Origin: Pandoraea iniqua
GTDB lineage: Bacteria; Pseudomonadota; Gammaproteobacteria; Burkholderiales; Burkholderiaceae
Assembly: GCF_902459685.1 (NCBI RefSeq)
Contig: NZ_CABPSF010000002.1
Coordinates: 806,001 to 870,000, forward strand
Length of the DNA stretch: 64,000 bases
Direction of reading: 5' to 3'
Made by a program: the position numbers and the translations under genes. The notes under the pieces were generated by a model. It saw only the letters and a list, made by a program, of their open reading frames with translations. It was not told where the DNA came from and did not search any database. This document shows, one piece after another, positions 1 through 64,000 of the stretch (within the stretch, counting starts at the first letter, position 1; each line of letters opens with the position of its first letter).

Positions 1-456
1 GTTATTCGCCAAATCCTTGCGGCTCGTATCCACGAGTAGGACTGCGCCGTCTGGGATGCGCGGCTCCATGCTTAGACCGTCCGCGTAAATGACAACGGCT
101 TCTCGCTCGCTGACACCGCTTTGCTTCAAGAAGTCACGCCGGAAAGCGAGCCGCCCTTTTTCGGTCTCGTAAAAGACCAAATTGCCATTACCTGCGGATG
201 CCTTGACATCGAGCCGACGTAGCATCGCAAAGTCAGGGGGCATGCTCTCGCCGTCAGTGTCAGGGGCGCCATCATCAATTGGTAGCGGCATCCCTGTCAT
301 TGATCTGATCTTCAGCATTTGCGACCAGCTTGGCTCGTGGTGACCGTTTTCCCACGCTGAGATGTTGGCCTTCGACACGCCGAGGGCGTCTCCCATCTGC
401 GTTTGCGTCATGCCACTTTTTGTACGCGCGTCGCGCACCCACTGCTTCAGTTCCAT
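1..456 (-). CDS. CI/LexA-like phage repressor (XRE HTH + S24 peptidase), partial
   Basis: Lysogeny repressor of the prophage; the gene runs off the left edge after 152 codons. Reading the minus strand from the ATG at 456, residues 1-50 form an XRE helix-turn-helix (TQTQMGDALGVSKANISAWE). After a linker there is an Ala88-Gly89 pair fitting a RecA-stimulated self-cleavage site, then the S24 nucleophile segment GLSMEP with Ser129. The catalytic Lys lies outside the window. Typical members read GDSMEP, so Leu replaces the usual Asp. The gene is divergent from the Cro-like gene across about 100 bp. Family knowledge predicts dimeric operator binding and SOS-induced cleavage; this is inference for this protein. 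Confidence 0.93.
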   Translation of the reverse strand, partial: MELKQWVRDARTKSGMTQTQMGDALGVSKANISAWENGHHEPSWSQMLKIRSMTGMPLPIDDGAPDTDGESMPPDFAMLRRLDVKASAGNGNLVFYETEKGRLAFRRDFLKQSGVSEREAVVIYADGLSMEPRIPDGAVLLVDTSRKDLANN

Positions 457-501
457 TCCCCGATGGTAAAGAACACCTATACCTACTGGGGCAATAGTTT
501 C

Positions 502-530
502 TTGACCTCTGATTCCAGATTTTCTATACT
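502..530 (+). promoter_or_regulatory. Early rightward promoter (PR-like) in the cI-cro intergenic region
   Basis: TTGACC at 502-507 and TATACT at 525-530 are separated by exactly 17 bp, a near-consensus sigma70 promoter firing into the Cro-like gene at 560. The intergenic region 457-559 should also hold the operators and the leftward repressor promoter. I see only a weak leftward candidate (TTGCCC-N18-TTTACC on the minus strand) and no clear repeated operator apart from the short direct repeat ACCTAT/ACCTAC near 475-486. Confidence 0.7.
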
Positions 531-559
531 CAGGCAAAACGTACTTTTGAGCTAAGGCC

Positions 560-808
560 ATGAAAGAACATCCCATTGATGTAGCTGCTTCGATTGTTGG
601 CTCTAAGGCCGCTCTAGGTCGGGCGCTCGGCGTATCAAAATCCGCCGTCGAGCAATGGACGGATGAGGATCGAAAGGTGCCCGCGAAGCATTGCCCGGCT
701 ATCGAGCGTTTGACGGACGGCAAGGTCCGATGCGAAGACCTCAATGGTGAGGTCGATTGGACGTATATCCGTCAGGCTGCCGACGGCGCAAACGAGGTGG
801 CCGCATGA
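560..808 (+). CDS. Cro/YdaS-like HTH regulator
   Basis: An 82-residue protein whose first 55 residues form a helix-turn-helix: SKAALGRALGVSKSAVEQW, then a basic DRKVPAKHC segment. This matches the Cro-like YdaS family found directly divergent from CI genes in lambdoid prophages. It is the first gene after the PR-like promoter, so it probably represses cI transcription during lytic growth. The Shine-Dalgarno (TAAGG, 553-557) is only 2 bp from the ATG, suggesting weak or leader-dependent translation. Its stop codon overlaps the next start (ATGA at 805-808), so the genes are translationally coupled. The family is well supported; the exact role is inferred from position. Confidence 0.78.
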   Translation: MKEHPIDVAASIVGSKAALGRALGVSKSAVEQWTDEDRKVPAKHCPAIERLTDGKVRCEDLNGEVDWTYIRQAADGANEVAA

Positions 809-1032
809 AAAAGCGAGCTGAATTTCGCAACGAAGTAAAAACACGTCTACGTGATCGTGCATATGAAGCCCTCCAGCATTTCAAGGTTGTGCAGGGCATT
901 GAGAGCGATTCTGCCGCGATGGCCCGCATTACTGAGCAGTTCTTGCTCGGTGCTGTAGGTACTTTGCCTGCCGACTTGATCGGAGTCAGTGACGACTCAG
1001 GCCGAAACGTCCCGCGCCGGGTGGCGGCATGA
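805..1032 (+). CDS. Small phage protein, possible ribbon-helix-helix regulator
   Basis: A 75-residue protein starting at the ATG that overlaps the preceding stop; a longer upstream reading from 757 would run inside the Cro-like gene. The N-terminus is very basic (MKKRAEFRNEVKTRLRDR) and is followed by two predicted helices with a hydrophobic pattern (AYEALQHFKVV, SAAMARITEQFLLG). This resembles the Arc/MetJ ribbon-helix-helix layout. It lies where lambdoid phages keep cII-type regulators, so a role in the lysis-lysogeny switch is possible. I do not recognise a named family. It is followed by another ATGA overlap at 1029. Confidence 0.6.
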   Translation: MKKRAEFRNEVKTRLRDRAYEALQHFKVVQGIESDSAAMARITEQFLLGAVGTLPADLIGVSDDSGRNVPRRVAA

Positions 1033-1235
1033 GCGACGACCAGATCGTCTCCGCAAAGCTGCCGATTCCTGAGGCGGCAGACCTTGCCACGCGCGCGGCA
1101 GCAGAGGGCATTCCTGCTGACGAGTATTTCGGAATGCACATCCTCAGAAGCGCCTACGGTGTCTTACACCCGCGAGCCGTGCCGCACTTGCTCCGTCCGA
1201 AGCAGGGACAAAACGTCCCGAATGATGAGGAGTGA
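1029..1235 (+). CDS. Small phage protein, second ribbon-helix-helix-like candidate
   Basis: A 68-residue protein coupled to the previous gene by an ATGA overlap. Residues 6-45 read as a beta-strand (IVSAKLPIP) followed by helix-turn-helix segments (EAADLATRAAAEGIPADEYFGMHILRSAYG), a pattern typical of ribbon-helix-helix proteins. The C-terminal 20 residues are basic and unstructured. It could be a DNA-binding partner of the gene before it. No named family is recognised. Confidence 0.55.
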   Translation: MSDDQIVSAKLPIPEAADLATRAAAEGIPADEYFGMHILRSAYGVLHPRAVPHLLRPKQGQNVPNDEE

Positions 1236-1238
1236 GTC

Positions 1239-1310
1239 GTGGACCTTTTCATAAGCGCCGTCGTCATTCTTCCGATGCTCTACGTCACCTATTTGATGTT
1301 CTGGAGGTGA
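1239..1310 (+). CDS. Very small single-pass membrane peptide (23 aa)
   Basis: A GTG-initiated 24-codon frame preceded by GAGGAGTGAG. It encodes VDLFISAVVILPMLYVTYLMFWR, one hydrophobic segment with a basic end. Its last codons (GGAGGTGA) supply the Shine-Dalgarno for ninB at 1314, so it is positioned as a translational leader. It may be a real micropeptide or only a translated leader. Confidence 0.4.
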   Translation: MDLFISAVVILPMLYVTYLMFWR

Positions 1311-1313
1311 GCT

Positions 1314-1724
1314 ATGGCCATCCTCTACCGCGAATTCCAACTGCGTAGCCCTTCGATCTGGACGAGCGTTCTGGCCTTCGTCAAAGCGAACGCCAAGGCA
1401 TGTCTCGAGAAAGGCGAACCGCTTCGTGTGATCGTCACTAGCGATGAGAAGAAGCGCAATGCTGAGCAGAACCGCTTTTATTGGGGCGTCGCGCTGCGAG
1501 ACATTGCTGAACAGGCGTGGGTGGACGGCAAGCAATTCGACAAAGACGCATGGCACGAGTACTTCTCGCGCAAGTTCGGTGTCTGCGACGAAGTCACTCT
1601 TCCTGACGGCGAAATCATCACGCGCCGCAAGTCAACCTCGCAAATGACAGTCGGAGAGTTCTCGACCTACGTCAATCAGGTGCAGGCGTGGGCAGCAAAT
1701 CACCTCGGAGTCGAATTCGAATGA
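1314..1724 (+). CDS. ninB: NinB-like recombination protein
   Basis: A 136-residue protein of the lambda NinB (Orf) family, a single-strand-DNA-binding recombination mediator that can replace RecFOR in phage recombination. The diagnostic stretch is KKRNAEQNRFYWGVALRDIA (residues 45-64), followed by the DAWHEYFSRKFG segment and the conserved basic ITRRKSTSQMT region. Length is normal for the family. GGAGGTGA precedes the ATG. The stop overlaps the next start (ATGA at 1721), placing it in a recombination and replication operon. Confidence 0.9.
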   Translation: MAILYREFQLRSPSIWTSVLAFVKANAKACLEKGEPLRVIVTSDEKKRNAEQNRFYWGVALRDIAEQAWVDGKQFDKDAWHEYFSRKFGVCDEVTLPDGEIITRRKSTSQMTVGEFSTYVNQVQAWAANHLGVEFE

Positions 1725-2113
1725 AAGTCGACCGCCTTTGCCACGGTCGGGACTGCTATTTGCAGATCCCCGGCGTATGCACGAACAACCCTGAAACGGT
1801 CGTTCCGTGCCATTCCAACCAGCTTAAGCATGGAAAGGGTAAAGGCATCAAGGCGGACGACGAGAAGACGGTTCCGGGCTGTTACGCATGCCATCACGAG
1901 CTTGACCAAGGCAAGAATCTGAGCAAGCAGGAACGCCGTGACTACTGGGACACAGCGTATGACCGTTGGCGCATGGATCGAGAGCGCTTGATGGCGAAGA
2001 ACGTGGCCTGTCTCAAGACAAAATCAGCAAAGCGCGCACAGGTTCACATTCTTGTGCAGTCGCTCGTAAAGGGCATGAAGGGGGCGCAAAGTGGCGCGAG
2101 CAAGAAACATTAA
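1721..2113 (+). CDS. YbcO/DUF1364-like putative phage nuclease
   Basis: A 130-residue protein resembling the DUF1364 (YbcO) family of lambdoid prophages. The N-terminus has the typical C-R-x-C-x-IPGVC-x-NPETVV pattern (HGRDCYLQIPGVCTNNPET), and a later C-x-x-C-H segment (GCYACHHELD) gives a likely zinc-binding, HNH-like site. YbcO-type proteins are thought to be nucleases that may act with NinB-type recombinases; direct evidence is sparse. The ATG at 1721 is chosen over an in-frame start at 1688 because it forms an ATGA overlap with ninB. The basic C-terminal tail is longer than in YbcO. Confidence 0.8.
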   Translation: MKVDRLCHGRDCYLQIPGVCTNNPETVVPCHSNQLKHGKGKGIKADDEKTVPGCYACHHELDQGKNLSKQERRDYWDTAYDRWRMDRERLMAKNVACLKTKSAKRAQVHILVQSLVKGMKGAQSGASKKH

Positions 2114-2918
2114 GCCGGGTCTGTTCAAGAACGAAATCTTGGGCGTGGCTGATCCGCTTTACACCCTTCTGTTCGAAGGTCTTTGGCTTCTTGCCGACCG
2201 CGAAGGGCGCCTTGAGGATCGCCCATTGCGTATCAAGGCAGAGATTTTCCCCTACCGCGAAGGTCTTGACATCGAGTCGATGCTGAATTGGCTCGTTGCT
2301 CAGGGCTTTATTACTCGGTACACGTCGGGCGGCGTGAAGTGCGTGTTCATCGTGGAGTTCAAGAAACATCAGAACCCGCATAAGAATGAGCCGGAATCCT
2401 CCCTTCCTTCACCTGAGTTTTCCGAACCTGATTCAGTCATTAACGGTTGCACTTCCGAATATCTCGGAAAGACTTCCGAAAAAATCGGAAGCGCTCCGGC
2501 TGATTCTCTGATTCCGGATTCCGGATTCCTGATTCCTGATAACTCCCCTGACGGGGAGTTTGTCGCCAGCGAGGCTGGCAACCTGTCCCATCAGCGACCG
2601 AAGCTGACAAAACCGCAATGCCCGCATCAGGAAATCATCGCGCTGTACCACGAACTTCTGCCTGCAAACCCGTCAATTCGTGACTGGACACCGGCTCGTG
2701 CCGAGCATCTGCGTGTCCGGTGGAACGAAGACGCCAAGCGGCAGACGTTGGACTGGTGGGGACGGTTTTTCGAATACATCGCCCAGTCCGAATTCCTGAC
2801 GGGGCGTTCGACGGGCAAAGACCGCAAGCCGTTCACGCCGGGCTTGGACTGGATCGTGAAGGCCGAGAACTTCGCGAAGATCCGTGAAGGCCGGTTCCAC
2901 GACCCGGAGGCAGCATGA
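2091..2918 (+). CDS. O-like phage replication initiation protein
   Basis: A 275-residue protein with a GTG start (2091) inside the end of the previous gene. Its N-terminus, RARNIKPGLFKNEIL, is typical of phage replication proteins with a winged-helix DNA-binding domain. Residues about 100-165 are a low-complexity Ser/Pro/Ile linker, and the C-terminal part (about 175-265, DWTPARAEHLRVRW) probably contacts the helicase or loader. It lies immediately upstream of dnaB with an ATGA overlap, equivalent to lambda O before P. The linker is encoded by a run of short repeats that may be the origin itself, as in lambda where ori lies inside O. Confidence 0.75.
   Translation: MARARNIKPGLFKNEILGVADPLYTLLFEGLWLLADREGRLEDRPLRIKAEIFPYREGLDIESMLNWLVAQGFITRYTSGGVKCVFIVEFKKHQNPHKNEPESSLPSPEFSEPDSVINGCTSEYLGKTSEKIGSAPADSLIPDSGFLIPDNSPDGEFVASEAGNLSHQRPKLTKPQCPHQEIIALYHELLPANPSIRDWTPARAEHLRVRWNEDAKRQTLDWWGRFFEYIAQSEFLTGRSTGKDRKPFTPGLDWIVKAENFAKIREGRFHDPEAA
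2453..2540 (+). repeat. Iteron-like repeats and paired hairpins inside the O-like gene: candidate replication origin
   Basis: Two inverted repeats lie in tandem: TTCCGA/TCGGAA (2453-2458, 2464-2469) and CTTCCGA/TCGGAAG (2473-2479, 2485-2491, five-A loop). They are followed by GATTC motifs starting at 2502, 2510, 2517, 2524 and 2531; the last four are spaced exactly 7 bp apart. The block codes for a low-complexity protein linker, so the DNA pattern may be what is selected. An origin function is inferred by analogy with lambda. Confidence 0.45.
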
Positions 2919-4285
2919 GCGACCACGACATCCTGCGTGCTGTGCCGCAATCCGTCGAATCCGAGCAGGCCGTCATCGGTGCGCTCTTGTTCGACAACGA
3001 TGCCATTGACCGCATTGGCGACCTGAAGGTCGAGCACTTTTACCGCGGCGACCATCGGGCGATCTTTGCTGAGATCATGAAACTCATCGGTGCGAACCGC
3101 CCGGCTGATGTGTTCACCGTGTTTGAGAGCCTTGGGGAGCGTGCTGCGGACTTCGGCGGAATGCAGTATCTCGACAAGCTTTCGAGCAGCGTGCCGGGTA
3201 GCGCCAACATCGGGCGGTATGCCGAGATCGTTCGGGACCGGGCGATTAAGCGTGGCCTGTCGAGCCTTGGTTCAATGCTTCAGGACATGGCGTTTAACCC
3301 CGATGGGGCGTCTGCTGCCGAGCTTGTGGAGCGCGCTTACGGACAGCTTGAGGCATTTGCCAATTCCGACCAACGCGAGGATATGGCCGACCTTCAAACG
3401 GCCATGACGGAGTACATCGAACTCCTGCAAACGCAACACGAGGGGCAAGTTGTCGCAATGCCTACGGGCTTCTCGGATTTGGACGAAAAGCTTGATGGAG
3501 GAATGAATGGTGGCGACCTGATTATCGTGGGAGGTCGTCCGTCAATGGGTAAAACGGCGTTCGTGATGGGCATTGGCCAGCACATAGCCGAGCAAAAACC
3601 CGTTGCTGTGTTCTCGATGGAAATGCCGAAGAAGCAGTTGATGCGTCGCCTCGTGGCATCGCTTGGAAGCATTCCTATGGGCATTCTGGGTGATCCGCGC
3701 CGTATGGACGATGACCACTGGCCGAAACTCACGCACGCGATGCAACGAGCAAAAAACCTTCAGTTCTTCATTGATGACCGCCCTGCCCGAACCTTAGGTG
3801 ATATCCGCTCGCGTTGCCGCACCGTCAAGCGCAAGCATGGCTTGGGCCTTGTCATCGTGGATTACCTAACGCTTATGGCTAGCGGCGAAGGCGATAACCG
3901 TACTCAGCAGGTCGGGGCTAACTCTCGAGGTCTCAAGGTGCTGGCTAAGGAACTGGACGTTCCTGTGGTCGTGCTTGCGCAGCTTAATCGTGGTCTCGAG
4001 AGTCGGAGCGACAAGCGCCCGATGATGAGCGACCTGCGCGACTCTGGGGAAATCGAGCAAGACGCCGATACGGTGATGTTCCTATACCGTGATGAAGTCT
4101 ACAACCCCGACACCCCGGACAAAGGCCTCTGCGAGGTCATTCTGGCAAAGCAGCGCAATGGCGAAATCGGGCGACTTGCGCTGGTTTATGAGGGCATGTT
4201 CACGCGCTTCAAGGACATGGAATCGGGCCGTGAGTACGGGCATACGCCAGCACCGAAACGTCAGGCTCGGGGGTTCAGCGAATGA
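2915..4285 (+). CDS. dnaB: DnaB-family replicative helicase
   Basis: A 456-residue hexameric replicative helicase. Residues 1-100 form the DnaB N-terminal collar domain (PQSVESEQAVIGALLFDNDA); the RecA-like ATPase follows. Walker A is GGRPSMGKTAF at 206-216, Walker B VIVDYLTLM at 313-321, and the H4 region AQLNRGLESR begins near 355, followed by the conserved DLRDSGEIEQDAD. All catalytic motifs are intact. It overlaps the O-like gene by ATGA, so this phage brings its own helicase instead of recruiting the host one with a P-type loader. Confidence 0.95.
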   Translation: MSDHDILRAVPQSVESEQAVIGALLFDNDAIDRIGDLKVEHFYRGDHRAIFAEIMKLIGANRPADVFTVFESLGERAADFGGMQYLDKLSSSVPGSANIGRYAEIVRDRAIKRGLSSLGSMLQDMAFNPDGASAAELVERAYGQLEAFANSDQREDMADLQTAMTEYIELLQTQHEGQVVAMPTGFSDLDEKLDGGMNGGDLIIVGGRPSMGKTAFVMGIGQHIAEQKPVAVFSMEMPKKQLMRRLVASLGSIPMGILGDPRRMDDDHWPKLTHAMQRAKNLQFFIDDRPARTLGDIRSRCRTVKRKHGLGLVIVDYLTLMASGEGDNRTQQVGANSRGLKVLAKELDVPVVVLAQLNRGLESRSDKRPMMSDLRDSGEIEQDADTVMFLYRDEVYNPDTPDKGLCEVILAKQRNGEIGRLALVYEGMFTRFKDMESGREYGHTPAPKRQARGFSE

Positions 4286-4563
4286 GGCGAGCAAAGGTCG
4301 ACGCTAACCAAAAGCAGATCGTCTCGGCGCTCCGTCAACTAGGGGCAACGGTGGCCATAACTAGCACGATGGGCCAAGGCTTCCCCGATATCTGCTGTGG
4401 CTTTCGTGGCCGCAATGTGCTGTTCGAGATCAAGGATGGGAGTAAGCCGCCCAGCGCGCGAAAGCTGACTCCTGACCAGGTTGAATTTCATGCCGCGTGG
4501 AAGGGCGAAATCGCGGTGATTACGTCGGCCACTGAGGCCATTGATTACCTGTTGAGAGGGTGA
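4282..4563 (+). CDS. VRR-NUC-like PD-(D/E)XK nuclease
   Basis: A 93-residue protein with the signature of minimal phage VRR-NUC/Holliday-junction-resolvase-like nucleases: an early KVDANQKQIVSALRQLG helix, the metal-binding Pro-Asp (GQGFPDICCGF), then EIKDG as the second catalytic strand, and KLTPDQVEFHAAW. The order D-(13)-ExK fits the PD-(D/E)XK core. It follows dnaB with an ATGA overlap and may process replication or recombination intermediates in place of RusA, which I do not see here. Confidence 0.8.
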   Translation: MRRAKVDANQKQIVSALRQLGATVAITSTMGQGFPDICCGFRGRNVLFEIKDGSKPPSARKLTPDQVEFHAAWKGEIAVITSATEAIDYLLRG

Positions 4564-4564
4564 T

Positions 4565-5059
4565 ATGGGAAGAACTAAAGGCTGCGAATGGTCACCAGAG
4601 GAAGACGAGAGGCTGACTGTTCTTTTCGACAGCGGAGCCACGAAGGAAACCATCCTGACGGAATTTCCGAACCGAACTGAGCGTGCAATTTATCGGCATG
4701 CAGTGGCTCTGGGTTTGGTGCACGGCCTGTGCCCGCGTCGCATGTGGTCGTTCCTGCGCATCGTTGAGGCGCTTGAGAAGAACGGCCCAATGACGCAGAA
4801 GCAACTTCAGGTCGAAACGGGCCTGAGCGCCGATACCGTGTACGTGCGCACCCGCATGGCTTGCGAGAAGGGCTGGTTAGTCGCGAAGAAAGAGCGTAAG
4901 TCCGGGCCAGGCGATAACCCTTCGGTCTGGTCAATCGGAGAACTTCCCCCAATCCGCCGCCCCGCCGTCCTAAAGGTGCCAAAGGCGCGCGTGTCCGTTA
5001 AAGCGCCTGTACTGATCCGTCGCGATCCGATGGTCGCAGCGTTATTTGGGGCGGTATAA
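4565..5059 (+). CDS. SANT/Myb-like plus winged-helix phage regulator
   Basis: A 164-residue protein. Residues 1-52 look like a SANT/Myb-type motif (CEWSPEEDERLTVLF...TERAIYRHAVALGL), and residues 60-110 a winged helix (RIVEALEKNGPMTQKQLQVE, then TGLSADTVYVRTRMACEKGW). The tail is Pro/Arg/Lys-rich. It starts 2 bp after the nuclease stop. Such proteins appear in phage early operons as DNA-binding regulators or gpN/roi-like factors. The DNA-binding fold is well supported; the target is unknown. Confidence 0.65.
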   Translation: MGRTKGCEWSPEEDERLTVLFDSGATKETILTEFPNRTERAIYRHAVALGLVHGLCPRRMWSFLRIVEALEKNGPMTQKQLQVETGLSADTVYVRTRMACEKGWLVAKKERKSGPGDNPSVWSIGELPPIRRPAVLKVPKARVSVKAPVLIRRDPMVAALFGAV

Positions 5060-5085
5060 GCCCACAACTTTCAGGAGAAATCAGC

Positions 5086-5400
5086 ATGCAATCGATCCCG
5101 GCCCATCTTCTCGATCGCGCTTCCGTGGTGGTCGCTCGCGATATCGAAATCGTTCCTCCCAAGCGCATTCCCGATCAGATCACTTCCGCGCATGAAGCGA
5201 TGACGGCGCTCTTCGAAGCGCTTGAGCGCGTCTCGATGCGTGTCTCGTCCATTGCGGACAGCGCTCCTCCCGAAACTATGGGGGAAGTATCAGCAGCGAG
5301 TGCAGATCCCGAATGCGTCATAGCGCTCGATTCCCTAATCGAACGCATCCAGCTCGCGACTGCGCGGGCTCACAGCATCGCTGATCGCGTGCGACTCTGA
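5086..5400 (+). CDS. Hypothetical phage protein (104 aa)
   Basis: Preceded by AGGAGAAA at good spacing. The C-terminal half is helical with heptad-like hydrophobics (ALFEALERVSMRVSSIAD, IERIQLATARAHSIADRV), suggesting a small coiled-coil or oligomerising protein. No catalytic motif or family is recognised. It is co-directional with the early operon. Confidence 0.65.
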   Translation: MQSIPAHLLDRASVVVARDIEIVPPKRIPDQITSAHEAMTALFEALERVSMRVSSIADSAPPETMGEVSAASADPECVIALDSLIERIQLATARAHSIADRVRL

Positions 5401-5416
5401 AGTTTGGGAGCGTGTG

Positions 5417-5758
5417 ATGACCGACAAAGAGATGCTTGAGCTTGCGGCGAAGGCGGCGGAAATGAAGGTGAAAGGCGAAATTGATTGGGTCGACGGTAAA
5501 ACGATGTGGTTACTGGTGAAAGTGGACGGGCGGCCAAAATTTCGTTGGAACCCCCTAGAAGACGACGGCGATGCGCTTCGGCTGGCGGTGAAGCTGGGAA
5601 TGCGGGTAGAGGTGCGTGGCGAGGTTGAAACGGAAGCCAAATATTGGCTCAAGTCTGATGGCTATAACTATCTGGCTGAAGGGCATTTCATCGGATCGTT
5701 CGCAGCCACCCGCCGCGCCATCGTCCGCGCTGCTGCTGAGATAGGGAAGGGGACGTGA
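5417..5758 (+). CDS. Hypothetical phage protein (113 aa)
   Basis: The ATG at 5417 is chosen over the GTG at 5414 because GGGAG lies 6 bp upstream. The protein is mixed alpha/beta, with an acidic start (MTDKEMLELAAKAAEMKVKG), a central strand-rich stretch (TMWLLVKVDGRPKFRW) and the phrase LRLAVKLGMRVEV. It resembles small phage proteins of unknown function. Its stop shares one base with the next start (TGATG, 5756-5760). Confidence 0.65.
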   Translation: MTDKEMLELAAKAAEMKVKGEIDWVDGKTMWLLVKVDGRPKFRWNPLEDDGDALRLAVKLGMRVEVRGEVETEAKYWLKSDGYNYLAEGHFIGSFAATRRAIVRAAAEIGKGT

Positions 5759-5841
5759 TGCACCCCGTCACGATATTCATCGTCGCTAGCACAGCAACCA
5801 TCATCGGTTTCGGCGCGGCTTGTCTGCGGTATTTGGTATAG
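5758..5841 (+). CDS. Small single-pass membrane peptide (27 aa)
   Basis: An ATG overlapping the preceding stop opens a 28-codon frame, MHPVTIFIVASTATIIGFGA followed by ACLRYLV. It is almost entirely hydrophobic with one Arg near the end, as expected for a one-helix inner-membrane peptide. GGGAAGGGGACG precedes it and gives a strong ribosome-binding site. The tight coupling supports translation; the role is unknown. Confidence 0.45.
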   Translation: MHPVTIFIVASTATIIGFGAACLRYLV

Positions 5842-5850
5842 GGAGGATAG

Positions 5851-6081
5851 ATGTACGGCCCAATCGAAAGTTTGATCGCCCTTTTTCGAGTCATTTTCGG
5901 CGCAGACCCGCAGCCTGGAGAGACTTGGCAGGAAGACCGCGAAAGAAGTCCATGGTCCCCAGTTGGTGACGTAAAAATCGTAGAGGTCCAAGGGCGTTGG
6001 GTCAGATATTGGCCGGTTGGTGGAAGCCTCACATATTGCCGAATAAGTGATTTCAAATGTAATTTCAAGAAGTCTAAATAG
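5851..6081 (+). CDS. Hypothetical phage protein (76 aa)
   Basis: Preceded by GGGAGGATAG just before the ATG. The protein has a hydrophobic first helix (IESLIALFRVIF) and a beta-rich second half (KIVEVQGRWVRYWPVGGSLTYC) ending in basic residues. The wobble positions are more AT-rich than in the structural genes. No family is recognised. Confidence 0.5.
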   Translation: MYGPIESLIALFRVIFGADPQPGETWQEDRERSPWSPVGDVKIVEVQGRWVRYWPVGGSLTYCRISDFKCNFKKSK

Positions 6082-6089
6082 GCTCTAAA

Positions 6090-6467
6090 ATGACAGACCC
6101 CATCGATACTCTTCTTGAGACATGGCACGCATGGCAGGCTGAATATGAGCCGAAACTGGGCTATGCAGCCTTCGATTCAACCTGCCGGGACTATCGCTCA
6201 TCCTCACGCCAATGGATGACTCACTGGGATATTGCCGAGGAAGTCGACCAAGCCGAGCGTAATGCAAGGTGTGAGCAGATCGATTTGTGCGTCGACAGGC
6301 TGTCATGGCCGCTGAGGGCTGCCATTCACACTCGCATGCGGAACATGGATGCAGGTGTGGACGTGTGGCGCTCGAAGGCGACTTATGCGGATGCCAAGCT
6401 CGCTCTGGTGCCGATGCTCATCCAGCGTGGCGTGATAACCGAGCAAGAGGCAGAGGTGGCATTGTGA
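6090..6467 (+). CDS. Candidate late-gene antiterminator (Q position), 125 aa
   Basis: The last gene before a terminator-rich gap and the late operon, exactly where lambdoid phages keep Q. The sequence is helical, Trp/Arg-rich (LLETWHAWQAEY, then STCRDYRSSSRQWMTHWD), with a C-terminal helix pair (YADAKLALVPMLIQRGVITE). This recalls short Q-type antiterminators but lacks a motif I can name. The presence of several strong terminators inside the downstream operon makes an antitermination factor likely. The function is inferred mainly from position. Confidence 0.6.
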   Translation: MTDPIDTLLETWHAWQAEYEPKLGYAAFDSTCRDYRSSSRQWMTHWDIAEEVDQAERNARCEQIDLCVDRLSWPLRAAIHTRMRNMDAGVDVWRSKATYADAKLALVPMLIQRGVITEQEAEVAL

Positions 6468-6532
6468 AAAATTGCTTGCAAATTCTTATGGTTAGTGTAG
6501 GCTTGGAAATTGTGGGGCATCGCTCGCCCTGA

Positions 6533-6565
6533 AAAAGCCGCTTCGGGGAAATCCGGGCGGCTTTT
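6533..6565 (+). terminator. Intrinsic terminator after the candidate Q gene (tR'-like)
   Basis: AAAAGCCGC (6533-6541) pairs with GCGGCTTTT (6557-6565) around a 15-nt loop; the T-run is followed by CGTTTTC. It could be the terminator that a late antiterminator overcomes. In 6468-6532 I see only a weak promoter candidate (TTGCTT-N18-TGTAGG). Confidence 0.7.
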
Positions 6566-6591
6566 CGTTTTCTCGCGCATGCAAATTGAAG

Positions 6592-6690
6592 GTGGGACTG
6601 GCCGACCTTGAATCGGTGCAGCACCATTTGGAAAACTACATCGGGGCGAGTCCAAAGGGCTGTGACATGGCCAGCCACGTCAAAGTGTAA
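6592..6690 (+). CDS. Possible small phage ORF (32 aa)
   Basis: A GTG-start frame of 33 codons with amino-acid use that looks coding (LADLESVQHHLENYIGASPK, ending in MASHVKV). TTGAA just upstream could act as a weak ribosome-binding site. It lies in the 6468-6832 gap between the candidate Q gene and the first late gene. No family is recognised. Confidence 0.27.
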   Translation: MGLADLESVQHHLENYIGASPKGCDMASHVKV

Positions 6691-6720
6691 GTTCCATGAA
6701 CAATTTGCAGCCGTGAGGGA

Positions 6721-6897
6721 ATGCGCAGGCTGATGCGCCGATGGGGATTCGGGTCATTCCTGACTGTTCGGCATGCGCTGACAGCACCTAAGCCGGAGAT
6801 CAGCACCGGCCCCTCTGCCAATAGGAGTCAAAATGTTCAAGGCGTGCGACAAATGCCCAGATGCGCAAAGCTGTGCAATCAGCTGTGCATGTCCTGA
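6721..6897 (+). CDS. Doubtful small ORF (58 aa) overlapping the next gene
   Basis: An ATG preceded by GAGGGA opens 59 codons, beginning MRRLMRRWGFGSFLTVRH and continuing with PKPEISTGPSANRS. It runs 65 bp into the following frame at 6833. The first half has a plausible basic-hydrophobic pattern; the second half is Cys-rich because it shadows the next gene. One of the two overlapping frames is probably not expressed. Confidence 0.2.
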   Translation: MRRLMRRWGFGSFLTVRHALTAPKPEISTGPSANRSQNVQGVRQMPRCAKLCNQLCMS

Positions 6898-7027
6898 GCG
6901 GCTCGCGGATCAGCAAAGAATGAGCATGCCGCATTGTTACGACCAAGCCGCGAATGACGGGTACGGTCAGCCACCAGGGCAACGTTATTATCAATCTGTT
7001 GCCAACATTAAAGACCTACTGGCATAG
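6833..7027 (+). CDS. Small Cys-rich phage protein (64 aa)
   Basis: Preceded by TAGGAGTCAAA, a good ribosome-binding site. The N-terminus has a dense cysteine pattern (CDKCPDAQSCAISCACPE), suggesting a small zinc-binding or disulfide-linked knuckle. The rest is polar. No family is recognised. A terminator follows 17 bp after its stop. Confidence 0.5.
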   Translation: MFKACDKCPDAQSCAISCACPERLADQQRMSMPHCYDQAANDGYGQPPGQRYYQSVANIKDLLA

Positions 7028-7044
7028 GACGTTCCAACATCATC

Positions 7045-7070
7045 AAACCGCCTACGGGCGGTTTTTGCGT
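7045..7070 (+). terminator. Intrinsic terminator in the leader of the late operon
   Basis: AAACCGCC (7045-7052), loop TACG, GGCGGTTT (7057-7064), followed by TT. The ATG of the next gene is only about 14 bp beyond, behind a GGAG site, leaving no room for a promoter. The core CCGCCTACGGGCGG recurs exactly in the terminator at 25357. Confidence 0.82.
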
Positions 7071-7083
7071 TTCTGGAGCCTGA

Positions 7084-7422
7084 ATGGACATTCCCGCACG
7101 CCGACAGGTAGTAATCGTCTGCTTTGAGGCAGATCGAAAGAACGCCCAAACGGCCATTGCTATCCGCGATGGGATGAATCAGGCGATTCCGGTCCCGCGC
7201 GTGGTTCTTTACCAAGTGACCATCGACCCCAGCCGTATTTCTCCCACTGGCTCACATATCCGCTTTGGGGTGGGTAACGATGACAAGGGAAATGGGGATG
7301 AAATCACTGGCTGGCAGCGCGTAGACGATCTTGAGATTGTCGAAGTGCTGGCCATCGAAGATGAACATGGCGAACTGATTGCTGGTGCGCCTGCTGTGCA
7401 TTCCACTCATATCGCGGCCTAA
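7084..7422 (+). CDS. Hypothetical phage protein at the head of the late operon (112 aa)
   Basis: Starts 8 bp after TTTCTGGAG, directly behind a terminator. The protein is predicted alpha/beta, beginning with a strand (RQVVIVCFEA) and helix (NAQTAIAIRDGMNQA), and later contains a charged beta region (WQRVDDLEIVEVLAIEDEHG). No motif is recognised. Its place before decoration-like and terminase genes suggests a structural or packaging accessory role. Confidence 0.65.
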   Translation: MDIPARRQVVIVCFEADRKNAQTAIAIRDGMNQAIPVPRVVLYQVTIDPSRISPTGSHIRFGVGNDDKGNGDEITGWQRVDDLEIVEVLAIEDEHGELIAGAPAVHSTHIAA

Positions 7423-7434
7423 CAGGAGAAATCC

Positions 7435-7803
7435 ATGCCGACTACTAAAAACCTCATGGGTGCGGGCCTCGTTCCGCTCCAAGCTACGTCCATCCTCGGT
7501 TCTGTGGCCAGCGGCTTGACTGCTACGGGCGTCGGTCAATCGGACGCGCTGGCACTCACCAGTGACCTGAATGTGTTTTCGACGGTTGCCACTGGCACTG
7601 GCGCGCGCCTTCAGGCGAACTTGGCACGTGGGGACGAAATCACCGTGGCCAACAACGGCGCGAACGCGTTGCTCGTCTATCCGCCGACCGGCGCAGCTAT
7701 TGGCACGGCTGCCACCAACGCTGGCGTGAGTGTGGCGGCAGGCAAGCTCGGCGTTTTCACTCTCATCACTCCGACTCTGTTCATCGCTTCAGTCGGTGCA
7801 TAA
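7435..7803 (+). CDS. Small Ala/Thr/Gly-rich phage structural protein (122 aa)
   Basis: Preceded by CAGGAGAAATCC. The sequence is low in charge, rich in Ala, Thr, Gly and Val, and ends with beta-strand repeats (GDEITVANNGANALLVYPPT, GKLGVFTLITPTLFIASVG). This is typical of small beta-sandwich decoration or virion surface proteins. A related style of protein (9490) lies on the other side of the terminase. The virion location is inferred. Confidence 0.65.
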   Translation: MPTTKNLMGAGLVPLQATSILGSVASGLTATGVGQSDALALTSDLNVFSTVATGTGARLQANLARGDEITVANNGANALLVYPPTGAAIGTAATNAGVSVAAGKLGVFTLITPTLFIASVGA

Positions 7804-7842
7804 CGGACGTGGAAGGCTTCGCGCCACAATGCGGAGGCAGTA

Positions 7843-8133
7843 ATGGGCGGCCAGTTTAAAAAAGGCGAGAAAAAGCTTAACCAGGGCAAACGCGGGCCTG
7901 CGAAGACAACGCTGGCAGCCAAAGAGGCTATTGCGCTTGCAGCTGACAAGCTGGGTGGGGCAGATCGGCTCTACAACTGGGCGCAGGAAGATCCGGCCAA
8001 TGAGCGAGTGTTTTGGGGAACGATCTACCCGAAGCTTTTGCCGCTCCAAGTGACCGGCGACAAGGACAATCCCTTGCAAGTTGTGCAGCGTGTGGAGTTG
8101 ATCGCGCTGGGTGATGACAACAGCCCAGATTAA
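7843..8133 (+). CDS. Probable terminase small subunit or DNA-packaging accessory (96 aa)
   Basis: Begins with a basic Lys/Gly-rich stretch (GGQFKKGEKKLNQGKRGPAK) followed by helices (TTLAAKEAIALAADKLGG). Similar short proteins beginning with a GxFKKG motif lie just before TerL in several podo- and siphophages and act as DNA-recognition partners. It overlaps TerL by 20 bp, which supports co-translation. No canonical small-terminase family signature is visible, so the call rests on position and the basic N-terminus. Confidence 0.65.
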   Translation: MGGQFKKGEKKLNQGKRGPAKTTLAAKEAIALAADKLGGADRLYNWAQEDPANERVFWGTIYPKLLPLQVTGDKDNPLQVVQRVELIALGDDNSPD

Positions 8134-9490
8134 GCTCCCGCCGAAGCTGATTCCTGTATTCACAGGAGAGGCGGACGTAAGAGGGTCATACGGTGGGCGC
8201 GGGTCGGGTAAGACTCGTAGTTTCGCCAAGATGGTTGCAGTGCGCGGCTATATGTACGGCATGGCCGGTATCTCGGGCATGTTGCTGTGTGGCCGTCAGT
8301 TCATGAACTCGCTGGAGGATTCCTCGCTGGAGGAATGCAAGCGAGCTATTGAAGATGAACCATTCCTCAAGTCGTATTACGACATCGGGGAAAAGTACAT
8401 CAAGAGCCGCGACGGGCGTATCTGGTTCACATTCGCGGGGCTTGATCGGAACATTTCGTCCATCAAGTCGAAGGGGCGCATCCTGCTTTGCTGGGTAGAC
8501 GAGGCCGAGCCAGTCACCAACGAAGCATGGAATACGTTGATCCCGACATTGCGGGAAGAGGGTGAAGGCTGGAACGCTGAGTTGTGGGTGACATGGAACC
8601 CGAAGCGTAAGGGCAGTCCAACTGATATCAGGTTTAGGCGCTCAAAAGATCCGCGTTACAAGGTTGTCGAGCTTAACTGGCGTGACAACCCGAAATTTCC
8701 GGCAGTCCTTGAGCGAGCTAGGCAGCGGGATTTGCGCGATAACCCGGATGAGTACGACCACATCTGGGAAGGCGCATATGGCAGCATCGCCGGTTCGATC
8801 CTAGGCAAATGGGTCAACGAGGCCGAGCGTGACGGGCGCATCCACAACGATGTTGAGTACGACCCATACGGCGCGACGATTGAAGTATCGAGCGATATCG
8901 GGTTTCGTGACACGGCTTCGTGGTGGTACTGGCAACGTGCCCCAGGCGGCTTCAATATCCTGAAGTATGAGGGTGACTCGGGCTTAGACGCGGATGACTG
9001 GATTCCGCGTATTCAGGAAAGCATTCTGGAGCTAGGCGCGCGGACCGGGAAGATATGGCTTCCCCACGACGCACGCGCCAAGACGTTCCAAAGCAAGCAC
9101 ACGACGATGGAGAAGTTTCTGGAAGCCTTTGGGGCGGACAGAGTCAACGTGGTGCCTCAGACAAAGAAGCTAGACCAAATCAGCGCAGGGCGTGCCGTCC
9201 TGCCTAAGTGCGCATTCCATCGGGATCGATGCGAAGGCGGTCTAGACGGTCTGAGGGCATGGGAATACGAATGGAATCCAGACACTGGGGTGTTCTCGAA
9301 AGAACCGCTCCACAACTGGGCATCACACCCATCTGACGCGTTCTGTTACGGCGCTCAGATGATGACTGAGGCTGAAGTGCCTGCCTCAAAACAAGAAACC
9401 GATTGGCTAAATCTTCCGACGCAGACCTATGACGATGCGCTGGAGGACCACTATCGCTCGCTCCGCAACGGCGGACACCGGAGAATCTAA
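8114..9490 (+). CDS. Terminase large subunit (TerL)
   Basis: The packaging ATPase-nuclease, 458 residues from the ATG at 8114 (a GTG one codon earlier is possible). The P-loop is GGRGSGKT at 27-34, and Walker B with the catalytic Glu is LLCWVDEAE near 124-132. The coupling segment is ELWVTWNPKRKGSPT, and the RNase-H-like nuclease begins with SSDIGFRDTASWWYW, whose first Asp is a metal ligand. The C-terminal HPSDAFCYG supplies another acidic ligand. This is a PBSX/Terminase_3-type organisation. The stop overlaps the next start (TAATG). It moves DNA into procapsids through the portal encoded downstream. Confidence 0.95.
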   Translation: MTTAQIKLPPKLIPVFTGEADVRGSYGGRGSGKTRSFAKMVAVRGYMYGMAGISGMLLCGRQFMNSLEDSSLEECKRAIEDEPFLKSYYDIGEKYIKSRDGRIWFTFAGLDRNISSIKSKGRILLCWVDEAEPVTNEAWNTLIPTLREEGEGWNAELWVTWNPKRKGSPTDIRFRRSKDPRYKVVELNWRDNPKFPAVLERARQRDLRDNPDEYDHIWEGAYGSIAGSILGKWVNEAERDGRIHNDVEYDPYGATIEVSSDIGFRDTASWWYWQRAPGGFNILKYEGDSGLDADDWIPRIQESILELGARTGKIWLPHDARAKTFQSKHTTMEKFLEAFGADRVNVVPQTKKLDQISAGRAVLPKCAFHRDRCEGGLDGLRAWEYEWNPDTGVFSKEPLHNWASHPSDAFCYGAQMMTEAEVPASKQETDWLNLPTQTYDDALEDHYRSLRNGGHRRI

Positions 9491-9765
9491 TGGCAAGCAC
9501 AATTAGCGGATCGCCGCGGCAGATCACGGCGAGTGGAAACGTGTGCGCTATTCCAGGCGTCACCCTCGTGGGAATCTTCGTCTCTGCGGCCACAAGCACG
9601 CCAACGATTACGATCTATGACGACGCTGGGACAGGGACAACGGTGAAGGTTGTCGATACCTTTACGCCAGTCGCGGGCCAGTTCTACCCGCTGTATATCG
9701 GTTCGCGGGCTGGCTTCAACGTGGTGCTTGGCGGCACCGTTAGCGCAACTGTCGTCCTCGGCTAA
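9490..9765 (+). CDS. Small beta-rich phage structural protein (91 aa)
   Basis: The ATG shares a base with the TerL stop, and the stop shares a base with the portal start (TAATG on both sides). The protein is nearly uncharged and Thr/Val/Gly-rich (ATSTPTITIYDDAGTGTTVK), with predicted beta-sandwich strands to the end (GFNVVLGGTVSATVVLG). It resembles small decoration proteins of podophages. Its location between TerL and portal is conserved in style, but the function is unproven. Confidence 0.65.
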   Translation: MASTISGSPRQITASGNVCAIPGVTLVGIFVSAATSTPTITIYDDAGTGTTVKVVDTFTPVAGQFYPLYIGSRAGFNVVLGGTVSATVVLG

Positions 9766-11981
9766 TGGCTCAAGACCTCGTCTTCGCTCCGGGAGTCCAA
9801 AAGTATCTGGACATCATCGCGGACTATGAACGCGAGTTTCGTAAGTGGGAGGCGCGCGTTGACAAGATCACCAAGCGCTACCGTGACGACAACAAGACGT
9901 ATAGCTCTGACAACGAGACAACCCGTTTCAACATTCTTTGGTCGAACGTTCAGACGCTTATGCCTGCGGCTTTTTCGCGGGTGCCTAAGCCGGATGTGTC
10001 GCGCCGTTTTAAGGACAATGATCCGGTAGGCCGTGTGGCGTCGCTGATACTTGAGCGCGGGTTGGAGTTCGAGTTGCAGCATTACTCGGACTTCAAGAGC
10101 ACGATGAAGTACAGCGTGTTTGACCGCTTCATGGGTGGTCGGGCAAGCGCCTGGGTGCGATATGAGCCACACATTAGTATCCAGACTGGCACGCTTGATA
10201 TTGATCAGGACGGCGTGAGTGACACCGCTGGATTGCCGGAAGATGGCTTGCAGGTAGCTAGTAATGGCCAAGAGACGCCCTTTGAACCGGCTGAACAGAT
10301 CGACTACGAATGCGCTCCGATTGACTACGTGCACTGGCGCGACTTTGGTCACAACGTAGCCCGGACATGGGAAGAAGTGACCTGCGTGTGGCGCTGGGTC
10401 TACATGACTCGTGATGCGCTTGTAGAACGTTTTGGTGAAGAGATCGCGGCAAAGATCCCGCTTGACTCGAAGCCCCCGCAGAACGGCGTCACATACAAGT
10501 CTTCGCTTGGCTCGCAGGGCAATAGCGCCAAGATTTGCGAACTGTGGGACAAAGAAAAGGGCATTGCGGTCTGGCTGAGCAAGTCATTCGGCAATTTCCT
10601 TGATGAGAAGGCGGATCCGCTGGGCTTGGAGGAATTTTTCCCATGCCCGCGTCCTTTGTTCGCGACGATCACGAACGAGACGCTGGTTCCGGTCCCGGAC
10701 TTCGCGCAATATCAGGATCAGGCGAACGAGCTAGACACGATCTCCGACCGCATCGACGGCCTCATTAAGGCACTCAAGGTCCGAGGCGTGCATAACGCTG
10801 CCATCAAAGAGCTTCAGCGACTGTTCACTGAGGCAGGGAATAACGATCTCATTCCGGTTAAGGACTGGACGGCGTTTGCTGAGAAGAATGGCCTGAAGGG
10901 CGCAATCGACATTGTCGACCTGACGCCCATTGTCGGAGCGCTTGAGGCTGCTTATCGCGCCCGTGCCGAGGTCATGGACCAGATTTACGGGCTGCTCGGT
11001 CTGGCAGACATCCTGCGAGGTGAGAGCGACGCGCAGGAGACTGCGACGGCCCAGACGATTAAGAGCCAGTTTGGATCGCTTCGCCTGCGTTACACGAAAG
11101 ATGATGTGGCCGAATACGCCACGGCTTTGATGAAGATCAAAGCGCAGATTATGTGTTCGAAGTTCCAAGACGCAACGCTCATGTCTGTGGCAGGCGTCGA
11201 CCAACTTCTGCCGGTAGACCAGCAACTGGTTCCTCAGGCGCTCCAGATGCTGCGCAACAAGGTAGTGCGCAACTTCCGGATTGAAGTGAACGCCGATTCG
11301 CTCGTCATTCTTGATGAGGAAGCGGAGAAGGCGGGGCGCGTTGAGTTTCTGGACGCCACGAGCAAATTCCTAGCTCAGGCGGTCCCGGCGGCTCAGACTT
11401 CGCCCGAACTGGCTCCGATGCTGGTTCAGATGATGAAGTTCGGCATCACCGCATTCAAGCCGGGGAAGACGCTCGAAGGTCTAATCGATACGGCGCTTGA
11501 CCAATTGCAGCAGCAGGCACAGGCATCGGCAGGTCAGCCCAAGCCGAATCCAGAGATGATGAAGGTCCAAGGTCAGATGCAATTGGAACAATCCAAGCAG
11601 CAGCATGACCAGCAGATGGAAGCAGCACGCCAGCAGTTCGAGCGCGAGAAGTTCGGCATGCAAATGCAATTGGAGCAATTCAAGGCTCAGAAGGACGCCG
11701 AGGTCGAACAGGCACGGCAGGCATTCCAGGCGCAGGAAGAACGCGCCCGCAATGAACTGGAAGCACAGCGCGCTCAGCTTGAGGCCCACAACGAAGCGCT
11801 CTTGCGTCAGATGGAAACGCAATCGAAGGCCGCTATCGAAGAGGTCAAGGGCCAATTGGCCATCCTCATCGCTGCCCTGAATAACCAAGCGAAGATTGAA
11901 GTAGCTGAGATTGGCGCAGGCGCGACATTGCAAGCCGCCGATATTAGCGCAGCGCGTCAGGCGCAGCCGGAGGCCGACTAA
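9765..11981 (+). CDS. Portal protein, P22-type
   Basis: A 738-residue portal, the dodecameric ring at the unique capsid vertex through which DNA is packaged and ejected. The N-terminal region (ADYEREFRKWEARVDKITKR) and the NILWSNVQTLMPAAFSRVPKPDV segment are typical of P22-like portals, and the middle contains the clip/stem region (LFATITNETLVPVPDFAQYQ). Residues about 590-725 are a Gln/Glu-rich coiled coil (repeated EQ/QQ and FEREKFGMQMQLEQFKAQKD), a likely barrel-like extension inside the capsid as in P22. It lies between TerL and scaffold, and its stop overlaps the next start. Confidence 0.92.
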   Translation: MAQDLVFAPGVQKYLDIIADYEREFRKWEARVDKITKRYRDDNKTYSSDNETTRFNILWSNVQTLMPAAFSRVPKPDVSRRFKDNDPVGRVASLILERGLEFELQHYSDFKSTMKYSVFDRFMGGRASAWVRYEPHISIQTGTLDIDQDGVSDTAGLPEDGLQVASNGQETPFEPAEQIDYECAPIDYVHWRDFGHNVARTWEEVTCVWRWVYMTRDALVERFGEEIAAKIPLDSKPPQNGVTYKSSLGSQGNSAKICELWDKEKGIAVWLSKSFGNFLDEKADPLGLEEFFPCPRPLFATITNETLVPVPDFAQYQDQANELDTISDRIDGLIKALKVRGVHNAAIKELQRLFTEAGNNDLIPVKDWTAFAEKNGLKGAIDIVDLTPIVGALEAAYRARAEVMDQIYGLLGLADILRGESDAQETATAQTIKSQFGSLRLRYTKDDVAEYATALMKIKAQIMCSKFQDATLMSVAGVDQLLPVDQQLVPQALQMLRNKVVRNFRIEVNADSLVILDEEAEKAGRVEFLDATSKFLAQAVPAAQTSPELAPMLVQMMKFGITAFKPGKTLEGLIDTALDQLQQQAQASAGQPKPNPEMMKVQGQMQLEQSKQQHDQQMEAARQQFEREKFGMQMQLEQFKAQKDAEVEQARQAFQAQEERARNELEAQRAQLEAHNEALLRQMETQSKAAIEEVKGQLAILIAALNNQAKIEVAEIGAGATLQAADISAARQAQPEAD

Positions 11982-12331
11982 TGCCCATCTACCATATCGG
12001 TTGTGGCATCTGCGGCAACGAAGATGACGTATATCGCCCGGTAGACCGATACGACGATCTGCCAGATTGCTGTGGCCACAAGATGTCGCGCCTCGTGACG
12101 GCCCCCTATGTGGTCACTGACATCCAGCCGTATCGATCGATGATCGACGGCAGCATGATTACCAGCCGTTCCCAGCACCGAGAACATCTCAAAGCACACA
12201 ACTGTATTGAGGTGGGCAACGAAATCTCCTATCTCACGCGCAATTCCAAATCCGAAATCGAGATATCGGACGAGTCGAAGCGTCGGCGCAAAGAACTCAT
12301 CATCGATCAAGTCAACAAACTGAAAGGGTGA
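11981..12331 (+). CDS. Small zinc-ribbon-like phage protein (116 aa)
   Basis: The N-terminus resembles an FmdB-type zinc ribbon: MPIYHIGCGICGNEDDVYRP gives the first CxxC, and PDCCGHKMSRLVTAPYVV gives the second Cys pair. The remaining residues are polar, ending in KRRRKELIIDQVNKLKG. It is wedged between portal and scaffold with start overlaps, so it probably acts in capsid assembly or transcription during late infection. The fold is well supported; the role is not. Confidence 0.7.
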   Translation: MPIYHIGCGICGNEDDVYRPVDRYDDLPDCCGHKMSRLVTAPYVVTDIQPYRSMIDGSMITSRSQHREHLKAHNCIEVGNEISYLTRNSKSEIEISDESKRRRKELIIDQVNKLKG

Positions 12332-12333
12332 CC

Positions 12334-13356
12334 ATGTCCACAAGACGCGAGGCACTTGAAACCGCACTTGAAGCGGTTGAACAACAAACGGCGGCTCCTT
12401 CGGGAGCCGTTGCTGTTTCTGAGGTGCATGAACCGGCAGTAGAGGTGGCTGCACAAGAGCAAGCGGACGAGCGTCAGCGAGACGAAGCTGGTCGATTCTC
12501 CCCTAAGCAGCCTGACCCGGCAGCCGTGGCGGCCGATACGTCGAAGGTCGATCAGATGGCCCCGCCGGAGGCCAAAGCGCGTCCTGCTGCCCCTCAGTCA
12601 TGGAAGGCAGAGCATCGCGCCAAATGGGACACGCTAGACCCGGAGGTCGCGGCATACATCAATCAGCGTGAGGAAGAGACCGCGCGAGGCGTTGAGCCGC
12701 TTAAACGCGTCTGGAAAGAAGTGCTGCCGTACATGGAGCAGATCCAAGCGAGCGGGGCGACGCCTGAGTACGTCATTAACGATCTCATGCGCACATACAA
12801 CACGCTGCGCAATGGTGATCCGCAGACAAAGCTTCAGACGCTGATGAACGTGGCTCAAGCCTGCGGAATTCAGTTGCCTACCGGTGGCGAGCAGCAACAG
12901 CAATACATCGACCCGAATATCCAAGCGCTGCAACAGCAGATGCAAGGGCTGAATGGTGTTGTGAGCAACTTCCAATACCAACAGCAAGTCGCCCAGGCAG
13001 CGGCTGTGAACCAGCAAATCGAGCAATTCAAAGCTTCGCATGAGCATTTCGACGCTGTCCAAGACACGATGGCGCGCCTTCTCACTGCTGGCGAAGCAAA
13101 CGACCTAGATTCGGCCTACACCAAGGCCATTCGACTGCACGATGACATTTTCCAACGTCACCAAGCGTCACAGCGCGAGGCTGACGAAGCGAGAAAGCGT
13201 CAGGACGCAGATAAGGCGGCGAAAGCTGCCCGCGCGAATACCGTCAGCACCCGCAGTGCCACACCCGGCAACGTCGCGGCCAAGGCTGGCGTCGCAACTG
13301 GAAGGCGAGCCGCTCTCGAAGAAGCATTCAACGAGATCGGCGCAAGCCGACTTTGA
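12334..13356 (+). CDS. Capsid scaffolding protein
   Basis: A 340-residue hydrophilic protein; the ATG at 12334 is preferred to the in-frame GTG at 12328 because GAAAGGG lies 6 bp upstream. Composition is scaffold-like: Ala/Glu/Gln-rich, with a disordered N-terminal third, a helical middle, a Gln-rich stretch (GEQQQQYIDPNIQALQQQMQ) and a basic C-terminus (TGRRAALEEAFNEIGASRL) that in such proteins binds the coat. The position between portal and major capsid is classical. Confidence 0.78.
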   Translation: MSTRREALETALEAVEQQTAAPSGAVAVSEVHEPAVEVAAQEQADERQRDEAGRFSPKQPDPAAVAADTSKVDQMAPPEAKARPAAPQSWKAEHRAKWDTLDPEVAAYINQREEETARGVEPLKRVWKEVLPYMEQIQASGATPEYVINDLMRTYNTLRNGDPQTKLQTLMNVAQACGIQLPTGGEQQQQYIDPNIQALQQQMQGLNGVVSNFQYQQQVAQAAAVNQQIEQFKASHEHFDAVQDTMARLLTAGEANDLDSAYTKAIRLHDDIFQRHQASQREADEARKRQDADKAAKAARANTVSTRSATPGNVAAKAGVATGRRAALEEAFNEIGASRL

Positions 13357-13376
13357 CAATCTGACAGGAGCAAACC

Positions 13377-14381
13377 ATGGCATATGCCAATAGCGCCGTC
13401 AGCGACATCATTGCGACGACGATCCAGCAACGCTCCGGCGAGCTGGGCGACAACGTCTTGAACAACAATGCCCTGTTGCTGAAACTCCGCGAACGCGGAA
13501 ACGTGAAACCGTTCAGTGGTGGTAATGTGATTTTGGAAGAAATCATGTACACCGACTCTTCGACCATCAACGCCGGGTCGTATTCCGGCTACGAGGTACT
13601 GAACATCTCCCCGAACTCGCCGATCTCGGCGGCTCAGTTCAACATCCAGCAGTATTACGCCTCGGTCACCATGTCCGGGCTGGAAATGCTGCAAAACTCG
13701 GGCAAGGAAGCCATCATCGATTTGCTCGATGGTCGCATGGAAATTGCCGAGAAGCAGCTTGTGAACCGTATCGCTTCGGATATCTATCTGGACGGCACGG
13801 GCAACGCTGGCAAGAACATCACGGGTCTGGCTGCTGCCATCCCGGACGCTCCCACCTCGGGTACGTACGGTGGCATCAACCGCGCTACGTGGTCGTTCTG
13901 GCAATCCCAGGTGTTTTCGGGCAACTCGAACGGTGGCGCGCCGGTCTCGGCAGCCAACATTCAGGCCTATATGACGCAGCTTGCGCTCAAGTGCGTTCGT
14001 GGCAAGGATCGTCCTGACCTGTGGGTGGCCGACAACAACTACTACGGCATGTACGTGCAGTCGATGCAGGCCATGCAGCGTGTGATGTCGGACGGTGACG
14101 CCAAGATGGCAGGCGCGGGCTTCCCGGCGCTCAAGTTCTACGGCGGCGGTATGGCGGCTGACGTGGTGCTTGACGGCGGTATTGGTGCCAACGCCACGGC
14201 GAACCACATGTGGGCGCTCAACACCAACTACATCTACTTCCGGCCGCACCGTGACCGCAACTTCGTGCCGATTGGCGGCGAACGTCAGGCAGTCAACCAA
14301 GATGCCATCGTGAAGCTGATCGGTTGGGCAGGCAACATGACGAGCAAGGGCCCGCAGTTCAGCGGCGTCCTGATCGCATAA
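13377..14381 (+). CDS. Major capsid protein
   Basis: A 334-residue coat protein directly after scaffold, with the strong site ACAGGAGCAAACC. Features fitting HK97-fold capsids are the N-terminal helix (SDIIATTIQQRSGEL), an E-loop region (GGNVILEEIMYTDSSTIN), the spine segment (EIAEKQLVNRIASDIYLDGT), the P-domain/A-domain stretch (RPDLWVADNNYYGMYVQSMQ) and the final RQAVNQDAIVKLIGWAGNM. The family has many close relatives among podo-like prophages. It follows P22-like head gene order. Confidence 0.87.
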   Translation: MAYANSAVSDIIATTIQQRSGELGDNVLNNNALLLKLRERGNVKPFSGGNVILEEIMYTDSSTINAGSYSGYEVLNISPNSPISAAQFNIQQYYASVTMSGLEMLQNSGKEAIIDLLDGRMEIAEKQLVNRIASDIYLDGTGNAGKNITGLAAAIPDAPTSGTYGGINRATWSFWQSQVFSGNSNGGAPVSAANIQAYMTQLALKCVRGKDRPDLWVADNNYYGMYVQSMQAMQRVMSDGDAKMAGAGFPALKFYGGGMAADVVLDGGIGANATANHMWALNTNYIYFRPHRDRNFVPIGGERQAVNQDAIVKLIGWAGNMTSKGPQFSGVLIA

Positions 14382-14391
14382 GGAGGGAATC

Positions 14392-14688
14392 ATGCCCGTC
14401 TTTTCGGTAACTCCGCAGATCGGTTTCGATCTGGTCAATACGGTGCTTGCGACCGACATTACGTCGGGTGCGCGCACTGTCCCGCTCAACCTGGGCGAAC
14501 AGGTGTTCGGCAGCGACGGCAAGCTGTACGTGTTTGGTAAGGCCAATGCCAGCATCCCGGCATCGACCACGGCCTGCACGGTCAGCCCGACAACGTTCCT
14601 CGCGACCGCTTCCGGCGGTTCGTACACGTCGCCCGCAACGGCGATGGTAACCGGCGATTACGGCTGGTTCTCGAAGGCTTCGGTATAA
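14392..14688 (+). CDS. Capsid decoration or head-fibre-like protein (98 aa)
   Basis: GGAGGGAATC precedes the ATG, 10 bp after the capsid gene. The protein is beta-rich and uncharged (QIGFDLVNTVLATDITSGAR, SDGKLYVFGKANASIP) with Thr/Ser/Ala-rich strands and no enzyme motif. A position directly after the coat gene is common for decoration proteins. A strong terminator follows. Confidence 0.62.
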   Translation: MPVFSVTPQIGFDLVNTVLATDITSGARTVPLNLGEQVFGSDGKLYVFGKANASIPASTTACTVSPTTFLATASGGSYTSPATAMVTGDYGWFSKASV

Positions 14689-14706
14689 CACCTTACGCCT
14701 GATAAC

Positions 14707-14733
14707 GGGCCTCCCCACAAGGAGGCCCTTTTT
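14707..14733 (+). terminator. Intrinsic terminator inside the late operon, after the capsid block
   Basis: GGGCCTCC (14707-14714), loop CCACAA, GGAGGCCC (14721-14728), then TTTTT. The next ATG is at 14751 behind TTTCTGGAG, so there is no space for a promoter. It probably tapers transcription downstream of capsid or needs antitermination. Confidence 0.83.
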
Positions 14734-14750
14734 ATTTCTGGAGCCACACA

Positions 14751-15338
14751 ATGCTCGAAAGTGACGTGACACATCCGAATCAACGCCTTTGGGTGACGTT
14801 CTATCCAGGCAAGTTGCCGAACGAAGCTCGCAGCCGCGAGACTGGGAAACCTGAATTCGACCTAGTCGATTTCGTTCGCGTTGCTGTCCCTGGTGATACG
14901 AACAATATCGTGGAGCGCCCGGTGCGCGATTCGGATCACATCGAGTGGCCGCATCAGTGGAACGCTTATAAGAACAGCCAGAGCCATCGCCCGACAGAAG
15001 GAACACCCGTCGAAGACTGGCCGCGCCTTGATGTTGCCACAGTCGCAAAGCTGAAGGCCCTCGAATTCCATACGGTCGAGCAGATCGCAAATGCGTCGGA
15101 CGCCGCTATTCAACGCGTCGGCATGGGCTGCTACGAACTGCGAGACAAGGCAACCGCTTTCATCAAGAGCGCGAGCGATAGCGCGCTTGCCCAGAAGCAA
15201 GCCGAAGAATTGCGCCTGAAAGATCAAGAGATTGCGGATTTGAAGGACACGGTTGCGCGATTTGGCGCACGCCTTCAGGCGCTTGAGTCAGATGAGCCGC
15301 CGCGCCGTGGTCGGCCCCCGAAGAGCCAGGAGGCATAA
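14751..15338 (+). CDS. Phage head/tail protein with helix-hairpin-helix-like segment (195 aa)
   Basis: The first 90 residues (RLWVTFYPGKLPNEARSRET, then FDLVDFVRVAVPG) are found in many capsid-adjacent proteins of this phage type. Residues about 95-135 (ATVAKLKALEFHTVEQIANA) resemble a helix-hairpin-helix used for DNA or protein contact. A coiled coil (AQKQAEELRLKDQEIADLKD) and a Pro/Arg tail with an AT-hook-like RRGRPPK follow. A DNA-contacting structural role is plausible. The function is unknown. Confidence 0.68.
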   Translation: MLESDVTHPNQRLWVTFYPGKLPNEARSRETGKPEFDLVDFVRVAVPGDTNNIVERPVRDSDHIEWPHQWNAYKNSQSHRPTEGTPVEDWPRLDVATVAKLKALEFHTVEQIANASDAAIQRVGMGCYELRDKATAFIKSASDSALAQKQAEELRLKDQEIADLKDTVARFGARLQALESDEPPRRGRPPKSQEA

Positions 15339-16253
15339 GTGGGCAAATCGCTACTCCAACTTGTCCAGAAGGTGACCGGTGAATTGGGCCTTGTCATCCC
15401 GACTGCCGTCGCCGGTAATACCTCACAGGACATTATCCAGATCGCGGCATTGATGAATGCTGTTGGCGATGAGTCGCAAGCCAAGTTTTGCTGGCAAGCG
15501 CTGGATACGGAGTATCGATTTACGACCGCTTATCAGCAAATTGCGGGTAACACCACGAACGGTAGCCCCATCGTCTCGGGGCTTGCCTCCACTGCCGGGA
15601 TTTTGCCCGGTACGTTCATGGTGACAGGGCTTGGCGTCCCCCAAGATTGCTATGTCCTGAGCGTGGACTCTGTATCTCAGGTCACGCTCAATCAAAACGC
15701 GACTGTGACGGCTACAGGATCGCAAATCGTCTTCGCGCAGACAAAGTACACGATGCCCGCTGACTATGACCGCCTTATTGACCGGACGCAGTGGGACAAG
15801 TCGAAGCATTGGGAGATGCTTGGCCCGGAATCGCCCCAACAGTGGCAGTGGATCAAGTCGGGCTATATCGCAACTGGCCCGCGTGTTCGGTGGCGGGTCT
15901 TGGGCGGTTACTTCCAAGTGTGGCCTGCTCTGAACACGTCTGAGTATTTGGGACTTGAGTACACATCGAAGTATTGGGCGCGAGATGCTACCGGCACACC
16001 CAAAGACGCACTTACGCAAGACACCGATACCAGCATCTTCAGTGACCGAATGATGGTCATTGGGACGAAACTGAAATACTTCGAGATCAAGGGATTTGAC
16101 ACGACGGCCTTGAAGCGGGACTTCGACTCCGAGTTTGATATCCGCATGGCCACGGAGCAGGGGGGGGCAACGTTGTCGATGGCTCCGCGCCTCTCGCAGG
16201 TTCTGGTGGGTCCGGAGAATACTCCAGACAGCGGTTACGGATTCCCGGGCTGA
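15339..16253 (+). CDS. Head-to-tail adaptor-like phage protein
   Basis: GTG start one base after the previous stop. A 304-residue protein whose N-terminal helices (SLLQLVQKVTGELGLVIPTA) match the start of P22 gp4-type head-completion proteins. It then contains a beta-insertion (GNTTNGSPIVSGLASTAGIL) and a C-terminal region with HWEMLGPESPQQWQWIKSGY. In this gene order (capsid, accessory, adaptor, gp10-like) an adaptor binding the portal ring is expected. The call relies on position and the conserved N-terminus. Confidence 0.7.
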   Translation: MGKSLLQLVQKVTGELGLVIPTAVAGNTSQDIIQIAALMNAVGDESQAKFCWQALDTEYRFTTAYQQIAGNTTNGSPIVSGLASTAGILPGTFMVTGLGVPQDCYVLSVDSVSQVTLNQNATVTATGSQIVFAQTKYTMPADYDRLIDRTQWDKSKHWEMLGPESPQQWQWIKSGYIATGPRVRWRVLGGYFQVWPALNTSEYLGLEYTSKYWARDATGTPKDALTQDTDTSIFSDRMMVIGTKLKYFEIKGFDTTALKRDFDSEFDIRMATEQGGATLSMAPRLSQVLVGPENTPDSGYGFPG

Positions 16254-16254
16254 C

Positions 16255-17835
16255 ATGGCGCAAATCCCATCTCTCTCGGCGCATAGAGTCGCCCGGTCAC
16301 GCGCGCAGTCGGCTAATGCATCGGTTTCGTCACTCCCGGCCCCTGTTGGTGGGTGGAACGCCCGTGACTCGATTGCGGCTATGTCTCCGACCGATGCGGT
16401 GATTTTGGAGAACTGGTTTCCGACCACGTCGGATGTAATGGTGCGCATGGGTTATACCCAATTCGCGACCGGCATTCCGACTCAGGTAAACAGCGTGATG
16501 GGATATAACCCGTCCGCAGGAACGCACAAGCTTTTTGCAGCAGCGGGGACAGCGGTCTATGACGTGTCGTTGGGAGGCGCAGTCGGTGCGCCGGTCATTA
16601 GTTCGCTGACCTCCGATAAGTGGATTCACACAAACTTTTCGACTAGCGCCGGTCCATTCATGTTGATGGTCAACGGTGCGGATGGATATTACGTCTACAA
16701 CGGAACGACTTGGCAATCCGTCACCAGCAGTTCCACTCCGGTCTCGATCACTGGCGTTGACCCCACAACGCTTACGCATGTAACCAGTTTCGCTTCACGC
16801 GTCTGGTTTATCCAGAAAGCATCCCTCAAAGCGTGGTATTTGCCCGTCGGGCAGATCGGCGGCGCAGCAACTGTGTTCGATCTTAGCGCCATCTTCCGGC
16901 GTGGCGGCAGCCTCGTTGCCGCAGGCGTTTGGACGGTGGATGGCGGCTATGGGATGCAGGACTATATCTGCTGGGTGACAAGCGAAGGTGAAATCGCGGT
17001 TTACGGTGGCACTGACCCATCCCAAGCGTCCACGTTCAATCTGGTTGGTGTTTATCGTCTCGGCTCTCCGATGGGGAATCGATGCTTCCAGAAGTACGGT
17101 AGCGATCTACTCTATGTCGGTAAGGACGGTCTTGCGCCGATGTCCAAGGCGCTGGCCAGTACCCGCGTGGATACACAGGTGAACCTCACGGCAAAGATCC
17201 AAGGGGCGATCTCTGAGGCCACATCGTTGTATGCGAATAACTTTGGCTGGTGCATGGTGCTGTACCCGCTGAATAACATGGTCATCCTGAACGTGCCGGT
17301 TGCTTTGAATGCTCAGCAACAGTACGTCATGAACACCATTACAGGGGCTTGGTGCCCATTCAAAGGCTGGAACGCCAACTGCTGGGAACTGTTTGACGAC
17401 AAGATCTATTTCGGTGGAAACGGCTACGTTGGATTGGCATGGAATACGTTTTCTGACAACGGCCAGAACATCAACGCAATAGGGCTGCAAGCGTTCAATG
17501 ACTTCGGTATGCCTGCCGTGAACAAACGGTTCACGATGATGCGTCCGATTCTATGGACGAATGGCTCTCCGGCCATATTCGCCGGGGTGAACGTCAACTA
17601 TGACCAGAACGTCCCTCAGTCCACGTTGAATTTTGCTCCTGTCGCTTACGGCGTCTGGGACTCGTCGGCGTGGGATCTCGCGCTGTGGGGCGGCAGTCTC
17701 AATATCAACAACGCATGGCAGGGCGTCACGGGCATCGGCTCGACAGGTGCCCCAATCCTCAAGGCGACGACAAATGGCATTGAGACGCATTGGGTCAGCA
17801 CGGATCTGGTTATGGAAAGCGGGTGGACCCTATGA
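16255..17835 (+). CDS. Tail hub / DNA stabilisation protein, P22 gp10-like position
   Basis: The ATG at 16255, just after the preceding stop (CTGACATGG), gives 526 residues; an in-frame ATG at 16135 would start inside the adaptor gene. The N-terminal PAPVGGWNARDSIAAMSPTD, then AVILENWFPTTSDVMVRMGY, is the hallmark of podophage tail-tube or hub proteins. The rest is a long beta-propeller-like series of strands. These proteins close the portal after packaging. Its stop overlaps the GNAT start. Confidence 0.78.
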   Translation: MAQIPSLSAHRVARSRAQSANASVSSLPAPVGGWNARDSIAAMSPTDAVILENWFPTTSDVMVRMGYTQFATGIPTQVNSVMGYNPSAGTHKLFAAAGTAVYDVSLGGAVGAPVISSLTSDKWIHTNFSTSAGPFMLMVNGADGYYVYNGTTWQSVTSSSTPVSITGVDPTTLTHVTSFASRVWFIQKASLKAWYLPVGQIGGAATVFDLSAIFRRGGSLVAAGVWTVDGGYGMQDYICWVTSEGEIAVYGGTDPSQASTFNLVGVYRLGSPMGNRCFQKYGSDLLYVGKDGLAPMSKALASTRVDTQVNLTAKIQGAISEATSLYANNFGWCMVLYPLNNMVILNVPVALNAQQQYVMNTITGAWCPFKGWNANCWELFDDKIYFGGNGYVGLAWNTFSDNGQNINAIGLQAFNDFGMPAVNKRFTMMRPILWTNGSPAIFAGVNVNYDQNVPQSTLNFAPVAYGVWDSSAWDLALWGGSLNINNAWQGVTGIGSTGAPILKATTNGIETHWVSTDLVMESGWTL

Positions 17836-18284
17836 AGCGCATTGTGTGGGATCAGTCCGCACGCGTCATTGATTGGGTATCTGCGAAGACCGGCGAAGAA
17901 GGTTATCCACTCGCTGTCGGCATCGGTCTTGAGAAGAACGGCGAGCTAATCGCAGGTGTCGTTTTCAATCTCAAGGCTGGGAAAAACATTCTCATGCATG
18001 TCGCCTCGGACGGAAGTCGCCACTGGATGACGCCCGCATATATGGCCGCATGCTTTCGCTATGCCTTCATCCAAGAAGGATGTAACCACATCACGGGGCT
18101 TGTCAGGTCCGACAACTCCGATGCTCAACATTTCGATGAAGGGCTTGGATTCGTCAAGCGCGGTCTCTTGCCCAAGGCATGTGACGACGGTGCAGACCTG
18201 ATTATCTACGGCATGCTCAAAGAGGAATGCCGCTTTCTAGACGGGAAATATCATGCCGCGCTTCTTGAATCACTTCGATCCTGA
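17832..18284 (+). CDS. GNAT-like N-acetyltransferase encoded in the tail module
   Basis: A 150-residue protein coupled by ATGA to the tail-hub gene. The pattern is GNAT-like: strands GIGLEKNGELIAGVVF, a helix TPAYMAACFRYAFIQEGCNH, then strand ITGLVRSDNSDAQHFDEGLG where the acetyl-CoA-binding N-x-x-(A/S) helix is expected, and GFVKRGLLPKA. Such enzymes occur in tail modules of many podophages; the substrate is unknown, with virion proteins or host factors as candidates. It overlaps the next gene by 32 bp. Confidence 0.78.
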   Translation: MKRIVWDQSARVIDWVSAKTGEEGYPLAVGIGLEKNGELIAGVVFNLKAGKNILMHVASDGSRHWMTPAYMAACFRYAFIQEGCNHITGLVRSDNSDAQHFDEGLGFVKRGLLPKACDDGADLIIYGMLKEECRFLDGKYHAALLESLRS

Positions 18285-19530
18285 TCTTCCTGTCCGAGCG
18301 TTCCGGAAATCCCTTTTCCGGAATCGTCCGGAGACGCTAGAGGGCGGCGGCAAAGGGGGCAGCGCGCCATCGGCTCCCGACCCCTATGCGGTCGCGGGTG
18401 CGACGACGCAGACCAATCAGCAGTCTGCTGCGTACAACAAAGCCCTGAATCTGGGTAACTACTCGAATCCGTTCGGTAGCCAGCAAAGCGGAATCAGCGG
18501 CTATGACCCTGCGACAGGCGCGCCGATCTATCAGACCAATATCAGCGCTAACCCTCAGTTGCAGGGGGCGATGAATGGATTGTTTGGGCAGATCGGTCAA
18601 TCTGGGAACATCAACCAGAACGCGATGAATGGCCTATCGGGCCTGATGGGCACATACCAGGCCCTCAATTCCGGCTATGCGGGTCTCAATCCGGAACTGA
18701 TCAATATCGGGAATGGGATTAACCAACAGGCAGCGCAAAACGCGCAGCAACAGGGTCAAGACGCCGCCTATAAGGCCCAGACGCAGTACTTGGACCCGCA
18801 GTTCTCTCAGCAGCAAGAAAGCCTCCAAGCGTCTCTGGCGAATCAGGGCCTCACGCCAGGTTCTCAAGCGTATCTGAACGCGATGACGAACTTTGGCAAT
18901 CAGAAGCAGCAGGCGTATAGCAACGCTGCCAATCAAGCCATCATGACCGGCTCCCAGCTTGGCGCTCAGAACTGGCAGAACCAACTTGCAGGCGCTCAGG
19001 CACAAGCTGGCTTGGTGGGACAAAAGGCCTCTCTCTTCGGCCAGATGCAAAACAACTTGCAAGGTCAGGCCGGGCTGTATGGCCAGCAAGTCGGCATCGG
19101 TCAGTTGCCATATTCCAATCTGCAATCGATTGCCTCGATGGTTCCTGGATACTCCGGGCCTGCGCAATCTGCGGCACAGCCTGCGAACATCGGCCAGAAT
19201 ATCTACAGCAATTACCAAGGCCAGATGAACCAGTACAACGCTAATCAGGCAAGTGCGAACTCTACGATGGGCGGTTTGTTCGGGCTTGGTTCTGCTGGGA
19301 TCATTGGGCTCTCGTCCTTCTTTTCGGACCGCAGGCTTAAGACATGCATCAAGCGCGTCGGTAAGTGGGCCAATGGCCTAGGTGTCTACACCTACCGTTA
19401 CCTGTGGGAAGAGGACGATGTGCGCCATATCGGCTTCATGGCTGACGAGGTTCGCAAGGTGCGTCCGCAAGCTGTGGTTCCGCATGAAAGCGGCTTCGAT
19501 ATGGTCAATTACCAGATGGCGGGGGTGTGA
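18253..19530 (+). CDS. Gln/Asn-rich virion protein with C-terminal S74 intramolecular chaperone
   Basis: A 425-residue protein. Residues about 30-350 are Gly/Gln/Asn/Ala-rich with repeated Q-rich helices and read like an injected or needle-type virion protein. Residues about 355-425 are a peptidase-S74 (endosialidase-type) chaperone: FFSDRRLKTCIKRVG has the conserved Ser-Asp-x-Arg-x-Lys self-cleavage site, and HIGFMADEVRKVRPQAV matches the family core. S74 domains trimerise tail spikes and fibres and then cut themselves off. Its attachment to a Q-rich body instead of a beta-helix is notable. Confidence 0.78.
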   Translation: MPRFLNHFDPDLPVRAFRKSLFRNRPETLEGGGKGGSAPSAPDPYAVAGATTQTNQQSAAYNKALNLGNYSNPFGSQQSGISGYDPATGAPIYQTNISANPQLQGAMNGLFGQIGQSGNINQNAMNGLSGLMGTYQALNSGYAGLNPELINIGNGINQQAAQNAQQQGQDAAYKAQTQYLDPQFSQQQESLQASLANQGLTPGSQAYLNAMTNFGNQKQQAYSNAANQAIMTGSQLGAQNWQNQLAGAQAQAGLVGQKASLFGQMQNNLQGQAGLYGQQVGIGQLPYSNLQSIASMVPGYSGPAQSAAQPANIGQNIYSNYQGQMNQYNANQASANSTMGGLFGLGSAGIIGLSSFFSDRRLKTCIKRVGKWANGLGVYTYRYLWEEDDVRHIGFMADEVRKVRPQAVVPHESGFDMVNYQMAGV

Positions 19531-19531
19531 G

Positions 19532-19906
19532 ATGGTTTGGTCTCTTGGGGGATTTTCGCCTTCTGGCATCTTGGGGAATCTGTTTAGCAATAGCAATCCG
19601 TCGCCTCTTTCGGGCGGCTCTGCTGTTCCTATCGGGATGGGAGGGGGGCTACAAGGATCGATGACAGCACCTCTAGGAAGTGGCGTCGCAGAAAGTGGGA
19701 TTGATAGCGCGGCATCACCATTCCTTCAAATGGCTCTTCAGCAGGCAATGAAAAATGGGGGCGGACAAGCCTCTCCGAACATGTCGCCATTGTCGGCAGC
19801 GCAAGACAACAGTCAAGCAGGTGTCACGCTTGGTGCGCCCCTGCCAACGGTGCCCTCAGTAAATCCGCAAATGCTCGCGCGCGCTCTTCAACGATTTCAA
19901 GGTTAA
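19532..19906 (+). CDS. Small Gly/Ser/Pro-rich virion-associated protein (124 aa)
   Basis: The ATG at 19532 lies just after the S74-protein stop. The composition is Gly/Ser/Pro-rich (GFSPSGILGNLFSNSNPSPL), followed by two short helices (FLQMALQQAMKNGG, NPQMLARALQRFQG). It looks disordered and may be an ejected or internal virion component, given its neighbours. No family is recognised. Confidence 0.6.
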   Translation: MVWSLGGFSPSGILGNLFSNSNPSPLSGGSAVPIGMGGGLQGSMTAPLGSGVAESGIDSAASPFLQMALQQAMKNGGGQASPNMSPLSAAQDNSQAGVTLGAPLPTVPSVNPQMLARALQRFQG

Positions 19907-19915
19907 GGGGGAAAA

Positions 19916-21916
19916 ATGGCAACCTCGTCGGGTCCGGTGATCCTCCCTCAGTTCCAAGGCGATTATCTTGACGTTCAGCGCAAGCAGCAATTAGCTCAGG
20001 CGCTTATGGGCGTCGCAATGAACAATGGCGGCGATCAGCTAAACAAGATGGGCGCAGGCATGCCTGTCATGCCGAAATACAGCATCGGATCAGGCATTGC
20101 CCAGCTTGGCCAAGCGCTTCTTGCTGCGAAACTCGGAAACGATTCCGTCGAAGGAATGCGCAACCTTGGCGCTCAGCAAATGCAATTCCTGATGGGTTCG
20201 CCGCAAAGCGCCCAGCCTTCCACACAAACCTCGGATGCTGCTCCGGTTGGCGTATCATCGGGTGGTGGCTTGGCTGGCTCGATGCAGGTTGCTAATCCTT
20301 TCAGCGATGGTTCGAACGATACTAGCGCTCTGGCCAACGCCCTTAGCACGCAGCGTAGCGGCGGATTCCTATCTCCGGGTGGTCCTAATAACCCCGCTGG
20401 TCTTCCGGCGCAGATGGCCGCACAGCTTTACCTTAGCGATCCATCAAAATATTGGGAGACGCAGGCCAAGCAATTCGACCCGACCGACGCAACGAAAATG
20501 GCGCGCGCCGCTGGAATGGACCCGACGCAGGCAAACCGTGGTGCGCTCGCCAAGGCCAACTTCATTGCTCCGGTATCGTTGCGACCGGGCGGCTATATGT
20601 TTGATCCCATGTCGGGCCAGACACAGCAAATGCCGCATGTCCCGGATGGATTCACGGCGGTCCAAGGGCAGAACGGCCAATGGAATATCGTGCCAGTCCA
20701 AGGCGGTCTTGGTGCTATTGCGGATACCACGGCTGCCCGCGCACGCGGTAACGCGCAATACAACCTCAAGGAAGTCTATAACCCGCAGACGCAGCAAATG
20801 GAGTATCAGACCACGACGAATGTCGCGGACGCTGCGAATGGTGGTGTACCAGCGGGCAACCTGCCTGCCCCGATCCGGAATAACAACCCCGGCGCGTTGA
20901 TGCCGGGAGGCCGTCTCGCACAGTACAACTCGCCACAAGAAGGGTTGGCCGCAATGGACAACAACCTTCAGAACTACGGCAAACAAGGCGTGAATACGCT
21001 GGCCGGGGTTATTTCGAAGTGGGCACCTCCGAACGAGAACGACACGAAGGCCTATATCGCTGATGCGGCGCAGCGATTGGGCATCAAGCCCGACCAGAAA
21101 ATCGACCTCGGTAATCCGTATGTGCGCCAAGCGATTAGCTCGGCAATCATGCTGCGCGAGAACGGGCCGAATGGGGTATTCGGCTATCCGGGGCAGCAAG
21201 GAACTCCGAATGGTGCGCCAAGCGTTCCCCAAGGATATCCGGGCGCTCCTGGCGCAGCAGCCCAACGGTCCGGTGGTTTTGCCGCAGCACCCCCGCTTGG
21301 TGTAACGACCGCTGCAAATGCCTCGCAAGGTGCGCCCAGTAAGCAGATGGGAGATGCTCAATCAGCGCTTTCCGATGCCGATAGCGTCTACCAACAATCC
21401 CGCGATGCATTGACGAACATGATCGGCCTAGCTCAGAAACAGGGGGTTGGCGGGACACTTGCGCGATTCGCTCCGGAAGCTGTGGCCACCCGTCTTAGCA
21501 CGGATGCCGCCGAGTATGGAAAGCTGCATGCGAACTACGTCAGTCTGCAAGGGAAAGCCCTTGGGGCAGCTGGCAGCGATGCGTCTCGGGCCACAATCAA
21601 CGAATCAGTACCGACCTACGATAAGCCCCAAGATGCCAAGATTTCCGGCCTCAACAACCAACTGAATCAGTTGGATTTGATGCACCTGAAGCGCCAGGTC
21701 ATGGCCCCTCTGTTCCAACAAGGTAACGAAAAGGCTTACACGCAGCAATCAGCCGCTTTTGACAACATGGTCAAACCGGCCATGATGCCGACCATTGCGC
21801 CGATTTTGCAGATGAACGGTGATCAACAGCGGGCGGCAGTCCAGCAGGCGGTGAAGCAAAACGCATCATTGAAGCCTGTCTTTGAGATGATGTTCAATAA
21901 CGGGATGCTGAAATGA
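19916..21916 (+). CDS. Ejection protein with lytic transglycosylase-like segment
   Basis: A 666-residue protein behind AAGGGGGAAAA. The N-terminal third is a low-complexity, Gln/Gly-rich region. Residues about 320-430 contain the known phage RNNNPGA...Y...QEGLAAMDNNL and KWAPPNENDTKAYI pattern found in virion-associated peptidoglycan-acting proteins. The C-terminal part (QMGDAQSALSDADSVYQQ and following) is helical, typical of injected internal proteins. It probably locally opens the cell wall and forms part of the trans-envelope channel during DNA entry. The next gene overlaps by ATGA. Confidence 0.75.
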   Translation: MATSSGPVILPQFQGDYLDVQRKQQLAQALMGVAMNNGGDQLNKMGAGMPVMPKYSIGSGIAQLGQALLAAKLGNDSVEGMRNLGAQQMQFLMGSPQSAQPSTQTSDAAPVGVSSGGGLAGSMQVANPFSDGSNDTSALANALSTQRSGGFLSPGGPNNPAGLPAQMAAQLYLSDPSKYWETQAKQFDPTDATKMARAAGMDPTQANRGALAKANFIAPVSLRPGGYMFDPMSGQTQQMPHVPDGFTAVQGQNGQWNIVPVQGGLGAIADTTAARARGNAQYNLKEVYNPQTQQMEYQTTTNVADAANGGVPAGNLPAPIRNNNPGALMPGGRLAQYNSPQEGLAAMDNNLQNYGKQGVNTLAGVISKWAPPNENDTKAYIADAAQRLGIKPDQKIDLGNPYVRQAISSAIMLRENGPNGVFGYPGQQGTPNGAPSVPQGYPGAPGAAAQRSGGFAAAPPLGVTTAANASQGAPSKQMGDAQSALSDADSVYQQSRDALTNMIGLAQKQGVGGTLARFAPEAVATRLSTDAAEYGKLHANYVSLQGKALGAAGSDASRATINESVPTYDKPQDAKISGLNNQLNQLDLMHLKRQVMAPLFQQGNEKAYTQQSAAFDNMVKPAMMPTIAPILQMNGDQQRAAVQQAVKQNASLKPVFEMMFNNGMLK

Positions 21917-23610
21917 GCGCATTTGACGACTACCTGAACGCTGCCCCCCAGCAGGCATCTGGGCAGTCGTTTGATGCATATCTCTCGGCTGGCTCTCCGT
22001 CATTGCCAGTTGCGAAAGCGCCGCAGTCCGCACCGGTGGGCGCGCCTCCTTCCACCAACGGATTTACGACCGGCGTAGGTGACGTTATCCGTGGGATTGT
22101 GCAGTCCGCTGTTCATGGGATCGGATATGCAGCAGACAAGATCGCCCCTGATTCTCAAATGGCGGCAGATTTCCGATCTGGCATTCCTCAGGTCGACGCA
22201 CAGATCAATCAGCAAGAGGCGCAATACAATGCTGCGCGCGCTGCTGCGGGGAAGGATGGCATTGACTGGGGACGTATCGCTGGCAACGTTGTGGGTTCGG
22301 CCCCTCTCGTTCTGAACTCTCCTGGAGCCGCCGCTAGCACCTTGGGGAAGGTTGGCCTAGGCGCTGGCACGGCGGCTTTGAGTACTGCATTCACGCCAGT
22401 TACCGATATCCCAGAGGGTAGTTCATATGCTGACCAGAAGCTAAATCAGTTGGCGCTTGCTGGTGCTGTCGGCGGCGCAGCGCCTTTGGTCGCCACTGGG
22501 CTAGGAAAGGTTGTTTCTGGCGTTACCGATCCCGTCCGGCAACGTCTTGCGCAAGCTGGCGTGCAGATGACTCCGGGGCAAATCCTCGGGGGTGCGCTTC
22601 AGCGAACTGAGGACAAGCTGACCAGCGTTCCGGTTCTGGGGGACATGATCAAGAACGGCCAGCAACGGTCTGTGCAGAGCTTTAATCGTGCGGCATATGA
22701 CAGTGCGCTTGCACCAATCGGGCAAGAGATTCCGGCGAACGTCGGGACAGGCTCTGCGGGCGTTGATTACGTCCGCAAGCAGATCGGTGATGTCTACAAA
22801 TCACTCACGCCCCGGGCGACGTTCATAGCTGACCAGAATTTCAGCAATGACCTTGCTGGCATCCGTGCCAGCCTTGCGCAGAATGCACCGAGTGCCCTAA
22901 ATCAGTTCGACAACATTGTCGAAAATCAGGTCACCAAGAAGTTGAACGGAAACCTGCTGAGCGGCGAGCAGTGGGGTAATAGCCGATCCACTATTTCAGG
23001 GATAGCGCGTAATCAGCGGCTTGGTAACGCCACTCCTGATAATCGAGTCTTGGCAGACGCATTGGATGACCTCAACGGTGCGATCAATGCCGGGGTAGGA
23101 CGCGCGAGTCCTCCTGATGTGCTTCAAAGTCTCCAGAATGCCAACGCGGCATATTCTCAGTACAAGCAGATCGAGCGAGCCGCAGGCATGGCTAACGCCT
23201 CGAATAACGGGAATATTTTTACGGCGTCCCAATATGCGAACGCTCTACGCCGCAGCGCGACCGCTTCACAGAAAGCTACGAATACCGGACTAAATGGGCA
23301 ATTCGCGGCTGATGCTACCGAAGTCCTCGGGGCAAAGTATCCGGACAGCGGAACTGTAGGCCGTTCCCTGCTGACATTGGGCCTGGGCGCTGCGGCTGGT
23401 CATGCTGCTGCACCCGGTGTAGTTGTTCCTGCCGCAGTTGGCATTGGATTAGGGTCTATCCCCTACACGGCAACTGGCCAGAAGCTAGCCCAAGCGTTGC
23501 TCATGAACCGCCCGGCTGCTGCTTCGTCCGTGGCCAATGCAATCTCAACGCTTGGTCCACGGGTTGGCGTCCTTCTTGGAAATCCTGTCGCACGCCTTCA
23601 GAATCCGTGA
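21913..23610 (+). CDS. Internal virion / DNA ejection protein
   Basis: A 565-residue protein coupled by ATGA to the transglycosylase-like gene. The N-terminus (MSAFDDYLNAAPQQASGQSF) with repeated FDxYL motifs is typical of the large internal proteins of podo-like prophages. Hydrophobic Gly/Ala-rich stretches near residues 115-140, 170-195 and 475-515 could insert in the membrane; the middle is helical. A role in building the ejection conduit is inferred from position and composition. Confidence 0.72.
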   Translation: MSAFDDYLNAAPQQASGQSFDAYLSAGSPSLPVAKAPQSAPVGAPPSTNGFTTGVGDVIRGIVQSAVHGIGYAADKIAPDSQMAADFRSGIPQVDAQINQQEAQYNAARAAAGKDGIDWGRIAGNVVGSAPLVLNSPGAAASTLGKVGLGAGTAALSTAFTPVTDIPEGSSYADQKLNQLALAGAVGGAAPLVATGLGKVVSGVTDPVRQRLAQAGVQMTPGQILGGALQRTEDKLTSVPVLGDMIKNGQQRSVQSFNRAAYDSALAPIGQEIPANVGTGSAGVDYVRKQIGDVYKSLTPRATFIADQNFSNDLAGIRASLAQNAPSALNQFDNIVENQVTKKLNGNLLSGEQWGNSRSTISGIARNQRLGNATPDNRVLADALDDLNGAINAGVGRASPPDVLQSLQNANAAYSQYKQIERAAGMANASNNGNIFTASQYANALRRSATASQKATNTGLNGQFAADATEVLGAKYPDSGTVGRSLLTLGLGAAAGHAAAPGVVVPAAVGIGLGSIPYTATGQKLAQALLMNRPAAASSVANAISTLGPRVGVLLGNPVARLQNP

Positions 23611-23629
23611 CCAGATGGGAGGCACGATC

Positions 23630-23695
23630 ATGCTTAGCAGCGATAAGCAGATTGAGGTAATGATAAACCGTGTTGTTTGCTCTTCAGTCATATGA
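23630..23695 (+). CDS. Doubtful micro-ORF (21 aa)
   Basis: ATG preceded by GGGAGGCACG opens MLSSDKQIEVMINRVVCSSV plus one Ile. It has a good ribosome-binding site and lies between the ejection gene and a terminator, but it is too short to judge. Confidence 0.2.
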   Translation: MLSSDKQIEVMINRVVCSSVI

Positions 23696-23700
23696 GTTTT

Positions 23701-23723
23701 AGCCGCCCCCGGGGCGGCTTTTT
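23701..23723 (+). terminator. Intrinsic terminator between virion and lysis genes
   Basis: AGCCGCCCC (23701-23709) is complementary to GGGGCGGCT (23711-23719); the centre must open as a loop. TTTTT follows. The next gene starts at 23771. It separates the ejection genes from the lysis cassette within the same transcription direction. Confidence 0.77.
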
Positions 23724-23770
23724 CATTTCAGGTACTGGCCAGTATAGACCAGTCGTCCGGGGGAACAACG

Positions 23771-24244
23771 GTGGCTAATGACGACATGAACGATGCCGAA
23801 TTCAGAGTACTAGCTGAGCGCATTAATCAGAACCTTGATTGGCAAAAGCGCATGGACGGGAAGATGGAGACGATTCTCCAGCTTCAGCTCGCGCTCGCCC
23901 GGCAACAAGAGCAGATCGATACCTTGAATAAAGGGCAAGAAGTTCTCTTTGAAAAGTCAGATGAACTTCAGGACGCTCTCAAGCCGTTGCGCGACGAAGT
24001 CATTGGAAACCGGCGTGCAGTCCGGATTCTTGCGGCGATAGGTAGCGTTTTGCTGGCCGGTTCGACCACCGTTTATTCCCAATGGCGTCCGTGGGCAGAT
24101 GACATCGCAAAAGCCAAGGCAGCAAGGGATGATCAGATCGCTAAGTATCAATACGACGTGGGTTCCGAGCTGCGACGCGCCGACAATCGGCTCACGGTTC
24201 TTGAATTCCGCGCCAACAACGCCGACCAGAAGGGGGCGAAATGA
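23771..24244 (+). CDS. Coiled-coil membrane protein of the lysis module
   Basis: GTG start behind GGGGGAACAACG. The 157-residue protein has a long N-terminal coiled coil (residues 8-75: FRVLAERINQNLDWQKRMDG, TILQLQLALARQQEQIDTLN), one transmembrane helix near 84-102 (RILAAIGSVLLAGSTTVYS) and a charged C-terminal helix. This layout is common for phage proteins directly before endolysin, possibly an accessory or antiholin. It overlaps the lysozyme start by ATGA. It is not a classical holin by itself. Confidence 0.68.
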   Translation: MANDDMNDAEFRVLAERINQNLDWQKRMDGKMETILQLQLALARQQEQIDTLNKGQEVLFEKSDELQDALKPLRDEVIGNRRAVRILAAIGSVLLAGSTTVYSQWRPWADDIAKAKAARDDQIAKYQYDVGSELRRADNRLTVLEFRANNADQKGAK

Positions 24245-24666
24245 ACACTTTTGACATGCAAACGCTCATTGCCGAACTGAGCCGGGACGAGGGCCGAAAG
24301 TTGAAGCCTTACATCGACACCGTTGGCAAGACGACCATTGGAGTAGGCCGCAACCTCTCGGACGTGGGGATCTCTGACGCCGAGTGTGATGCGATGTTGC
24401 AAAACGATATCGCACGAACGGTCGGATGGCTCGACCGAAACGTGTCATGGTGGCGTGATCTTGACGCCGTTAGGCAGCGCGTCGTTGTCAATATGGCGTT
24501 CAATCTCGGGGGCGGTCTATTGACGTTCGTCAATACGCTTGCGGCTATGCGGCGCGGGGATTATGGGGCTGCTGCTGATGGGATGCTCGCCTCTAAGTGG
24601 GCGACGCAGGTTGGTGCCCGAGCACAACGTCTTTCGCAAATGATGCGCACGGGAGCGAGTTCATGA
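24241..24666 (+). CDS. Endolysin, T4-type lysozyme (GH24)
   Basis: A 141-residue muramidase that cuts the MurNAc-GlcNAc bond at lysis. The catalytic triad is Glu17 (RDEG), Asp26 (PYIDTVGK) and Thr32 (TTIGVG), with the same spacing as Glu11, Asp20 and Thr26 of T4 lysozyme. The GVGRNL segment and the C-terminal FNLGGGLLTFVNTL are typical. There is no signal peptide or SAR helix, so release depends on a holin. It is coupled by ATGA on both sides. Confidence 0.95.
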   Translation: MNTFDMQTLIAELSRDEGRKLKPYIDTVGKTTIGVGRNLSDVGISDAECDAMLQNDIARTVGWLDRNVSWWRDLDAVRQRVVVNMAFNLGGGLLTFVNTLAAMRRGDYGAAADGMLASKWATQVGARAQRLSQMMRTGASS

Positions 24667-25328
24667 GTACGTGGGGCGATATCGCAAACGTCGTAGGGAA
24701 GGCTGCTCCGGTCATTGGCGGCTTGCTTGGCGGTCCTGCTGGGGCTGCTGTAGGAGGCTTGATTTCGTCAGCGCTCGGCACCGATAACAATCCTGATGCA
24801 GTTTCTGCCGCGCTTGCCGGGAATCCTGATGCTCTTGTCAAAGTTCAGGAGTTGCAAACGAACGCAAAAGTGCAACTTCAGCAGTTAGCCGTAACTGCTG
24901 AGCAGAACCGAATGCTCGCAGCGAATGCGCAATATTCTGCCGAAGCGGCAGATCGGGATAGCGCGCGAAAACTTGCCGGTCAACAGCCTCACGACTGGAT
25001 GAGACCGTTGCTCAGTCTCGCGATTATCGCTGCGACCATCGGGATAGTGATGATGGTAATGCTTGGCGTTGCAGATGGAACTTTGCGCGATCCCGTAATT
25101 TCGGCGACTGCCGGTGGTCTCGTCATGTACTTCGTCCGAGAGTCGTCTCAGGTACTCGGATTTTGGTTTGGGATGACGCGCGAAGCTTCGGTACAAACAC
25201 AAGCGATCACCACATTTGCGACATCCCCTGGCACTGTGACGTTGGGTCAAAACGGCGTCTCTTCACCGGCAAGGGTTGCGGGATCGTCTGGGAGTGGGGT
25301 TACTACCGACACATTCAAGGGCAACTAG
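24663..25328 (+). CDS. 3TM holin (GTA_holin_3TM-like)
   Basis: The ATG at 24663 overlaps the lysozyme stop. Of 221 residues, the first 40 are a Gly/Ala-rich amphipathic or membrane segment (APVIGGLLGGPAGAAVGGLI). A helical middle (VKVQELQTNAKVQLQQLAVT, DSARKLA) is followed by QPHDWMRPLLSLAIIAATIG and further membrane helices. This order (SA-D-RDSAR-HDWMRP) marks the 3TM holins of gene-transfer-agent and phage lysis cassettes. It should form the hole releasing the cytoplasmic lysozyme. No Rz/Rz1 pair is visible in the window. Confidence 0.85.
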   Translation: MSTWGDIANVVGKAAPVIGGLLGGPAGAAVGGLISSALGTDNNPDAVSAALAGNPDALVKVQELQTNAKVQLQQLAVTAEQNRMLAANAQYSAEAADRDSARKLAGQQPHDWMRPLLSLAIIAATIGIVMMVMLGVADGTLRDPVISATAGGLVMYFVRESSQVLGFWFGMTREASVQTQAITTFATSPGTVTLGQNGVSSPARVAGSSGSGVTTDTFKGN

Positions 25329-25356
25329 CCCCCCCCTACAAAACAGATTTTTTAAG

Positions 25357-25376
25357 CCGCCTACGGGCGGTTTTTT
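25357..25376 (+). terminator. Intrinsic terminator between lysis cassette and tail fibre
   Basis: CCGCC (25357-25361), loop TACG, GGCGG (25366-25370), then TTTTTT. The stem-loop core is the same 14 bases as in the terminator at 7045. The fibre gene starts 19 bp later. Confidence 0.82.
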
Positions 25377-25394
25377 CGTTTACAGGAGCAAGCG

Positions 25395-26669
25395 ATGCCC
25401 TACAACGGCTCAGGTGTATTCCAACTGGTTACGGGCAATCCGGTGGTCACTGGCACCACGATCAGTTCGACAGTGCATAACAACACCATGTCTGATATCG
25501 CCAACAACGGTCTGACATTGGCGGTTACGAAGGATGGCCAGCAGACACCCACCGCGAATCTTCCAATGGGAGGGTTTCACCATACTGGGGTGGGCAACGC
25601 TGCGGCTCGCAGTGACTACGCGGCCGCGGGTCAGGTGCAAGACGGCACGATGCAATTCCTTACGGGAACTTCTGGATCAGACACTATTACGGCATCTTCA
25701 GCGGTTCCACCGTTGACTGCCTATGTCGCCGGACAACGTTTCAGCTTCGTAGCAGCCGCAACAAATACGACATCGACAGTTACGTTGAATATCAATGGAA
25801 TCGGGGCAAAACCCATTTCGAAGCAAGTGTGGACGCCACTTATTCCAGGGGATATCGCTGCTGGCATGGTCGTGACGGTTGTCTATGATGGTACGCAATT
25901 TCAGATCGTCGGTGGCCCGATGGGGCAGTCAATCGGGATTGTTGGCTCCGTCCGGAATGCCCGAATGTATGTGCCGGTGGTTTCGTCAACGGCGGTTTAT
26001 ACGGCCGACGAGGTCATCGTGCAGACGGCACTCGGCGGCATTTCATACCTCCTGAAATCGCTCTCTATTGGCATCAACTTGGGGACGGTTGGGGCAGGCG
26101 GCATGGATATCGGCTCGCCGCCGGCCAATGGCTTTTTAGCGACGTATGCCATCTATAACCCGACGACTCAATTCACCAACACCCTCACGGTGAATGCTAC
26201 GTCGGCGGTCGCGCCGCCCATTTATGGAGGCGCCAATATGCCGGCCGGCTTCACGGCGAGCGCGCTTATTTCCGTTTGGGGGACGGACGGATCTGGGAAT
26301 CTGATTGGTGGGATGTTGCGAGATCGTACCGTCGGTCACACGGGTAGAACCGTGTTTACTACTTCATCCGGCACGTCTGGTTTCGCGCCTTTCAACACGC
26401 TTGCAACCGTCCCACGAAACGCGATAGAAAATATTCTTTTCCTCAGCACGTCAAACACATTGGCAAATGCCGTCATGTCTCTGACGGTGGGTGGAGACAT
26501 TAACGGCATCGGGCCTGTAGTGTTGGTTCCGCTGCCGACTGCCGCCGCTCAAGGGGCCGGTAGCCAAGGAGTGACTGCGACAAGTAACGTTGGGCAACTC
26601 TGGTACAACGCGAGCAGCAATATTGGTACGCCGACCTACACGGTTATTTCACTGGGGTATAAATTCTGA
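25395..26669 (+). CDS. Tail fibre / receptor-binding protein
   Basis: A 424-residue protein with AGGAG in its leader. The N-terminal half (MPYNGSGVFQLVTGNPVVTG, TTISSTVHNNTMSDIANNGL, TPTANLPMGGFHHTGVGNAA) is a well-known phage fibre module that anchors repeats, followed by the Thr/Asn-rich SFVAAATNTTSTVTLNINGI unit. From about residue 180 the sequence changes to a distinct beta-rich tip, expected to contact the host surface and to vary between relatives. No catalytic spike motif is visible. Confidence 0.82.
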   Translation: MPYNGSGVFQLVTGNPVVTGTTISSTVHNNTMSDIANNGLTLAVTKDGQQTPTANLPMGGFHHTGVGNAAARSDYAAAGQVQDGTMQFLTGTSGSDTITASSAVPPLTAYVAGQRFSFVAAATNTTSTVTLNINGIGAKPISKQVWTPLIPGDIAAGMVVTVVYDGTQFQIVGGPMGQSIGIVGSVRNARMYVPVVSSTAVYTADEVIVQTALGGISYLLKSLSIGINLGTVGAGGMDIGSPPANGFLATYAIYNPTTQFTNTLTVNATSAVAPPIYGGANMPAGFTASALISVWGTDGSGNLIGGMLRDRTVGHTGRTVFTTSSGTSGFAPFNTLATVPRNAIENILFLSTSNTLANAVMSLTVGGDINGIGPVVLVPLPTAAAQGAGSQGVTATSNVGQLWYNASSNIGTPTYTVISLGYKF

Positions 26670-26854
26670 TGGCTACGACCATTTACATTCGCGTGGATAG
26701 CGAAGGCAATCTGACCGACTATTCGCCCAGTCCGCAAGACCCGGAATATTGGCCCGGCTTCATCGAAACCGATACCAACAATCCGTCATATGTCGCGTGG
26801 TACAACACGCGTGACCCATTCATCAAGTCCACGCTGCCAGTTCCGGGGACGTGA
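26669..26854 (+). CDS. Small tail-fibre-associated protein (61 aa)
   Basis: Starts within the fibre stop (TGATG). It is acidic and aromatic (TIYIRVDSEGNLTDYSPSPQ, DPEYWPGFIETDT) and resembles the start of fibre-tip or chaperone proteins, but is short. It is the last gene of the rightward late operon and converges with the integrase side 36 bp later. No terminator is evident in that gap. Confidence 0.6.
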   Translation: MATTIYIRVDSEGNLTDYSPSPQDPEYWPGFIETDTNNPSYVAWYNTRDPFIKSTLPVPGT

Positions 26855-26889
26855 AATCCTACGCCATCTGCGCGAGATAGGAGTACCGG

Positions 26890-27108
26890 TCAATCCTCCG
26901 ACCGCCACCCTCCGTGATTATTCGGCCCATTCCAGCCTGCGTAGGGCTTATCGATGTCTATCGCGCCATGCTCCGTCGGCTCATAGATCGCGGTGGGGTG
27001 GAACTGCGCGAACCAGTCGCGGGCTGACTCGGCATCCATGCGATGGCGCGTCGTTTTCCAGCGCTTCGAGCCAGGCGGTTGGTAGCGGTAGAAGTGGAGG
27101 GTCGTCAC
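26890..27108 (-). CDS. Integrase-coupled small protein (72 aa)
   Basis: GTG start overlapping the integrase stop (GTGA, 27105-27108). The protein starts TTLHFYRYQPPGSKRWKTTR and contains MDAESARDWFAQFHPTAIY; it is basic-aromatic at the N-terminus and acidic later. It is co-transcribed with int, the usual place for excisionase, but shows no clear winged-helix or AlpA pattern. A role as an unusual directionality factor or superinfection protein is speculation. Confidence 0.5.
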   Translation of the reverse strand: MTTLHFYRYQPPGSKRWKTTRHRMDAESARDWFAQFHPTAIYEPTEHGAIDIDKPYAGWNGPNNHGGWRSED

Positions 27109-28319
27109 TGCGCGGTCTCTCTCAGCCGGTCGAGATAGTCGGCCCACGCCTGCATCAGTTCGCGGCGCTTGTCGAGCCACTGCGTTCGATTGTAGGCACG
27201 TCCCAGCGAGTCGCGCACCGAGTGAGCCAACTGCATTTCCACCACCTCGGCGGGAAATCCCAGCGCCTCTACGGCGAGCGTCCGGGCGGTCGCACGCCAG
27301 CCATGCGGTGTGATCGTCTCGGCGTCGAAACCCATCAGGCGCATCGCGGCGGATAGGGTGCCGTCGCTGATCGGGCGCACGTCACCGCGCACGCTAGGGA
27401 AGACGTGTGTCCCAGAACCGGTTAGCCGATGCAGGTCGCCCAGGATGTCAACGACCTGGCGCGCGAGCGGGACCACGTGTGCCGCGCCGTTCGCCTTTCC
27501 CTCTTTCGTTCGCTTCATACGGCTCGGTGGGATCTCCCACACTGCACCGTCCAGATTGAACTCTGACCACTCTGCGAGCCGCTGTTCGCCCGGGCGCTGA
27601 AAAAGGTACGGGCTCAGCTTCAACGCCGCCTCGACGACCGGATTACCGGTGTAGCCGTGAATGGCCTTTAGCGTCCTGCCAAGCTGTCCCGGGTCGATAA
27701 TCGCCGCGTAGTGCCGAACGGGCTTGGGCGGGATGGCCCCGCGCAGATCCGAACTCGGGTCGCGCGTGGCGCGCCCTGTGGCAATCGCATAGCGGAACGC
27801 CTGCCCGATGATCGAGCGCAGCCGGTGTGCGGTTTCCAGATTGCCGCGCGCCTCGACTCGTTGGAGGGCATCGAGAATGATCGGCGCGTCGACGTCAGCG
27901 ATAGGCGTCTGGCCGAAGTAGGGGAAGACGTGCGCCTCAAGCCTGCGCAGGTTTCGCGCCGCATGCGACTCGGACAGGTCAGCCGAGAACTTGCGATGCC
28001 ACTCCCGGGCGATGCTTTCGAAGGAATTCGATATGGCGGGGCTGCGACTGGCCTTGGTAGCTGCCCGTGCTGCGCCGGGATCGATCCCCTTGGCGATTTG
28101 TGCGCGTGCCGCGTCACGGGCCTCCCGTGCGTCCTTCAGGCCAACGGCAGGGTAGACGCCGAGCGCGAGAGTTTTCTGCTTCCCGTCGAACCTGTAGCGC
28201 AGGCGCCAATACTTCGCGCCGCTCGGCTGGACTTCGAGGTACATGCCAGCGGCATCGCCGAGGCGGTATTGCTTGTCGGCCGGAGCGGCCTTGCGGACGG
28301 CTATGTCGGTGAGCGGCAT
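27105..28319 (-). CDS. int: P4-family tyrosine integrase
   Basis: The site-specific recombinase of the prophage, 404 residues from the ATG at 28319. A longer frame from 28466 would run through repeats and the terminator and is unlikely. The N-terminal DUF4102 arm-binding domain reads PLTDIAVRKAAPADKQYRLG, then GMYLEVQPSGAKYWRLRYRF. A core-binding SAM-like domain follows, and the catalytic part contains Arg (RPGEQRLAEW), HGWR (His-x-x-Arg), QLAHS and the nucleophile Tyr in GRAYNRTQW. All key residues are intact. It lies beside ssrA in the same direction, the usual arrangement for tRNA/tmRNA-targeting elements. Confidence 0.95.
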   Translation of the reverse strand: MPLTDIAVRKAAPADKQYRLGDAAGMYLEVQPSGAKYWRLRYRFDGKQKTLALGVYPAVGLKDAREARDAARAQIAKGIDPGAARAATKASRSPAISNSFESIAREWHRKFSADLSESHAARNLRRLEAHVFPYFGQTPIADVDAPIILDALQRVEARGNLETAHRLRSIIGQAFRYAIATGRATRDPSSDLRGAIPPKPVRHYAAIIDPGQLGRTLKAIHGYTGNPVVEAALKLSPYLFQRPGEQRLAEWSEFNLDGAVWEIPPSRMKRTKEGKANGAAHVVPLARQVVDILGDLHRLTGSGTHVFPSVRGDVRPISDGTLSAAMRLMGFDAETITPHGWRATARTLAVEALGFPAEVVEMQLAHSVRDSLGRAYNRTQWLDKRRELMQAWADYLDRLRETAQ

Positions 28320-28345
28320 TAGCGAGTGGTGTTGGTGGTATCGGG

Positions 28346-28396
28346 TTCCGGTGGTACGGCGGATGCCACCACATGTACCACCATGTACCACCGGAA
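28346..28396. repeat. Inverted and tandem repeats upstream of the integrase gene
   Basis: TTCCGGTGGTAC (28346-28357) and GTACCACCGGAA (28385-28396) form a perfect 12-bp inverted repeat. Inside its right side, CATGTACCAC is repeated in direct tandem (28372-28381 and 28382-28391). The block lies between the int start (28319) and ssrA. These may be integrase arm-type sites or an autoregulatory operator. Confidence 0.6.
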
Positions 28397-28431
28397 AATT
28401 TCGAACGAGTATAACCGATGGCGGAAAAGAA

Positions 28432-28463
28432 AAACCCCGACGAGGCTTGCTCTGTCGGGGTTT
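28432..28463 (-). terminator. Intrinsic terminator downstream of ssrA (minus strand)
   Basis: On the minus strand AAACCCCGAC / GTCGGGGTTT (28454-28463 and 28432-28441) with a 12-nt loop is followed by TTCTTTT. It ends ssrA transcription 35 bp after the mature 3' end. As it lies on the integrase side of the presumed crossover, the prophage may have supplied it. Confidence 0.8.
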
Positions 28464-28497
28464 CAAGGAAAACTGCGAACTACTGTGTAATGGTATT

Positions 28498-28530
28498 TGG
28501 TGGAGCCGGCGGGGATCGAACCCGCGTCCG
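28498..28530. other. Presumed phage attachment site at the ssrA 3' end
   Basis: The ssrA 3' terminus (T-arm and CCA end) is the usual target of P4-type integrases, and int lies about 180 bp away in the same orientation. The exact core cannot be defined because the other copy would be left of this window. The tmRNA acceptor stem is intact, so the host gene is preserved. Confidence 0.5.
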
Positions 28531-28856
28531 CAAGTACTCTACGACCAGTTCTACATACTTAGTTCAGTCATTTGATTTAACTGTTTTGTCGCGGACGAAC
28601 ACGCTACGCAACAGCGATCCATTTAATTTTAGGCCCCGGCGCCATGGCACCACCGGAGATTATCTGACGTAAATGACCTCGCGAGGTATTGCTACCCTAA
28701 CCCGTCAGAGAGCTAGTGCGAGGCAGGCGCCCTTAGGCAGCCAGTGCGTACGAGTTATCGTTTGCAGTTACTAATTTTCCCATTGATTAACGAGGTGACG
28801 GGTCCTCGGTATGCCCTGAATCGCTTCGCTACCCACGTCGAAACCATGTCGGCCCC
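28498..28856 (-). ncRNA. ssrA: tmRNA (transfer-messenger RNA)
   Basis: Rescues stalled ribosomes with SmpB by acting first as tRNA-Ala and then as mRNA. The 5' end GGGGCCGACATGGTTTCGAC lies at 28837-28856 on the minus strand. The 3' end has a T-arm with GGGTTCGATCCC and ends in CCA at 28498-28500. The acceptor strands GGGGCCG and CGGCTCC pair with one G-U. The tag frame at 28765-28733 reads ANDNSYALAA followed by TAA. Length of about 359 nt is normal. A CATAAT hexamer 14 bp upstream could be the -10 element. The phage integrates at its 3' end. Confidence 0.97.
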
Positions 28857-28886
28857 AGTGGTAAAACGAATTATGACACAAATGCC

Positions 28887-31800
28887 CTACTTGAGTGCGA
28901 AGTCAACCCGTGTCGTCGCACCCTTGTCCTTGATGCCCTCCGCATTGAGCTTCGGGGCCACCACGAACAACCGCTCCGACTCGATCTTGCCGTCCAGCCA
29001 CGTACGTACCTGCTGCGCACGCCGCTCGGCAAGCGCCCTCAGATCGTCATCGCCCACCTTGATGTTCGTCTCCATGAGCTTTTCCATTTCGTCGTCGGGC
29101 AGAGATTTTGTCAGGCCGATCATATTGCGTGGTTTCGAAAAATCCGCCGCCTTGTAGGCTGCCGTCAGATACTTGCTGCGCTCCTCCGGCGTCACCTTCA
29201 CGCTGTCGACGTCGATACTCTCGCCGCGGCCCACCATCGACTTGACCTTCTGCGCCTTGATCGCGCGGTCGACCGCCACCTCGCGCAGACCATCGGTGTC
29301 CTTCGCCGGATCGACGCGGCCCACGATGTCCAGCTTGAGCGACGGGCGGTCCTTCAGCGCCTTCACCAGCGTATCCAGACGCTTCTCGTCTTCCGGCGTA
29401 AGCCGTGCGCTACCCGGTGCAAACTCGACGTAACCCAGCTCTTCGTCTCCCCCGCCAAACGCCGAGGCCAACAGACTGAACGGTGCCGTCGCCGCCTTGA
29501 CGATCAGGTTCACGAACGCCCGGAAAATCACACCGCCCAAGCTGAACTGCGGATCTTCGAGTGAACCGGAAATCGGAATGTTCACGTCGATCTCACCGCG
29601 CGAATTCTTCAGCAGCGAGACCGCCAGCCGCACCGGCAAGTTAGTCGCCGTCGGGCTCTCCACACGGTCACCGAACGTCAACTGGTCGATGAAGATGTGA
29701 TTGTTCGCCGTGAGCTTGGCCTGATCGAGCGAGTAATGCACGTCCACCGTGAGCTTGCCTTTCTCGATCGGGTAACCCGCGTACTTGGTCGAGTACGGCG
29801 TGAGATTGGTCAGCTCGATACCGTCAGCCTTCGCGCTCACATCCACAAACGCCATCGGCGCCAGCGGATTGATCTTGCCCGAAATGTCGATCGGCGAATT
29901 GCGGTTGACCTTGCCCTGCAACGCCACGTCTGCAGGCTCGGTCGTGGCCGTGCCGAAGGCCCCGATGCGTCCGCCGATATCCGTCAAATTGGCCGTGTAG
30001 TTCGGTTTGACGAAGTTGTCGGTGAAGTTGATGTTGCCGCCTTGCAGCGTGATCCGGCCGATGTGCACGTCCGCCGGCAACGCTTTGCCCGTGCCGTAGC
30101 CCGGCCCGCGCTCAACCGTCGTCTCGCCGGGCTTTTGCTCCTTTTTCTCGACTTCGGTCGGTTGACCGGCTTCTACCGCTGAAGCGGCGGCATCCAGCGG
30201 AGGCTTGGCCGCCGCAGCGCTCGCAGAGCTGCCATCGAGTGGCACACCGCCGTTCGCACGCGTCAGCGAGCGCGGCGCGTTTTCCTTGTTGCCGACCACA
30301 TCGGCCAGATTCAGGCGCCCGTTGGGGTTGATGATCAGCCGCGCATAAAAACGCGACAACGCGATACTGCCCAACTGCACATTCGGCTTGCCGCTACCGA
30401 CCGCCATGTTGATCTGCTGCACCGACAACGCGTTCCAGCGCATGAAGTCGTCGGCCGTCACCTTGTCGAGCAGGCGAACATTGCCCAGCGTGGCATCGCC
30501 TCGGTAGGTGGCTTGCGGCGTGTCGCCCTTCATCGCGAACGTGGCGCGGCCGTTGCTCGAGAGCAGGGCGCTCGCGATGCTCGCATTCAGTTCGTCGCTG
30601 AGATACGAGTCGAACGCCGCCAGATCGAGCTGTTGCGTCTTCACCTGAAGGTCGCCGGCGAGCGGTTGCGGCGTGATGTTGCCGATCACGTTCAGCGAAC
30701 CCTTCTTGTTGAGCGTGCCGTTGACCTCAAGTTGCAGCGGCTTGCCCATGTCCTGCGAGGCGCCCTGCACGCGCACATTGAGCGGTGCCAGCTTCGCGTT
30801 GATGGGGCGGCCTTTGACGGCCCGGTCTTCGAGCGCAATGCTCGCGTTCTCGACCGACACCTTGCCGACTTGCCACTGCCATCCACCCGCCTGCGCCGAT
30901 TTCGAGGGCGCTTTGGCCGACGTGCGGCGTCCGCGCTCGGTACCCACGCGCGTATTGATATCGCTGCCTGTGCCACCGGCTGCGGCAGCCGTCTTCGGTT
31001 GACCGTTGCCGGTCAGCGCGAGCAAGTTGATCTTGCCATCCTTGTCGCGACGCGCGGCCACATCCAGCCCCGTCACCGTCAACTCGTCAAGTACCGCCTG
31101 CTGCGCACCGAGATCGAAGCGCGAAAGCTTTGCCTGTGCATGGGCGAGTTTGAGCGGCGCGTCACCCTTGATGCCGGTGAGCCATTCGATCTTGTCGAGC
31201 GTAGCCGTGGCGGGCGAAATCTGCACGTTCGGCTGTTTGTCCGGCGCGAATGCGGCGCTGAACTTCGCCTGCACGCCGACGGTGCCGCTCTTCAAATCAC
31301 CGGCCAATGCACCCTGTGCAAACGGCAGCAACGGCGTGAGGGCAATCGACTCGGCATCGAGATCGCCGCTGGCGTTGTATGCCGGCAGACTAAACTGACC
31401 CTTCGCCTTCAACGTGCCGCCACTTTGCACACCCATCGACGCGTCGTAGGTCGCGGGTTCTTTGCCCAGTGTCGAAAACTGCTTCACGCCGATCTGAATG
31501 TTCTCCAGCGCGACACTCGCAGGCTTCGCACCGCGCTCGTCGGTGAAGCGGACCTTGCTGTTGACCACCGCGACTTCGCCCACGATCAGGTCGAGCGGGC
31601 TCGGCTGCGCTGCAGCAGCGGCCTTAGCCTGTGCGGCCTCGGCAGCTGACGCCGGCGTGGCCGCCTGAGCGGTCTGCTCGGCGGCGACCTTCGGGGCCGA
31701 TTTGGCCGCTTCGTTCGCTTGTGGCGACGCTGCCGCTTCACCCACGGCCTTGCCCACCGCCTTGATGACCGTGCGCTGCGGTAGCAGCGCCTTGGTCACA

Positions 31801-32897
31801 TTCAGCGTGCCGTTTTTCTCCATCGTCACTTGCTGATCGAGGCCGTCGATCCGGACGCTGTCGATGTGATAGACGTTATTCAGCGGCTCGACCTCGCCGA
31901 GTTTCACGTCGACCTGCTTGACGGCCACCATCGGTGAGCCGTCCGGCTCGTGGACGACGGCATCGGCCAGCGTGGCCGTGCCGGTCAGCGTGACATGGTT
32001 GCTGCCGTCCTTGTCGCGCGTGAAGCGCAGCTTCAGGTCGGTGCTCACTGCAGCACTCTTGATCTGCGCGGGCACCGAGACGGGCGAATAGCCGAGGTAC
32101 TTGGGCACATCGAGCCGGTCGAGCTTGATGTCGACCGTCGACTCGAGCGAGTCGGCAAACGGCTTCGTCTGGCCCGTGATGTTGAGCGGCGCACCGTCGA
32201 TCGACGCCTTGAGCAGCGGCTGCACGAAAATGTCGGTGTCCGCCGGCAGGTTGGCGATGAACGGCACGCCCACTTGCAGATTGTCGACAACGTGTTTCTC
32301 GTTCTGCACCGTATCGTCGAAACGGATGGTGCCGTTCTTGATCTGCACGTTGTTCAGTGCGAAGCGCGTCGGTTTGGACGGCGCCGGCGAGGGCGGCCCG
32401 GACGTGGCTTTGTCGATGATGTCCGAGAAGTTGAAGCGCTGCGGCGCCGTGCGCACGATGTTGACGACGGGCGTATCGACGTACAGCTCGTCGACGACGG
32501 GGGCGAACCGGAACAACGAGCCCCACGATGCATTCACGCGCAACATGCCGACATCGACGAAGGGCTGCCCCGGCGCTTTGTCACCGATGTGCACCTGATG
32601 AAGGTCGAGCCGCAGGGTATACGGATTGAAACTGACGTCGCCGACGCTCACCGGCCGTTCGAGATAGGTGGAGAGCTTTTCGACGGCGTAATGCTTGAGT
32701 ACCGCCGGGACCGTGAAATAACCCACGACGCCGAAGACGGCCAGCACGCCGACGGTCCACAGGCCTGTCTTGCGCGCGCGCCGGCGCACCACGGGATCGC
32801 GGCCGAGCGCTTGTGCGCGCGCGAGTCCCTGTTGCAGGCGGGTATTGCCCGGGGGGGTATCCGGAGGAGGTTTGCGATCGTTCGCTTGCTCGGCCAT
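28887..32897 (-). CDS. Large DUF748 / AsmA-like envelope protein
   Basis: A 1336-residue protein; MAEQAND at 32897 is chosen because GGGAGA precedes it. Residues about 40-65 form a signal-anchor helix (GLWTVGVLAVFGVVGYFTVP), followed by the DUF748/AsmA hallmark VSVGDVSFNPYTLRLDLHQV and many beta-rich repeats. Ala/Gln-rich linkers lie near 410-450 and 900-960, and there is a C-terminal segment with an OmpA-like flavour (RLDTLVKALKDRPSLKLDIV). AsmA-like proteins bridge inner and outer membranes and are implicated in phospholipid transport. ssrA follows 30 bp after its stop. Confidence 0.85.
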   Translation of the reverse strand: MAEQANDRKPPPDTPPGNTRLQQGLARAQALGRDPVVRRRARKTGLWTVGVLAVFGVVGYFTVPAVLKHYAVEKLSTYLERPVSVGDVSFNPYTLRLDLHQVHIGDKAPGQPFVDVGMLRVNASWGSLFRFAPVVDELYVDTPVVNIVRTAPQRFNFSDIIDKATSGPPSPAPSKPTRFALNNVQIKNGTIRFDDTVQNEKHVVDNLQVGVPFIANLPADTDIFVQPLLKASIDGAPLNITGQTKPFADSLESTVDIKLDRLDVPKYLGYSPVSVPAQIKSAAVSTDLKLRFTRDKDGSNHVTLTGTATLADAVVHEPDGSPMVAVKQVDVKLGEVEPLNNVYHIDSVRIDGLDQQVTMEKNGTLNVTKALLPQRTVIKAVGKAVGEAAASPQANEAAKSAPKVAAEQTAQAATPASAAEAAQAKAAAAAQPSPLDLIVGEVAVVNSKVRFTDERGAKPASVALENIQIGVKQFSTLGKEPATYDASMGVQSGGTLKAKGQFSLPAYNASGDLDAESIALTPLLPFAQGALAGDLKSGTVGVQAKFSAAFAPDKQPNVQISPATATLDKIEWLTGIKGDAPLKLAHAQAKLSRFDLGAQQAVLDELTVTGLDVAARRDKDGKINLLALTGNGQPKTAAAAGGTGSDINTRVGTERGRRTSAKAPSKSAQAGGWQWQVGKVSVENASIALEDRAVKGRPINAKLAPLNVRVQGASQDMGKPLQLEVNGTLNKKGSLNVIGNITPQPLAGDLQVKTQQLDLAAFDSYLSDELNASIASALLSSNGRATFAMKGDTPQATYRGDATLGNVRLLDKVTADDFMRWNALSVQQINMAVGSGKPNVQLGSIALSRFYARLIINPNGRLNLADVVGNKENAPRSLTRANGGVPLDGSSASAAAAKPPLDAAASAVEAGQPTEVEKKEQKPGETTVERGPGYGTGKALPADVHIGRITLQGGNINFTDNFVKPNYTANLTDIGGRIGAFGTATTEPADVALQGKVNRNSPIDISGKINPLAPMAFVDVSAKADGIELTNLTPYSTKYAGYPIEKGKLTVDVHYSLDQAKLTANNHIFIDQLTFGDRVESPTATNLPVRLAVSLLKNSRGEIDVNIPISGSLEDPQFSLGGVIFRAFVNLIVKAATAPFSLLASAFGGGDEELGYVEFAPGSARLTPEDEKRLDTLVKALKDRPSLKLDIVGRVDPAKDTDGLREVAVDRAIKAQKVKSMVGRGESIDVDSVKVTPEERSKYLTAAYKAADFSKPRNMIGLTKSLPDDEMEKLMETNIKVGDDDLRALAERRAQQVRTWLDGKIESERLFVVAPKLNAEGIKDKGATTRVDFALK

Positions 32898-33021
32898 GCG
32901 GTCTCCCGTAAGTAGCCAGTGAAGCACTCGCCGCGCCACCGTTGTGCGCGGCGGGATAGACCCGGAGCGGACCCGCTGCGCCAGCGGCCCCGCTCCGGAA
33001 GGTAATGCCCCTTGTGGCCGG

Positions 33022-33768
33022 TCAGGCCCGGGACATCACCAGCGGGGCGATCGCGCCCGCGCTTTCGACGACAGCGTCGGCCTGCCATTGGGCAGGCGCG
33101 AGGGTGTCGCCGCAATAACCATAGGCTGCGGCAATCGTTGCCATGCCGGCCGCCTTGCCCGCCTGCACGTCGCGCAGGTCGTCGCCGACGTACACGATGT
33201 GTGCCGGCGCAACGCCGACGCACTCCGCCGCGTAAAGCAGCGGCGCCGGGTGCGGTTTGCTGTGCGGCGTGGTGTCGCCCGATACGACGCAGGCGGCACC
33301 TTCGCTGAGCCCGATCAGCTTCACGAGCGGATTGGTCAGCCATGCCGCCTTGTTCGTGACGATACCCCACGGCAGGCCACGTTCGGTCAATGCCGCGAGC
33401 AGTTCGGGCACGCCCTCGAACAGGCGGCTTTGCACGCAAAGCGCTGCTTCGTAGTTGGCGAGAAAGGCGTCGCGCAAGGCCGGGAAGGCCGCGTCTTCCG
33501 GTGTTACGCCGAAGGCGCTGCCGATCAGCCCGCGCGCCCCATGCGACGCTTGCAGACGCAACGTCTCGTACGGGCCGGGCGTCAAGCCACGGTCGGTACG
33601 GACCTTGTTGACGGCGGCCACGAGGTCCGGTGCCGTGTCGGCGAGCGTGCCGTCAAGGTCGAACAGGACGGCGCGCACATCGCCGTTCAGCAGGCGTGGT
33701 ACGCCGTTGCTGGTGTCGGCATCGGTGGCGGGGACGTTGCGCACAGGGGGCTCGAACATATCAGGCAT
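33022..33768 (-). CDS. gph: Phosphoglycolate phosphatase (HAD family)
   Basis: Removes phosphate from 2-phosphoglycolate, a by-product of DNA repair and oxygenation reactions. HAD motif I is [12 protein letters not shown] (nucleophile and acid Asp), motif II is the Thr of IVTNKAAWL, motif III a Lys in the [10 protein letters not shown] segment and motif [19 protein letters not shown]. It has 248 residues with a 30-residue N-terminal extension of low conservation. Its start overlaps the ubiG stop by 8 bp, the usual ubiG-gph operon of this group. Confidence 0.93.
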
Positions 33769-34456
33769 CGCGCGTGCACGCGACCATGTAGTTGACGTCG
33801 GTATCGCGATTGATCGCGTAGCGCTTGTTGATCGGGTTATACGTCAGCCCGCGCAGATCGCGCACGGTCAGGCCGTTCGCCCGGGTAAACGACGCGAGCT
33901 CCGATGGGCGGATGAACTTGGCGTAGTCGTGGGTGCCGCGCGGCAACATGCGCAACACGTACTCCGCACCGACCACGGCCAGCAGCCATGCCTTCGGATT
34001 CCGATTGAGCGTAGAGAAGAATACGTGGCCACCCGGTTTGACGAGCGTGGCGCAGGCCGCCACGATCGAGGCCGGCGACGGCACGTGTTCGAGCATTTCC
34101 ATGCAGGTCACCACGTCGTACGTGCCCGGCTCGCGCGCGGCCAGCGCTTCGACGGCAATCTCTTCATACTCGATCGGCAGGCCGGCTTCGAGGCTGTGCA
34201 GATCGGCCACACCCAGCGCTTTCGTCGAGAGGTCGATGCCTTTGACGCGTGCGCCCTGACGCGCCATCGATTCGGTCAGGATGCCACCGCCGCAACCGAC
34301 GTCGAGCACACGTTTGCCTTGCAACGGCACGTGCTGTTCGATCCAGTCCAGACGCAGCGGGTTAATTTCGTGCAACGGCTTGAATTCGCTGTGCGGATCC
34401 CACCAGCGGTGGGCCAGCTCACTGAATTTGCTGATTTCTTGGGGGTCGGCGTTCAT
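33761..34456 (-). CDS. ubiG: Ubiquinone biosynthesis O-methyltransferase UbiG
   Basis: SAM-dependent methyltransferase catalysing both O-methylation steps of ubiquinone synthesis. The ATG at 34456 gives 231 residues: [20 protein letters not shown] is the typical UbiG start, followed by the SAM motif [17 protein letters not shown] near residue 48, [11 protein letters not shown] and [14 protein letters not shown]. The frame continues upstream, but that part is not UbiG-like. It is the first gene of ubiG-gph. Confidence 0.96.
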
Positions 34457-34870
34457 CGATTGGTCACAGACATTGACGGCTTGCGCAGGCAGGATGCCGG
34501 GCGGCGGCGCGTGCCCGTCGACCGGGCAGGGACCGGCGGGCGCCGTCGAGATGGGGCAAGTATAACGAAGTGAGTGCGCCCATGTCCAAAGCGCAAGGCC
34601 TGGCGTGAGTTTGCGGCGTGCCATGCAGGGGGATGACGGCGGGATGGCGGCAGCCCGTCCCGCAGGTGGCAGCCGCATGGTAGGCCGGTCCGGGCAGGGA
34701 AAATGCGGACTGCGAGCCCCGGGCAGATACGACACACTCGGGGGCACGTCCCTTGGAGTGGTCGGGGGGCGATTCGTGTTTGCCGTCGGGGTTGCGGGAC
34801 CGGCAATCGGTCTGCCCGGTATTGCGGCAAATGCCCAGCCGTTTTGGATCGGACTCCCCAGGGAGGCGCC
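34457..34870. other. Divergent intergenic region between ubiG and the RND operon
   Basis: 414 bp without a supported gene; the frame at 34605-34874 has no recognisable protein pattern. A plausible ubiG promoter on the minus strand is TTGGAC, then 19 bp, then TATACT (34559-34564). For the efflux operon I see only the GGGAGGCGCC ribosome-binding site and no convincing promoter or operator. No adjacent local regulator gene (TetR, LysR or two-component) is present. Confidence 0.4.
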
Positions 34871-36160
34871 ATGACGCAATCCACGGCACGAGATAGCGCC
34901 GACGCCGTTTTGCCACCGGAATCCCCTCGAAGATCCCACCGCTGGCGCTGGCTGGGGCTATTGCTGCTGGTGATCGTCGCGCTGTTGATCTGGCGCTGGT
35001 TCGCCAACCGCAAGCCGCCCGCCGCACCGCCTCCGGCACCGGTTGCGGTAATCACAACCCTCGCATCGGCACGCGATCTGCCGCGTTACGCGTTAGGCAT
35101 CGGCACCGTCCAAGCGACGACTTCGGTGACGGTGCGCGTGCGGGTGGACGGCCAGATCGAGCGAATTGCCTTCAATGAAGGGCAGGACGTGAAAGCGGGC
35201 GACCTGCTCGTGCAGATCGATCCGCGTCCCTACCGCGCACAGCTTGAACAGGCCCGCGCGACCAAGGCGCGCGACGTGGCCCAACTGGCCAACGCACGCA
35301 TCGATCTCAAGCGCTACCAGACATTGGCTGCACAAGGCGCCTCGCCGCAACAACAGGCCGACACGCAGGCGGCGCTCGTCAAGCAACTGGAAGCGGCCGT
35401 GATGACCGATCAGGCACAGATCGACTTCGCGGCCGTGCAACTCGACTACACGACGATTCGTTCGCCCGTCACCGGGCGTACGGGCGTGCGGCTGGTCGAC
35501 GTGGGCAACATCGTGCACGCGGCAGATGCCAATGGCATCGTGATCGTCAATCAGATCGACCCGATCACTGTGTTGTTCACGCTGCCGGAAGAGGCGGTCG
35601 GGCGGGTGAACGCTGCCATGCAAGCCGCCGGAAGTCAGGGGCTGGTGGTCGACGTGTTCCCGCGCTCGGGCAGCGAGAAGCTGGCTTCGGGCAAGCTCAC
35701 GCTGATCAATAACCAGATCGACAACACGAGCGGCACCGTGCAGTTGAAAGCGACCTTCGCCAATGCCGATCACCGGCTGTGGCCCGGGCAATACGTCAAT
35801 GCGCGGCTGACGCTCGGCGTCATCACGCAGGCCATCGCACTCGATGCGTCGGTGATCCAGAACGGGCCGAACGGTACCTTTGTGTACGTGGTGGGCAGCG
35901 ACGGGCGCGCGGCCGTGCAACCCGTGAAAGTCGGCATGACGCTGGGCAGCCGGGCCGTCATCGAAAGCGGCCTCGCGCCGGGCACGCGCGTGGTGGTCGA
36001 GGGGCAACTCAAGTTGCGGCCCGGTGTGTCGGTCGTGGAGGCGCGTAATGCTGCGACGGGGACCGCGACGGGAGCCGTGACGGGGGCCGGGGCGGGCCCG
36101 GCGAGCGGGGCCAGTGCGGCTAGTACGGCCAGTTCGGCCAGTTCGGCGGCGGCCCGATAA
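34871..36160 (+). CDS. RND efflux periplasmic adaptor (MdtA-like)
   Basis: A 429-residue membrane fusion protein. Residues about 27-43 form an N-terminal anchor ([15 protein letters not shown]), followed by a Pro-rich stretch and the split lipoyl domain ([20 protein letters not shown]) around a helical hairpin ([20 protein letters not shown]). The barrel and membrane-proximal domains include [20 protein letters not shown]. The last 35 residues are a Thr/Gly/Ala repeat tail. The MdtA-like YTTIRSPV and QIDPI features support the family. The pump gene follows 3 bp after the stop. Confidence 0.9.
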
Positions 36161-36163
36161 CCC

Positions 36164-39100
36164 ATGTCCATCTCCGCCGCCTTCATCAAACGTCCCATCG
36201 GCACGTCGTTGCTTGCGGCGGCGCTCTTTCTCGTGGGCGTTGCCGCGTGGCCGCTATTGCCGGTCGCGCCGCTCCCGCAGGTCGATTTCCCGACGATTCA
36301 GGTGTCGGTTACGTTGCCCGGGGCCGATCCGTCGACCATGGCGTCGAATGTCGCCACGCCGCTGGAACGGCAGTTCTCGCTGATCGCTGGCCTCACGCAG
36401 ATGACGTCGACCAGCGCGCTCGGTACCACGTCGATCACCTTGCAGTTCGATCTGAACCGCAATATCGACGCGGCAGCCGTCGACGTACAGGCGGCCATCA
36501 ACGCGGCCGGCGGCCAATTGCCGAACAATCTGCCGAGTCCGCCAACGTACCGCAAGGTCAACCCGGCCGACTCCCCGATCATGCTGATGTCGGTCAAGTC
36601 GGATACCTTGCCGCTCACGGTAGTGAACGACTACGCCGATAACATTCTGGCGCAGCAGATTTCACAGATCGACGGCGTCGGGCTGGTGAACATCGGGGGC
36701 ACGCAGAAGCCGGCCATTCGCGTGCAACTCGATCCCGACAAAGTGGCGGCCCTCGGCCTTGATCTCGAAACGGTGCGGGGCGCGCTCGCCACCGCGACTG
36801 TCAACACGCCCAAAGGCAGTTTCGACGGGCCTCGTCAGAGTGTGACGGTCTACGACAACGGCCAGTTGCTCGATCCGGTGCGATGGAACGATGTGATCGT
36901 TGCGTACCGTGGCGGCGCGCCGGTGCGCGTGCGTGACTTGGGGCAGGCCGTGGCCGGTCCGGAAAATGCCCGCTTTGCCGGTTGGGCTTATCGCGGTGCG
37001 GCCATGCCGGAGAGTGAGCCGCTCAAGAGCGGGCGCTCGGTGTTTCTCGCCGTGACCAAGCAACCGGGGGCGAACGTGATTGCCACGGTCGAGCGCATCA
37101 AGGCGGCGTTGCCGCGCTTGCAGGCGTCGATTCCCCCGGCGGTGGAGGTCAACGTGCTCACCGACCGCACGCAGACCATCCGGGCGTCGGTCGAAGACGT
37201 GGAGTTCACGCTGGTGCTCACCGGCGTGCTTGTGGTGCTGGTGATTTTCCTGTTCCTGCGGAATCTGCCCGCGACGCTCATTCCCGCCGTGACGGTGCCG
37301 CTCGCGATGATGGGGACGGCCGCCGTGATGTACGCGATCGGCTTCAGCCTCGACAACCTCTCGCTCATGGCGCTCACGATCTCGGTCGGTTTCGTCGTCG
37401 ACGATGCCATCGTGATGCTCGAGAACATCTATCGCCACGTTGAGGACGGCATGGCCCCCATGGAGGCGGCCTATCGCGGGGCCGCCGAAATCGGCTTCAC
37501 GATCGTGTCGATTTCGGTGTCGCTGGTGGCGGTTTTTATCCCATTGCTGTTGATGGGGGGCATCGTCGGCCGGCTGTTCCGGGAGTTTGCGATCACGGTG
37601 ACACTGACTATCGCGATCTCGGTGATCGTCTCGCTCACGCTCACGCCGATGCTCTGTTCGCGATTCTTGCGCGATGCCTCGAATACGCAGCATGGCCGCC
37701 TGTATCGCTGGTTCGAGACCGGTTTCTCGCGCATGCAGGAGGGCTACCGCCACGGACTGCATATCGTGCTCGAGCACCAGTTCGTGACGCTGCTGGTGTT
37801 CATTGCCACGGTGGCGCTGACGGCGTTGCTCTACGTGGTGATTCCGAAGGGTTTTTTCCCGCAGCAGGACACCGGTTTCATCTTCGGTTTTGCGGAATCG
37901 TCGCAGGACACGTCGTTCAAGCTGATGAGCGAGCGCGTAGTGAAAGTGGCCGATGTGGTGCGGCAAGATCCCGCCGTGCTGAGTTTTGTGGCCAATACCG
38001 GTAATAACACGGCGAATACGGCGAATTTCTACATTAATCTCAAGCCGAAGTCCGCCGGGCGTACGCTCTCGGCCGATCAGGTGATCGCACGGCTGCGTCC
38101 CCAACTTGCGCAACTCGAAGGCATCAACCTGTTTTTACAAGCCGGGCAGGACATCAACGTCGGTGGCCGTCTGGCGCGCACGCAATATCAGTACACGCTG
38201 ACCGATGCAGATATCAATGAACTCAACGTGTGGGCGCCGCGTTTGCTGGACCGTTTGCGCAAGCTGCCCCAACTGACGGATCTTGCGACCGACCAGCAGA
38301 GCAACGCGCCCACGGCGACGCTGACCATCGACCGCGATCGGGCGTCGAGCTTCGGCATTTCACCGGCGGTCATCGAGGCAACGCTCTACGACGCCATCGG
38401 GCAGCGCCAGATCGCGCAGTATTTCACGCAAATCAACAGCTATCACGTGATCATGGAAGTCACGCCCGCGTTGCAGTCCGATCCGGCGTTGCTCGACAAG
38501 CTCTATCTCACGTCGCCGATCACGGGCCAGCGCGTGCCGCTGTCGACGTTCGTCTCGGTGGACCGCAGCAAGACCAATTACCTGCTGATCAGCCACCAGA
38601 GCCAGTTTCCGGCGGTAACGCTCTCGTTCAATCTGGCGCCGGGCGTGTCGCTGGGCGAGGCGGTCGATGCGATTAGAACCACGCAGGCCGAGATGAATCT
38701 GCCGCTCTCGCTGAACGGCACTTTTCAAGGCACCGCACAAGCGTTTCGCGATTCGCTCGCGACGCAGCCGTACCTGATTCTGGCGGCGCTAATCGCGGTG
38801 TATATCGTGCTTGGGTTGCTTTACGAAAGTTATATCCATCCGCTCACCATTCTCTCTACGCTGCCATCGGCTGGCGTTGGTGCGCTGCTGATTCTGATGA
38901 TCGGCGGGCACGATCTGAGCGTGATCGCGCTGATCGGCATCATCCTGCTCATTGGGATCGTTAAAAAGAACGGGATCATGATGGTCGACTTCGCGCTAAC
39001 GGCGGAGCGCGAGCGGGGGCTCACGCCGGAGGAGTCGATCTATCAGGCGTGCCTGCTGCGCTTCCGCCCGATCATGATGACGACGATGTGCGCGTTGCTG

Positions 39101-39298
39101 GCAGGCTTGCCGTTGATGCTGGGGAGTGGGGCGGGCTCGGAATTACGGCGTCCGCTGGGGTACGCGATGGTCGGTGGTCTGCTGCTCTCGCAGGCGCTGA
39201 CGCTCTTCACGACACCGGTTGTGTATCTCTACCTCGATCGGGCGAGTCAGTGGTATCGGCGCCGGCGTGAGTCGAAAAGCGAGGGCAGTTCGACGTGA
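36164..39298 (+). CDS. RND efflux transporter (MdtB/MdtC-like)
   Basis: A 1044-residue proton-driven drug exporter of the HAE-1 family, with 12 membrane helices in two repeats. It starts with the typical AAFIKRPIGTSLLAAALFLV; helix 4 carries the proton-relay Asp pair in VGFVVDDAIVMLENI (about residue 412). The docking and porter domains and the second-half GIILLIGIVKKNGIMMVDFA motif are all present. MdtABC in enterics uses two different RND subunits; here only one is encoded. No outer-membrane channel follows, so it must use one from elsewhere. Confidence 0.93.
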   Translation: MSISAAFIKRPIGTSLLAAALFLVGVAAWPLLPVAPLPQVDFPTIQVSVTLPGADPSTMASNVATPLERQFSLIAGLTQMTSTSALGTTSITLQFDLNRNIDAAAVDVQAAINAAGGQLPNNLPSPPTYRKVNPADSPIMLMSVKSDTLPLTVVNDYADNILAQQISQIDGVGLVNIGGTQKPAIRVQLDPDKVAALGLDLETVRGALATATVNTPKGSFDGPRQSVTVYDNGQLLDPVRWNDVIVAYRGGAPVRVRDLGQAVAGPENARFAGWAYRGAAMPESEPLKSGRSVFLAVTKQPGANVIATVERIKAALPRLQASIPPAVEVNVLTDRTQTIRASVEDVEFTLVLTGVLVVLVIFLFLRNLPATLIPAVTVPLAMMGTAAVMYAIGFSLDNLSLMALTISVGFVVDDAIVMLENIYRHVEDGMAPMEAAYRGAAEIGFTIVSISVSLVAVFIPLLLMGGIVGRLFREFAITVTLTIAISVIVSLTLTPMLCSRFLRDASNTQHGRLYRWFETGFSRMQEGYRHGLHIVLEHQFVTLLVFIATVALTALLYVVIPKGFFPQQDTGFIFGFAESSQDTSFKLMSERVVKVADVVRQDPAVLSFVANTGNNTANTANFYINLKPKSAGRTLSADQVIARLRPQLAQLEGINLFLQAGQDINVGGRLARTQYQYTLTDADINELNVWAPRLLDRLRKLPQLTDLATDQQSNAPTATLTIDRDRASSFGISPAVIEATLYDAIGQRQIAQYFTQINSYHVIMEVTPALQSDPALLDKLYLTSPITGQRVPLSTFVSVDRSKTNYLLISHQSQFPAVTLSFNLAPGVSLGEAVDAIRTTQAEMNLPLSLNGTFQGTAQAFRDSLATQPYLILAALIAVYIVLGLLYESYIHPLTILSTLPSAGVGALLILMIGGHDLSVIALIGIILLIGIVKKNGIMMVDFALTAERERGLTPEESIYQACLLRFRPIMMTTMCALLAGLPLMLGSGAGSELRRPLGYAMVGGLLLSQALTLFTTPVVYLYLDRASQWYRRRRESKSEGSST

Positions 39299-39351
39299 TG
39301 TAAGGGGGCGCGGTGTGATGGTGGGACGTTGGAACGGAGAGGCCGGAAGGC

Positions 39352-39377
39352 GGGTCCGGACAATGCTATCCGGACCC
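39352..39377 (+). terminator. Hairpin after the RND gene, possible terminator
   Basis: GGGTCCGGA (39352-39360) and TCCGGACCC (39369-39377) form a perfect 9-bp stem with an 8-nt loop. No T-run follows, so it is either Rho-assisted or an RNA-stabilising element. It lies between the convergent RND and ald genes. Confidence 0.45.
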
Positions 39378-39455
39378 TTGAGGCTTCAACGCGTTAGGCG
39401 CTGAGGTTTGACCGGGGGCGGTGTCCCCATGCGCGGCTTAGTCCGCTTAGCCTGC

Positions 39456-40589
39456 CTAGGCAGCCGCCGGCAGGTTGGCGAGAACGGTGTGAGGATCGTG
39501 ATAGGCCAGTCCGAGTGCGTCGGCCACCCCGCGATTCGTCACCATGCCGCGCGCGACGTTCAGACCCGCGAGCAGATGCGGGTCGGCGCGCATCGCCGCG
39601 ACGGCACCATGCTCGGCCAGTTGCAGAATGAACGGCAATGTCACGTTGTTCAACGCAAAGGTCGAAGTGCGCGGCACGCCGCCCGGCATGTTCGCCACGC
39701 AGTAGTGCACGACGCCTTCCACGATATAGACCGGATCGGCGTGCGTCGTCGGATGCGACGTCTCGCAACAGCCGCCCTGATCGATCGCCACATCCACGAT
39801 GACCGACCCCTTGCGCATGAGCCCGAGCATGGCGCGGGTGATCAGCTTCGGCGCCGCCGCGCCGGGAATCAACACGCCCCCGATCACGAGATCCGCCTCG
39901 CGCAGATGTTGCTCGATAGCGTGCTGCGTCGAGTAGACGGTCTGCACGCGTCCGCCGAACTGGGCGCTGATCCGTCGCAACGCATCCACCGATTTGTCGA
40001 TGACGGTGACTTGCGCACCGATACCGATCGCCACCGTCGCAGCGTTGGTGCCGACGACGCCGCCACCGAGAATCACGACCTTGCCCGCTTCCACCCCCGG
40101 CACGCCCGAGAGCAGCAGACCAAGGCCGCCGTGCGTTTTTTCGAGCGCGGTCGCCCCCGCCTGAATCGACATACGCCCGGCGACTTCGGACATCGGGGCG
40201 AGCAGCGGCAGCCCGCCGGTGGCCGAGGTCACCGTCTCGTATGCGATGCATGTGGCGCCGCTCTTGATGAGGTCGCGAGTCTGTTCGGGGTCGGGGGCGA
40301 GGTGCAGATACGTGAATAGCGTGTGATGAGGGCGTAGTCGCGCACGCTCGACCGCCTGCGGCTCCTTGACCTTGACGATCAGCTCGGCGCGGTCGAAGAC
40401 GTCGACGGCGTTGGCACCGATGCGTGCACCGGCAGCGGCGTAGACCGTATCGTCCATGCCGATGCCTTCACCGGCCTGCGTCTCGATCCATACCTCGTGC
40501 CCGCGTGCCACGACTTCGCGTACGGCTGCGGGCGTCATGCCTACGCGATATTCGTGGTTCTTAATCTCCTTCGGTACGCCGATCTTCAT
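39456..40589 (-). CDS. ald: Alanine dehydrogenase
   Basis: NAD-dependent enzyme converting L-alanine to pyruvate and ammonia, 377 residues. The N-terminal signature MKIGVPKEIKNHEYRVGMTP is diagnostic; substrate and catalytic parts include KVKEPQ and LFTYLHLAPD. The NAD site is VVILGGGVVGTNAATVAIGI, followed by the IVDVAIDQGGCCET segment. The ATG at 40589 has GGAGAC upstream; longer reading frames are not conserved. It lies next to dadA, consistent with joint D- and L-alanine use. Confidence 0.96.
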   Translation of the reverse strand: MKIGVPKEIKNHEYRVGMTPAAVREVVARGHEVWIETQAGEGIGMDDTVYAAAGARIGANAVDVFDRAELIVKVKEPQAVERARLRPHHTLFTYLHLAPDPEQTRDLIKSGATCIAYETVTSATGGLPLLAPMSEVAGRMSIQAGATALEKTHGGLGLLLSGVPGVEAGKVVILGGGVVGTNAATVAIGIGAQVTVIDKSVDALRRISAQFGGRVQTVYSTQHAIEQHLREADLVIGGVLIPGAAAPKLITRAMLGLMRKGSVIVDVAIDQGGCCETSHPTTHADPVYIVEGVVHYCVANMPGGVPRTSTFALNNVTLPFILQLAEHGAVAAMRADPHLLAGLNVARGMVTNRGVADALGLAYHDPHTVLANLPAAA

Positions 40590-40734
40590 GATGTGTCTCC
40601 TGTTGTGATGTGACGGCAAACAAACGCTATCGAACCAGTCATCAGGCGGGGCGGGCGGGGCATCGAGGTGCCTCGTCTCATCGCGTGGCCCGCATCGATG
40701 ACCGCACTTCCATCGATGTGAGCCCCCAATCAAA

Positions 40735-40756
40735 AACGGCACCCGAAGGTGCCGTT
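40735..40756 (-). terminator. Intrinsic terminator of dadA (minus strand)
   Basis: Reading the minus strand, AACGGCACC, a TTCG loop, GGTGCCGTT and TTTG form a strong terminator 8 bp after the dadA stop. This separates dadA from ald, which therefore needs its own promoter in 40590-40734, where I see no clear consensus. Confidence 0.85.
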
Positions 40757-40763
40757 CGATGCA

Positions 40764-42050
40764 TCAGGCGAAGGCCGGTTGGGCCTGCGCTTCCGGTGCG
40801 CCACTGTAGCGCGCCACCGACAGGTCGTCGGACAGAATGGCCGGCCGGCGGCCCGACATCAGGTCGGCCAGCAACTGGCCGGAGCCGCACGACATCGTCC
40901 AGCCCAGCGTGCCGTGCCCCGTATTCAGGAACAGGTTGCGCAGTGCCGTGGCGCCGACAATCGGCGTGCCGTCCGGCGTCATCGGACGCAGGCCGGTCCA
41001 GAACGACGCTTCCGCCGTGTTGCCCGCACCCGGATACAGATCATTGACGACCATTTCGAGCGTGGCGCGGCGTGCCGGGTTGAGTGCCTTGTTGTAACCC
41101 ACGACTTCGGCCATGCCGCCGACGCGGATGCGATCGTCGAAACGCGTGACGGCGATCTTGTAGGTTTCGTCGAGCACGGTCGAGACCGGTGCGCGTTCGG
41201 CATCGACGATCGGTACCGTGATCGAGTAGCCCTTGAGCGGATAGACCGGGATGTCGACGATGCCACGCAGGAACGGCGTCGAGTAGGAGCCCAGTGCCAC
41301 CACATAGGCGTCGGCGCGCTGCATCATGCCGGCGCACACCACGCCTTCGATCTTGTCGCCGACAACGTGCAGGCCATCGATCGGCATGTCGTAGCGGAAT
41401 TTCACGCCAAGCGCTTCGGCCATCGCGGCCAGACGCGTCGTGAAGAGCTGGCAATCGCCGGTCTCGTCGTTCGGCAGGCGCAGGCCGCCGGTGAGCTTGT
41501 GCGCGACGGCGGCCAGTGCCGGCTCGGCGCTGGCAAGGGCCGTACTGTCGAGCAGTTCGAACGGCACGCCGGCTTCTTCCAGCACGGCAATGTCGCGGGC
41601 GGCGTTGGCGAGTTGTTCGTCGGTACGGAACAGTTGCAGCGTGCCGGCCTGACGGCCTTCATAAGCGATACCCGTCTCGGCGCGCAGGGCACGGAAGCAA
41701 TCGCGGCTGTATTCCGCAATGCGCACCATACGTTCCTTGTTGACGGTGTAACGCTCCGGCGTGCAGTTGCGCAGCATCTGATAGAGCCACTTGAGCTGCG
41801 TAAGCGAGCCGTCCGGGCGAATCGCCAACGGGGCGTGCTTCTGGAACAGCCACTTGATGGCCTTGGCCGGGATGCCCGGTGCGGCCCACGGTGAGGCATA
41901 GCCCGGCGAAATCTGGCCGGCGTTGCCGAAGCTGGTCTCGAGCGCCGGACCAATCTGGCGATCGAGCACCGTGACGTCGTGCCCGGCCTTTGCCAGGTAG
42001 TAGGCGCTGGTAACGCCGATGACGCCGCTGCCGAGAACGATGACCTTCAT
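40764..42050 (-). CDS. dadA: D-amino acid dehydrogenase
   Basis: FAD-dependent membrane-associated oxidase of D-alanine and other D-amino acids, passing electrons to ubiquinone. It has 428 residues; the dinucleotide fold is [20 protein letters not shown] at 3-22, followed by [20 protein letters not shown] and [13 protein letters not shown], the family signature. The C-terminal [20 protein letters not shown], then [17 protein letters not shown], closes the FAD site. It is divergent from an Lrp-type regulator that probably controls it, and no dadX racemase is present. Confidence 0.96.
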
Positions 42051-42096
42051 TGCGTGGACTCCTGTAAATCCGTAGTTATGCAGTAATTAATGGCAT

Positions 42097-42112
42097 GCTA
42101 TTCTCGGATAGC
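42097..42112. promoter_or_regulatory. Palindrome between dadA and its Lrp-type regulator
   Basis: GCTAT-N6-ATAGC (42097-42112) is the only clear dyad in the 104-bp divergent region 42051-42154. Lrp/AsnC proteins bind imperfect 13-15 bp dyads in AT-rich DNA, which this region resembles. Function is inferred. Confidence 0.45.
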
Positions 42113-42154
42113 TAGGTTTAGTTAATGAATATCGGTTGAATACAGGAAAAAATC

Positions 42155-42643
42155 ATGCGAATGCAGCAGCAATCGATTCGGACGCTGGACCGGCTCGACC
42201 GGCGCATCCTCACGTTGCTTCAGCAAGACGGTCGAATGTCGATGAAAGACCTGTCGGAGCAGGTGGGGCTGTCGATCACACCATGCATCGAGCGGGTGAA
42301 ACGCATGGAGCGCGACGGCGTGATCATGGGTTATTTCGCCCGTGTGAATCCGGCGGCGCTGGGCGCAGCGCTGCTGGTCTTCGTCGAGATCACGCTCGAT
42401 CACAAGTCGGGGAATATGTTCGATCAGTTTCGTCGCGAAGTACTGCGCATTCCCGAGGTGATGGAGTGTCATCTCATCTCGGGCGATTTCGACTATCTGA
42501 TCAAGGCGCGCATTCGCGAAATGTCCGAGTACCGGAAGTTGCTCGGCGACATCCTCCTGCAATTGCCGGGTGCGGTGCAGTCGAAGAGTTACGTCGTGAT
42601 GGAAGAAATCAAGGAAACACTCACCGTCAACGTCGAAGAGTGA
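42155..42643 (+). CDS. Lrp/AsnC-family regulator, probably of dadA
   Basis: A 162-residue protein: N-terminal winged HTH (LDRLDRRILTLLQQDGRMSM, then DLSEQVGLSITPCIERVKRM) and C-terminal RAM effector domain (HLISGDFDYLIKARI, LPGAVQSKSYVVMEEIKET). This is the form of BkdR/DadR-type regulators. Divergent pairing with dadA strongly suggests that alanine or a related amino acid is sensed. An in-frame ATG two codons downstream is possible. It ends 13 bp before the convergent radical SAM gene. Confidence 0.92.
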   Translation: MRMQQQSIRTLDRLDRRILTLLQQDGRMSMKDLSEQVGLSITPCIERVKRMERDGVIMGYFARVNPAALGAALLVFVEITLDHKSGNMFDQFRREVLRIPEVMECHLISGDFDYLIKARIREMSEYRKLLGDILLQLPGAVQSKSYVVMEEIKETLTVNVEE

Positions 42644-42656
42644 ACGGTGGATTTGC

Positions 42657-43841
42657 TTAAAAAAGCGGCATCTGTGGGTTGACTGTCCCGTTTGGGTTGT
42701 CGGCCGTTGCCGGATCGGTTTGCCGTGAGCGACCTTGTCTCATCGCGGTGCCGTTGGCGGTGCCACCGGGCACCTCAGGAAGATCCGGCACCTTGAAGTG
42801 GTCGTTGCGAAGCGGCGGGCGCGCCTGATTTAGGCCGAGTTTGCGGGCTGCCAGAAGAAAGCGCTGCCGGATGAGTTCGGCGTGCAGCCCGGTCCCCCGC
42901 ATGCGCGTGCCGAACTCGGCACTGTTGTGTTTGCCGTCACGCACCTGCTCGATCAGGCTCATCACGTGACGCGCGCGCATCGGATAGTTCACCTCCAGCC
43001 ATTCGACGAAGACGTCGTGCACCTCGCGCGGCAAGCGCAGCATGGTGTACCCGGCGTAGGTGGCCCCGGCCTCGGCGGCCGTCGTCAATACCCGCTCGAT
43101 ATCGAAATCGGTCAGCGCCGGCACGATCGGCGCGACGATCACCCCCGTGGGGATGCCGGCCTGCGTGAGCTTATGAATGGCTTCGATGCGTTTCGGTGGC
43201 GTGTTGGCCCGCGGCTCCATCTTGCGGGCGATGTCGGCGTCGAGCGTTCCCACTGAAATGAATACGCGCGCGAGCCCGCGTTGCGCCATGCGCGACAGGA
43301 TGTCGATGTCGCGCGTCACCAGTGCCGATTTCGTCGTGATGCCCACCGGGTGCCCGAAACGTTCCAGCACTTCGAGCACGCTGCGCGTGATGCGGTACTC
43401 GCGTTCGATCGGCTGATACGGATCGGTGTTCGCGCCCAGCGCCAGCAACGCCGGTTGATAACCCCGCTTGCGCAATTCGGCGTCAAGCCGCTCAGCGGCG
43501 TTGGTCTTGGCATACAGCCGCGTTTCGAAGTCGAGTCCGGGCGAGAGCCCGAGATAGGCGTGAGTCGGCCGCGCGAAACAGTATGTGCAGCCGTGCTCGC
43601 AGCCGCGATACGGATTGATGGAGCGATCGAAAGGGATGTCGGAGGATGTGTTCCGAGAAATGATCGTTCGGGCCGTCTCAAGCGCAACCTGCGTAACGAA
43701 TTTGACCTCGGTTTCGTGGGCCATGTCCGATTCATGGCGGGTCTCGTCCACTTCTCGCCGGAACTCGGAAAAGCGCGATTCCAAGTTGGCAACAGCGCCT
43801 CGGCCTCGGCGGGCCGGGGGCGGCGCGAATGAAGAAGCCAT
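42657..43841 (-). CDS. PA0069-family radical SAM protein
   Basis: A 394-residue protein related to the SplB group. Cys81, Cys85 and Cys88 (GCEHGCTYCFA) should bind the 4Fe-4S cluster that cleaves SAM. The N-terminal RRGRGAVANLESRF and the segment RSINPYRGCEHG are hallmarks of the PA0069 family. Later conserved parts are LALGANTDPYQPIEREYRIT, VGITTKSALVTRDIDIL and ANTPPKRIEAI. Spore-photoproduct-lyase-like repair has been proposed for relatives but is not established. A LexA operator lies 66 bp upstream and overlaps a TATAAT on its strand, supporting an SOS link. Confidence 0.9.
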   Translation of the reverse strand: MASSFAPPPARRGRGAVANLESRFSEFRREVDETRHESDMAHETEVKFVTQVALETARTIISRNTSSDIPFDRSINPYRGCEHGCTYCFARPTHAYLGLSPGLDFETRLYAKTNAAERLDAELRKRGYQPALLALGANTDPYQPIEREYRITRSVLEVLERFGHPVGITTKSALVTRDIDILSRMAQRGLARVFISVGTLDADIARKMEPRANTPPKRIEAIHKLTQAGIPTGVIVAPIVPALTDFDIERVLTTAAEAGATYAGYTMLRLPREVHDVFVEWLEVNYPMRARHVMSLIEQVRDGKHNSAEFGTRMRGTGLHAELIRQRFLLAARKLGLNQARPPLRNDHFKVPDLPEVPGGTANGTAMRQGRSRQTDPATADNPNGTVNPQMPLF

Positions 43842-43906
43842 GGCCAGTCTCCTTGCTTGCAGTCCGGATTCCGGTTGACGGAAATCCTTAGGGAATGCTT
43901 GTCATT

Positions 43907-43928
43907 ATACTGTGTTTTTATACAGTAT
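43907..43928. promoter_or_regulatory. LexA operator (SOS box)
   Basis: CTGT (43910-43913), 8 bp, ACAG (43922-43925), extended to perfectly symmetric 7-bp arms ATACTGT / ACAGTAT. It is a near-consensus SOS box. On the minus strand TATAAT (43904-43909) abuts it, and on the plus strand TTGTCA (43899-43904) lies 16 bp before TACAGT. The operator therefore can control the radical SAM gene, a plus-strand transcript, or both. Confidence 0.88.
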
Positions 43929-43945
43929 TTGGCAAGGAGAGAACG

Positions 43946-44014
43946 ATGACCGACAACGACTATGGCGGAAGACTTTTGGCCGCGTGGACTGGCGCGTGGG
44001 CCAGTTGGGCGGTG
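43946..44014 (+). other. Orphan SOS-controlled start: remnant or small coding start
   Basis: Eighteen bases after the LexA box, AAGGAGAG and ATG form an excellent translation start. It reads MTDNDYGGRLLAAWTGAWAS with further Trp-rich residues and then runs antisense into the DUF2520 gene, staying open for 745 codons because of GC-biased third positions. I do not recognise the start. In relatives such a box often precedes DNA-repair genes such as imuA. A deletion that left only the promoter and start is the simplest explanation. Confidence 0.4.
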
Positions 44015-44947
44015 CTATGGGGCGTCTTTGGGGGCGACCGGCGGCACGTAGGGGGCGACGGCGCGGGCGATGGCGTCGAGCGCGGCGTTGTCCGCGTTAG
44101 GGCGCTGCCGCGCGAGCCCGATCGCACGCAACGTCAGCAACGAATACAGCGTGGCGTGATTGCCGCCCATATTGGCGAGCGCCTCGGTGTGACGCGTCAC
44201 GATCCCGGCGTCGCCCCGCGAGACGGGCCCGGCAAGAGCGCCCGAAAGCCCGCGCTCGCGGGCGGCATTGAGGGTGCCCATGACAAGCGGCCACATGGCT
44301 TCTTTGGCGTCGTTTTCCGGCATGCCGATGGCTCGCCACAGCACTGTCGCTTCTTCCAGCAGGCAGAGCAGGAAGCTCGCGGCGTAGTTGGCCCCCGCGT
44401 GATATCGCATGCGTTCGCCGGCCGGAATTTCCAACGGGCGGCAGCCAATGGCTTCGGCCAGCGTTCGCAGGGTCGTCGCGAGTGCGGGTTCGGCTTCGAT
44501 GGTGATGGCGCTGCCGGCCATGCGCGTGGCGTCGTCGGCGAGCCCGGCAAAAAGGAAGAGCGGATGAAAGCCGCCGATTTGCGCGCCGTGTTTCGCTGCG
44601 GGGCGCAGCAGCTCGACTTCCGAGGCACCGCTGCAATGCACGAGCGCTTGGGTGTCGGCGGGCGAGAGATGCGCCGCGCAGGACGCAAGCGCGTCATCCG
44701 GCACCGTCAGGAAAACGAGATCCGCATGATCGAACACCGCATTCGCACCACGTGCGTCATCGGCAGCGACGACGTTGCATTGCGGAAACTGGGCGGCGAG
44801 GGCTTGCGCGGTCGCTGGGCTTCGGCTGGCGATAGCGGTCACTTCGTATCCCGCATGCGCCGCCGCGACCGACAAAGCTCTCGCGACGCGGCCAGCGCCG
44901 ATGAAGCCCAGCGTCGGCCGTCGATTATTCGGGAGGAGGGGGCTCAC
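44015..44947 (-). CDS. Rossmann-like / DUF2520 oxidoreductase-like protein
   Basis: A 310-residue protein: an N-terminal NAD(P)-binding fold (LGFIGAGRVARALSVAAAHA near 12-31) and a C-terminal DUF2520 helical domain (RYHAGANYAASFLLCLLEEA; TLNAARERGLSGALAGPVSR). The resemblance is to pyrroline-5-carboxylate reductase and ketopantoate reductase types; the substrate is unknown. It is the last gene of a three-gene minus-strand operon, and its 3' end meets the orphan LexA-controlled start. Confidence 0.85.
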   Translation of the reverse strand: MSPLLPNNRRPTLGFIGAGRVARALSVAAAHAGYEVTAIASRSPATAQALAAQFPQCNVVAADDARGANAVFDHADLVFLTVPDDALASCAAHLSPADTQALVHCSGASEVELLRPAAKHGAQIGGFHPLFLFAGLADDATRMAGSAITIEAEPALATTLRTLAEAIGCRPLEIPAGERMRYHAGANYAASFLLCLLEEATVLWRAIGMPENDAKEAMWPLVMGTLNAARERGLSGALAGPVSRGDAGIVTRHTEALANMGGNHATLYSLLTLRAIGLARQRPNADNAALDAIARAVAPYVPPVAPKDAP

Positions 44948-44974
44948 AGTGCTGACACGCCGAAAGGGATGCAG

Positions 44975-45424
44975 TTACTGCGACAGGCGGTTGGGTGTGT
45001 CGTGCGTCTCGAAGTACGTCTGAAACGCGACGGCAAAACCCACCATCATCAGCATGGCGCCAACGAAGAGCGACACGCTCACGATGATGACGGCCGTCCA
45101 GCCCGAACGCGAGCGGTTCGTCGCCCCCGGGTTGAACTGCTGGTCCCAGCGCTCGTCGGGGCGAAGTCCGTAGACGATGGCCGTGAGAAACGCCGAGAAC
45201 AGCGAGATCGCCCCCAGAATCGTCAGCACCCAGCCCGCGGTCGAACTGAGATCGCTCGTCACCAACAAACCCCACCCTGCCACGCCGCACGCCGAGCCCA
45301 CGATGTGCGCCCAGCCGAACGGGTCGCGCAGGCCATACAGATAGAAGCGGTGCAGGCCGAGTGTGCCGAACAGCATCGCCAGTCCGGCGGTCAGGGTTTT
45401 AGATTTATGGGTGAGAGCGTTCAT
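44975..45424 (-). CDS. TM2-domain-like membrane protein
   Basis: A 149-residue protein with four predicted membrane helices. The N-terminal segment AMLFGTLGLHRFYLYGLRDP matches the TM2 pattern (G-x-x-G-x-H-R-F-Y), followed by WAHIVGSACGVAGWGLLV. The C-terminal helix is SGWTAVIIVSVSLFVGAMLM. The function of the family is unknown. It lies 27 bp before DUF2520 and 9 bp after the META lipoprotein, in one operon. Confidence 0.82.
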   Translation of the reverse strand: MNALTHKSKTLTAGLAMLFGTLGLHRFYLYGLRDPFGWAHIVGSACGVAGWGLLVTSDLSSTAGWVLTILGAISLFSAFLTAIVYGLRPDERWDQQFNPGATNRSRSGWTAVIIVSVSLFVGAMLMMVGFAVAFQTYFETHDTPNRLSQ

Positions 45425-45433
45425 CAGGGACGG

Positions 45434-46249
45434 TTATCGGGTGGGCGTTTGACGAATGACTTCGACCAGCGTCCAGCGCATGCTCGAAGCGTCGGCGGGC
45501 GGATTGTCGACAGGCTCGCCGTGAATTTTCACGCGGTATTCTACGCCGGGCTTCCAGTCGAAGCCATCGATGTGCGCATACCAGAGTTCCCACGGGGCTT
45601 TGCCGGAGTCATCGGCCGTGCGCACGCGCAGGCACTTGCGAGGCCCAACGCCGACACAGTCTGCCATTTGCGAGTCGACATCGAGTACGCGATCTTCCGT
45701 CTTGGCGGCACCGGTGGCCCCGGCGACCGGGCGATTGAGCAAGGTCTGCGACGCATAGGTCAGCGTCTCGCCGCCCGGAGCGCTCAGGATCAGTTGGGTG
45801 TCGCGACGTTCGAAGCGTGCGACGCGCGGCAGCGTCTTCAGGTAGCGGTCTTCAAACGCCATCGAGTCCGGGCAGGCCATGCGTGTCGATGCGGGGGCTT
45901 TCAGGCTCACCTGTCCGTTGGCCGGGCCGACCGTGTACTGGCCGAAAATGCGATTACAGCCGCCAGTACCGGAGAACGCGCCCTTGTCGTTGAATGTGAG
46001 ATTGATCACGCGGCCTTCCGGCAGGCTCGGGATGTCGTCGGCGCCTTCCCAACGCACCAACTGCCAGGTGCCGAGGATATCGGCCGGTGTCGTCGCGGCT
46101 GCCGCAGCGTTGCTGTTGCCGGACGCCGATGAGGTGGCGCCGCCGCCGGACGGCGCGGCACAGCCCGCCAGCATGGCTGCGGGCACGAGCAACATGGCGA
46201 GATACGAGGCAAACGAGGAGGGCAGGAAGGAGGGTAGGCGTTGGGTCAT
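45434..46249 (-). CDS. META-domain (plus DUF4377-like) lipoprotein
   Basis: The ATG at 46249 gives 271 residues with a lipoprotein signal peptide ending in AAMLAGC (Cys30). A META/HslJ domain follows (ILGTWQLVRWEGADDIPSLP, GTGGCNRIFGQYTVG), and the C-terminal part (CLRVRTADDSGKAPWELWYA, IDGFDWKPGVEYRVKIH) matches DUF4377. Upstream in-frame codons are not conserved-looking. It is expected to be anchored in the envelope, with a possible stress role as for HslJ. First gene of the operon. Confidence 0.85.
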   Translation of the reverse strand: MTQRLPSFLPSSFASYLAMLLVPAAMLAGCAAPSGGGATSSASGNSNAAAAATTPADILGTWQLVRWEGADDIPSLPEGRVINLTFNDKGAFSGTGGCNRIFGQYTVGPANGQVSLKAPASTRMACPDSMAFEDRYLKTLPRVARFERRDTQLILSAPGGETLTYASQTLLNRPVAGATGAAKTEDRVLDVDSQMADCVGVGPRKCLRVRTADDSGKAPWELWYAHIDGFDWKPGVEYRVKIHGEPVDNPPADASSMRWTLVEVIRQTPTR

Positions 46250-46441
46250 GATCTTGAATGGGCGGAGTGAGGGAGAGGGCAGGGACGGCGCAAGCGTCGC
46301 GCGGGGCAGATGAGACGCCCGGGCGGTGCCGTGAATACCATGGGATGTTGACAGATAGTGGTCGAGGTCAGTTCCTTCCCTGACCGGGACGCGTTGATCG
46401 CGCATGAGCGTCAAACGATGTCGATGCGTCATCGCAGCCCC

Positions 46442-47725
46442 TTACGGTTTGCGGTACGTAATGCGATAGATGGCGCCAGCGTGATCATCGCTGATGAGCA
46501 GCGAGCCATCGGGGAGCGTCAGCAGGTCAACGGGGCGGCCCCAGACAGACTCGTCGGCACCCAGCCAGCCCTGTGCGAAAACTTCTTGCTTCGCGACGTT
46601 GCCTTTGGCATCGAGCACGACGCGTACGACGCGGTAGCCGACTTTGTGCGACCGATTCCAGGAGCCATGCTCTGCGACGAAGATATTGCCGCGGTAGTCT
46701 TCCGGGAATTGCCTGCCGGTATAGAAATGCATGCCGAGTGCCGCAACGTGTGCGCCGAGCTTGGCCATCGGCGGCGTGAACGTCGCGCACGATTTTTCGC
46801 GGCCGAACTCTGGATCGGGAACGTTGCCGGCGTGGCAGTAGGGGAAGCCGAAATGCTCGCCGGCGCGAGTGAGCCGGTTGAGTTTGTCGTCGGGCACGTC
46901 GTCACCCATCATGTCGCGGCCGTTGTCGGTGAACCACAACGTATTGGTGCCCGGCTGCCAGTCGAAGCCGACCGTGTTGCGCACACCTCGCGCGACCACG
47001 CGCCAGTCGCTGCCGTCGGGCCGCATGCTGCCGATCATGGCGTAACGGTTTTCATCGCGTTTGCAGACATTGCACGGCGCGCCGACCCCGACGTATAAGC
47101 GCTGGTCCGGGCCGAAGGCGATGTAGCGCCAGCCATGGTGGGTTTCTGAGGGGAGTTTGGCGTAGACAACGGCGGGCTGACCGGGGTTGTCGAGGCGATC
47201 TTCGATGTTGTCGAGCCGCAGAATGCGCGAGACCGCTGATATATATAGCGCGCCATCGCGCATGGCGACACCGACCGGCATATTCAGGCCCGTCGCGACG
47301 GTGCGCACTTTGGCCGCATAGGCGCGCGATGGGTCGAGAGTGATCGCGTAGACGTTGCCTTCGCCGCGGCTGCCCACAAACAGGGTGCCCTTCGGGCCGA
47401 GTACCATGCCGCGGGCACCAGGCACCTGATCGGACAGGACTTCGACGTAGAAGCCCGGGGGCAGGACCAGTTGTTCGATGGGGAGGGCGTCGCGTGTCTT
47501 GGCAAAGGCCGGCGTCATCGCCAGCAGACCGGCGAGCAGGTAAAAAAGATGCTGCGCGAACCGGATGAGCTGGTTGGGCGGGATGATCCGGATGCGCCGG
47601 GCGAATGCGATGGGCCGGCTAACTAAGAGGGGTAACGTGGACAAGGTGGGTGTCGGGGTCGGGGCGGGCGCCACAGGCCGTTGTCGGCGCAGGGGTGGCT
47701 GCCATCCATCGGGAAATCGTCGCAT
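46442..47725 (-). CDS. PQQ-type sugar/sorbosone dehydrogenase-like protein
   Basis: A protein of about 427 residues; the ATG at 47725 is the best available start, but no good ribosome-binding site is seen. The N-terminus carries a hydrophobic signal (FYLLAGLLAMTPAFA) followed by the typical LPPGFYVEVLSDQVPGARGM. The rest is a six-bladed propeller, e.g. GTLFVGSRGEGNVYAITLDP, NTLWFTDNGRDMMGDDVPDD and MGDDVPDDKLNRL, with the conserved GFPYCHAGN and EHGSWNRSHKVGYRV. Relatives are soluble glucose dehydrogenase-like proteins; the substrate is uncertain. Confidence 0.82.
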   Translation of the reverse strand: MRRFPDGWQPPLRRQRPVAPAPTPTPTLSTLPLLVSRPIAFARRIRIIPPNQLIRFAQHLFYLLAGLLAMTPAFAKTRDALPIEQLVLPPGFYVEVLSDQVPGARGMVLGPKGTLFVGSRGEGNVYAITLDPSRAYAAKVRTVATGLNMPVGVAMRDGALYISAVSRILRLDNIEDRLDNPGQPAVVYAKLPSETHHGWRYIAFGPDQRLYVGVGAPCNVCKRDENRYAMIGSMRPDGSDWRVVARGVRNTVGFDWQPGTNTLWFTDNGRDMMGDDVPDDKLNRLTRAGEHFGFPYCHAGNVPDPEFGREKSCATFTPPMAKLGAHVAALGMHFYTGRQFPEDYRGNIFVAEHGSWNRSHKVGYRVVRVVLDAKGNVAKQEVFAQGWLGADESVWGRPVDLLTLPDGSLLISDDHAGAIYRITYRKP

Positions 47726-47851
47726 GCCGGACTCGCTTCTCGCACAGGATGCGTGCATTGTAGACCAGCAACGTGGCGCTTCGGAGGTGCCCGGCGCAGG
47801 ACGCAACACGGGCAACGCCCGGCCCAGTCTCGACGGGTCTCGGGGATGTGT

Positions 47852-47880
47852 TTGTTTTGACGAGGTTTTTGCGCTATAAT
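47852..47880 (+). promoter_or_regulatory. Promoter of the rpsP-rimM-trmD-rplS operon
   Basis: TTGTTT (47852-47857), 17 bp, then TATAAT (47875-47880), followed 43 bp later by the rpsP ATG. A perfect -10 and correct spacing fit a strong ribosomal promoter. Confidence 0.78.
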
Positions 47881-47923
47881 CACGCGTTTTCTGTCCGAAC
47901 ACTTCTGGATTCAAGGATTTATT

Positions 47924-48175
47924 ATGGTCGTTATCCGCCTGGCTCGCGGCGGCGCGAAGAAGCGCCCGTTCTACAACATCGTTGCTACCGATTCGCGTAA
48001 TCGTCGCGATGGCCGTTTCATCGAACGTATTGGCTTTTACAACCCGGTCGCCGCTGAAGGCACGGAAGGTCTGCGCATCGCTCAAGACCGTCTGACCTAC
48101 TGGCAAGGCGTTGGCGCACAACTGTCGCCGACCGTGGCTCGCCTGATCAAGCAAGCTCCGAAGGCTGCTGCCTAA
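47924..48175 (+). CDS. rpsP: 30S ribosomal protein S16
   Basis: An 83-residue small-subunit protein needed for 16S folding and assembly. [20 protein letters not shown] and [20 protein letters not shown] are universal S16 sequences. It is the first gene of the conserved rpsP-rimM-trmD-rplS operon. The start at 47924 is fixed by family conservation. A strong hairpin separates it from rimM. Confidence 0.98.
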
Positions 48176-48233
48176 GCTTTTGCTGATCAAGCAGTACGCA
48201 TTGCTGTCGGTTTTCTGGCGGCATAAGAATTGA

Positions 48234-48277
48234 ACGGCGATGCCTGCTCCGGAGCGATTCGGAGCAGGCATCGCCGT
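48234..48277 (+). promoter_or_regulatory. Strong intra-operon hairpin between rpsP and rimM
   Basis: An 18-bp perfect stem (48234-48251 with 48260-48277; arm CGGCGATGCCTGCTCCG) with an 8-nt loop and no T-run. It lies in the rimM leader, 26 bp before the ATG. It may cut down readthrough, protect the rpsP message or modulate rimM translation. Confidence 0.8.
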
Positions 48278-48302
48278 GTGTTCGTCTCAACGTTGGATTG
48301 GC

Positions 48303-48953
48303 ATGGTTCGTTCCGTTCGACCCGCAGGTGCGCGGGTACCGCTGAAAATCGGTGCTGACGCGCGAAGTGCCGCTGGCACGGACGCGGCGCAGGTGCTCGC
48401 GCCTGCTACCGAAGTCCCCGACGATCTCGTCGAGCTTGGCTATATTGGCGACGCTTACGGGATTCAAGGCTGGATCAAGGTGCAGCCGCACGGGGGCGAT
48501 GGTGAAGGTTTGCTGACCGCCGAAAGCTGGTATCTCAAGCGTCCCGGTGATTCGACCTTCTGCACGGCCGAAGTGCTGCAAAGCCGGGGACACTCCGGCA
48601 CCGTTGTGGCGCAATTGCGCGGCAGCGACAGCCGTACCTCTGCCGAGGCACTCAAGGGCTTTCAGGTCTGGGTGCCGCGCAGTGCGTTTCCGACAGCGGA
48701 CGAAGACGAGTTTTACTGGGTCGACCTCATCGGCGCTCAGGTGACGAATCTCCAGGACGAATCGCTTGGCAAGGTCGTCGGTTTACTCGACAACGGGGTA
48801 CATACCGTGTTGCGAGTGGCCTACGATGTGCCGGCGGCTGATGGCAAACCGGCAAAAACTGCCGAGCGCCTAATTCCCTTCGTTGGACAGTATGTGCAGA
48901 CCGTCGATACCGAGGCGGGGCGCATTGTGGCTGACTGGGGTCTCGACTACTGA
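48303..48953 (+). CDS. rimM: 16S rRNA processing protein RimM
   Basis: Binds S19 and helps 30S head maturation; 216 residues. The N-terminal RimM barrel contains LGYIGDAYGIQGWIKVQPHG, and the C-terminal PRC barrel EFYWVDLIGAQVTNLQDESL and GLLDNGVHTVLRV. The ATG at 48303 gives an N-terminal extension of about 40 residues before the conserved part, common in this group; the exact start is uncertain. It lies between rpsP and trmD. Confidence 0.94.
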   Translation: MVRSVRPAGARVPLKIGADARSAAGTDAAQVLAPATEVPDDLVELGYIGDAYGIQGWIKVQPHGGDGEGLLTAESWYLKRPGDSTFCTAEVLQSRGHSGTVVAQLRGSDSRTSAEALKGFQVWVPRSAFPTADEDEFYWVDLIGAQVTNLQDESLGKVVGLLDNGVHTVLRVAYDVPAADGKPAKTAERLIPFVGQYVQTVDTEAGRIVADWGLDY

Positions 48954-49014
48954 GATGACCGAATGACCGCCCGGGGCCGTTTTGACCCGGGCAACTCTGG
49001 ACGGAACCGGCCTG

Positions 49015-49785
49015 ATGCAGTTTGACGTCGTCACGCTATTTCCCGAGATGTTTCGGGCACTGACCGACTGGGGCGTAACCAGCCGGGCACTCAAGCAGTC
49101 GCGTTACGACCTGCGGTTTTGGAATCCGCGTGATTTCACGCACAACAGCTATCGCACGATCGACGATCGTCCGTACGGTGGCGGGCCGGGCATGGTCATG
49201 CTGGCCAAGCCGCTGGAAGACGCGATCGCTGCGGCGAAAGCTGCGCAGACCGAAGCCGGTGTGGCGCGTGGACGCGTGCTGTTGATGTCGCCGCAAGGCA
49301 AGCCGCTCACGCATCGCCGGGTGACCGAGTTGCGCGAGCAGGAGCAAGGTCTGATTCTGCTGTGCGGCCGTTACGAAGCCATCGATCAGCGTCTGGTCGA
49401 TCGTGTGGTGGATGAAGAGGTCAGCGTTGGCGACTTCGTGCTGTCGGGCGGTGAACTGCCGGCGATGGCACTGATGGATTCGCTGATCCGGCTGCTGCCG
49501 GGTGCACTGAACGATTCGCAGTCGGCCGAGCAGGACAGTTTTGTGAATGGCTTGCTCGACTGCCCGCACTACACGCGGCCTGAAGAATACGAAGGTGTGC
49601 GCGTGCCCGACGTCCTGTTGGGCGGGCACCACGCCGAGATTGAAAAGTGGCGGCGCCGCGAGGCGTTGACCAATACCTGGCGCAAGCGCCCCGATATGAT
49701 CGAGAGCGCGCGTGCCAACGGATTGCTCAGTCGTGCCGATGAGGCATGGCTGGCAAGCCTCGCCGCCGATTCGTCGGCGAAGTAG
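49015..49785 (+). CDS. trmD: tRNA (guanine37-N1) methyltransferase TrmD
   Basis: Transfers methyl from SAM to G37 of tRNA, preventing frameshifting; 256 residues. [20 protein letters not shown] at 49015 is the conserved start. The trefoil-knot SAM site is formed by [31 protein letters not shown] and [14 protein letters not shown]; the C-terminal [16 protein letters not shown] binds tRNA. It is part of the ribosomal operon. Confidence 0.98.
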
Positions 49786-49886
49786 GCAGCGGATGTCGCC
49801 ATGGGGGCGGCATTCGGTTTGAACCCATCCTCTGTCGGGGCCGGCTTGCCGGTAGAACGCCGATACGATGGCACAAGGAGTGGTAA

Positions 49887-50273
49887 ATGAATCTGATCGC
49901 ACAGATCGAGCAAGAAGAAATCGCGCGTTTGACCGCGTCGAAGACGATTCCCGAATTCGCCCCGGGCGACACCGTGATCGTCAACGTGAACGTCGTTGAA
50001 GGCACGCGCAAGCGTGTGCAGGCTTACGAAGGCGTCGTGATCGCCAAGCGTAACCGTGGCCTGAACTCGGCCTTCATCGTTCGCAAGATTTCGTCGGGTG
50101 AAGGCGTTGAGCGTACGTTCCAGACGTACTCGCCGCTGATCGCCAGCATCGAAGTCAAGCGTCGTGGTGACGTTCGTCGCGCCAAGCTGTACTACCTGCG
50201 TGAGCGTTCGGGCAAGTCGGCACGTATCAAGGAAAAGCTCACGTACAAGAGCAAGACCGTCGCTGCCGAGTAA
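49887..50273 (+). CDS. rplS: 50S ribosomal protein L19
   Basis: A 128-residue protein at the 30S-50S interface. [35 protein letters not shown] and [20 protein letters not shown] are characteristic. AAGGAG precedes the ATG. It is the last gene of the operon, followed by a strong terminator. Confidence 0.98.
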
Positions 50274-50330
50274 GTCGGACGCAGCCGTACCCGGCGACCT
50301 CGTGGCCGGGCACAGCAAAAGCCGTATGGA

Positions 50331-50356
50331 AAAAGCACCCTTTGGGGTGCTTTTTT
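50331..50356 (+). terminator. Terminator of the rpsP-rplS operon
   Basis: AAAAGCACCC (50331-50340), loop TTTG, GGGTGCTTTT (50345-50354) and further Ts. A classical intrinsic terminator about 57 bp after rplS. Confidence 0.92.
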
Positions 50357-50484
50357 CGTATGTGGCAGCGCATCATCGCGGGCGAATCGCTTGAATTGAA
50401 CAGGGAATCGGATTTTTCTTCGCGCATACGCAGTCGACGCTTCCCCGGTAAAATAGCAACGTTATACGTCCCTCAAAGGCCTAC

Positions 50485-51171
50485 GTGGCGCCACCTCTTA
50501 TCCTGCACCCTGAAGCGTTGCCAATCGTCTCGACAGGCGAGGGGGAGGCTGCGGTGCCGGCTGAGCGACTGACGCCGATGGCCCTGCGAGATCGTCTCGC
50601 CAGCCCGCCTGTCTGGACACCCGATGCGGGTGCCATCGAAGTCGTCTCCCCCACGCTATTCACGCCGCGCGCCGCCGCCGTGCTGGTGCCGCTGGTCATG
50701 CGCCCGCAGGGCCTGACGGTGTTGCTGACCCAGCGCACGCAGCACTTGAGCACGCACGCGGGGCAGGTCAGCTTTCCGGGCGGGAGTCGTGAGCCGGATG
50801 ATCCGACGCCGATCGCGACGGCGTTGCGTGAGTCGCGTGAAGAGATTGGACTCGACTCCGGTGCCGTCGAAGTGATTGGACGATTACCGGACTACGTCAC
50901 CGGTACCGGTTTTCGTGTTGCGCCGGTGGTGGGTCTGGTCCGGCCGTCGATCGAACTCGTGGCCGACGCGGGCGAAGTCGACGAGATCTTCGAAGTCCCG
51001 CTCGATTTTTTGATGAACCCGGCGCATCACCAGATTCGGGTCTTCAACTATCAGGTCGGTGAACGACGCTTTTATGCGATGCCGTATCCGAGACCGTCCG
51101 GTGGCGAGTATTTCATCTGGGGGGCGACGGCCGGCATGCTGCGGAATTTCTATCAGCTACTGCGCGCCTGA
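50485..51171 (+). CDS. nudL: NUDIX CoA pyrophosphatase
   Basis: Hydrolyses coenzyme A to phosphopantetheine and ADP; 228 residues with a GTG start at 50485. The UPF0035 signature LLTQRTQHLSTHAGQVSFPG lies immediately before the Nudix box GGSREPDD...ATALRESREEIGL. The first acidic position is shifted as usual in the family. No strong ribosome-binding site is visible, so the start could be a little downstream. The C-terminal EYFIWGATAGMLRNF is typical. Confidence 0.9.
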   Translation: MAPPLILHPEALPIVSTGEGEAAVPAERLTPMALRDRLASPPVWTPDAGAIEVVSPTLFTPRAAAVLVPLVMRPQGLTVLLTQRTQHLSTHAGQVSFPGGSREPDDPTPIATALRESREEIGLDSGAVEVIGRLPDYVTGTGFRVAPVVGLVRPSIELVADAGEVDEIFEVPLDFLMNPAHHQIRVFNYQVGERRFYAMPYPRPSGGEYFIWGATAGMLRNFYQLLRA

Positions 51172-51305
51172 CGCACTCGGACCAAAGTTGCGCAATTCAC
51201 CTGCGTCAAACGCGGATCGAATGCGTCGCGAAGGCGCATGGCACGGGCATTCGCGAGAAGCTGTGCTATCGTTACATCATTCCGTCCGGTGACCCGATCG
51301 CACGC

Positions 51306-52244
51306 ATGACATTCTTTTCGGTACTCCTCGCGCTGATCCTCGAGCAGGTGCGTGCGCTCTCCACGCAAAACCCGATCTACAACCTGATTCGCTCCCACGC
51401 GACGCACACTTCCCAATCGTTCGATGCGGGGCAACCGCGTCATGGCGTGCTGGCGTGGCTGGTCGTGGTGGTGCCGTTCGTGCTTGTGGTCGGCGTGGTC
51501 TATTACCTGCTCATGCGGGTGAACATTCTGCTGGGCTTTGCGTGGAACGTGCTGATCGTCTATCTGACGATGGGCTTTCGCCAGTTCAGCCACTACTTCA
51601 CCGACATTCACGTCGCGCTCAACAACGACAACGTCAACGAAGCGCGCGAGATTCTCCGTCAGTGGATCGGTATCGACACGGTCGACATGCCGGTCGACGA
51701 GATCGTGCGTCATACGCTGCTGCACGCCGTGATTGCATCGCACCGCCACGTATTCGGCGTGTTCTTCTGGTTCCTCATCCCGATCGGCCCTGCCGGCGCC
51801 GTGCTGTACCGGTTGGCGGAATATCTGTCGCGCCGCTGGACTGAACCCGCCCCGGATCGCAGCCCGGCGTTCGGCGCGTTTGCCCGCAAGGCGTTCTATG
51901 TGATCGACTGGGTGCCGGCCCGCATGACGGCAATCGGTTTTGCCATCGTCGGCAATTTCGAAGATGCGATCTACGCATGGCGTCACTACGCCAAGCAGTG
52001 GCCGAATGAGAACGAAGGTATTTTGCTGGCCGCCGGCAGTGGCGCCTTGGGCGCCCGCCTAACCGGCCCGCTGGCGGAAGTCTCGAGCATCGACGCGCTC
52101 AATCAAGGCGATGACGCTGTGCTGCCGGTTGGTGGCGAATGCACGCCGCGTACGCTTCAGGCCGCTGTCGGACTGGTGTGGCGCGCGGTCTTACTGTGGA
52201 TGCTGTTGCTCTTGCTGCTGACACTCGCGGTCTGGCTCGGTTAA
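51306..52244 (+). CDS. CobD/CbiB/AmpE-like membrane protein
   Basis: A 312-residue multi-pass protein related to CobD/CbiB and AmpE. The start MTFFSVLLALILEQVRALST is typical; membrane helices include VLAWLVVVVPFVLVVGVVYY, HRHVFGVFFWFLIPIGPAGA and a C-terminal LLWMLLLLLLTLAVWLG. Conserved polar patches FSHYFTDIHVAL and IVGNFEDAIYAWRHY fit the family. No other cobalamin genes are nearby, so an AmpE-like envelope function is as likely as B12 synthesis. Confidence 0.85.
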   Translation: MTFFSVLLALILEQVRALSTQNPIYNLIRSHATHTSQSFDAGQPRHGVLAWLVVVVPFVLVVGVVYYLLMRVNILLGFAWNVLIVYLTMGFRQFSHYFTDIHVALNNDNVNEAREILRQWIGIDTVDMPVDEIVRHTLLHAVIASHRHVFGVFFWFLIPIGPAGAVLYRLAEYLSRRWTEPAPDRSPAFGAFARKAFYVIDWVPARMTAIGFAIVGNFEDAIYAWRHYAKQWPNENEGILLAAGSGALGARLTGPLAEVSSIDALNQGDDAVLPVGGECTPRTLQAAVGLVWRAVLLWMLLLLLLTLAVWLG

Positions 52245-52273
52245 GGTTCCAGACAGACTGTGCTCCATGAAGA

Positions 52274-52297
52274 AACCCCGCCGAAGCGGGGTTTTTT
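52274..52297 (+). terminator. Intrinsic terminator after the CobD-like gene
   Basis: AACCCCGC (52274-52281), loop CGAA, GCGGGGTT (52286-52293), then TTTT. It ends transcription before the convergent rsgA. Confidence 0.9.
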
Positions 52298-52327
52298 CAT
52301 TTCTGGATAGCCAACAAGTTGCCCGGC

Positions 52328-53269
52328 TCAATAAGGCACTTCTTGCTCCGACTCATGCACGAGTTGCGCGTACAGCGCGTGGCGTTGCTGAGAGATCCGG
52401 CCATCGGCAACCGCAGCGAGAATGGCGCAACCGGGCTCTTTCAGGTGATGGCAGTTGTAGAACCGGCAGCCGGTGAGCAACGGACGGAATTCAGGGAACG
52501 CACGCTCGAGCACACCTTCCTTGAGGTGGTGCAGGCCGAATTCCTGAAATCCCGGTGAGTCGATCAGCAAGCCGCCATCGGGAAGGTGGAAGATCCGCGT
52601 GAACGTCGTCGTATGTTTGCCGGAATTGAGCACCGTCGAAATTTCGCGCGTTGCCGCGGCGGCGTTGGGGACGAGCAGGTTCACGAGGCTCGACTTGCCC
52701 ATGCCCGATTGCCCCAGCAGCAGCGATGCTTTATGTGCCAGTCGCGGCAGAAGCATCGCTTGTGCGGCCTCCGGATCGGCACGCACCGACAATTCCAGCA
52801 CTTCATAGCCCAGCGCCCGGTAGGGCGCGAGGCGCTCGCGTGCTGCCGGCAATGCGGCGGTGACGTCCGTCTTGTTGAGGACGACGAGCGGGTGCAGTTC
52901 GTTGGCCTCGGCGGCCACCAGTGCCCGGCCGAGCAGGTCTTCGCTGAAATACGGTTCAGTGCCGAGCATGATCACCAACTGATCGATGTTCGACGCGAAC
53001 AGCTTGCTTTTGAACTGATCCGAGCGGTAGAGCAGATTACGGCGCGGCAGAATTTCTTCAATCACGCCCTGATCGCCCGTGCGTGCCCACGCCACTTCGT
53101 CGCCTACGGCGATCTCGCTCTTCTTCCCCCGGGGGAAGCACAGCACGGTCTCGCCATCGTCGGCTTCGACCACATAGTGACGTCCATGGGCGGCGGCGAC
53201 CCGGCCGAGACGGCGGGCTTCTGCGGTCGTGGCGGGCAGGGCCGCCTTCACTTTTGCGCCGCGCTTCAT
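52328..53269 (-). CDS. rsgA: Ribosome small-subunit GTPase RsgA
   Basis: Circularly permuted GTPase checking 30S maturation; 313 residues. An OB-fold lies at residues 20-90 ([20 protein letters not shown]). The GTPase motifs appear in permuted order: NKTD (G4), then [14 protein letters not shown] (P-loop), then DSPGFQEFG (G3). A C-terminal zinc knuckle [14 protein letters not shown] completes the protein. It overlaps the M48 protease stop by ATGA. Confidence 0.97.
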
Positions 53270-54513
53270 GCGTGCCCCAGCAGTCGGTCAATGCGCTGCG
53301 AGGCGGGCGGGTGCGAATAGTAGAACGCGGTGTAGACCGGGTCGGGCGTGAGCGTCGACGCGTTGTCCTGATACAGCTTCACCAGCGCGTTGATGAGGTC
53401 GCTGGCCTGTGTCTGGCTGGCGGCGAACGCATCGGCTTCGAACTCGTGCTTGCGCGACGTGAGGCTGCTCAGCGGGCTCGCGAAGAAGCCGAACACCGGC
53501 AACACCAGGAAGAAGAGCACCAGCGCCAGGGCGTTGTTGCTGCCCATCATCGACGGCATCACCCCCAGATCCGTGTAGAACCACGTACGGCCGGCGAGCC
53601 AGCCGAGCAGGGCCAGAAACGCCAGCGAGAGGGCGAAGGCGACGGCGAGACGCTTAGTGATATGGCGGCGCTTGAAGTGGCCCAACTCGTGGGCCAGTAC
53701 GGCTTCGATTTCCGCCGGCGACAGGCGCTCGATCAGCGTATCGAAGAAGACGATGCGCTTGGCACGTCCGAACCCGCTGAAGTAGGCGTTGCCGTGGGCC
53801 GAGCGCTTCGAGCCGTCCATGACGAACAGCCCGCGCGCGGCGAAACCGCAGCGTTTCATCAACCCTTCGATGCGTTCGGCCAGCGAGACGTCCGCCAGCG
53901 GTTCGAACTTGTTGAACATCGGCGCGATGACGTGCGGGAAGATGAATTGCACGAACAGATTGAACGCGACCCACACGACCCACGTGTACAACCACCACAG
54001 CGGCCCGGCGCGCTCCATCAGCCACAGCACGACGAAGAGCAACGGCAGACCCAGCACGACGCCAATGGCCGTGCCCTTGATCAGGTCGGCAATGAACAGC
54101 CCGATCGACATGCGGTTGAAGCCGAATCGTTGCTCGATCACGAACTGGCGCACATAAGTGAACGGCAGATCGACGAGGCCGGAAATGAGCAGCACGGCGC
54201 CGATCAGCGCGATCTGGGCCAGATAACCGTCGCCCAGCCATTCGGTGATGCCGATATGCAGGAGGTTCAGGCCGCCGAGCAGCGTTAGTGCGACCAGCAG
54301 CACGGCCTGCGCGAAGATTTCGGCCATGCCGAGCCGCGTGCGGGCGACCGTGTAGTCGGCCGCGCGCTGGTGATCGGTCAGCGTGATCGTGCCGGCGAAA
54401 CGCTCGGGGACAGCGGCACGATGGGCGACCACGTGGCGGATCTGGCGGGCCGCCAGCCACAACTTGGTCATGACCATGGCCAGCAGGAAGATCACGAAGA
54501 GATAAGTGAACAT
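53266..54513 (-). CDS. M48-family (Ste24-like) membrane metalloprotease
   Basis: A 415-residue integral membrane zinc protease. The catalytic motif is [12 protein letters not shown] (HExxH); the third zinc ligand is expected in the [10 protein letters not shown] segment. Several membrane helices cover residues 1-20, 65-120 and 150-200; [20 protein letters not shown] is the Ste24 hallmark. It may cleave membrane or precursor proteins. It is followed by rsgA in the same transcript and is divergent from orn. Confidence 0.93.
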
Positions 54514-54615
54514 GCGCCTAAGAGGAAACTGAAGTATGCGAGAATTATAAGTTCTTTCGACCGGCCAGGCGCCTTACCGGTCGCCAACCGACGCGTTTTA
54601 AAGAGTCTTCCGATC

Positions 54616-55239
54616 ATGTCTGCCATTCCGTCCCAAAATTCCGCATCTGCCGAAGGCGAAAAGACGCTCGCGCGTGCCGAGTTCAATCTGGTCTGGCTCG
54701 ATATGGAAATGACCGGTTTGCAGCCGGATAGCGACCGTATCATCGAAGTCGCCGTCGTTGTGACCGATTCGGCACTGACGCGTCGCATCGAAGGCCCGGT
54801 TTTCGCCATTCACCAGTCCGACGCTGTCCTCGACGGCATGGATGACTGGAACAAGGGCACCCACGGCCGCTCGGGGCTGATCGATCGCGTCAAGGCGTCG
54901 CCGATCGATGAAGCTTCGGCAGAATTGCAACTGATCGAGTTTCTCTCGCAGTACGTGCCGCCCAATAAGTCGCCGATGTGCGGCAATTCGATTTGTCAGG
55001 ACCGCCGCTTCATGGCGCGTTACATGCCCAAGCTGGAGGCCTTCTTCCATTACCGCAATCTCGACGTCAGCACGCTCAAGGAGCTGTGCCGCCGCTGGGA
55101 GCCCACGGTCTACAAGGGTTTCAGCAAGCGCGCCGCGCACACCGCGCTGGCCGACATCCATGAGTCGATCGACGAGCTCGTGTACTACCGCGAGCACTTC
55201 CTGAAGACGACGGTGCCCGGGAGCGACGCGGCTGCCTGA
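54616..55239 (+). CDS. orn: Oligoribonuclease
   Basis: A 3'-5' exonuclease clearing diribonucleotides (including pGpG), essential in many Proteobacteria. It has 207 residues with a 22-residue N-terminal extension before the conserved [20 protein letters not shown], which holds the first Asp and Glu of the DEDDh site. [20 protein letters not shown] and [16 protein letters not shown] hold the remaining acidic and His residues. The ATG at 54616 is chosen as the first plausible start after the divergent gene. Confidence 0.97.
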
Positions 55240-55264
55240 TCGATCTCAGCTACCCGGCCAAACG

Positions 55265-55293
55265 AAAACGCCAGCGAAATGCTGGCGTTTTTT
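55265..55293 (+). terminator. Terminator between orn and mog (bidirectional-looking)
   Basis: AAAACGCCAGC (55265-55275), loop GAAAT, GCTGGCGTTTT (55281-55291), then TT. The flanking A-run and T-run let it work for both convergent genes. Confidence 0.9.
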
Positions 55294-55355
55294 CATTGTG
55301 CGTTACGTTGTTACGTTGAAACGGTGAGGAGAGCCCGTCGCGGCCCAACGTCGGC

Positions 55356-55976
55356 TCAGGCCGGCTTCGGCGCGCGAATTGCCGTTTTCGGGCGGAACGC
55401 CTTGCAAACGGCTTCATCGGTTTCGATATACGGCCCGCCGATCAGGTCGATGCAATACGGCACGGCGGCAAAGATGCCGGGCACGATCGACTTGCCGTCG
55501 GCATCGCGCAGACCTTCCAGCGTCTCTTTGATCGACTTCGGCTGGCCCGGCAGATTGATGATGAGCGCGGCGTGGGCCGGCGTTTCGCGGATCACGGCCA
55601 CCTGACGCGACAGAATCGCGGTCGGCACGAAGCGCAGGCTGATCTGGCGCATCTGCTCGCCAAAGCCCGGCATCTCTTTCGTCCCGGCACGCAGCGTTGC
55701 CTCGGGCGTCACATCGCGACGTGCCGGGCCGGTGCCGCCGGTGGTGAGCACCAGATCGCACTGCATCGTGTCGATGAGTTCGATCAACGTGGCGGTGATG
55801 CCATCCGCGTCATCGGGAATCAGGCGCGTCTCGGCCACCCAAGGGGACGTCAGGGCGCTGCCGAGCCAAGCCTGCAATGCCGGAATGCCCTGATCTTCAT
55901 ACGTGCCCTGACTGGCGCGGTCGCTGACCGAGACCAGTCCGACGCGCAGTTCATCCGGATGCGCGCGCGCGATCAT
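55356..55976 (-). CDS. mog: Molybdopterin adenylyltransferase
   Basis: Adenylates molybdopterin to prepare it for molybdenum insertion; 206 residues. The MoaB/Mog fold has [20 protein letters not shown] near the start, [20 protein letters not shown] around residue 80 and [20 protein letters not shown]. The C-terminal [14 protein letters not shown] is characteristic of Mog. It overlaps darP by ATGA, an unusual but stable pairing in this group. Confidence 0.95.
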
Positions 55977-56581
55977 CGATCGTCCTCACGCACCGGGAAT
56001 TCCGGCAGATCGTCATCGGCGTCGTCCGACTTGTCGTGGCTGTCCGCGCTATTGGCCAGCAAGTCTTTGAGCGCTTGAAACAGCTCGCGGAAGGCCTTGG
56101 GCGGCTTTTGCGCGGCCTGCTCACGGCGGGCGTTGCGAATGAGGGTGCGAAGGTGCTGGCCATCGACGTCCGGGTGCTGTGCGAGCAGTTCCGTCAGTGC
56201 TTCGTCCTTGGCGAGCAGGCGATCGCGCCAGCGCTCAAGGGCGTGCAGCTTGGCGGTTTCGGCTTTCGACACGCCATTGATCACGTCGAGGGCACGCTGG
56301 ATGGCTTCGACTTCCGACTCATCGAGCGAGCGCATGACCTTGCCGACGTACTGCATCTGACGGCGGCGGCCTTCATGCGCCGTGATCTTGCGGCAGTCGC
56401 GCACGGCTTGATCGAGCTTTTCGGACATGGGGACGCGCGCCAGCGCGTCTTTGGACAGGTTGACCAGTTCTGCGCCAAGATCCTGCAACGCGTGCGACTC
56501 GCGCTTGCGCTGGGATTTACTCGGACCTTCGTAGAGAAGTTCGGACTCGGCGGGTTGGTTATTGCGGTGATTGTGCGTCAT
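55973..56581 (-). CDS. darP: Ribosome biogenesis factor DarP (YjgA)
   Basis: A 202-residue protein that acts late in 50S assembly. ATG at 56581; an upstream in-frame start at 56614 would lack a ribosome-binding site. The family core is [40 protein letters not shown] and [19 protein letters not shown]; the C-terminal third is acidic ([16 protein letters not shown]), longer than in enterics. It is divergent from pmbA, a common neighbour in Betaproteobacteria. Confidence 0.93.
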
Positions 56582-56696
56582 GGGCGCTATTGTAACGCGG
56601 CTCACGCCGTCCAAATAGTTGCAACCCCCTCGTACGACGGTACGGAAGTCGCGCTAAGATGGCGGTTCCTATTCAGCCACTGACCCAATCGCGCCG

Positions 56697-58055
56697 ATGT
56701 CCCAAGCGACCCAGCATTTCACGCATACCCAGGACCAACTCAAGGAAATCGTCAGCGACGTACTGCAATACGCCCGTTCGCTAGGCGCTACCGACGCGGC
56801 CGCCGAGATTTCCGAGGGCGACGGCCTGTCGGTCTCGGTGCGGCGCGGCAAGGTCGAGACCATCGAGCGCAATCGCGACAAGCTCGTCGGCGTGTCGGTG
56901 TTCATCGGCCAGCGCCGTGGCAACGCCAGTACCTCGGACTTCTCGCGCAAGGCGCTGCACGACACGGTCGACGCCGCTTTCAATATCGCCCGATTTACCG
57001 CCGAAGACGACTGCGCGGGCCTTGCCGAGGCGGAACTCCTCGAGACGAACCCGCAGGACCTGTCGCTCTTCCACCCGTGGCGCATCACGGCCGACGACGC
57101 TGTCGAACTTGCTCGCCGCGCGGAAAAGAGCGCGCTCGACGTGAGTCCCCTCATCCGAAATTCGGAAGGGGCGAGCGTTTCGGCCCAGCATTCCCAGTTC
57201 CTGCTCGGCACCACGCGCGGCTTCCTGTCGGGCTACCCGTATTCGCGTCACTACCTGTCGGTCTCGCCGATTGCCGGCTCTGGCAGCCACATGCAACGCG
57301 ACGACTGGTACACGTCCAAGCGCGCCGCTGAAGATCTGGCGTCGCCGGAGGCCGTGGGCCGTTACGCCGCCGAGCGTGCGCTGGCTCGCCTGCACGCCCG
57401 CAAGCTCTCGACCCGCAAGTGCGCGGTGCTGTTCGAGGCCCCGCTCGCCGCCGGCCTGCTGGGCGCCTTCGTGCAGGGCGTGAGCGGTGGCGCGTTGTAT
57501 CGCAAGGCCACGTTCCTCGTCGACACGCTGGGCAAACCGGTGTTTGCCGATCACGTGGGCATTCACGAAGACCCGCACGTGCCGCGCGCCATGGGTAGCG
57601 CCCCGTATGACGAAGAGGGTGTGAAGACGCGGGCCCGCGACGTGGTCACCGATGGCGTCGTGCAGGGCTATTTCCTCTCGACTTACTCGGCACGCAAGCT
57701 CGGCATGCAGACGACCGGTAACGCCGGCGGCTCGCACAACCTGCGCATGTATAGCAAGCTCACCGCGCCGACCGACGATTTCCGCGCCATGCTCCGTAAG
57801 CTCGGCACGGGCCTGCTGGTCACGGAACTGATGGGGCAGGGCGTGAACTACGTGACGGGCGATTATTCGCGCGGCGCGTCGGGTTTCTGGGTCGAGAACG
57901 GCGAAATCCAGTATCCGGTGGAAGAAATCACGCTGGCCGGCAACCTGAACGACATGTTCCGTCAGATCGTCGCCATCGGTGCCGACACGCTCGTGCGCGG
58001 CACCAAAGAGGTGGGGTCAATCCTGATTGAACAAATGACCATTGCCGGTCATTGA
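56697..58055 (+). CDS. pmbA: Metalloprotease PmbA (TldE)
   Basis: A 452-residue partner of TldD, forming a heterodimeric protease that matures microcin B17 and acts on CcdA in E. coli. Conserved pieces are AAEISEGDGLSVSVRRGKVE near residue 37, FIGQRRGNASTSD, RKCAVLFEAPLAAGLLGAFV and the C-terminal NYVTGDYSRGASGFWVENGE. PmbA itself lacks the metal-binding motif of TldD. No tldD is in the window. It starts 115 bp from darP on the other strand. Confidence 0.95.
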   Translation: MSQATQHFTHTQDQLKEIVSDVLQYARSLGATDAAAEISEGDGLSVSVRRGKVETIERNRDKLVGVSVFIGQRRGNASTSDFSRKALHDTVDAAFNIARFTAEDDCAGLAEAELLETNPQDLSLFHPWRITADDAVELARRAEKSALDVSPLIRNSEGASVSAQHSQFLLGTTRGFLSGYPYSRHYLSVSPIAGSGSHMQRDDWYTSKRAAEDLASPEAVGRYAAERALARLHARKLSTRKCAVLFEAPLAAGLLGAFVQGVSGGALYRKATFLVDTLGKPVFADHVGIHEDPHVPRAMGSAPYDEEGVKTRARDVVTDGVVQGYFLSTYSARKLGMQTTGNAGGSHNLRMYSKLTAPTDDFRAMLRKLGTGLLVTELMGQGVNYVTGDYSRGASGFWVENGEIQYPVEEITLAGNLNDMFRQIVAIGADTLVRGTKEVGSILIEQMTIAGH

Positions 58056-58168
58056 TGCTGCGAAATCTCATTCTGGCGCCACAAACGCGTTGCATTTATG
58101 CGCCAGGACGGGGCAAAAACCCAATTGCCGTGTCCGCTCACGATAGTTTGCGTTATCCTTAGGGGTTT

Positions 58169-58233
58169 TCTTAAGCCACGGTTTAAGAACGGATACGGTA
58201 GTTAGGGTAATGGGCGCGCTCACAAGGCGCGCC
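58169..58233 (+). promoter_or_regulatory. Structured leader upstream of the liv operon
   Basis: TCTTAA-N8-TTAAGA (58169-58188) is a clear dyad that may bind a regulator. Downstream, GGCGCGC (58213-58219) and GCGCGCC (58227-58233) form a 7-bp GC hairpin in the leader. TTGGAGGAAGAG follows before livK. I see no clean promoter. Confidence 0.45.
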
Positions 58234-58273
58234 TTCTCATAACTAGAGACTAGGTATTGGAGGAAGAGCACTC

Positions 58274-59425
58274 ATGAAAAGCACCATGACCAAGTTGCTG
58301 GCTGCACTTGTCGCCACGGGGATGGTGGCTGCGGCCCACGCAGCCGATCTGAAGATCGGCGTGGCCGAAGCACTGTCGGGCGGCGCTGCGCAATATGGCG
58401 CAGCCATCAAGAACGGTTTCCAGCTCGCGGCTGACGAGATCAATGCCGCCGGTGGCGTCAACGGCAACAAACTTGTACTGCAAGTCGAAGACGAGCAAGG
58501 CAAGAAGGAAGAAGCGATCAACGTTTTCAAGAAGCTGATCTTCCAGGACAAGGTGCTGATGGTGTTCGGCCCCACGCTGTCGAACTCGGCACAGGCTGCC
58601 GACCCGATCGCGCAAGCCGGCAAGACGGTCGCTTTTGGCACGTCGAACACGGCTGACGGCATCACGTCTATCGGCGACTTCATCTTCCGTAACTCGGTGA
58701 CCGAAGCCGACGTGCTGCCGGAGACCATCAAGGTCGCGGCCAAGCACACGGGCATCAAGAAAGTTGCTGTGCTGTACGGCAACGACGACGTGTTCACCAA
58801 GAGCGGCTACGACAACTTCAAGAAGGCGCTGGAAGACCTGAAGATCCCGGTCACGACGACCGAGACGTTCGCCAAGGGCGACGTGGACTTCAAGGCACAG
58901 CTCACGAAGATCAAGGCCAGCAACCCGGACGCCATCGTGCTGTCGGCACTGATCGCCGAAGGCGCGCCGATCATGGTGCAGGCCCGTCAACTGGGTATCA
59001 ACGTGCCGTTTATCGGCGGCAACGGCATGAACTCGGTCAAGGTGTTCGATCTGGCCAAGGGCAGCTCGGATGGCCTGTGGGTGGGTAGCCCGTGGTCGAT
59101 CGAGAACAACACGCCGGCCAACACCAAGTTCATCGCGGCCTACAAGGCCAAGTACTCGGTGTCGCCGGACCAGTTTGCGGCGCAAGCCTATGACGCGATG
59201 TACATCGCGGCCGGCGCGCTCAAGAACGTGAAGATCTCGGGCAATCTGGACGCCGACCGCAAGGCACTGCGCGATGCGCTGCCGAGCGTGACGCACGAAG
59301 GCGCGACCGGTGCTTTCGCGTTCCGTCAGGCCATGGGCAAGAACGGCAAGCCGGCTGGCTATGACGCAAAACAAGCGCCGATCGTCAGCGTGACGAAGGG
59401 CGGCAAGTACGTCATCGAGAAGTAA
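58274..59425 (+). CDS. livK: Branched-chain amino acid ABC transporter, periplasmic binding protein
   Basis: A 383-residue substrate-binding protein. The signal peptide MKSTMTKLLAALVATGMVAA ends with AHA before ADLKIGVAEALSG, the typical Peripla_BP_6 start. Further features are NGFQLAADEINAAGGVNGNK, VFGPTLSNSAQAADPIA and AVLYGNDDVFTKSGYDNFKK. The strong TTGGAGGAAGAG leader and the hairpin after its stop suggest more product than from the downstream genes. The specificity (Leu/Ile/Val or another amide) is inferred from family and operon. Confidence 0.93.
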   Translation: MKSTMTKLLAALVATGMVAAAHAADLKIGVAEALSGGAAQYGAAIKNGFQLAADEINAAGGVNGNKLVLQVEDEQGKKEEAINVFKKLIFQDKVLMVFGPTLSNSAQAADPIAQAGKTVAFGTSNTADGITSIGDFIFRNSVTEADVLPETIKVAAKHTGIKKVAVLYGNDDVFTKSGYDNFKKALEDLKIPVTTTETFAKGDVDFKAQLTKIKASNPDAIVLSALIAEGAPIMVQARQLGINVPFIGGNGMNSVKVFDLAKGSSDGLWVGSPWSIENNTPANTKFIAAYKAKYSVSPDQFAAQAYDAMYIAAGALKNVKISGNLDADRKALRDALPSVTHEGATGAFAFRQAMGKNGKPAGYDAKQAPIVSVTKGGKYVIEK

Positions 59426-59454
59426 GCAGCCCGGCAGTACTTGAAGAAGTCCGC

Positions 59455-59486
59455 ATGGGCGTAGGGCCGAAAGGCGCTACGCCCAT
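59455..59486 (+). promoter_or_regulatory. Stable intercistronic hairpin between livK and livH
   Basis: ATGGGCGTAG (59455-59464) pairs with CTACGCCCAT (59477-59486). An inner GCC-GAAA-GGC continues the stem across one G-G mismatch, ending in a GNRA tetraloop. No T-run follows. It likely protects livK RNA from 3' exonucleases, raising binding protein over permease, as with REP elements after malE. Confidence 0.82.
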
Positions 59487-59555
59487 CGGCGTTTCTGGCG
59501 CATGCCGCGCCCCCTCTCGGCACGCGTCTTCGTCCCTCAGGCTGGAATACACACC

Positions 59556-60437
59556 ATGCTGGAACAGCAACTCGTCAACGCGCTCTCCCTCGGGTGCGTG
59601 TACGCCTTGTTCGCGCTCGGGTTCACACTCGTGTTCGGCATTCTCGGCGTCATCAATCTCTCGCACGGCGCGGTCTTCATGGTCGGCGCGTACGCCGCCC
59701 TTCAGGCTGTCGCACGTCTGCATCTGCCGCTGTGGGCGGCCATCATCACGGCGGTGATCGTCAGTGGCCTGCTCGGGCTGCTCATCGACGTGCTCGTGCT
59801 CAAGCCGCTGCGCAAGCGCGGTGCGCCTCACCTGATTCCGATGATCGCCACCATCGGCGTGGGCATTCTGCTCAACAACGGGATTCAGGGCATTTTCGGT
59901 GCGGAAAATCTGCGCTTCCCGTACGAATTGGTCCCGCAAGACACCCTCACGGTGGCCGGCGTGCACATGACCGTGCTGGAACTGGTGATCATCTTCGTCT
60001 CGTTCGCACTGATGGCGCTGCTCATCACCACGATCAAGAAGACGCAACTGGGCCGCGCATTGCGCGCGATCGCCGAGTCGCCGAAGGCCGCCTACCTGCT
60101 CGGCATCAACGTCGAAGGCCTGTTCCTCGCGACGTCGTTTGCGGCAGCCGGGCTGGGCGGTATGGCCGGCGTGCTGATCGGGTTGTACTCGAACGCGGTG
60201 TTCCCGCTGATGGGCCAGCCGATGCTGCACAAGGGTATCGCGGTGATCATTCTGGGCGGCATGGGCGACATTCGCGGCGCGATGATCGGCGGCCTGTTCC
60301 TCGGGTTTGCCGAGGTGATGTCGGTGGCTTACATCGGCTCGAACATGCGCGACGCCGTGGCGTTCGGCTTGTTGTTCCTGATCCTGTTGGTGCGTCCGCA
60401 GGGGTTGTTCGGCAAAGTGCTCGAACGCAAAGCGTAA
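59556..60437 (+). CDS. livH: Branched-chain amino acid ABC transporter permease LivH
   Basis: A 293-residue inner-membrane permease. ATG at 59556 (MLEQQLVNALSLGCVYALFA) is chosen; the frame is open 18 codons upstream but that part is not LivH-like. The conserved TLVFGILGVINLSHGAVFMV, LLGINVEGLFLATSFAAAGL and IILGGMGDIRGAMIGGLF segments lie in and next to about eight helices; the EAA-like loop contacts LivG/F. Confidence 0.95.
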   Translation: MLEQQLVNALSLGCVYALFALGFTLVFGILGVINLSHGAVFMVGAYAALQAVARLHLPLWAAIITAVIVSGLLGLLIDVLVLKPLRKRGAPHLIPMIATIGVGILLNNGIQGIFGAENLRFPYELVPQDTLTVAGVHMTVLELVIIFVSFALMALLITTIKKTQLGRALRAIAESPKAAYLLGINVEGLFLATSFAAAGLGGMAGVLIGLYSNAVFPLMGQPMLHKGIAVIILGGMGDIRGAMIGGLFLGFAEVMSVAYIGSNMRDAVAFGLLFLILLVRPQGLFGKVLERKA

Positions 60438-60450
60438 TTACGGGGGCGCA

Positions 60451-61326
60451 ATGGACTGGTTCAATAATTTCTGGGCGGTGTACAGCAATTTGGTGCTGAC
60501 GTTGGGCACCAATGCGCTGCTGGCGCTGTCGATTTACCTCACGCTCTCGTGCGGCATGCTTGCGATGGCCAATGCGGCGTTCATGGGCATTGGCGCTTAC
60601 ACGGCGGCCCTCTTGACGATGAACTACGAGATGCCGTTCGCGGTGTCGCTCGCCGGTGGCATGGCCGCACCGGCACTCGTCGCGTTCATCATCGGCAAGC
60701 CGACGCTACGCCTGTCGGGCGTGTATCTGGCGATGGCTACGCTCGGCTTCGGTGAAGTCGTGCGCGTGCTGATCCTGAACACCGAAGACCTGACCGGCGG
60801 CGCGCTCGGCCTGAACGGCATTCCGCAACTCACGCAGTGGTGGCATGTGGCCGGCGCCGTGGTGATCACGCTGGCTGTGCTGTGGCGTCTGCGCCGCTCC
60901 AAGATCGGCCGTGCGTTCGAAGCCATCAAGGAAGACGAGACGGCGGCGGGCCTCATGGGCATCAACGTCACCGGTTACAAGATGCTGGCGTTCGTGCTGG
61001 GTGCCGTGCTGGCCGGTCTGGCCGGCGCACTCAATGCGCATCTGACGTTCTTCATCGGCCCGAACGAGTACGGCTTCGATCGTGGCGTGGAGATTCTGAC
61101 GATGGCGATTCTCGGCGGTATCAACGGTCTCGTGGGTCCGGTACTCGGCAGCACGATCCTCACGCTGTTGCCGGAGATGCTGCGCGCATTCAACGATTTC
61201 CGTCTTGTGGTCAACGGGCTGATTCTGGTGTTGATCGTGTTGTTCCTGCCCAAGGGCATCTGGGACCCGACACGTTTTCGCCGGTGGTTCCGCGCCGGCA
61301 AGACGCGTTCGGCCTCTTCCACGTAA
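60451..61326 (+). CDS. livM: Branched-chain amino acid ABC transporter permease LivM
   Basis: A 291-residue partner permease, 13 bp after livH. The segment YLTLSCGMLAMANAAFMGIG corresponds to the family start, followed by ALVAFIIGKPTLRLSGVYLA, LRRSKIGRAFEAIKEDETAA (cytoplasmic coupling loop) and ILGGINGLVGPVLGSTILTL. It is about 100 residues shorter at the N-terminus than E. coli LivM, as usual for this subgroup. Confidence 0.95.
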   Translation: MDWFNNFWAVYSNLVLTLGTNALLALSIYLTLSCGMLAMANAAFMGIGAYTAALLTMNYEMPFAVSLAGGMAAPALVAFIIGKPTLRLSGVYLAMATLGFGEVVRVLILNTEDLTGGALGLNGIPQLTQWWHVAGAVVITLAVLWRLRRSKIGRAFEAIKEDETAAGLMGINVTGYKMLAFVLGAVLAGLAGALNAHLTFFIGPNEYGFDRGVEILTMAILGGINGLVGPVLGSTILTLLPEMLRAFNDFRLVVNGLILVLIVLFLPKGIWDPTRFRRWFRAGKTRSASST

Positions 61327-61344
61327 GCGGACGGGGGATACGAC

Positions 61345-62141
61345 ATGCTCAAGCTGACTAATATTTCCAAGCGATTCGGCGGCCTGCACGTGTTGCAGGA
61401 CGTGAATATCGAGGTGCCGCAGGGCACTATCTTCGGGTTGATCGGGCCGAACGGCGCCGGCAAGACGACGGTGTTCAACCTGATCACCGGCCTGTTGCAG
61501 CCGACCGGCGGCAGCATCACGTTCAACGGCGAAAGTCTGGTGGGGCAGAAGCCGCACAAGATCACGCAGCGCGGCATTGCCCGCACGTTCCAGAACATCC
61601 GCATCTTCAAAGAGATGACGCTGATCGAGAACGTGGTGGTGGGGATGCATCGCCATCTCACGTACGGACCGGCCGGGTTGCTGCTCTCGCTGCCGGGCTT
61701 TCGCGACATGGAGAAGCGCTCGCGCGAGCGTGCGCACGAGTTGCTCTCGTGGGTGAAGCTCGATCACAAGGCGTACGACATCGCCGACAACCTCTCGTAC
61801 GGCGATCAGCGCAAGCTCGAACTGGCCCGCGCGCTGGCCACCGAGCCGAAGCTGTTGCTGCTCGACGAGCCGGTGGCCGGCATGAACACGGGCGAGAAGG
61901 TCGATCTCATGAGCGAGATCGAGAACATCAAGGCGCGTGGCTACACGATCTTCATGATCGAGCACGACATGCGTTTCGTGATGGGCCTGTGCGAGCGTAT
62001 CGCGGTGCTGAACTTCGGCCGCATCATCGCCGAGGGCAACCCGGACGAGATCAAGAACAACCCGCAGGTGATCGAGGCTTATCTGGGCCGCGATGACGAT
62101 GAGGATATCGCCGCACTCGCAGCCAGCGGGGAGGACAAGGC

Positions 62142-62145
<4 letters not shown>
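61345..62145 (+). CDS. livG: Branched-chain amino acid ABC transporter ATPase LivG
   Basis: A 266-residue ATPase. Walker A is GPNGAGKTTVF, the Q-loop lies in TQRGIARTFQNIRIFKEMTL, the signature is LSYGDQRKLELARALAT (a normal LivG variant) and Walker B LLLLDEPVAGMN. The C-terminus carries an acidic extension DDDEDIAALAASGED. Its stop overlaps the livF start (ATGA). Confidence 0.96.
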
Positions 62146-62855
<710 letters not shown>

Positions 62856-63160
62856 TGATGAGGCGGGGGAGGCGGGGGAGGCGGCGCGTCTGCCCGGCTC
62901 CCCGTGCCCGGGTGGCACCGATATGACGTCGAACGCTCGTCGTCGGTTGGGGGGGCATTTCAACGGCATCGTCGGTGGGTGTAAATCACCCGCTGTCGAT
63001 GCCGTTTTCGCATTGAACGGCCCTGTCAGCGGTGAAATCGACCAGCGCAAAGGATGGCGTGCCGCGCGGTGAAGGGCAAGGAAGGGTGATTGTCCGTACG
63101 CCGATTGGCAGTCAACCGGAATTGGTGCATGCTGCGTGAAAACGGGCGGAAAGGACATTC
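62856..63160 (+). other. Intergenic region after livF with a triplicated 9-mer
   Basis: 305 bp without a supported gene. GAGGCGGGG occurs twice and GAGGCGGCG once in tandem at 62860-62886. No clear terminator with a T-run is present after livF, and no clear promoter is seen before 63161. AAAGGACATTC precedes the next ATG. Confidence 0.4.
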
Positions 63161-64000
63161 ATGGACGGCTTTCTCATGGAGCGTGCGTCGCGTGCGCAAC
63201 TAGCGCTCGCTGGCTGTCTGGCGCTCGTCATTCTCTGCGCACTCGTGCTCGCGGCCCCGCAGGCGACGTCGCCGTTGCCGGCCGTGGCGCCGTTCCTGCC
63301 GATGTGCGGGCTGACCGTCTTCACCACGGCCACCATCGTCTCGTTTCTCCTCGCCGCACAATTTCAAGTCAGCCGCCTGCCGGTGTACGGGCTGCTGGCC
63401 GGTGCCTACGCCTTCGCTGCACTCACCGTGGCCATGCAGTTGCTGACGTATCCGGGGCTGTTTTCGCCGCAGGGCCTGTTCGGCGCCCGCCCGAGCACAT
63501 CCGGCTGGATCTGGGTGTTCTGGCATGCCGGGTTCCCCATTCTGGTGCTCGTCGCGATGGTCTCGCGGCGTCTGTTCACGCCGCAGTCGATCACGCAGTT
63601 ACCGCCGCCCGGACGGGCGACTTGGATGTTCGTCGGCTTACCGCTCATCGTGGCGGTGCTGTTGTGCCTGACGGCGCTTGCCGTACCGCTGCCGCCCGCA
63701 CTGGCGCCGGCGACCGCCCCCGGTGACTTCTCCGATAGCGGTGCCGCGTTCGTGCTGCTCCTGTTGAATCTGGCCGCGCTCGGTGGCGTGCTGTCGTTGG
63801 GGCGCTTGCGTACGGTGCTCGACGTATGGGTGGCCCTCGCCGTGCTCGCCTGCGTGACCGACACGCTGCTCAGTCTCATGAGCACGGTGCGCTTCTCGCT
63901 CGGCTGGTATCTGGCGCGTCTGTTCAGCATGTCGGCGCCCGGGCTGCTCGTTTGCGTACTGGTGTGGGAGGTGACGCGGCTCTATCGCGAGCTCACGCGC
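63161..64000 (+). CDS. MASE4-domain membrane sensor, N-terminal part (cut by window edge)
   Basis: 280 codons, open to the right edge. After a short N-terminus the sequence has about seven hydrophobic helices. Matching MASE4 are the FLPMCGLTVFTTATIVSFLL helix, VSRLPVYGLLAGAYAFAALT and the signature LLTYPGLFSPQGLFGARPST, followed by GWIWVFWHAGFPILVLVAM. MASE4 domains precede GGDEF (c-di-GMP cyclase) or kinase domains, so the missing C-terminus should carry one of these. The effector cannot be seen here. GGACATTC precedes the ATG. Confidence 0.82.
   Translation, partial: MDGFLMERASRAQLALAGCLALVILCALVLAAPQATSPLPAVAPFLPMCGLTVFTTATIVSFLLAAQFQVSRLPVYGLLAGAYAFAALTVAMQLLTYPGLFSPQGLFGARPSTSGWIWVFWHAGFPILVLVAMVSRRLFTPQSITQLPPPGRATWMFVGLPLIVAVLLCLTALAVPLPPALAPATAPGDFSDSGAAFVLLLLNLAALGGVLSLGRLRTVLDVWVALAVLACVTDTLLSLMSTVRFSLGWYLARLFSMSAPGLLVCVLVWEVTRLYRELTR

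Follow-up and report, generated by a model that had tools for sequence, protein, structure and literature searches.

The window analysed here, 64,000 nucleotides of Pandoraea iniqua DNA, comes from a genome of 6.34 Mb in 17 contigs (G000) and contains a LexA-type operator with a gene or reading frame on either side (Table 1). Leftward lies a gene whose product matches the PA0069 radical SAM family model above its cut-off. Rightward, a ribosome-binding site and an ATG open a long frame that is antisense to three genes encoding a Rossmann-like/DUF2520 protein, a TM2-like protein and a META/DUF4377 lipoprotein-like protein, and that ends near the start of the last of these. The longest open reading frame of the META gene spans 45434-46432, and the start at 46249 is the one suggested by the lipobox. 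The elements named in the original prediction are all present: the box with its symmetric 7-bp arms, the TTGTCA (43899-43904), AAGGAG and ATG of the plus strand with a frame running antisense into DUF2520, and the TATAAT that adjoins the box on the other strand, followed by PA0069. The view that the start codon is orphaned does not hold, as this ATG opens a conserved frame of 687–821 codons in 25 of the 28 genomes of the genus that bear the region.

Table 1. Features of the operator, the antisense frame and the surrounding genes, in window positions.
Feature	Position	Strand	Basis and remarks
Gene of a PA0069 family radical SAM protein, leftward of the operator	42657-43841	-	NF033668, 491 bits (cut-off 360)
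TTGTCA-16-TACAGT, promoter-like, spans the box; putative promoter of a rightward transcript	43899-43926	+	9/12 matches
TATAAT, -10-like hexamer for PA0069, adjoins the box	43904-43909	-	Sequence; conserved in most relatives compared
LexA-type operator, extended palindrome ATACTGT-N8-ACAGTAT	43907-43928	.	Core 43910-43925; sequence, kept in relatives
Shine-Dalgarno AAGGAG	43934-43939	+	6 nt upstream of ATG (43946)
Antisense reading frame, 728 codons + TGA	43946-46132	+	Kept open in 25 genomes
Unique N-terminal part, outside the DUF2520 overlap	43946-44014	+	23 codons, Trp-rich
Rossmann-like/DUF2520 gene, fully overlapped	44015-44947	-	PF10728, PF10727 above cut-off; 0 TTA/CTA/TCA in 25 genomes
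TM2-like gene, fully overlapped	44975-45424	-	PF05154 at 24.5 bits, just under cut-off 27.9; 0 TTA/CTA/TCA in 25 genomes
META/DUF4377 lipoprotein-like gene, overlapped to about its start	45434-46249	-	PF14302, PF03724 above cut-off
TAGAAT, promoter-like word, perhaps the TM2-DUF2520 promoter	45538-45543	-	In synonymously conserved patch, META end; word likewise kept in G010, G014 and G028

The core of the operator is CTGTGTTTTTATACAG, and the symmetry of its arms extends over 7 bp. As a bare consensus, the box is no scarcer than expected by chance, being found twice in the window against 0.59 expected, a count reached by 11 of 100 shuffles, and at 41 places in the whole genome against 43 for a reversed-pattern control. 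What raises this box above chance is that it is kept in place among relatives, and that AT-rich sites of the same class lie upstream of lexA (two boxes), recA, uvrA, dinB and imuA in the same genome. We searched 32 genomes of the genus, four of which (G017, G023, G025 and G030) gave no match in a search with the DUF2520 protein, and found the region in 28. The box stands at the same place in 26 of these: 25 combine it with a ribosome-binding site and start codon, one (G028) has it without such a start, and two (G010 and G014) lack it.

Spanning the box is the sole promoter-like match for a rightward transcript between 43700 and 46700, where shuffled sequences lead one to expect 0.4; its TTGTCA element is only partly conserved among relatives. 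RNA folding of the leader revealed nothing (z 0.62). An operator of the organism's own LexA type appears to lie at a promoter, and it is very probable that the locus is LexA-controlled, presumably by LexA repression and SOS induction.

Several other sites of this kind came to light. In the same genome, a 16-mer identical to the window box precedes the gene of a DUF3224 protein (L047, G000:C2:739000-742000), and a box CTGTGGTTTTATACAG precedes that of a 174-aa protein with a DUF2471 match (L054, G000:C7:305500-308500). An 81-codon GTG-started frame with a short Shine-Dalgarno match and without a Pfam match begins 48 nt past an AT-rich LexA-type box (L049, G000:C3:1032000-1035000, 1664-1906 on the plus strand), and is a candidate small SOS gene. 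The palindrome CTGTCAACGTTGACAG, present in six exact and two near copies (e.g. C7:139865-154358), matches the bare LexA pattern, yet looks like a different element. Outside Pandoraea, the extended operator occurs in a few genomes (genus g20 and others), and none of the 16 reference proteins of the region was found at the seven loci checked; at L110 (genus g20, 1501-2168) it precedes a 2OG-Fe(II) oxygenase superfamily gene.

The antisense frame has the signals of a gene in all 25 genomes that carry it. Its start codon (24 ATG and one GTG) lies 16–23 nt past the box, and in 24 genomes it is preceded at 4–7 nt by a Shine-Dalgarno match of at least four letters, the exception being G004, where the match is weak. 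Such start signals resemble those of an ordinary gene, and it had been suggested that an SOS gene (imuA-, sulA- or lexA-like) was deleted between the box and DUF2520, leaving its control region behind. However, none of the 25 genomes has an ordinary gene at this place, and lexA and imuA are found elsewhere in G000 behind boxes of their own; we reject this explanation, to which we attach next to no probability. The original prediction had also named what would speak against it, namely the same layout without an inserted gene in all relatives. This is literally what we find, but the layout itself contains the frame.

The distance from the start codon to the DUF2520 stop codon takes 11 distinct values in the 25 genomes (69, 81, 84, 87, 96, 105, 114, 120, 123, 135 and 225 nt), all of them multiples of three, so that the frame is always in codon register with DUF2520. 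Parsimony requires at least 10 length changes, and the chance that all of them would keep the frame is about 2e-5. Register with TM2 and META is likewise kept in every one of the 25. The 3' end, on the other hand, is variable, lying between 237 nt ahead of the META start and 105 nt beyond it, with seven genomes sharing an end at -12. As a consequence of the register, stop codons within the overlapped genes can arise only from TTA, CTA or TCA codons of those genes.

These three codons are absent from both fully overlapped genes, with 0 in 7559 codons of DUF2520 and 0 in 3725 codons of TM2 across the 25 genomes. They occur at 0.3–10.4 per 1000 codons in 12 neighbouring genes, a set from which the badly aligned row PQQ46442 (22 genomes, mean identity 57%, 3010 codons, 40.9 per 1000) was left out, and at 6.9 per 1000 in the partly overlapped META, which is reported separately. 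A general shortage of A-ending codons is not the reason, since among fourfold codons other than CTA and TCA those ending in A make up 10.6% in DUF2520 and 9.3% in TM2, as against 0 of 1003 and 0 of 646 for CTA and TCA together.

The obvious objection is that codon bias by itself leaves antisense in-register frames open in G+C-rich genes, which would make this one an artefact. TTA, CTA and TCA are indeed rare in G000; rplS is almost devoid of them (1 in 3188 codons), and certain neighbours are also low. Beyond the 12 neighbouring genes, we examined a second set, of 29 genes from about 40 kb in 20 genomes, to which a gene was admitted when at least 15 of the 20 had an orthologue. DUF2520 and TM2 alone among the 29 are without any column holding a stop-making codon. 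None of their 464 columns has one, although 20.6 would be expected (P about 7e-10 if columns are independent); the 26 other genes, with META left out, have 416 in 9353 columns. In META, CTA and TCA account for 0 of 459 in the overlapped columns 105–304 and 48 of 462 before them; as the cut at column 105 was chosen post hoc, our main statistic uses DUF2520 and TM2 only. Nor does codon bias explain the distances in multiples of three, or the decay of the frame in the two genomes described below, and the finding that would favour it, a relative that keeps the box and has stops in the frame, was made in none of the 25. We reject the codon-bias explanation, which now seems very improbable. The selection detected on the frame goes beyond codon bias, and we are highly confident that the frame is maintained by selection; for all its accidental look, these patterns in the sequence suggest that it is probably translated and used.

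The two genomes without the box, G010 and G014, are a natural knock-out, in which the box has been lost and the frame has decayed. They are sister species nested among the 25 (G003 and G013 join them at a node with a support of 0.969), and in both the left half of the box is gone together with PA0069, other DNA standing there instead. What remains of the N-terminal frame is out of register and holds two TGA codons, the details differing between the two genomes. The DUF2520 gene itself is still open, and in each genome two sites in it carry stop-making codons; TM2 has none. Counting the first as shared, this pair gained three stops on a branch length of 0.10 (four if it was not shared); the tree of the 25 has a branch length of 2.27 and not one gain, a contrast with a probability of about 7e-5 by chance. 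The remaining genome, G028, has the box and PA0069; its gap between TM2 and META is 7 nt instead of 9 nt, which breaks the register, and TM2 holds one TCA. Its aligned DUF2520 stretch is free of stop-making codons, even though the start of the frame is absent. The link of PA0069 with the box is probably older than the frame.

Not all sequence conservation in the overlap can be attributed to the frame. A patch covering 45536-45544 and the META/TM2 junction is synonymously conserved, and we considered a conserved antisense domain at the end of META and start of TM2. The patch is kept about as well in G010 and G014, and partly in G028, which lack the frame, so this idea was rejected; because it also holds a promoter-like word, we do not count the patch as evidence for the frame. 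As judged from its sequence, it is likely to be an internal promoter of TM2-DUF2520.

If the frame is translated, does its product matter? The N-terminal part that precedes the DUF2520 overlap looks as if it is under selection. Over 815 codons from the 25 genomes it contains no stops, as compared with 65 and 13 in the other two plus-strand frames, and tryptophan makes up 11.2% of its codons, against 5.0% and 2.2%. Directly before the DUF2520 stop, W-x2-W-x2-W-x2-(L/S) is found in 10 of the 25, with W at all three of positions -10, -7 and -4, and 19 have W at two or more of them. In five groups that comprise 19 of the 25 genomes, pooled pN is 0.229 and pS 0.387, a weak signal with a ratio of about 0.59 and with one group above 1. 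In P. nosoerga (G016; L040, 1764-1845) the unique part has been enlarged by 9-bp tandem repeats, that is, by whole codons.

Past this point, constraint on the amino acids of the frame is not seen in the comparison of fourfold sites over ten pairs: the difference is 0.255 for DUF2520, and the overlapped stretches of META and TM2 give 0.286 and 0.198, with 0.239 (0.170–0.290) in nine control genes. The predicted product is rich in arginine (13–16%), has a pI of 9.4–11.3, and matches nothing in Pfam or NCBIfam. An AlphaFold2 model built with 25 sequences has a mean pLDDT of 28.1 without a single residue at 70, and thus no fold, its best pieces being a helix at residues 5–28 and a partial helix at 456–479. 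Taken together, the absence of extra amino-acid constraint and of a fold makes it seem that unbroken translation itself has been selected; these features and the variable C-terminal end are what would be expected if translation is kept and the product is not.

One alternative is that the frame encodes a trans-acting SOS protein, with a Trp-rich, membrane-seeking N-terminal helix and a long, very basic, mostly disordered tail. The tryptophan enrichment and pattern, the pooled pN below pS, the modelled helix and the basic composition are all in keeping with such a protein, while the control-like change of fourfold sites in all three overlapped genes, the lack of a family match and of confident structure, the unconserved C-terminal end and the one group with pN above pS speak against it. 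We consider it possible, if on the doubtful side. Another is that only a short peptide matters, the rest being accidental read-through. TisB and SidA are SOS-induced small membrane peptides, and the locus resembles them in its LexA-type box, good ribosome-binding site, and short, hydrophobic, Trp-rich N-terminus, the part that looks selected. However, no stop follows the hydrophobic part in any of the 25 genomes, and the avoidance of stops extends for hundreds of codons further, so we regard this as a quite unlikely explanation. The earlier suggestion of a short unknown SOS product or an antisense RNA came close in naming a product or antisense RNA and erred as to length, since the frame extends over three genes, with selection keeping it open.

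A frame kept in register and open in 25 genomes, and decayed where the operator was lost, is in our view best explained by a mechanism in cis, in which an SOS-induced antisense mRNA would be kept alive by ribosomes; we would put the chances of this at just under even. The operator would act as a two-way LexA switch, its leftward side serving PA0069. When DNA damage removes LexA, the promoter across the box would fire rightward, giving a transcript that starts at the box, with a leader that is short and a ribosome-binding site that is good. Ribosomes would load at once. They would then translate some 690–820 codons without a stop, antisense through DUF2520, TM2 and META and ending close to where META begins, and in doing so keep Rho from ending the RNA. 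The resulting long, armoured antisense mRNA would oppose the META-TM2-DUF2520 operon in cis, by collision or RNA pairing, and the Trp-rich N-terminal helix may additionally bring the nascent chain to the membrane.

Rho ends untranslated RNA and restrains antisense transcription, as outlined in PMC5540618; a stop codon would thus cost the antisense transcript its length. A role in cis would explain the intolerance of stops and frameshifts alongside the freedom of the overlapped amino acids to change. Several observations count against the cis mechanism: the rightward promoter match is of modest quality, with a TTGTCA that relatives keep only in part; a purely cis role would not lead one to expect the tryptophan pattern or the N-terminal pooled pN/pS below 1; and G028 lacks such a start, yet its DUF2520 stretch is free of stop-making codons. 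Our fuller reading, offered tentatively and held at rather less than even confidence, is that the locus produces an antisense mRNA under SOS control, in which the essential thing about the coding sequence is that it lacks a stop, so that ribosomes shield the RNA against Rho over the span of an opposing three-gene operon, and that the synonymous codons of three ordinary genes have been edited to keep the frame open, the frame decaying upon loss of the operator.

The leftward gene raises a question of its own, the original prediction having proposed an SOS link for the PA0069 family. Rv2578c, a member of this family, may belong to the SOS regulon of M. tuberculosis. Among 16 genomes of the bacterial family searched, 15 had a match to PA0069, and in 13 of these a perfect CTGT-N8-ACAG lies upstream of the gene (it is absent in G023 and G054). 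G010 and G014 are among the genomes with a box, although their gene stands elsewhere: both have a more distant homologue, 60–63% identical and with a perfect LexA-type box of its own (L168, L169), which shares a contig with DUF2520 at a distance of some 22 kb, as if it were a replacement for the lost copy. In a class-wide sample, a box was found at 3 of 30 loci including that of the window, that is, at 2 of 29 others, with upstream DNA shortened at two loci. On sequence grounds the proposed link is supported for the bacterial family, where it places a poorly understood group of radical SAM proteins beside LexA-type boxes in most genomes examined; across the class it is mostly absent, and we reject it at that level. 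Our search of the open-access literature found no paper that deals with this frame, with a LexA regulon in Pandoraea, or with a part of PA0069/Rv2578c in the SOS response.

Antisense overlapping genes and excludons are already known. The olg1 and olg2 genes of Pseudomonas aeruginosa are long antisense overlapping genes. Others are pop, antisense to ompA in E. coli O157:H7, as outlined in PMC7103648, and three more presented in PMC9927249. The Pandoraea frame resembles these in being a long frame opposite an annotated gene with a promoter-like site and Shine-Dalgarno sequence of its own, and differs in having a LexA-type operator, in spanning three genes instead of one, and in its upkeep across 25 genomes, its natural knock-out and the lack of amino-acid constraint in the overlap, all of this read from genomes. 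In the excludon, as set out in PMC7154746, a long mRNA doubles as antisense RNA to its neighbour. The cis mechanism would work alike, and the anatomy of the locus appears to fit; however, the sense part of the Pandoraea transcript codes for nothing recognizable, and its coding part is the antisense part itself. What is new is the combination of a LexA-type operator, a three-gene span, upkeep of the frame across species with a natural knock-out, and avoidance of stops separated from freedom of amino acids. We know of no regulation of the kind proposed here, by a stop-free SOS antisense mRNA.

Codon bias is the usual reason for dismissing long antisense frames in G+C-rich bacteria as artefacts. 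At the Pandoraea locus this explanation can be tested and fails, as the register, the avoidance of stops and the decay in the knock-out all point to use. If our interpretation is confirmed, annotated operons would bear a hidden constraint imposed by an SOS transcript from the opposite strand, and the locus would provide an inducible system in which to ask what the translation of antisense RNAs serves, the making of a product or the survival of the RNA itself.
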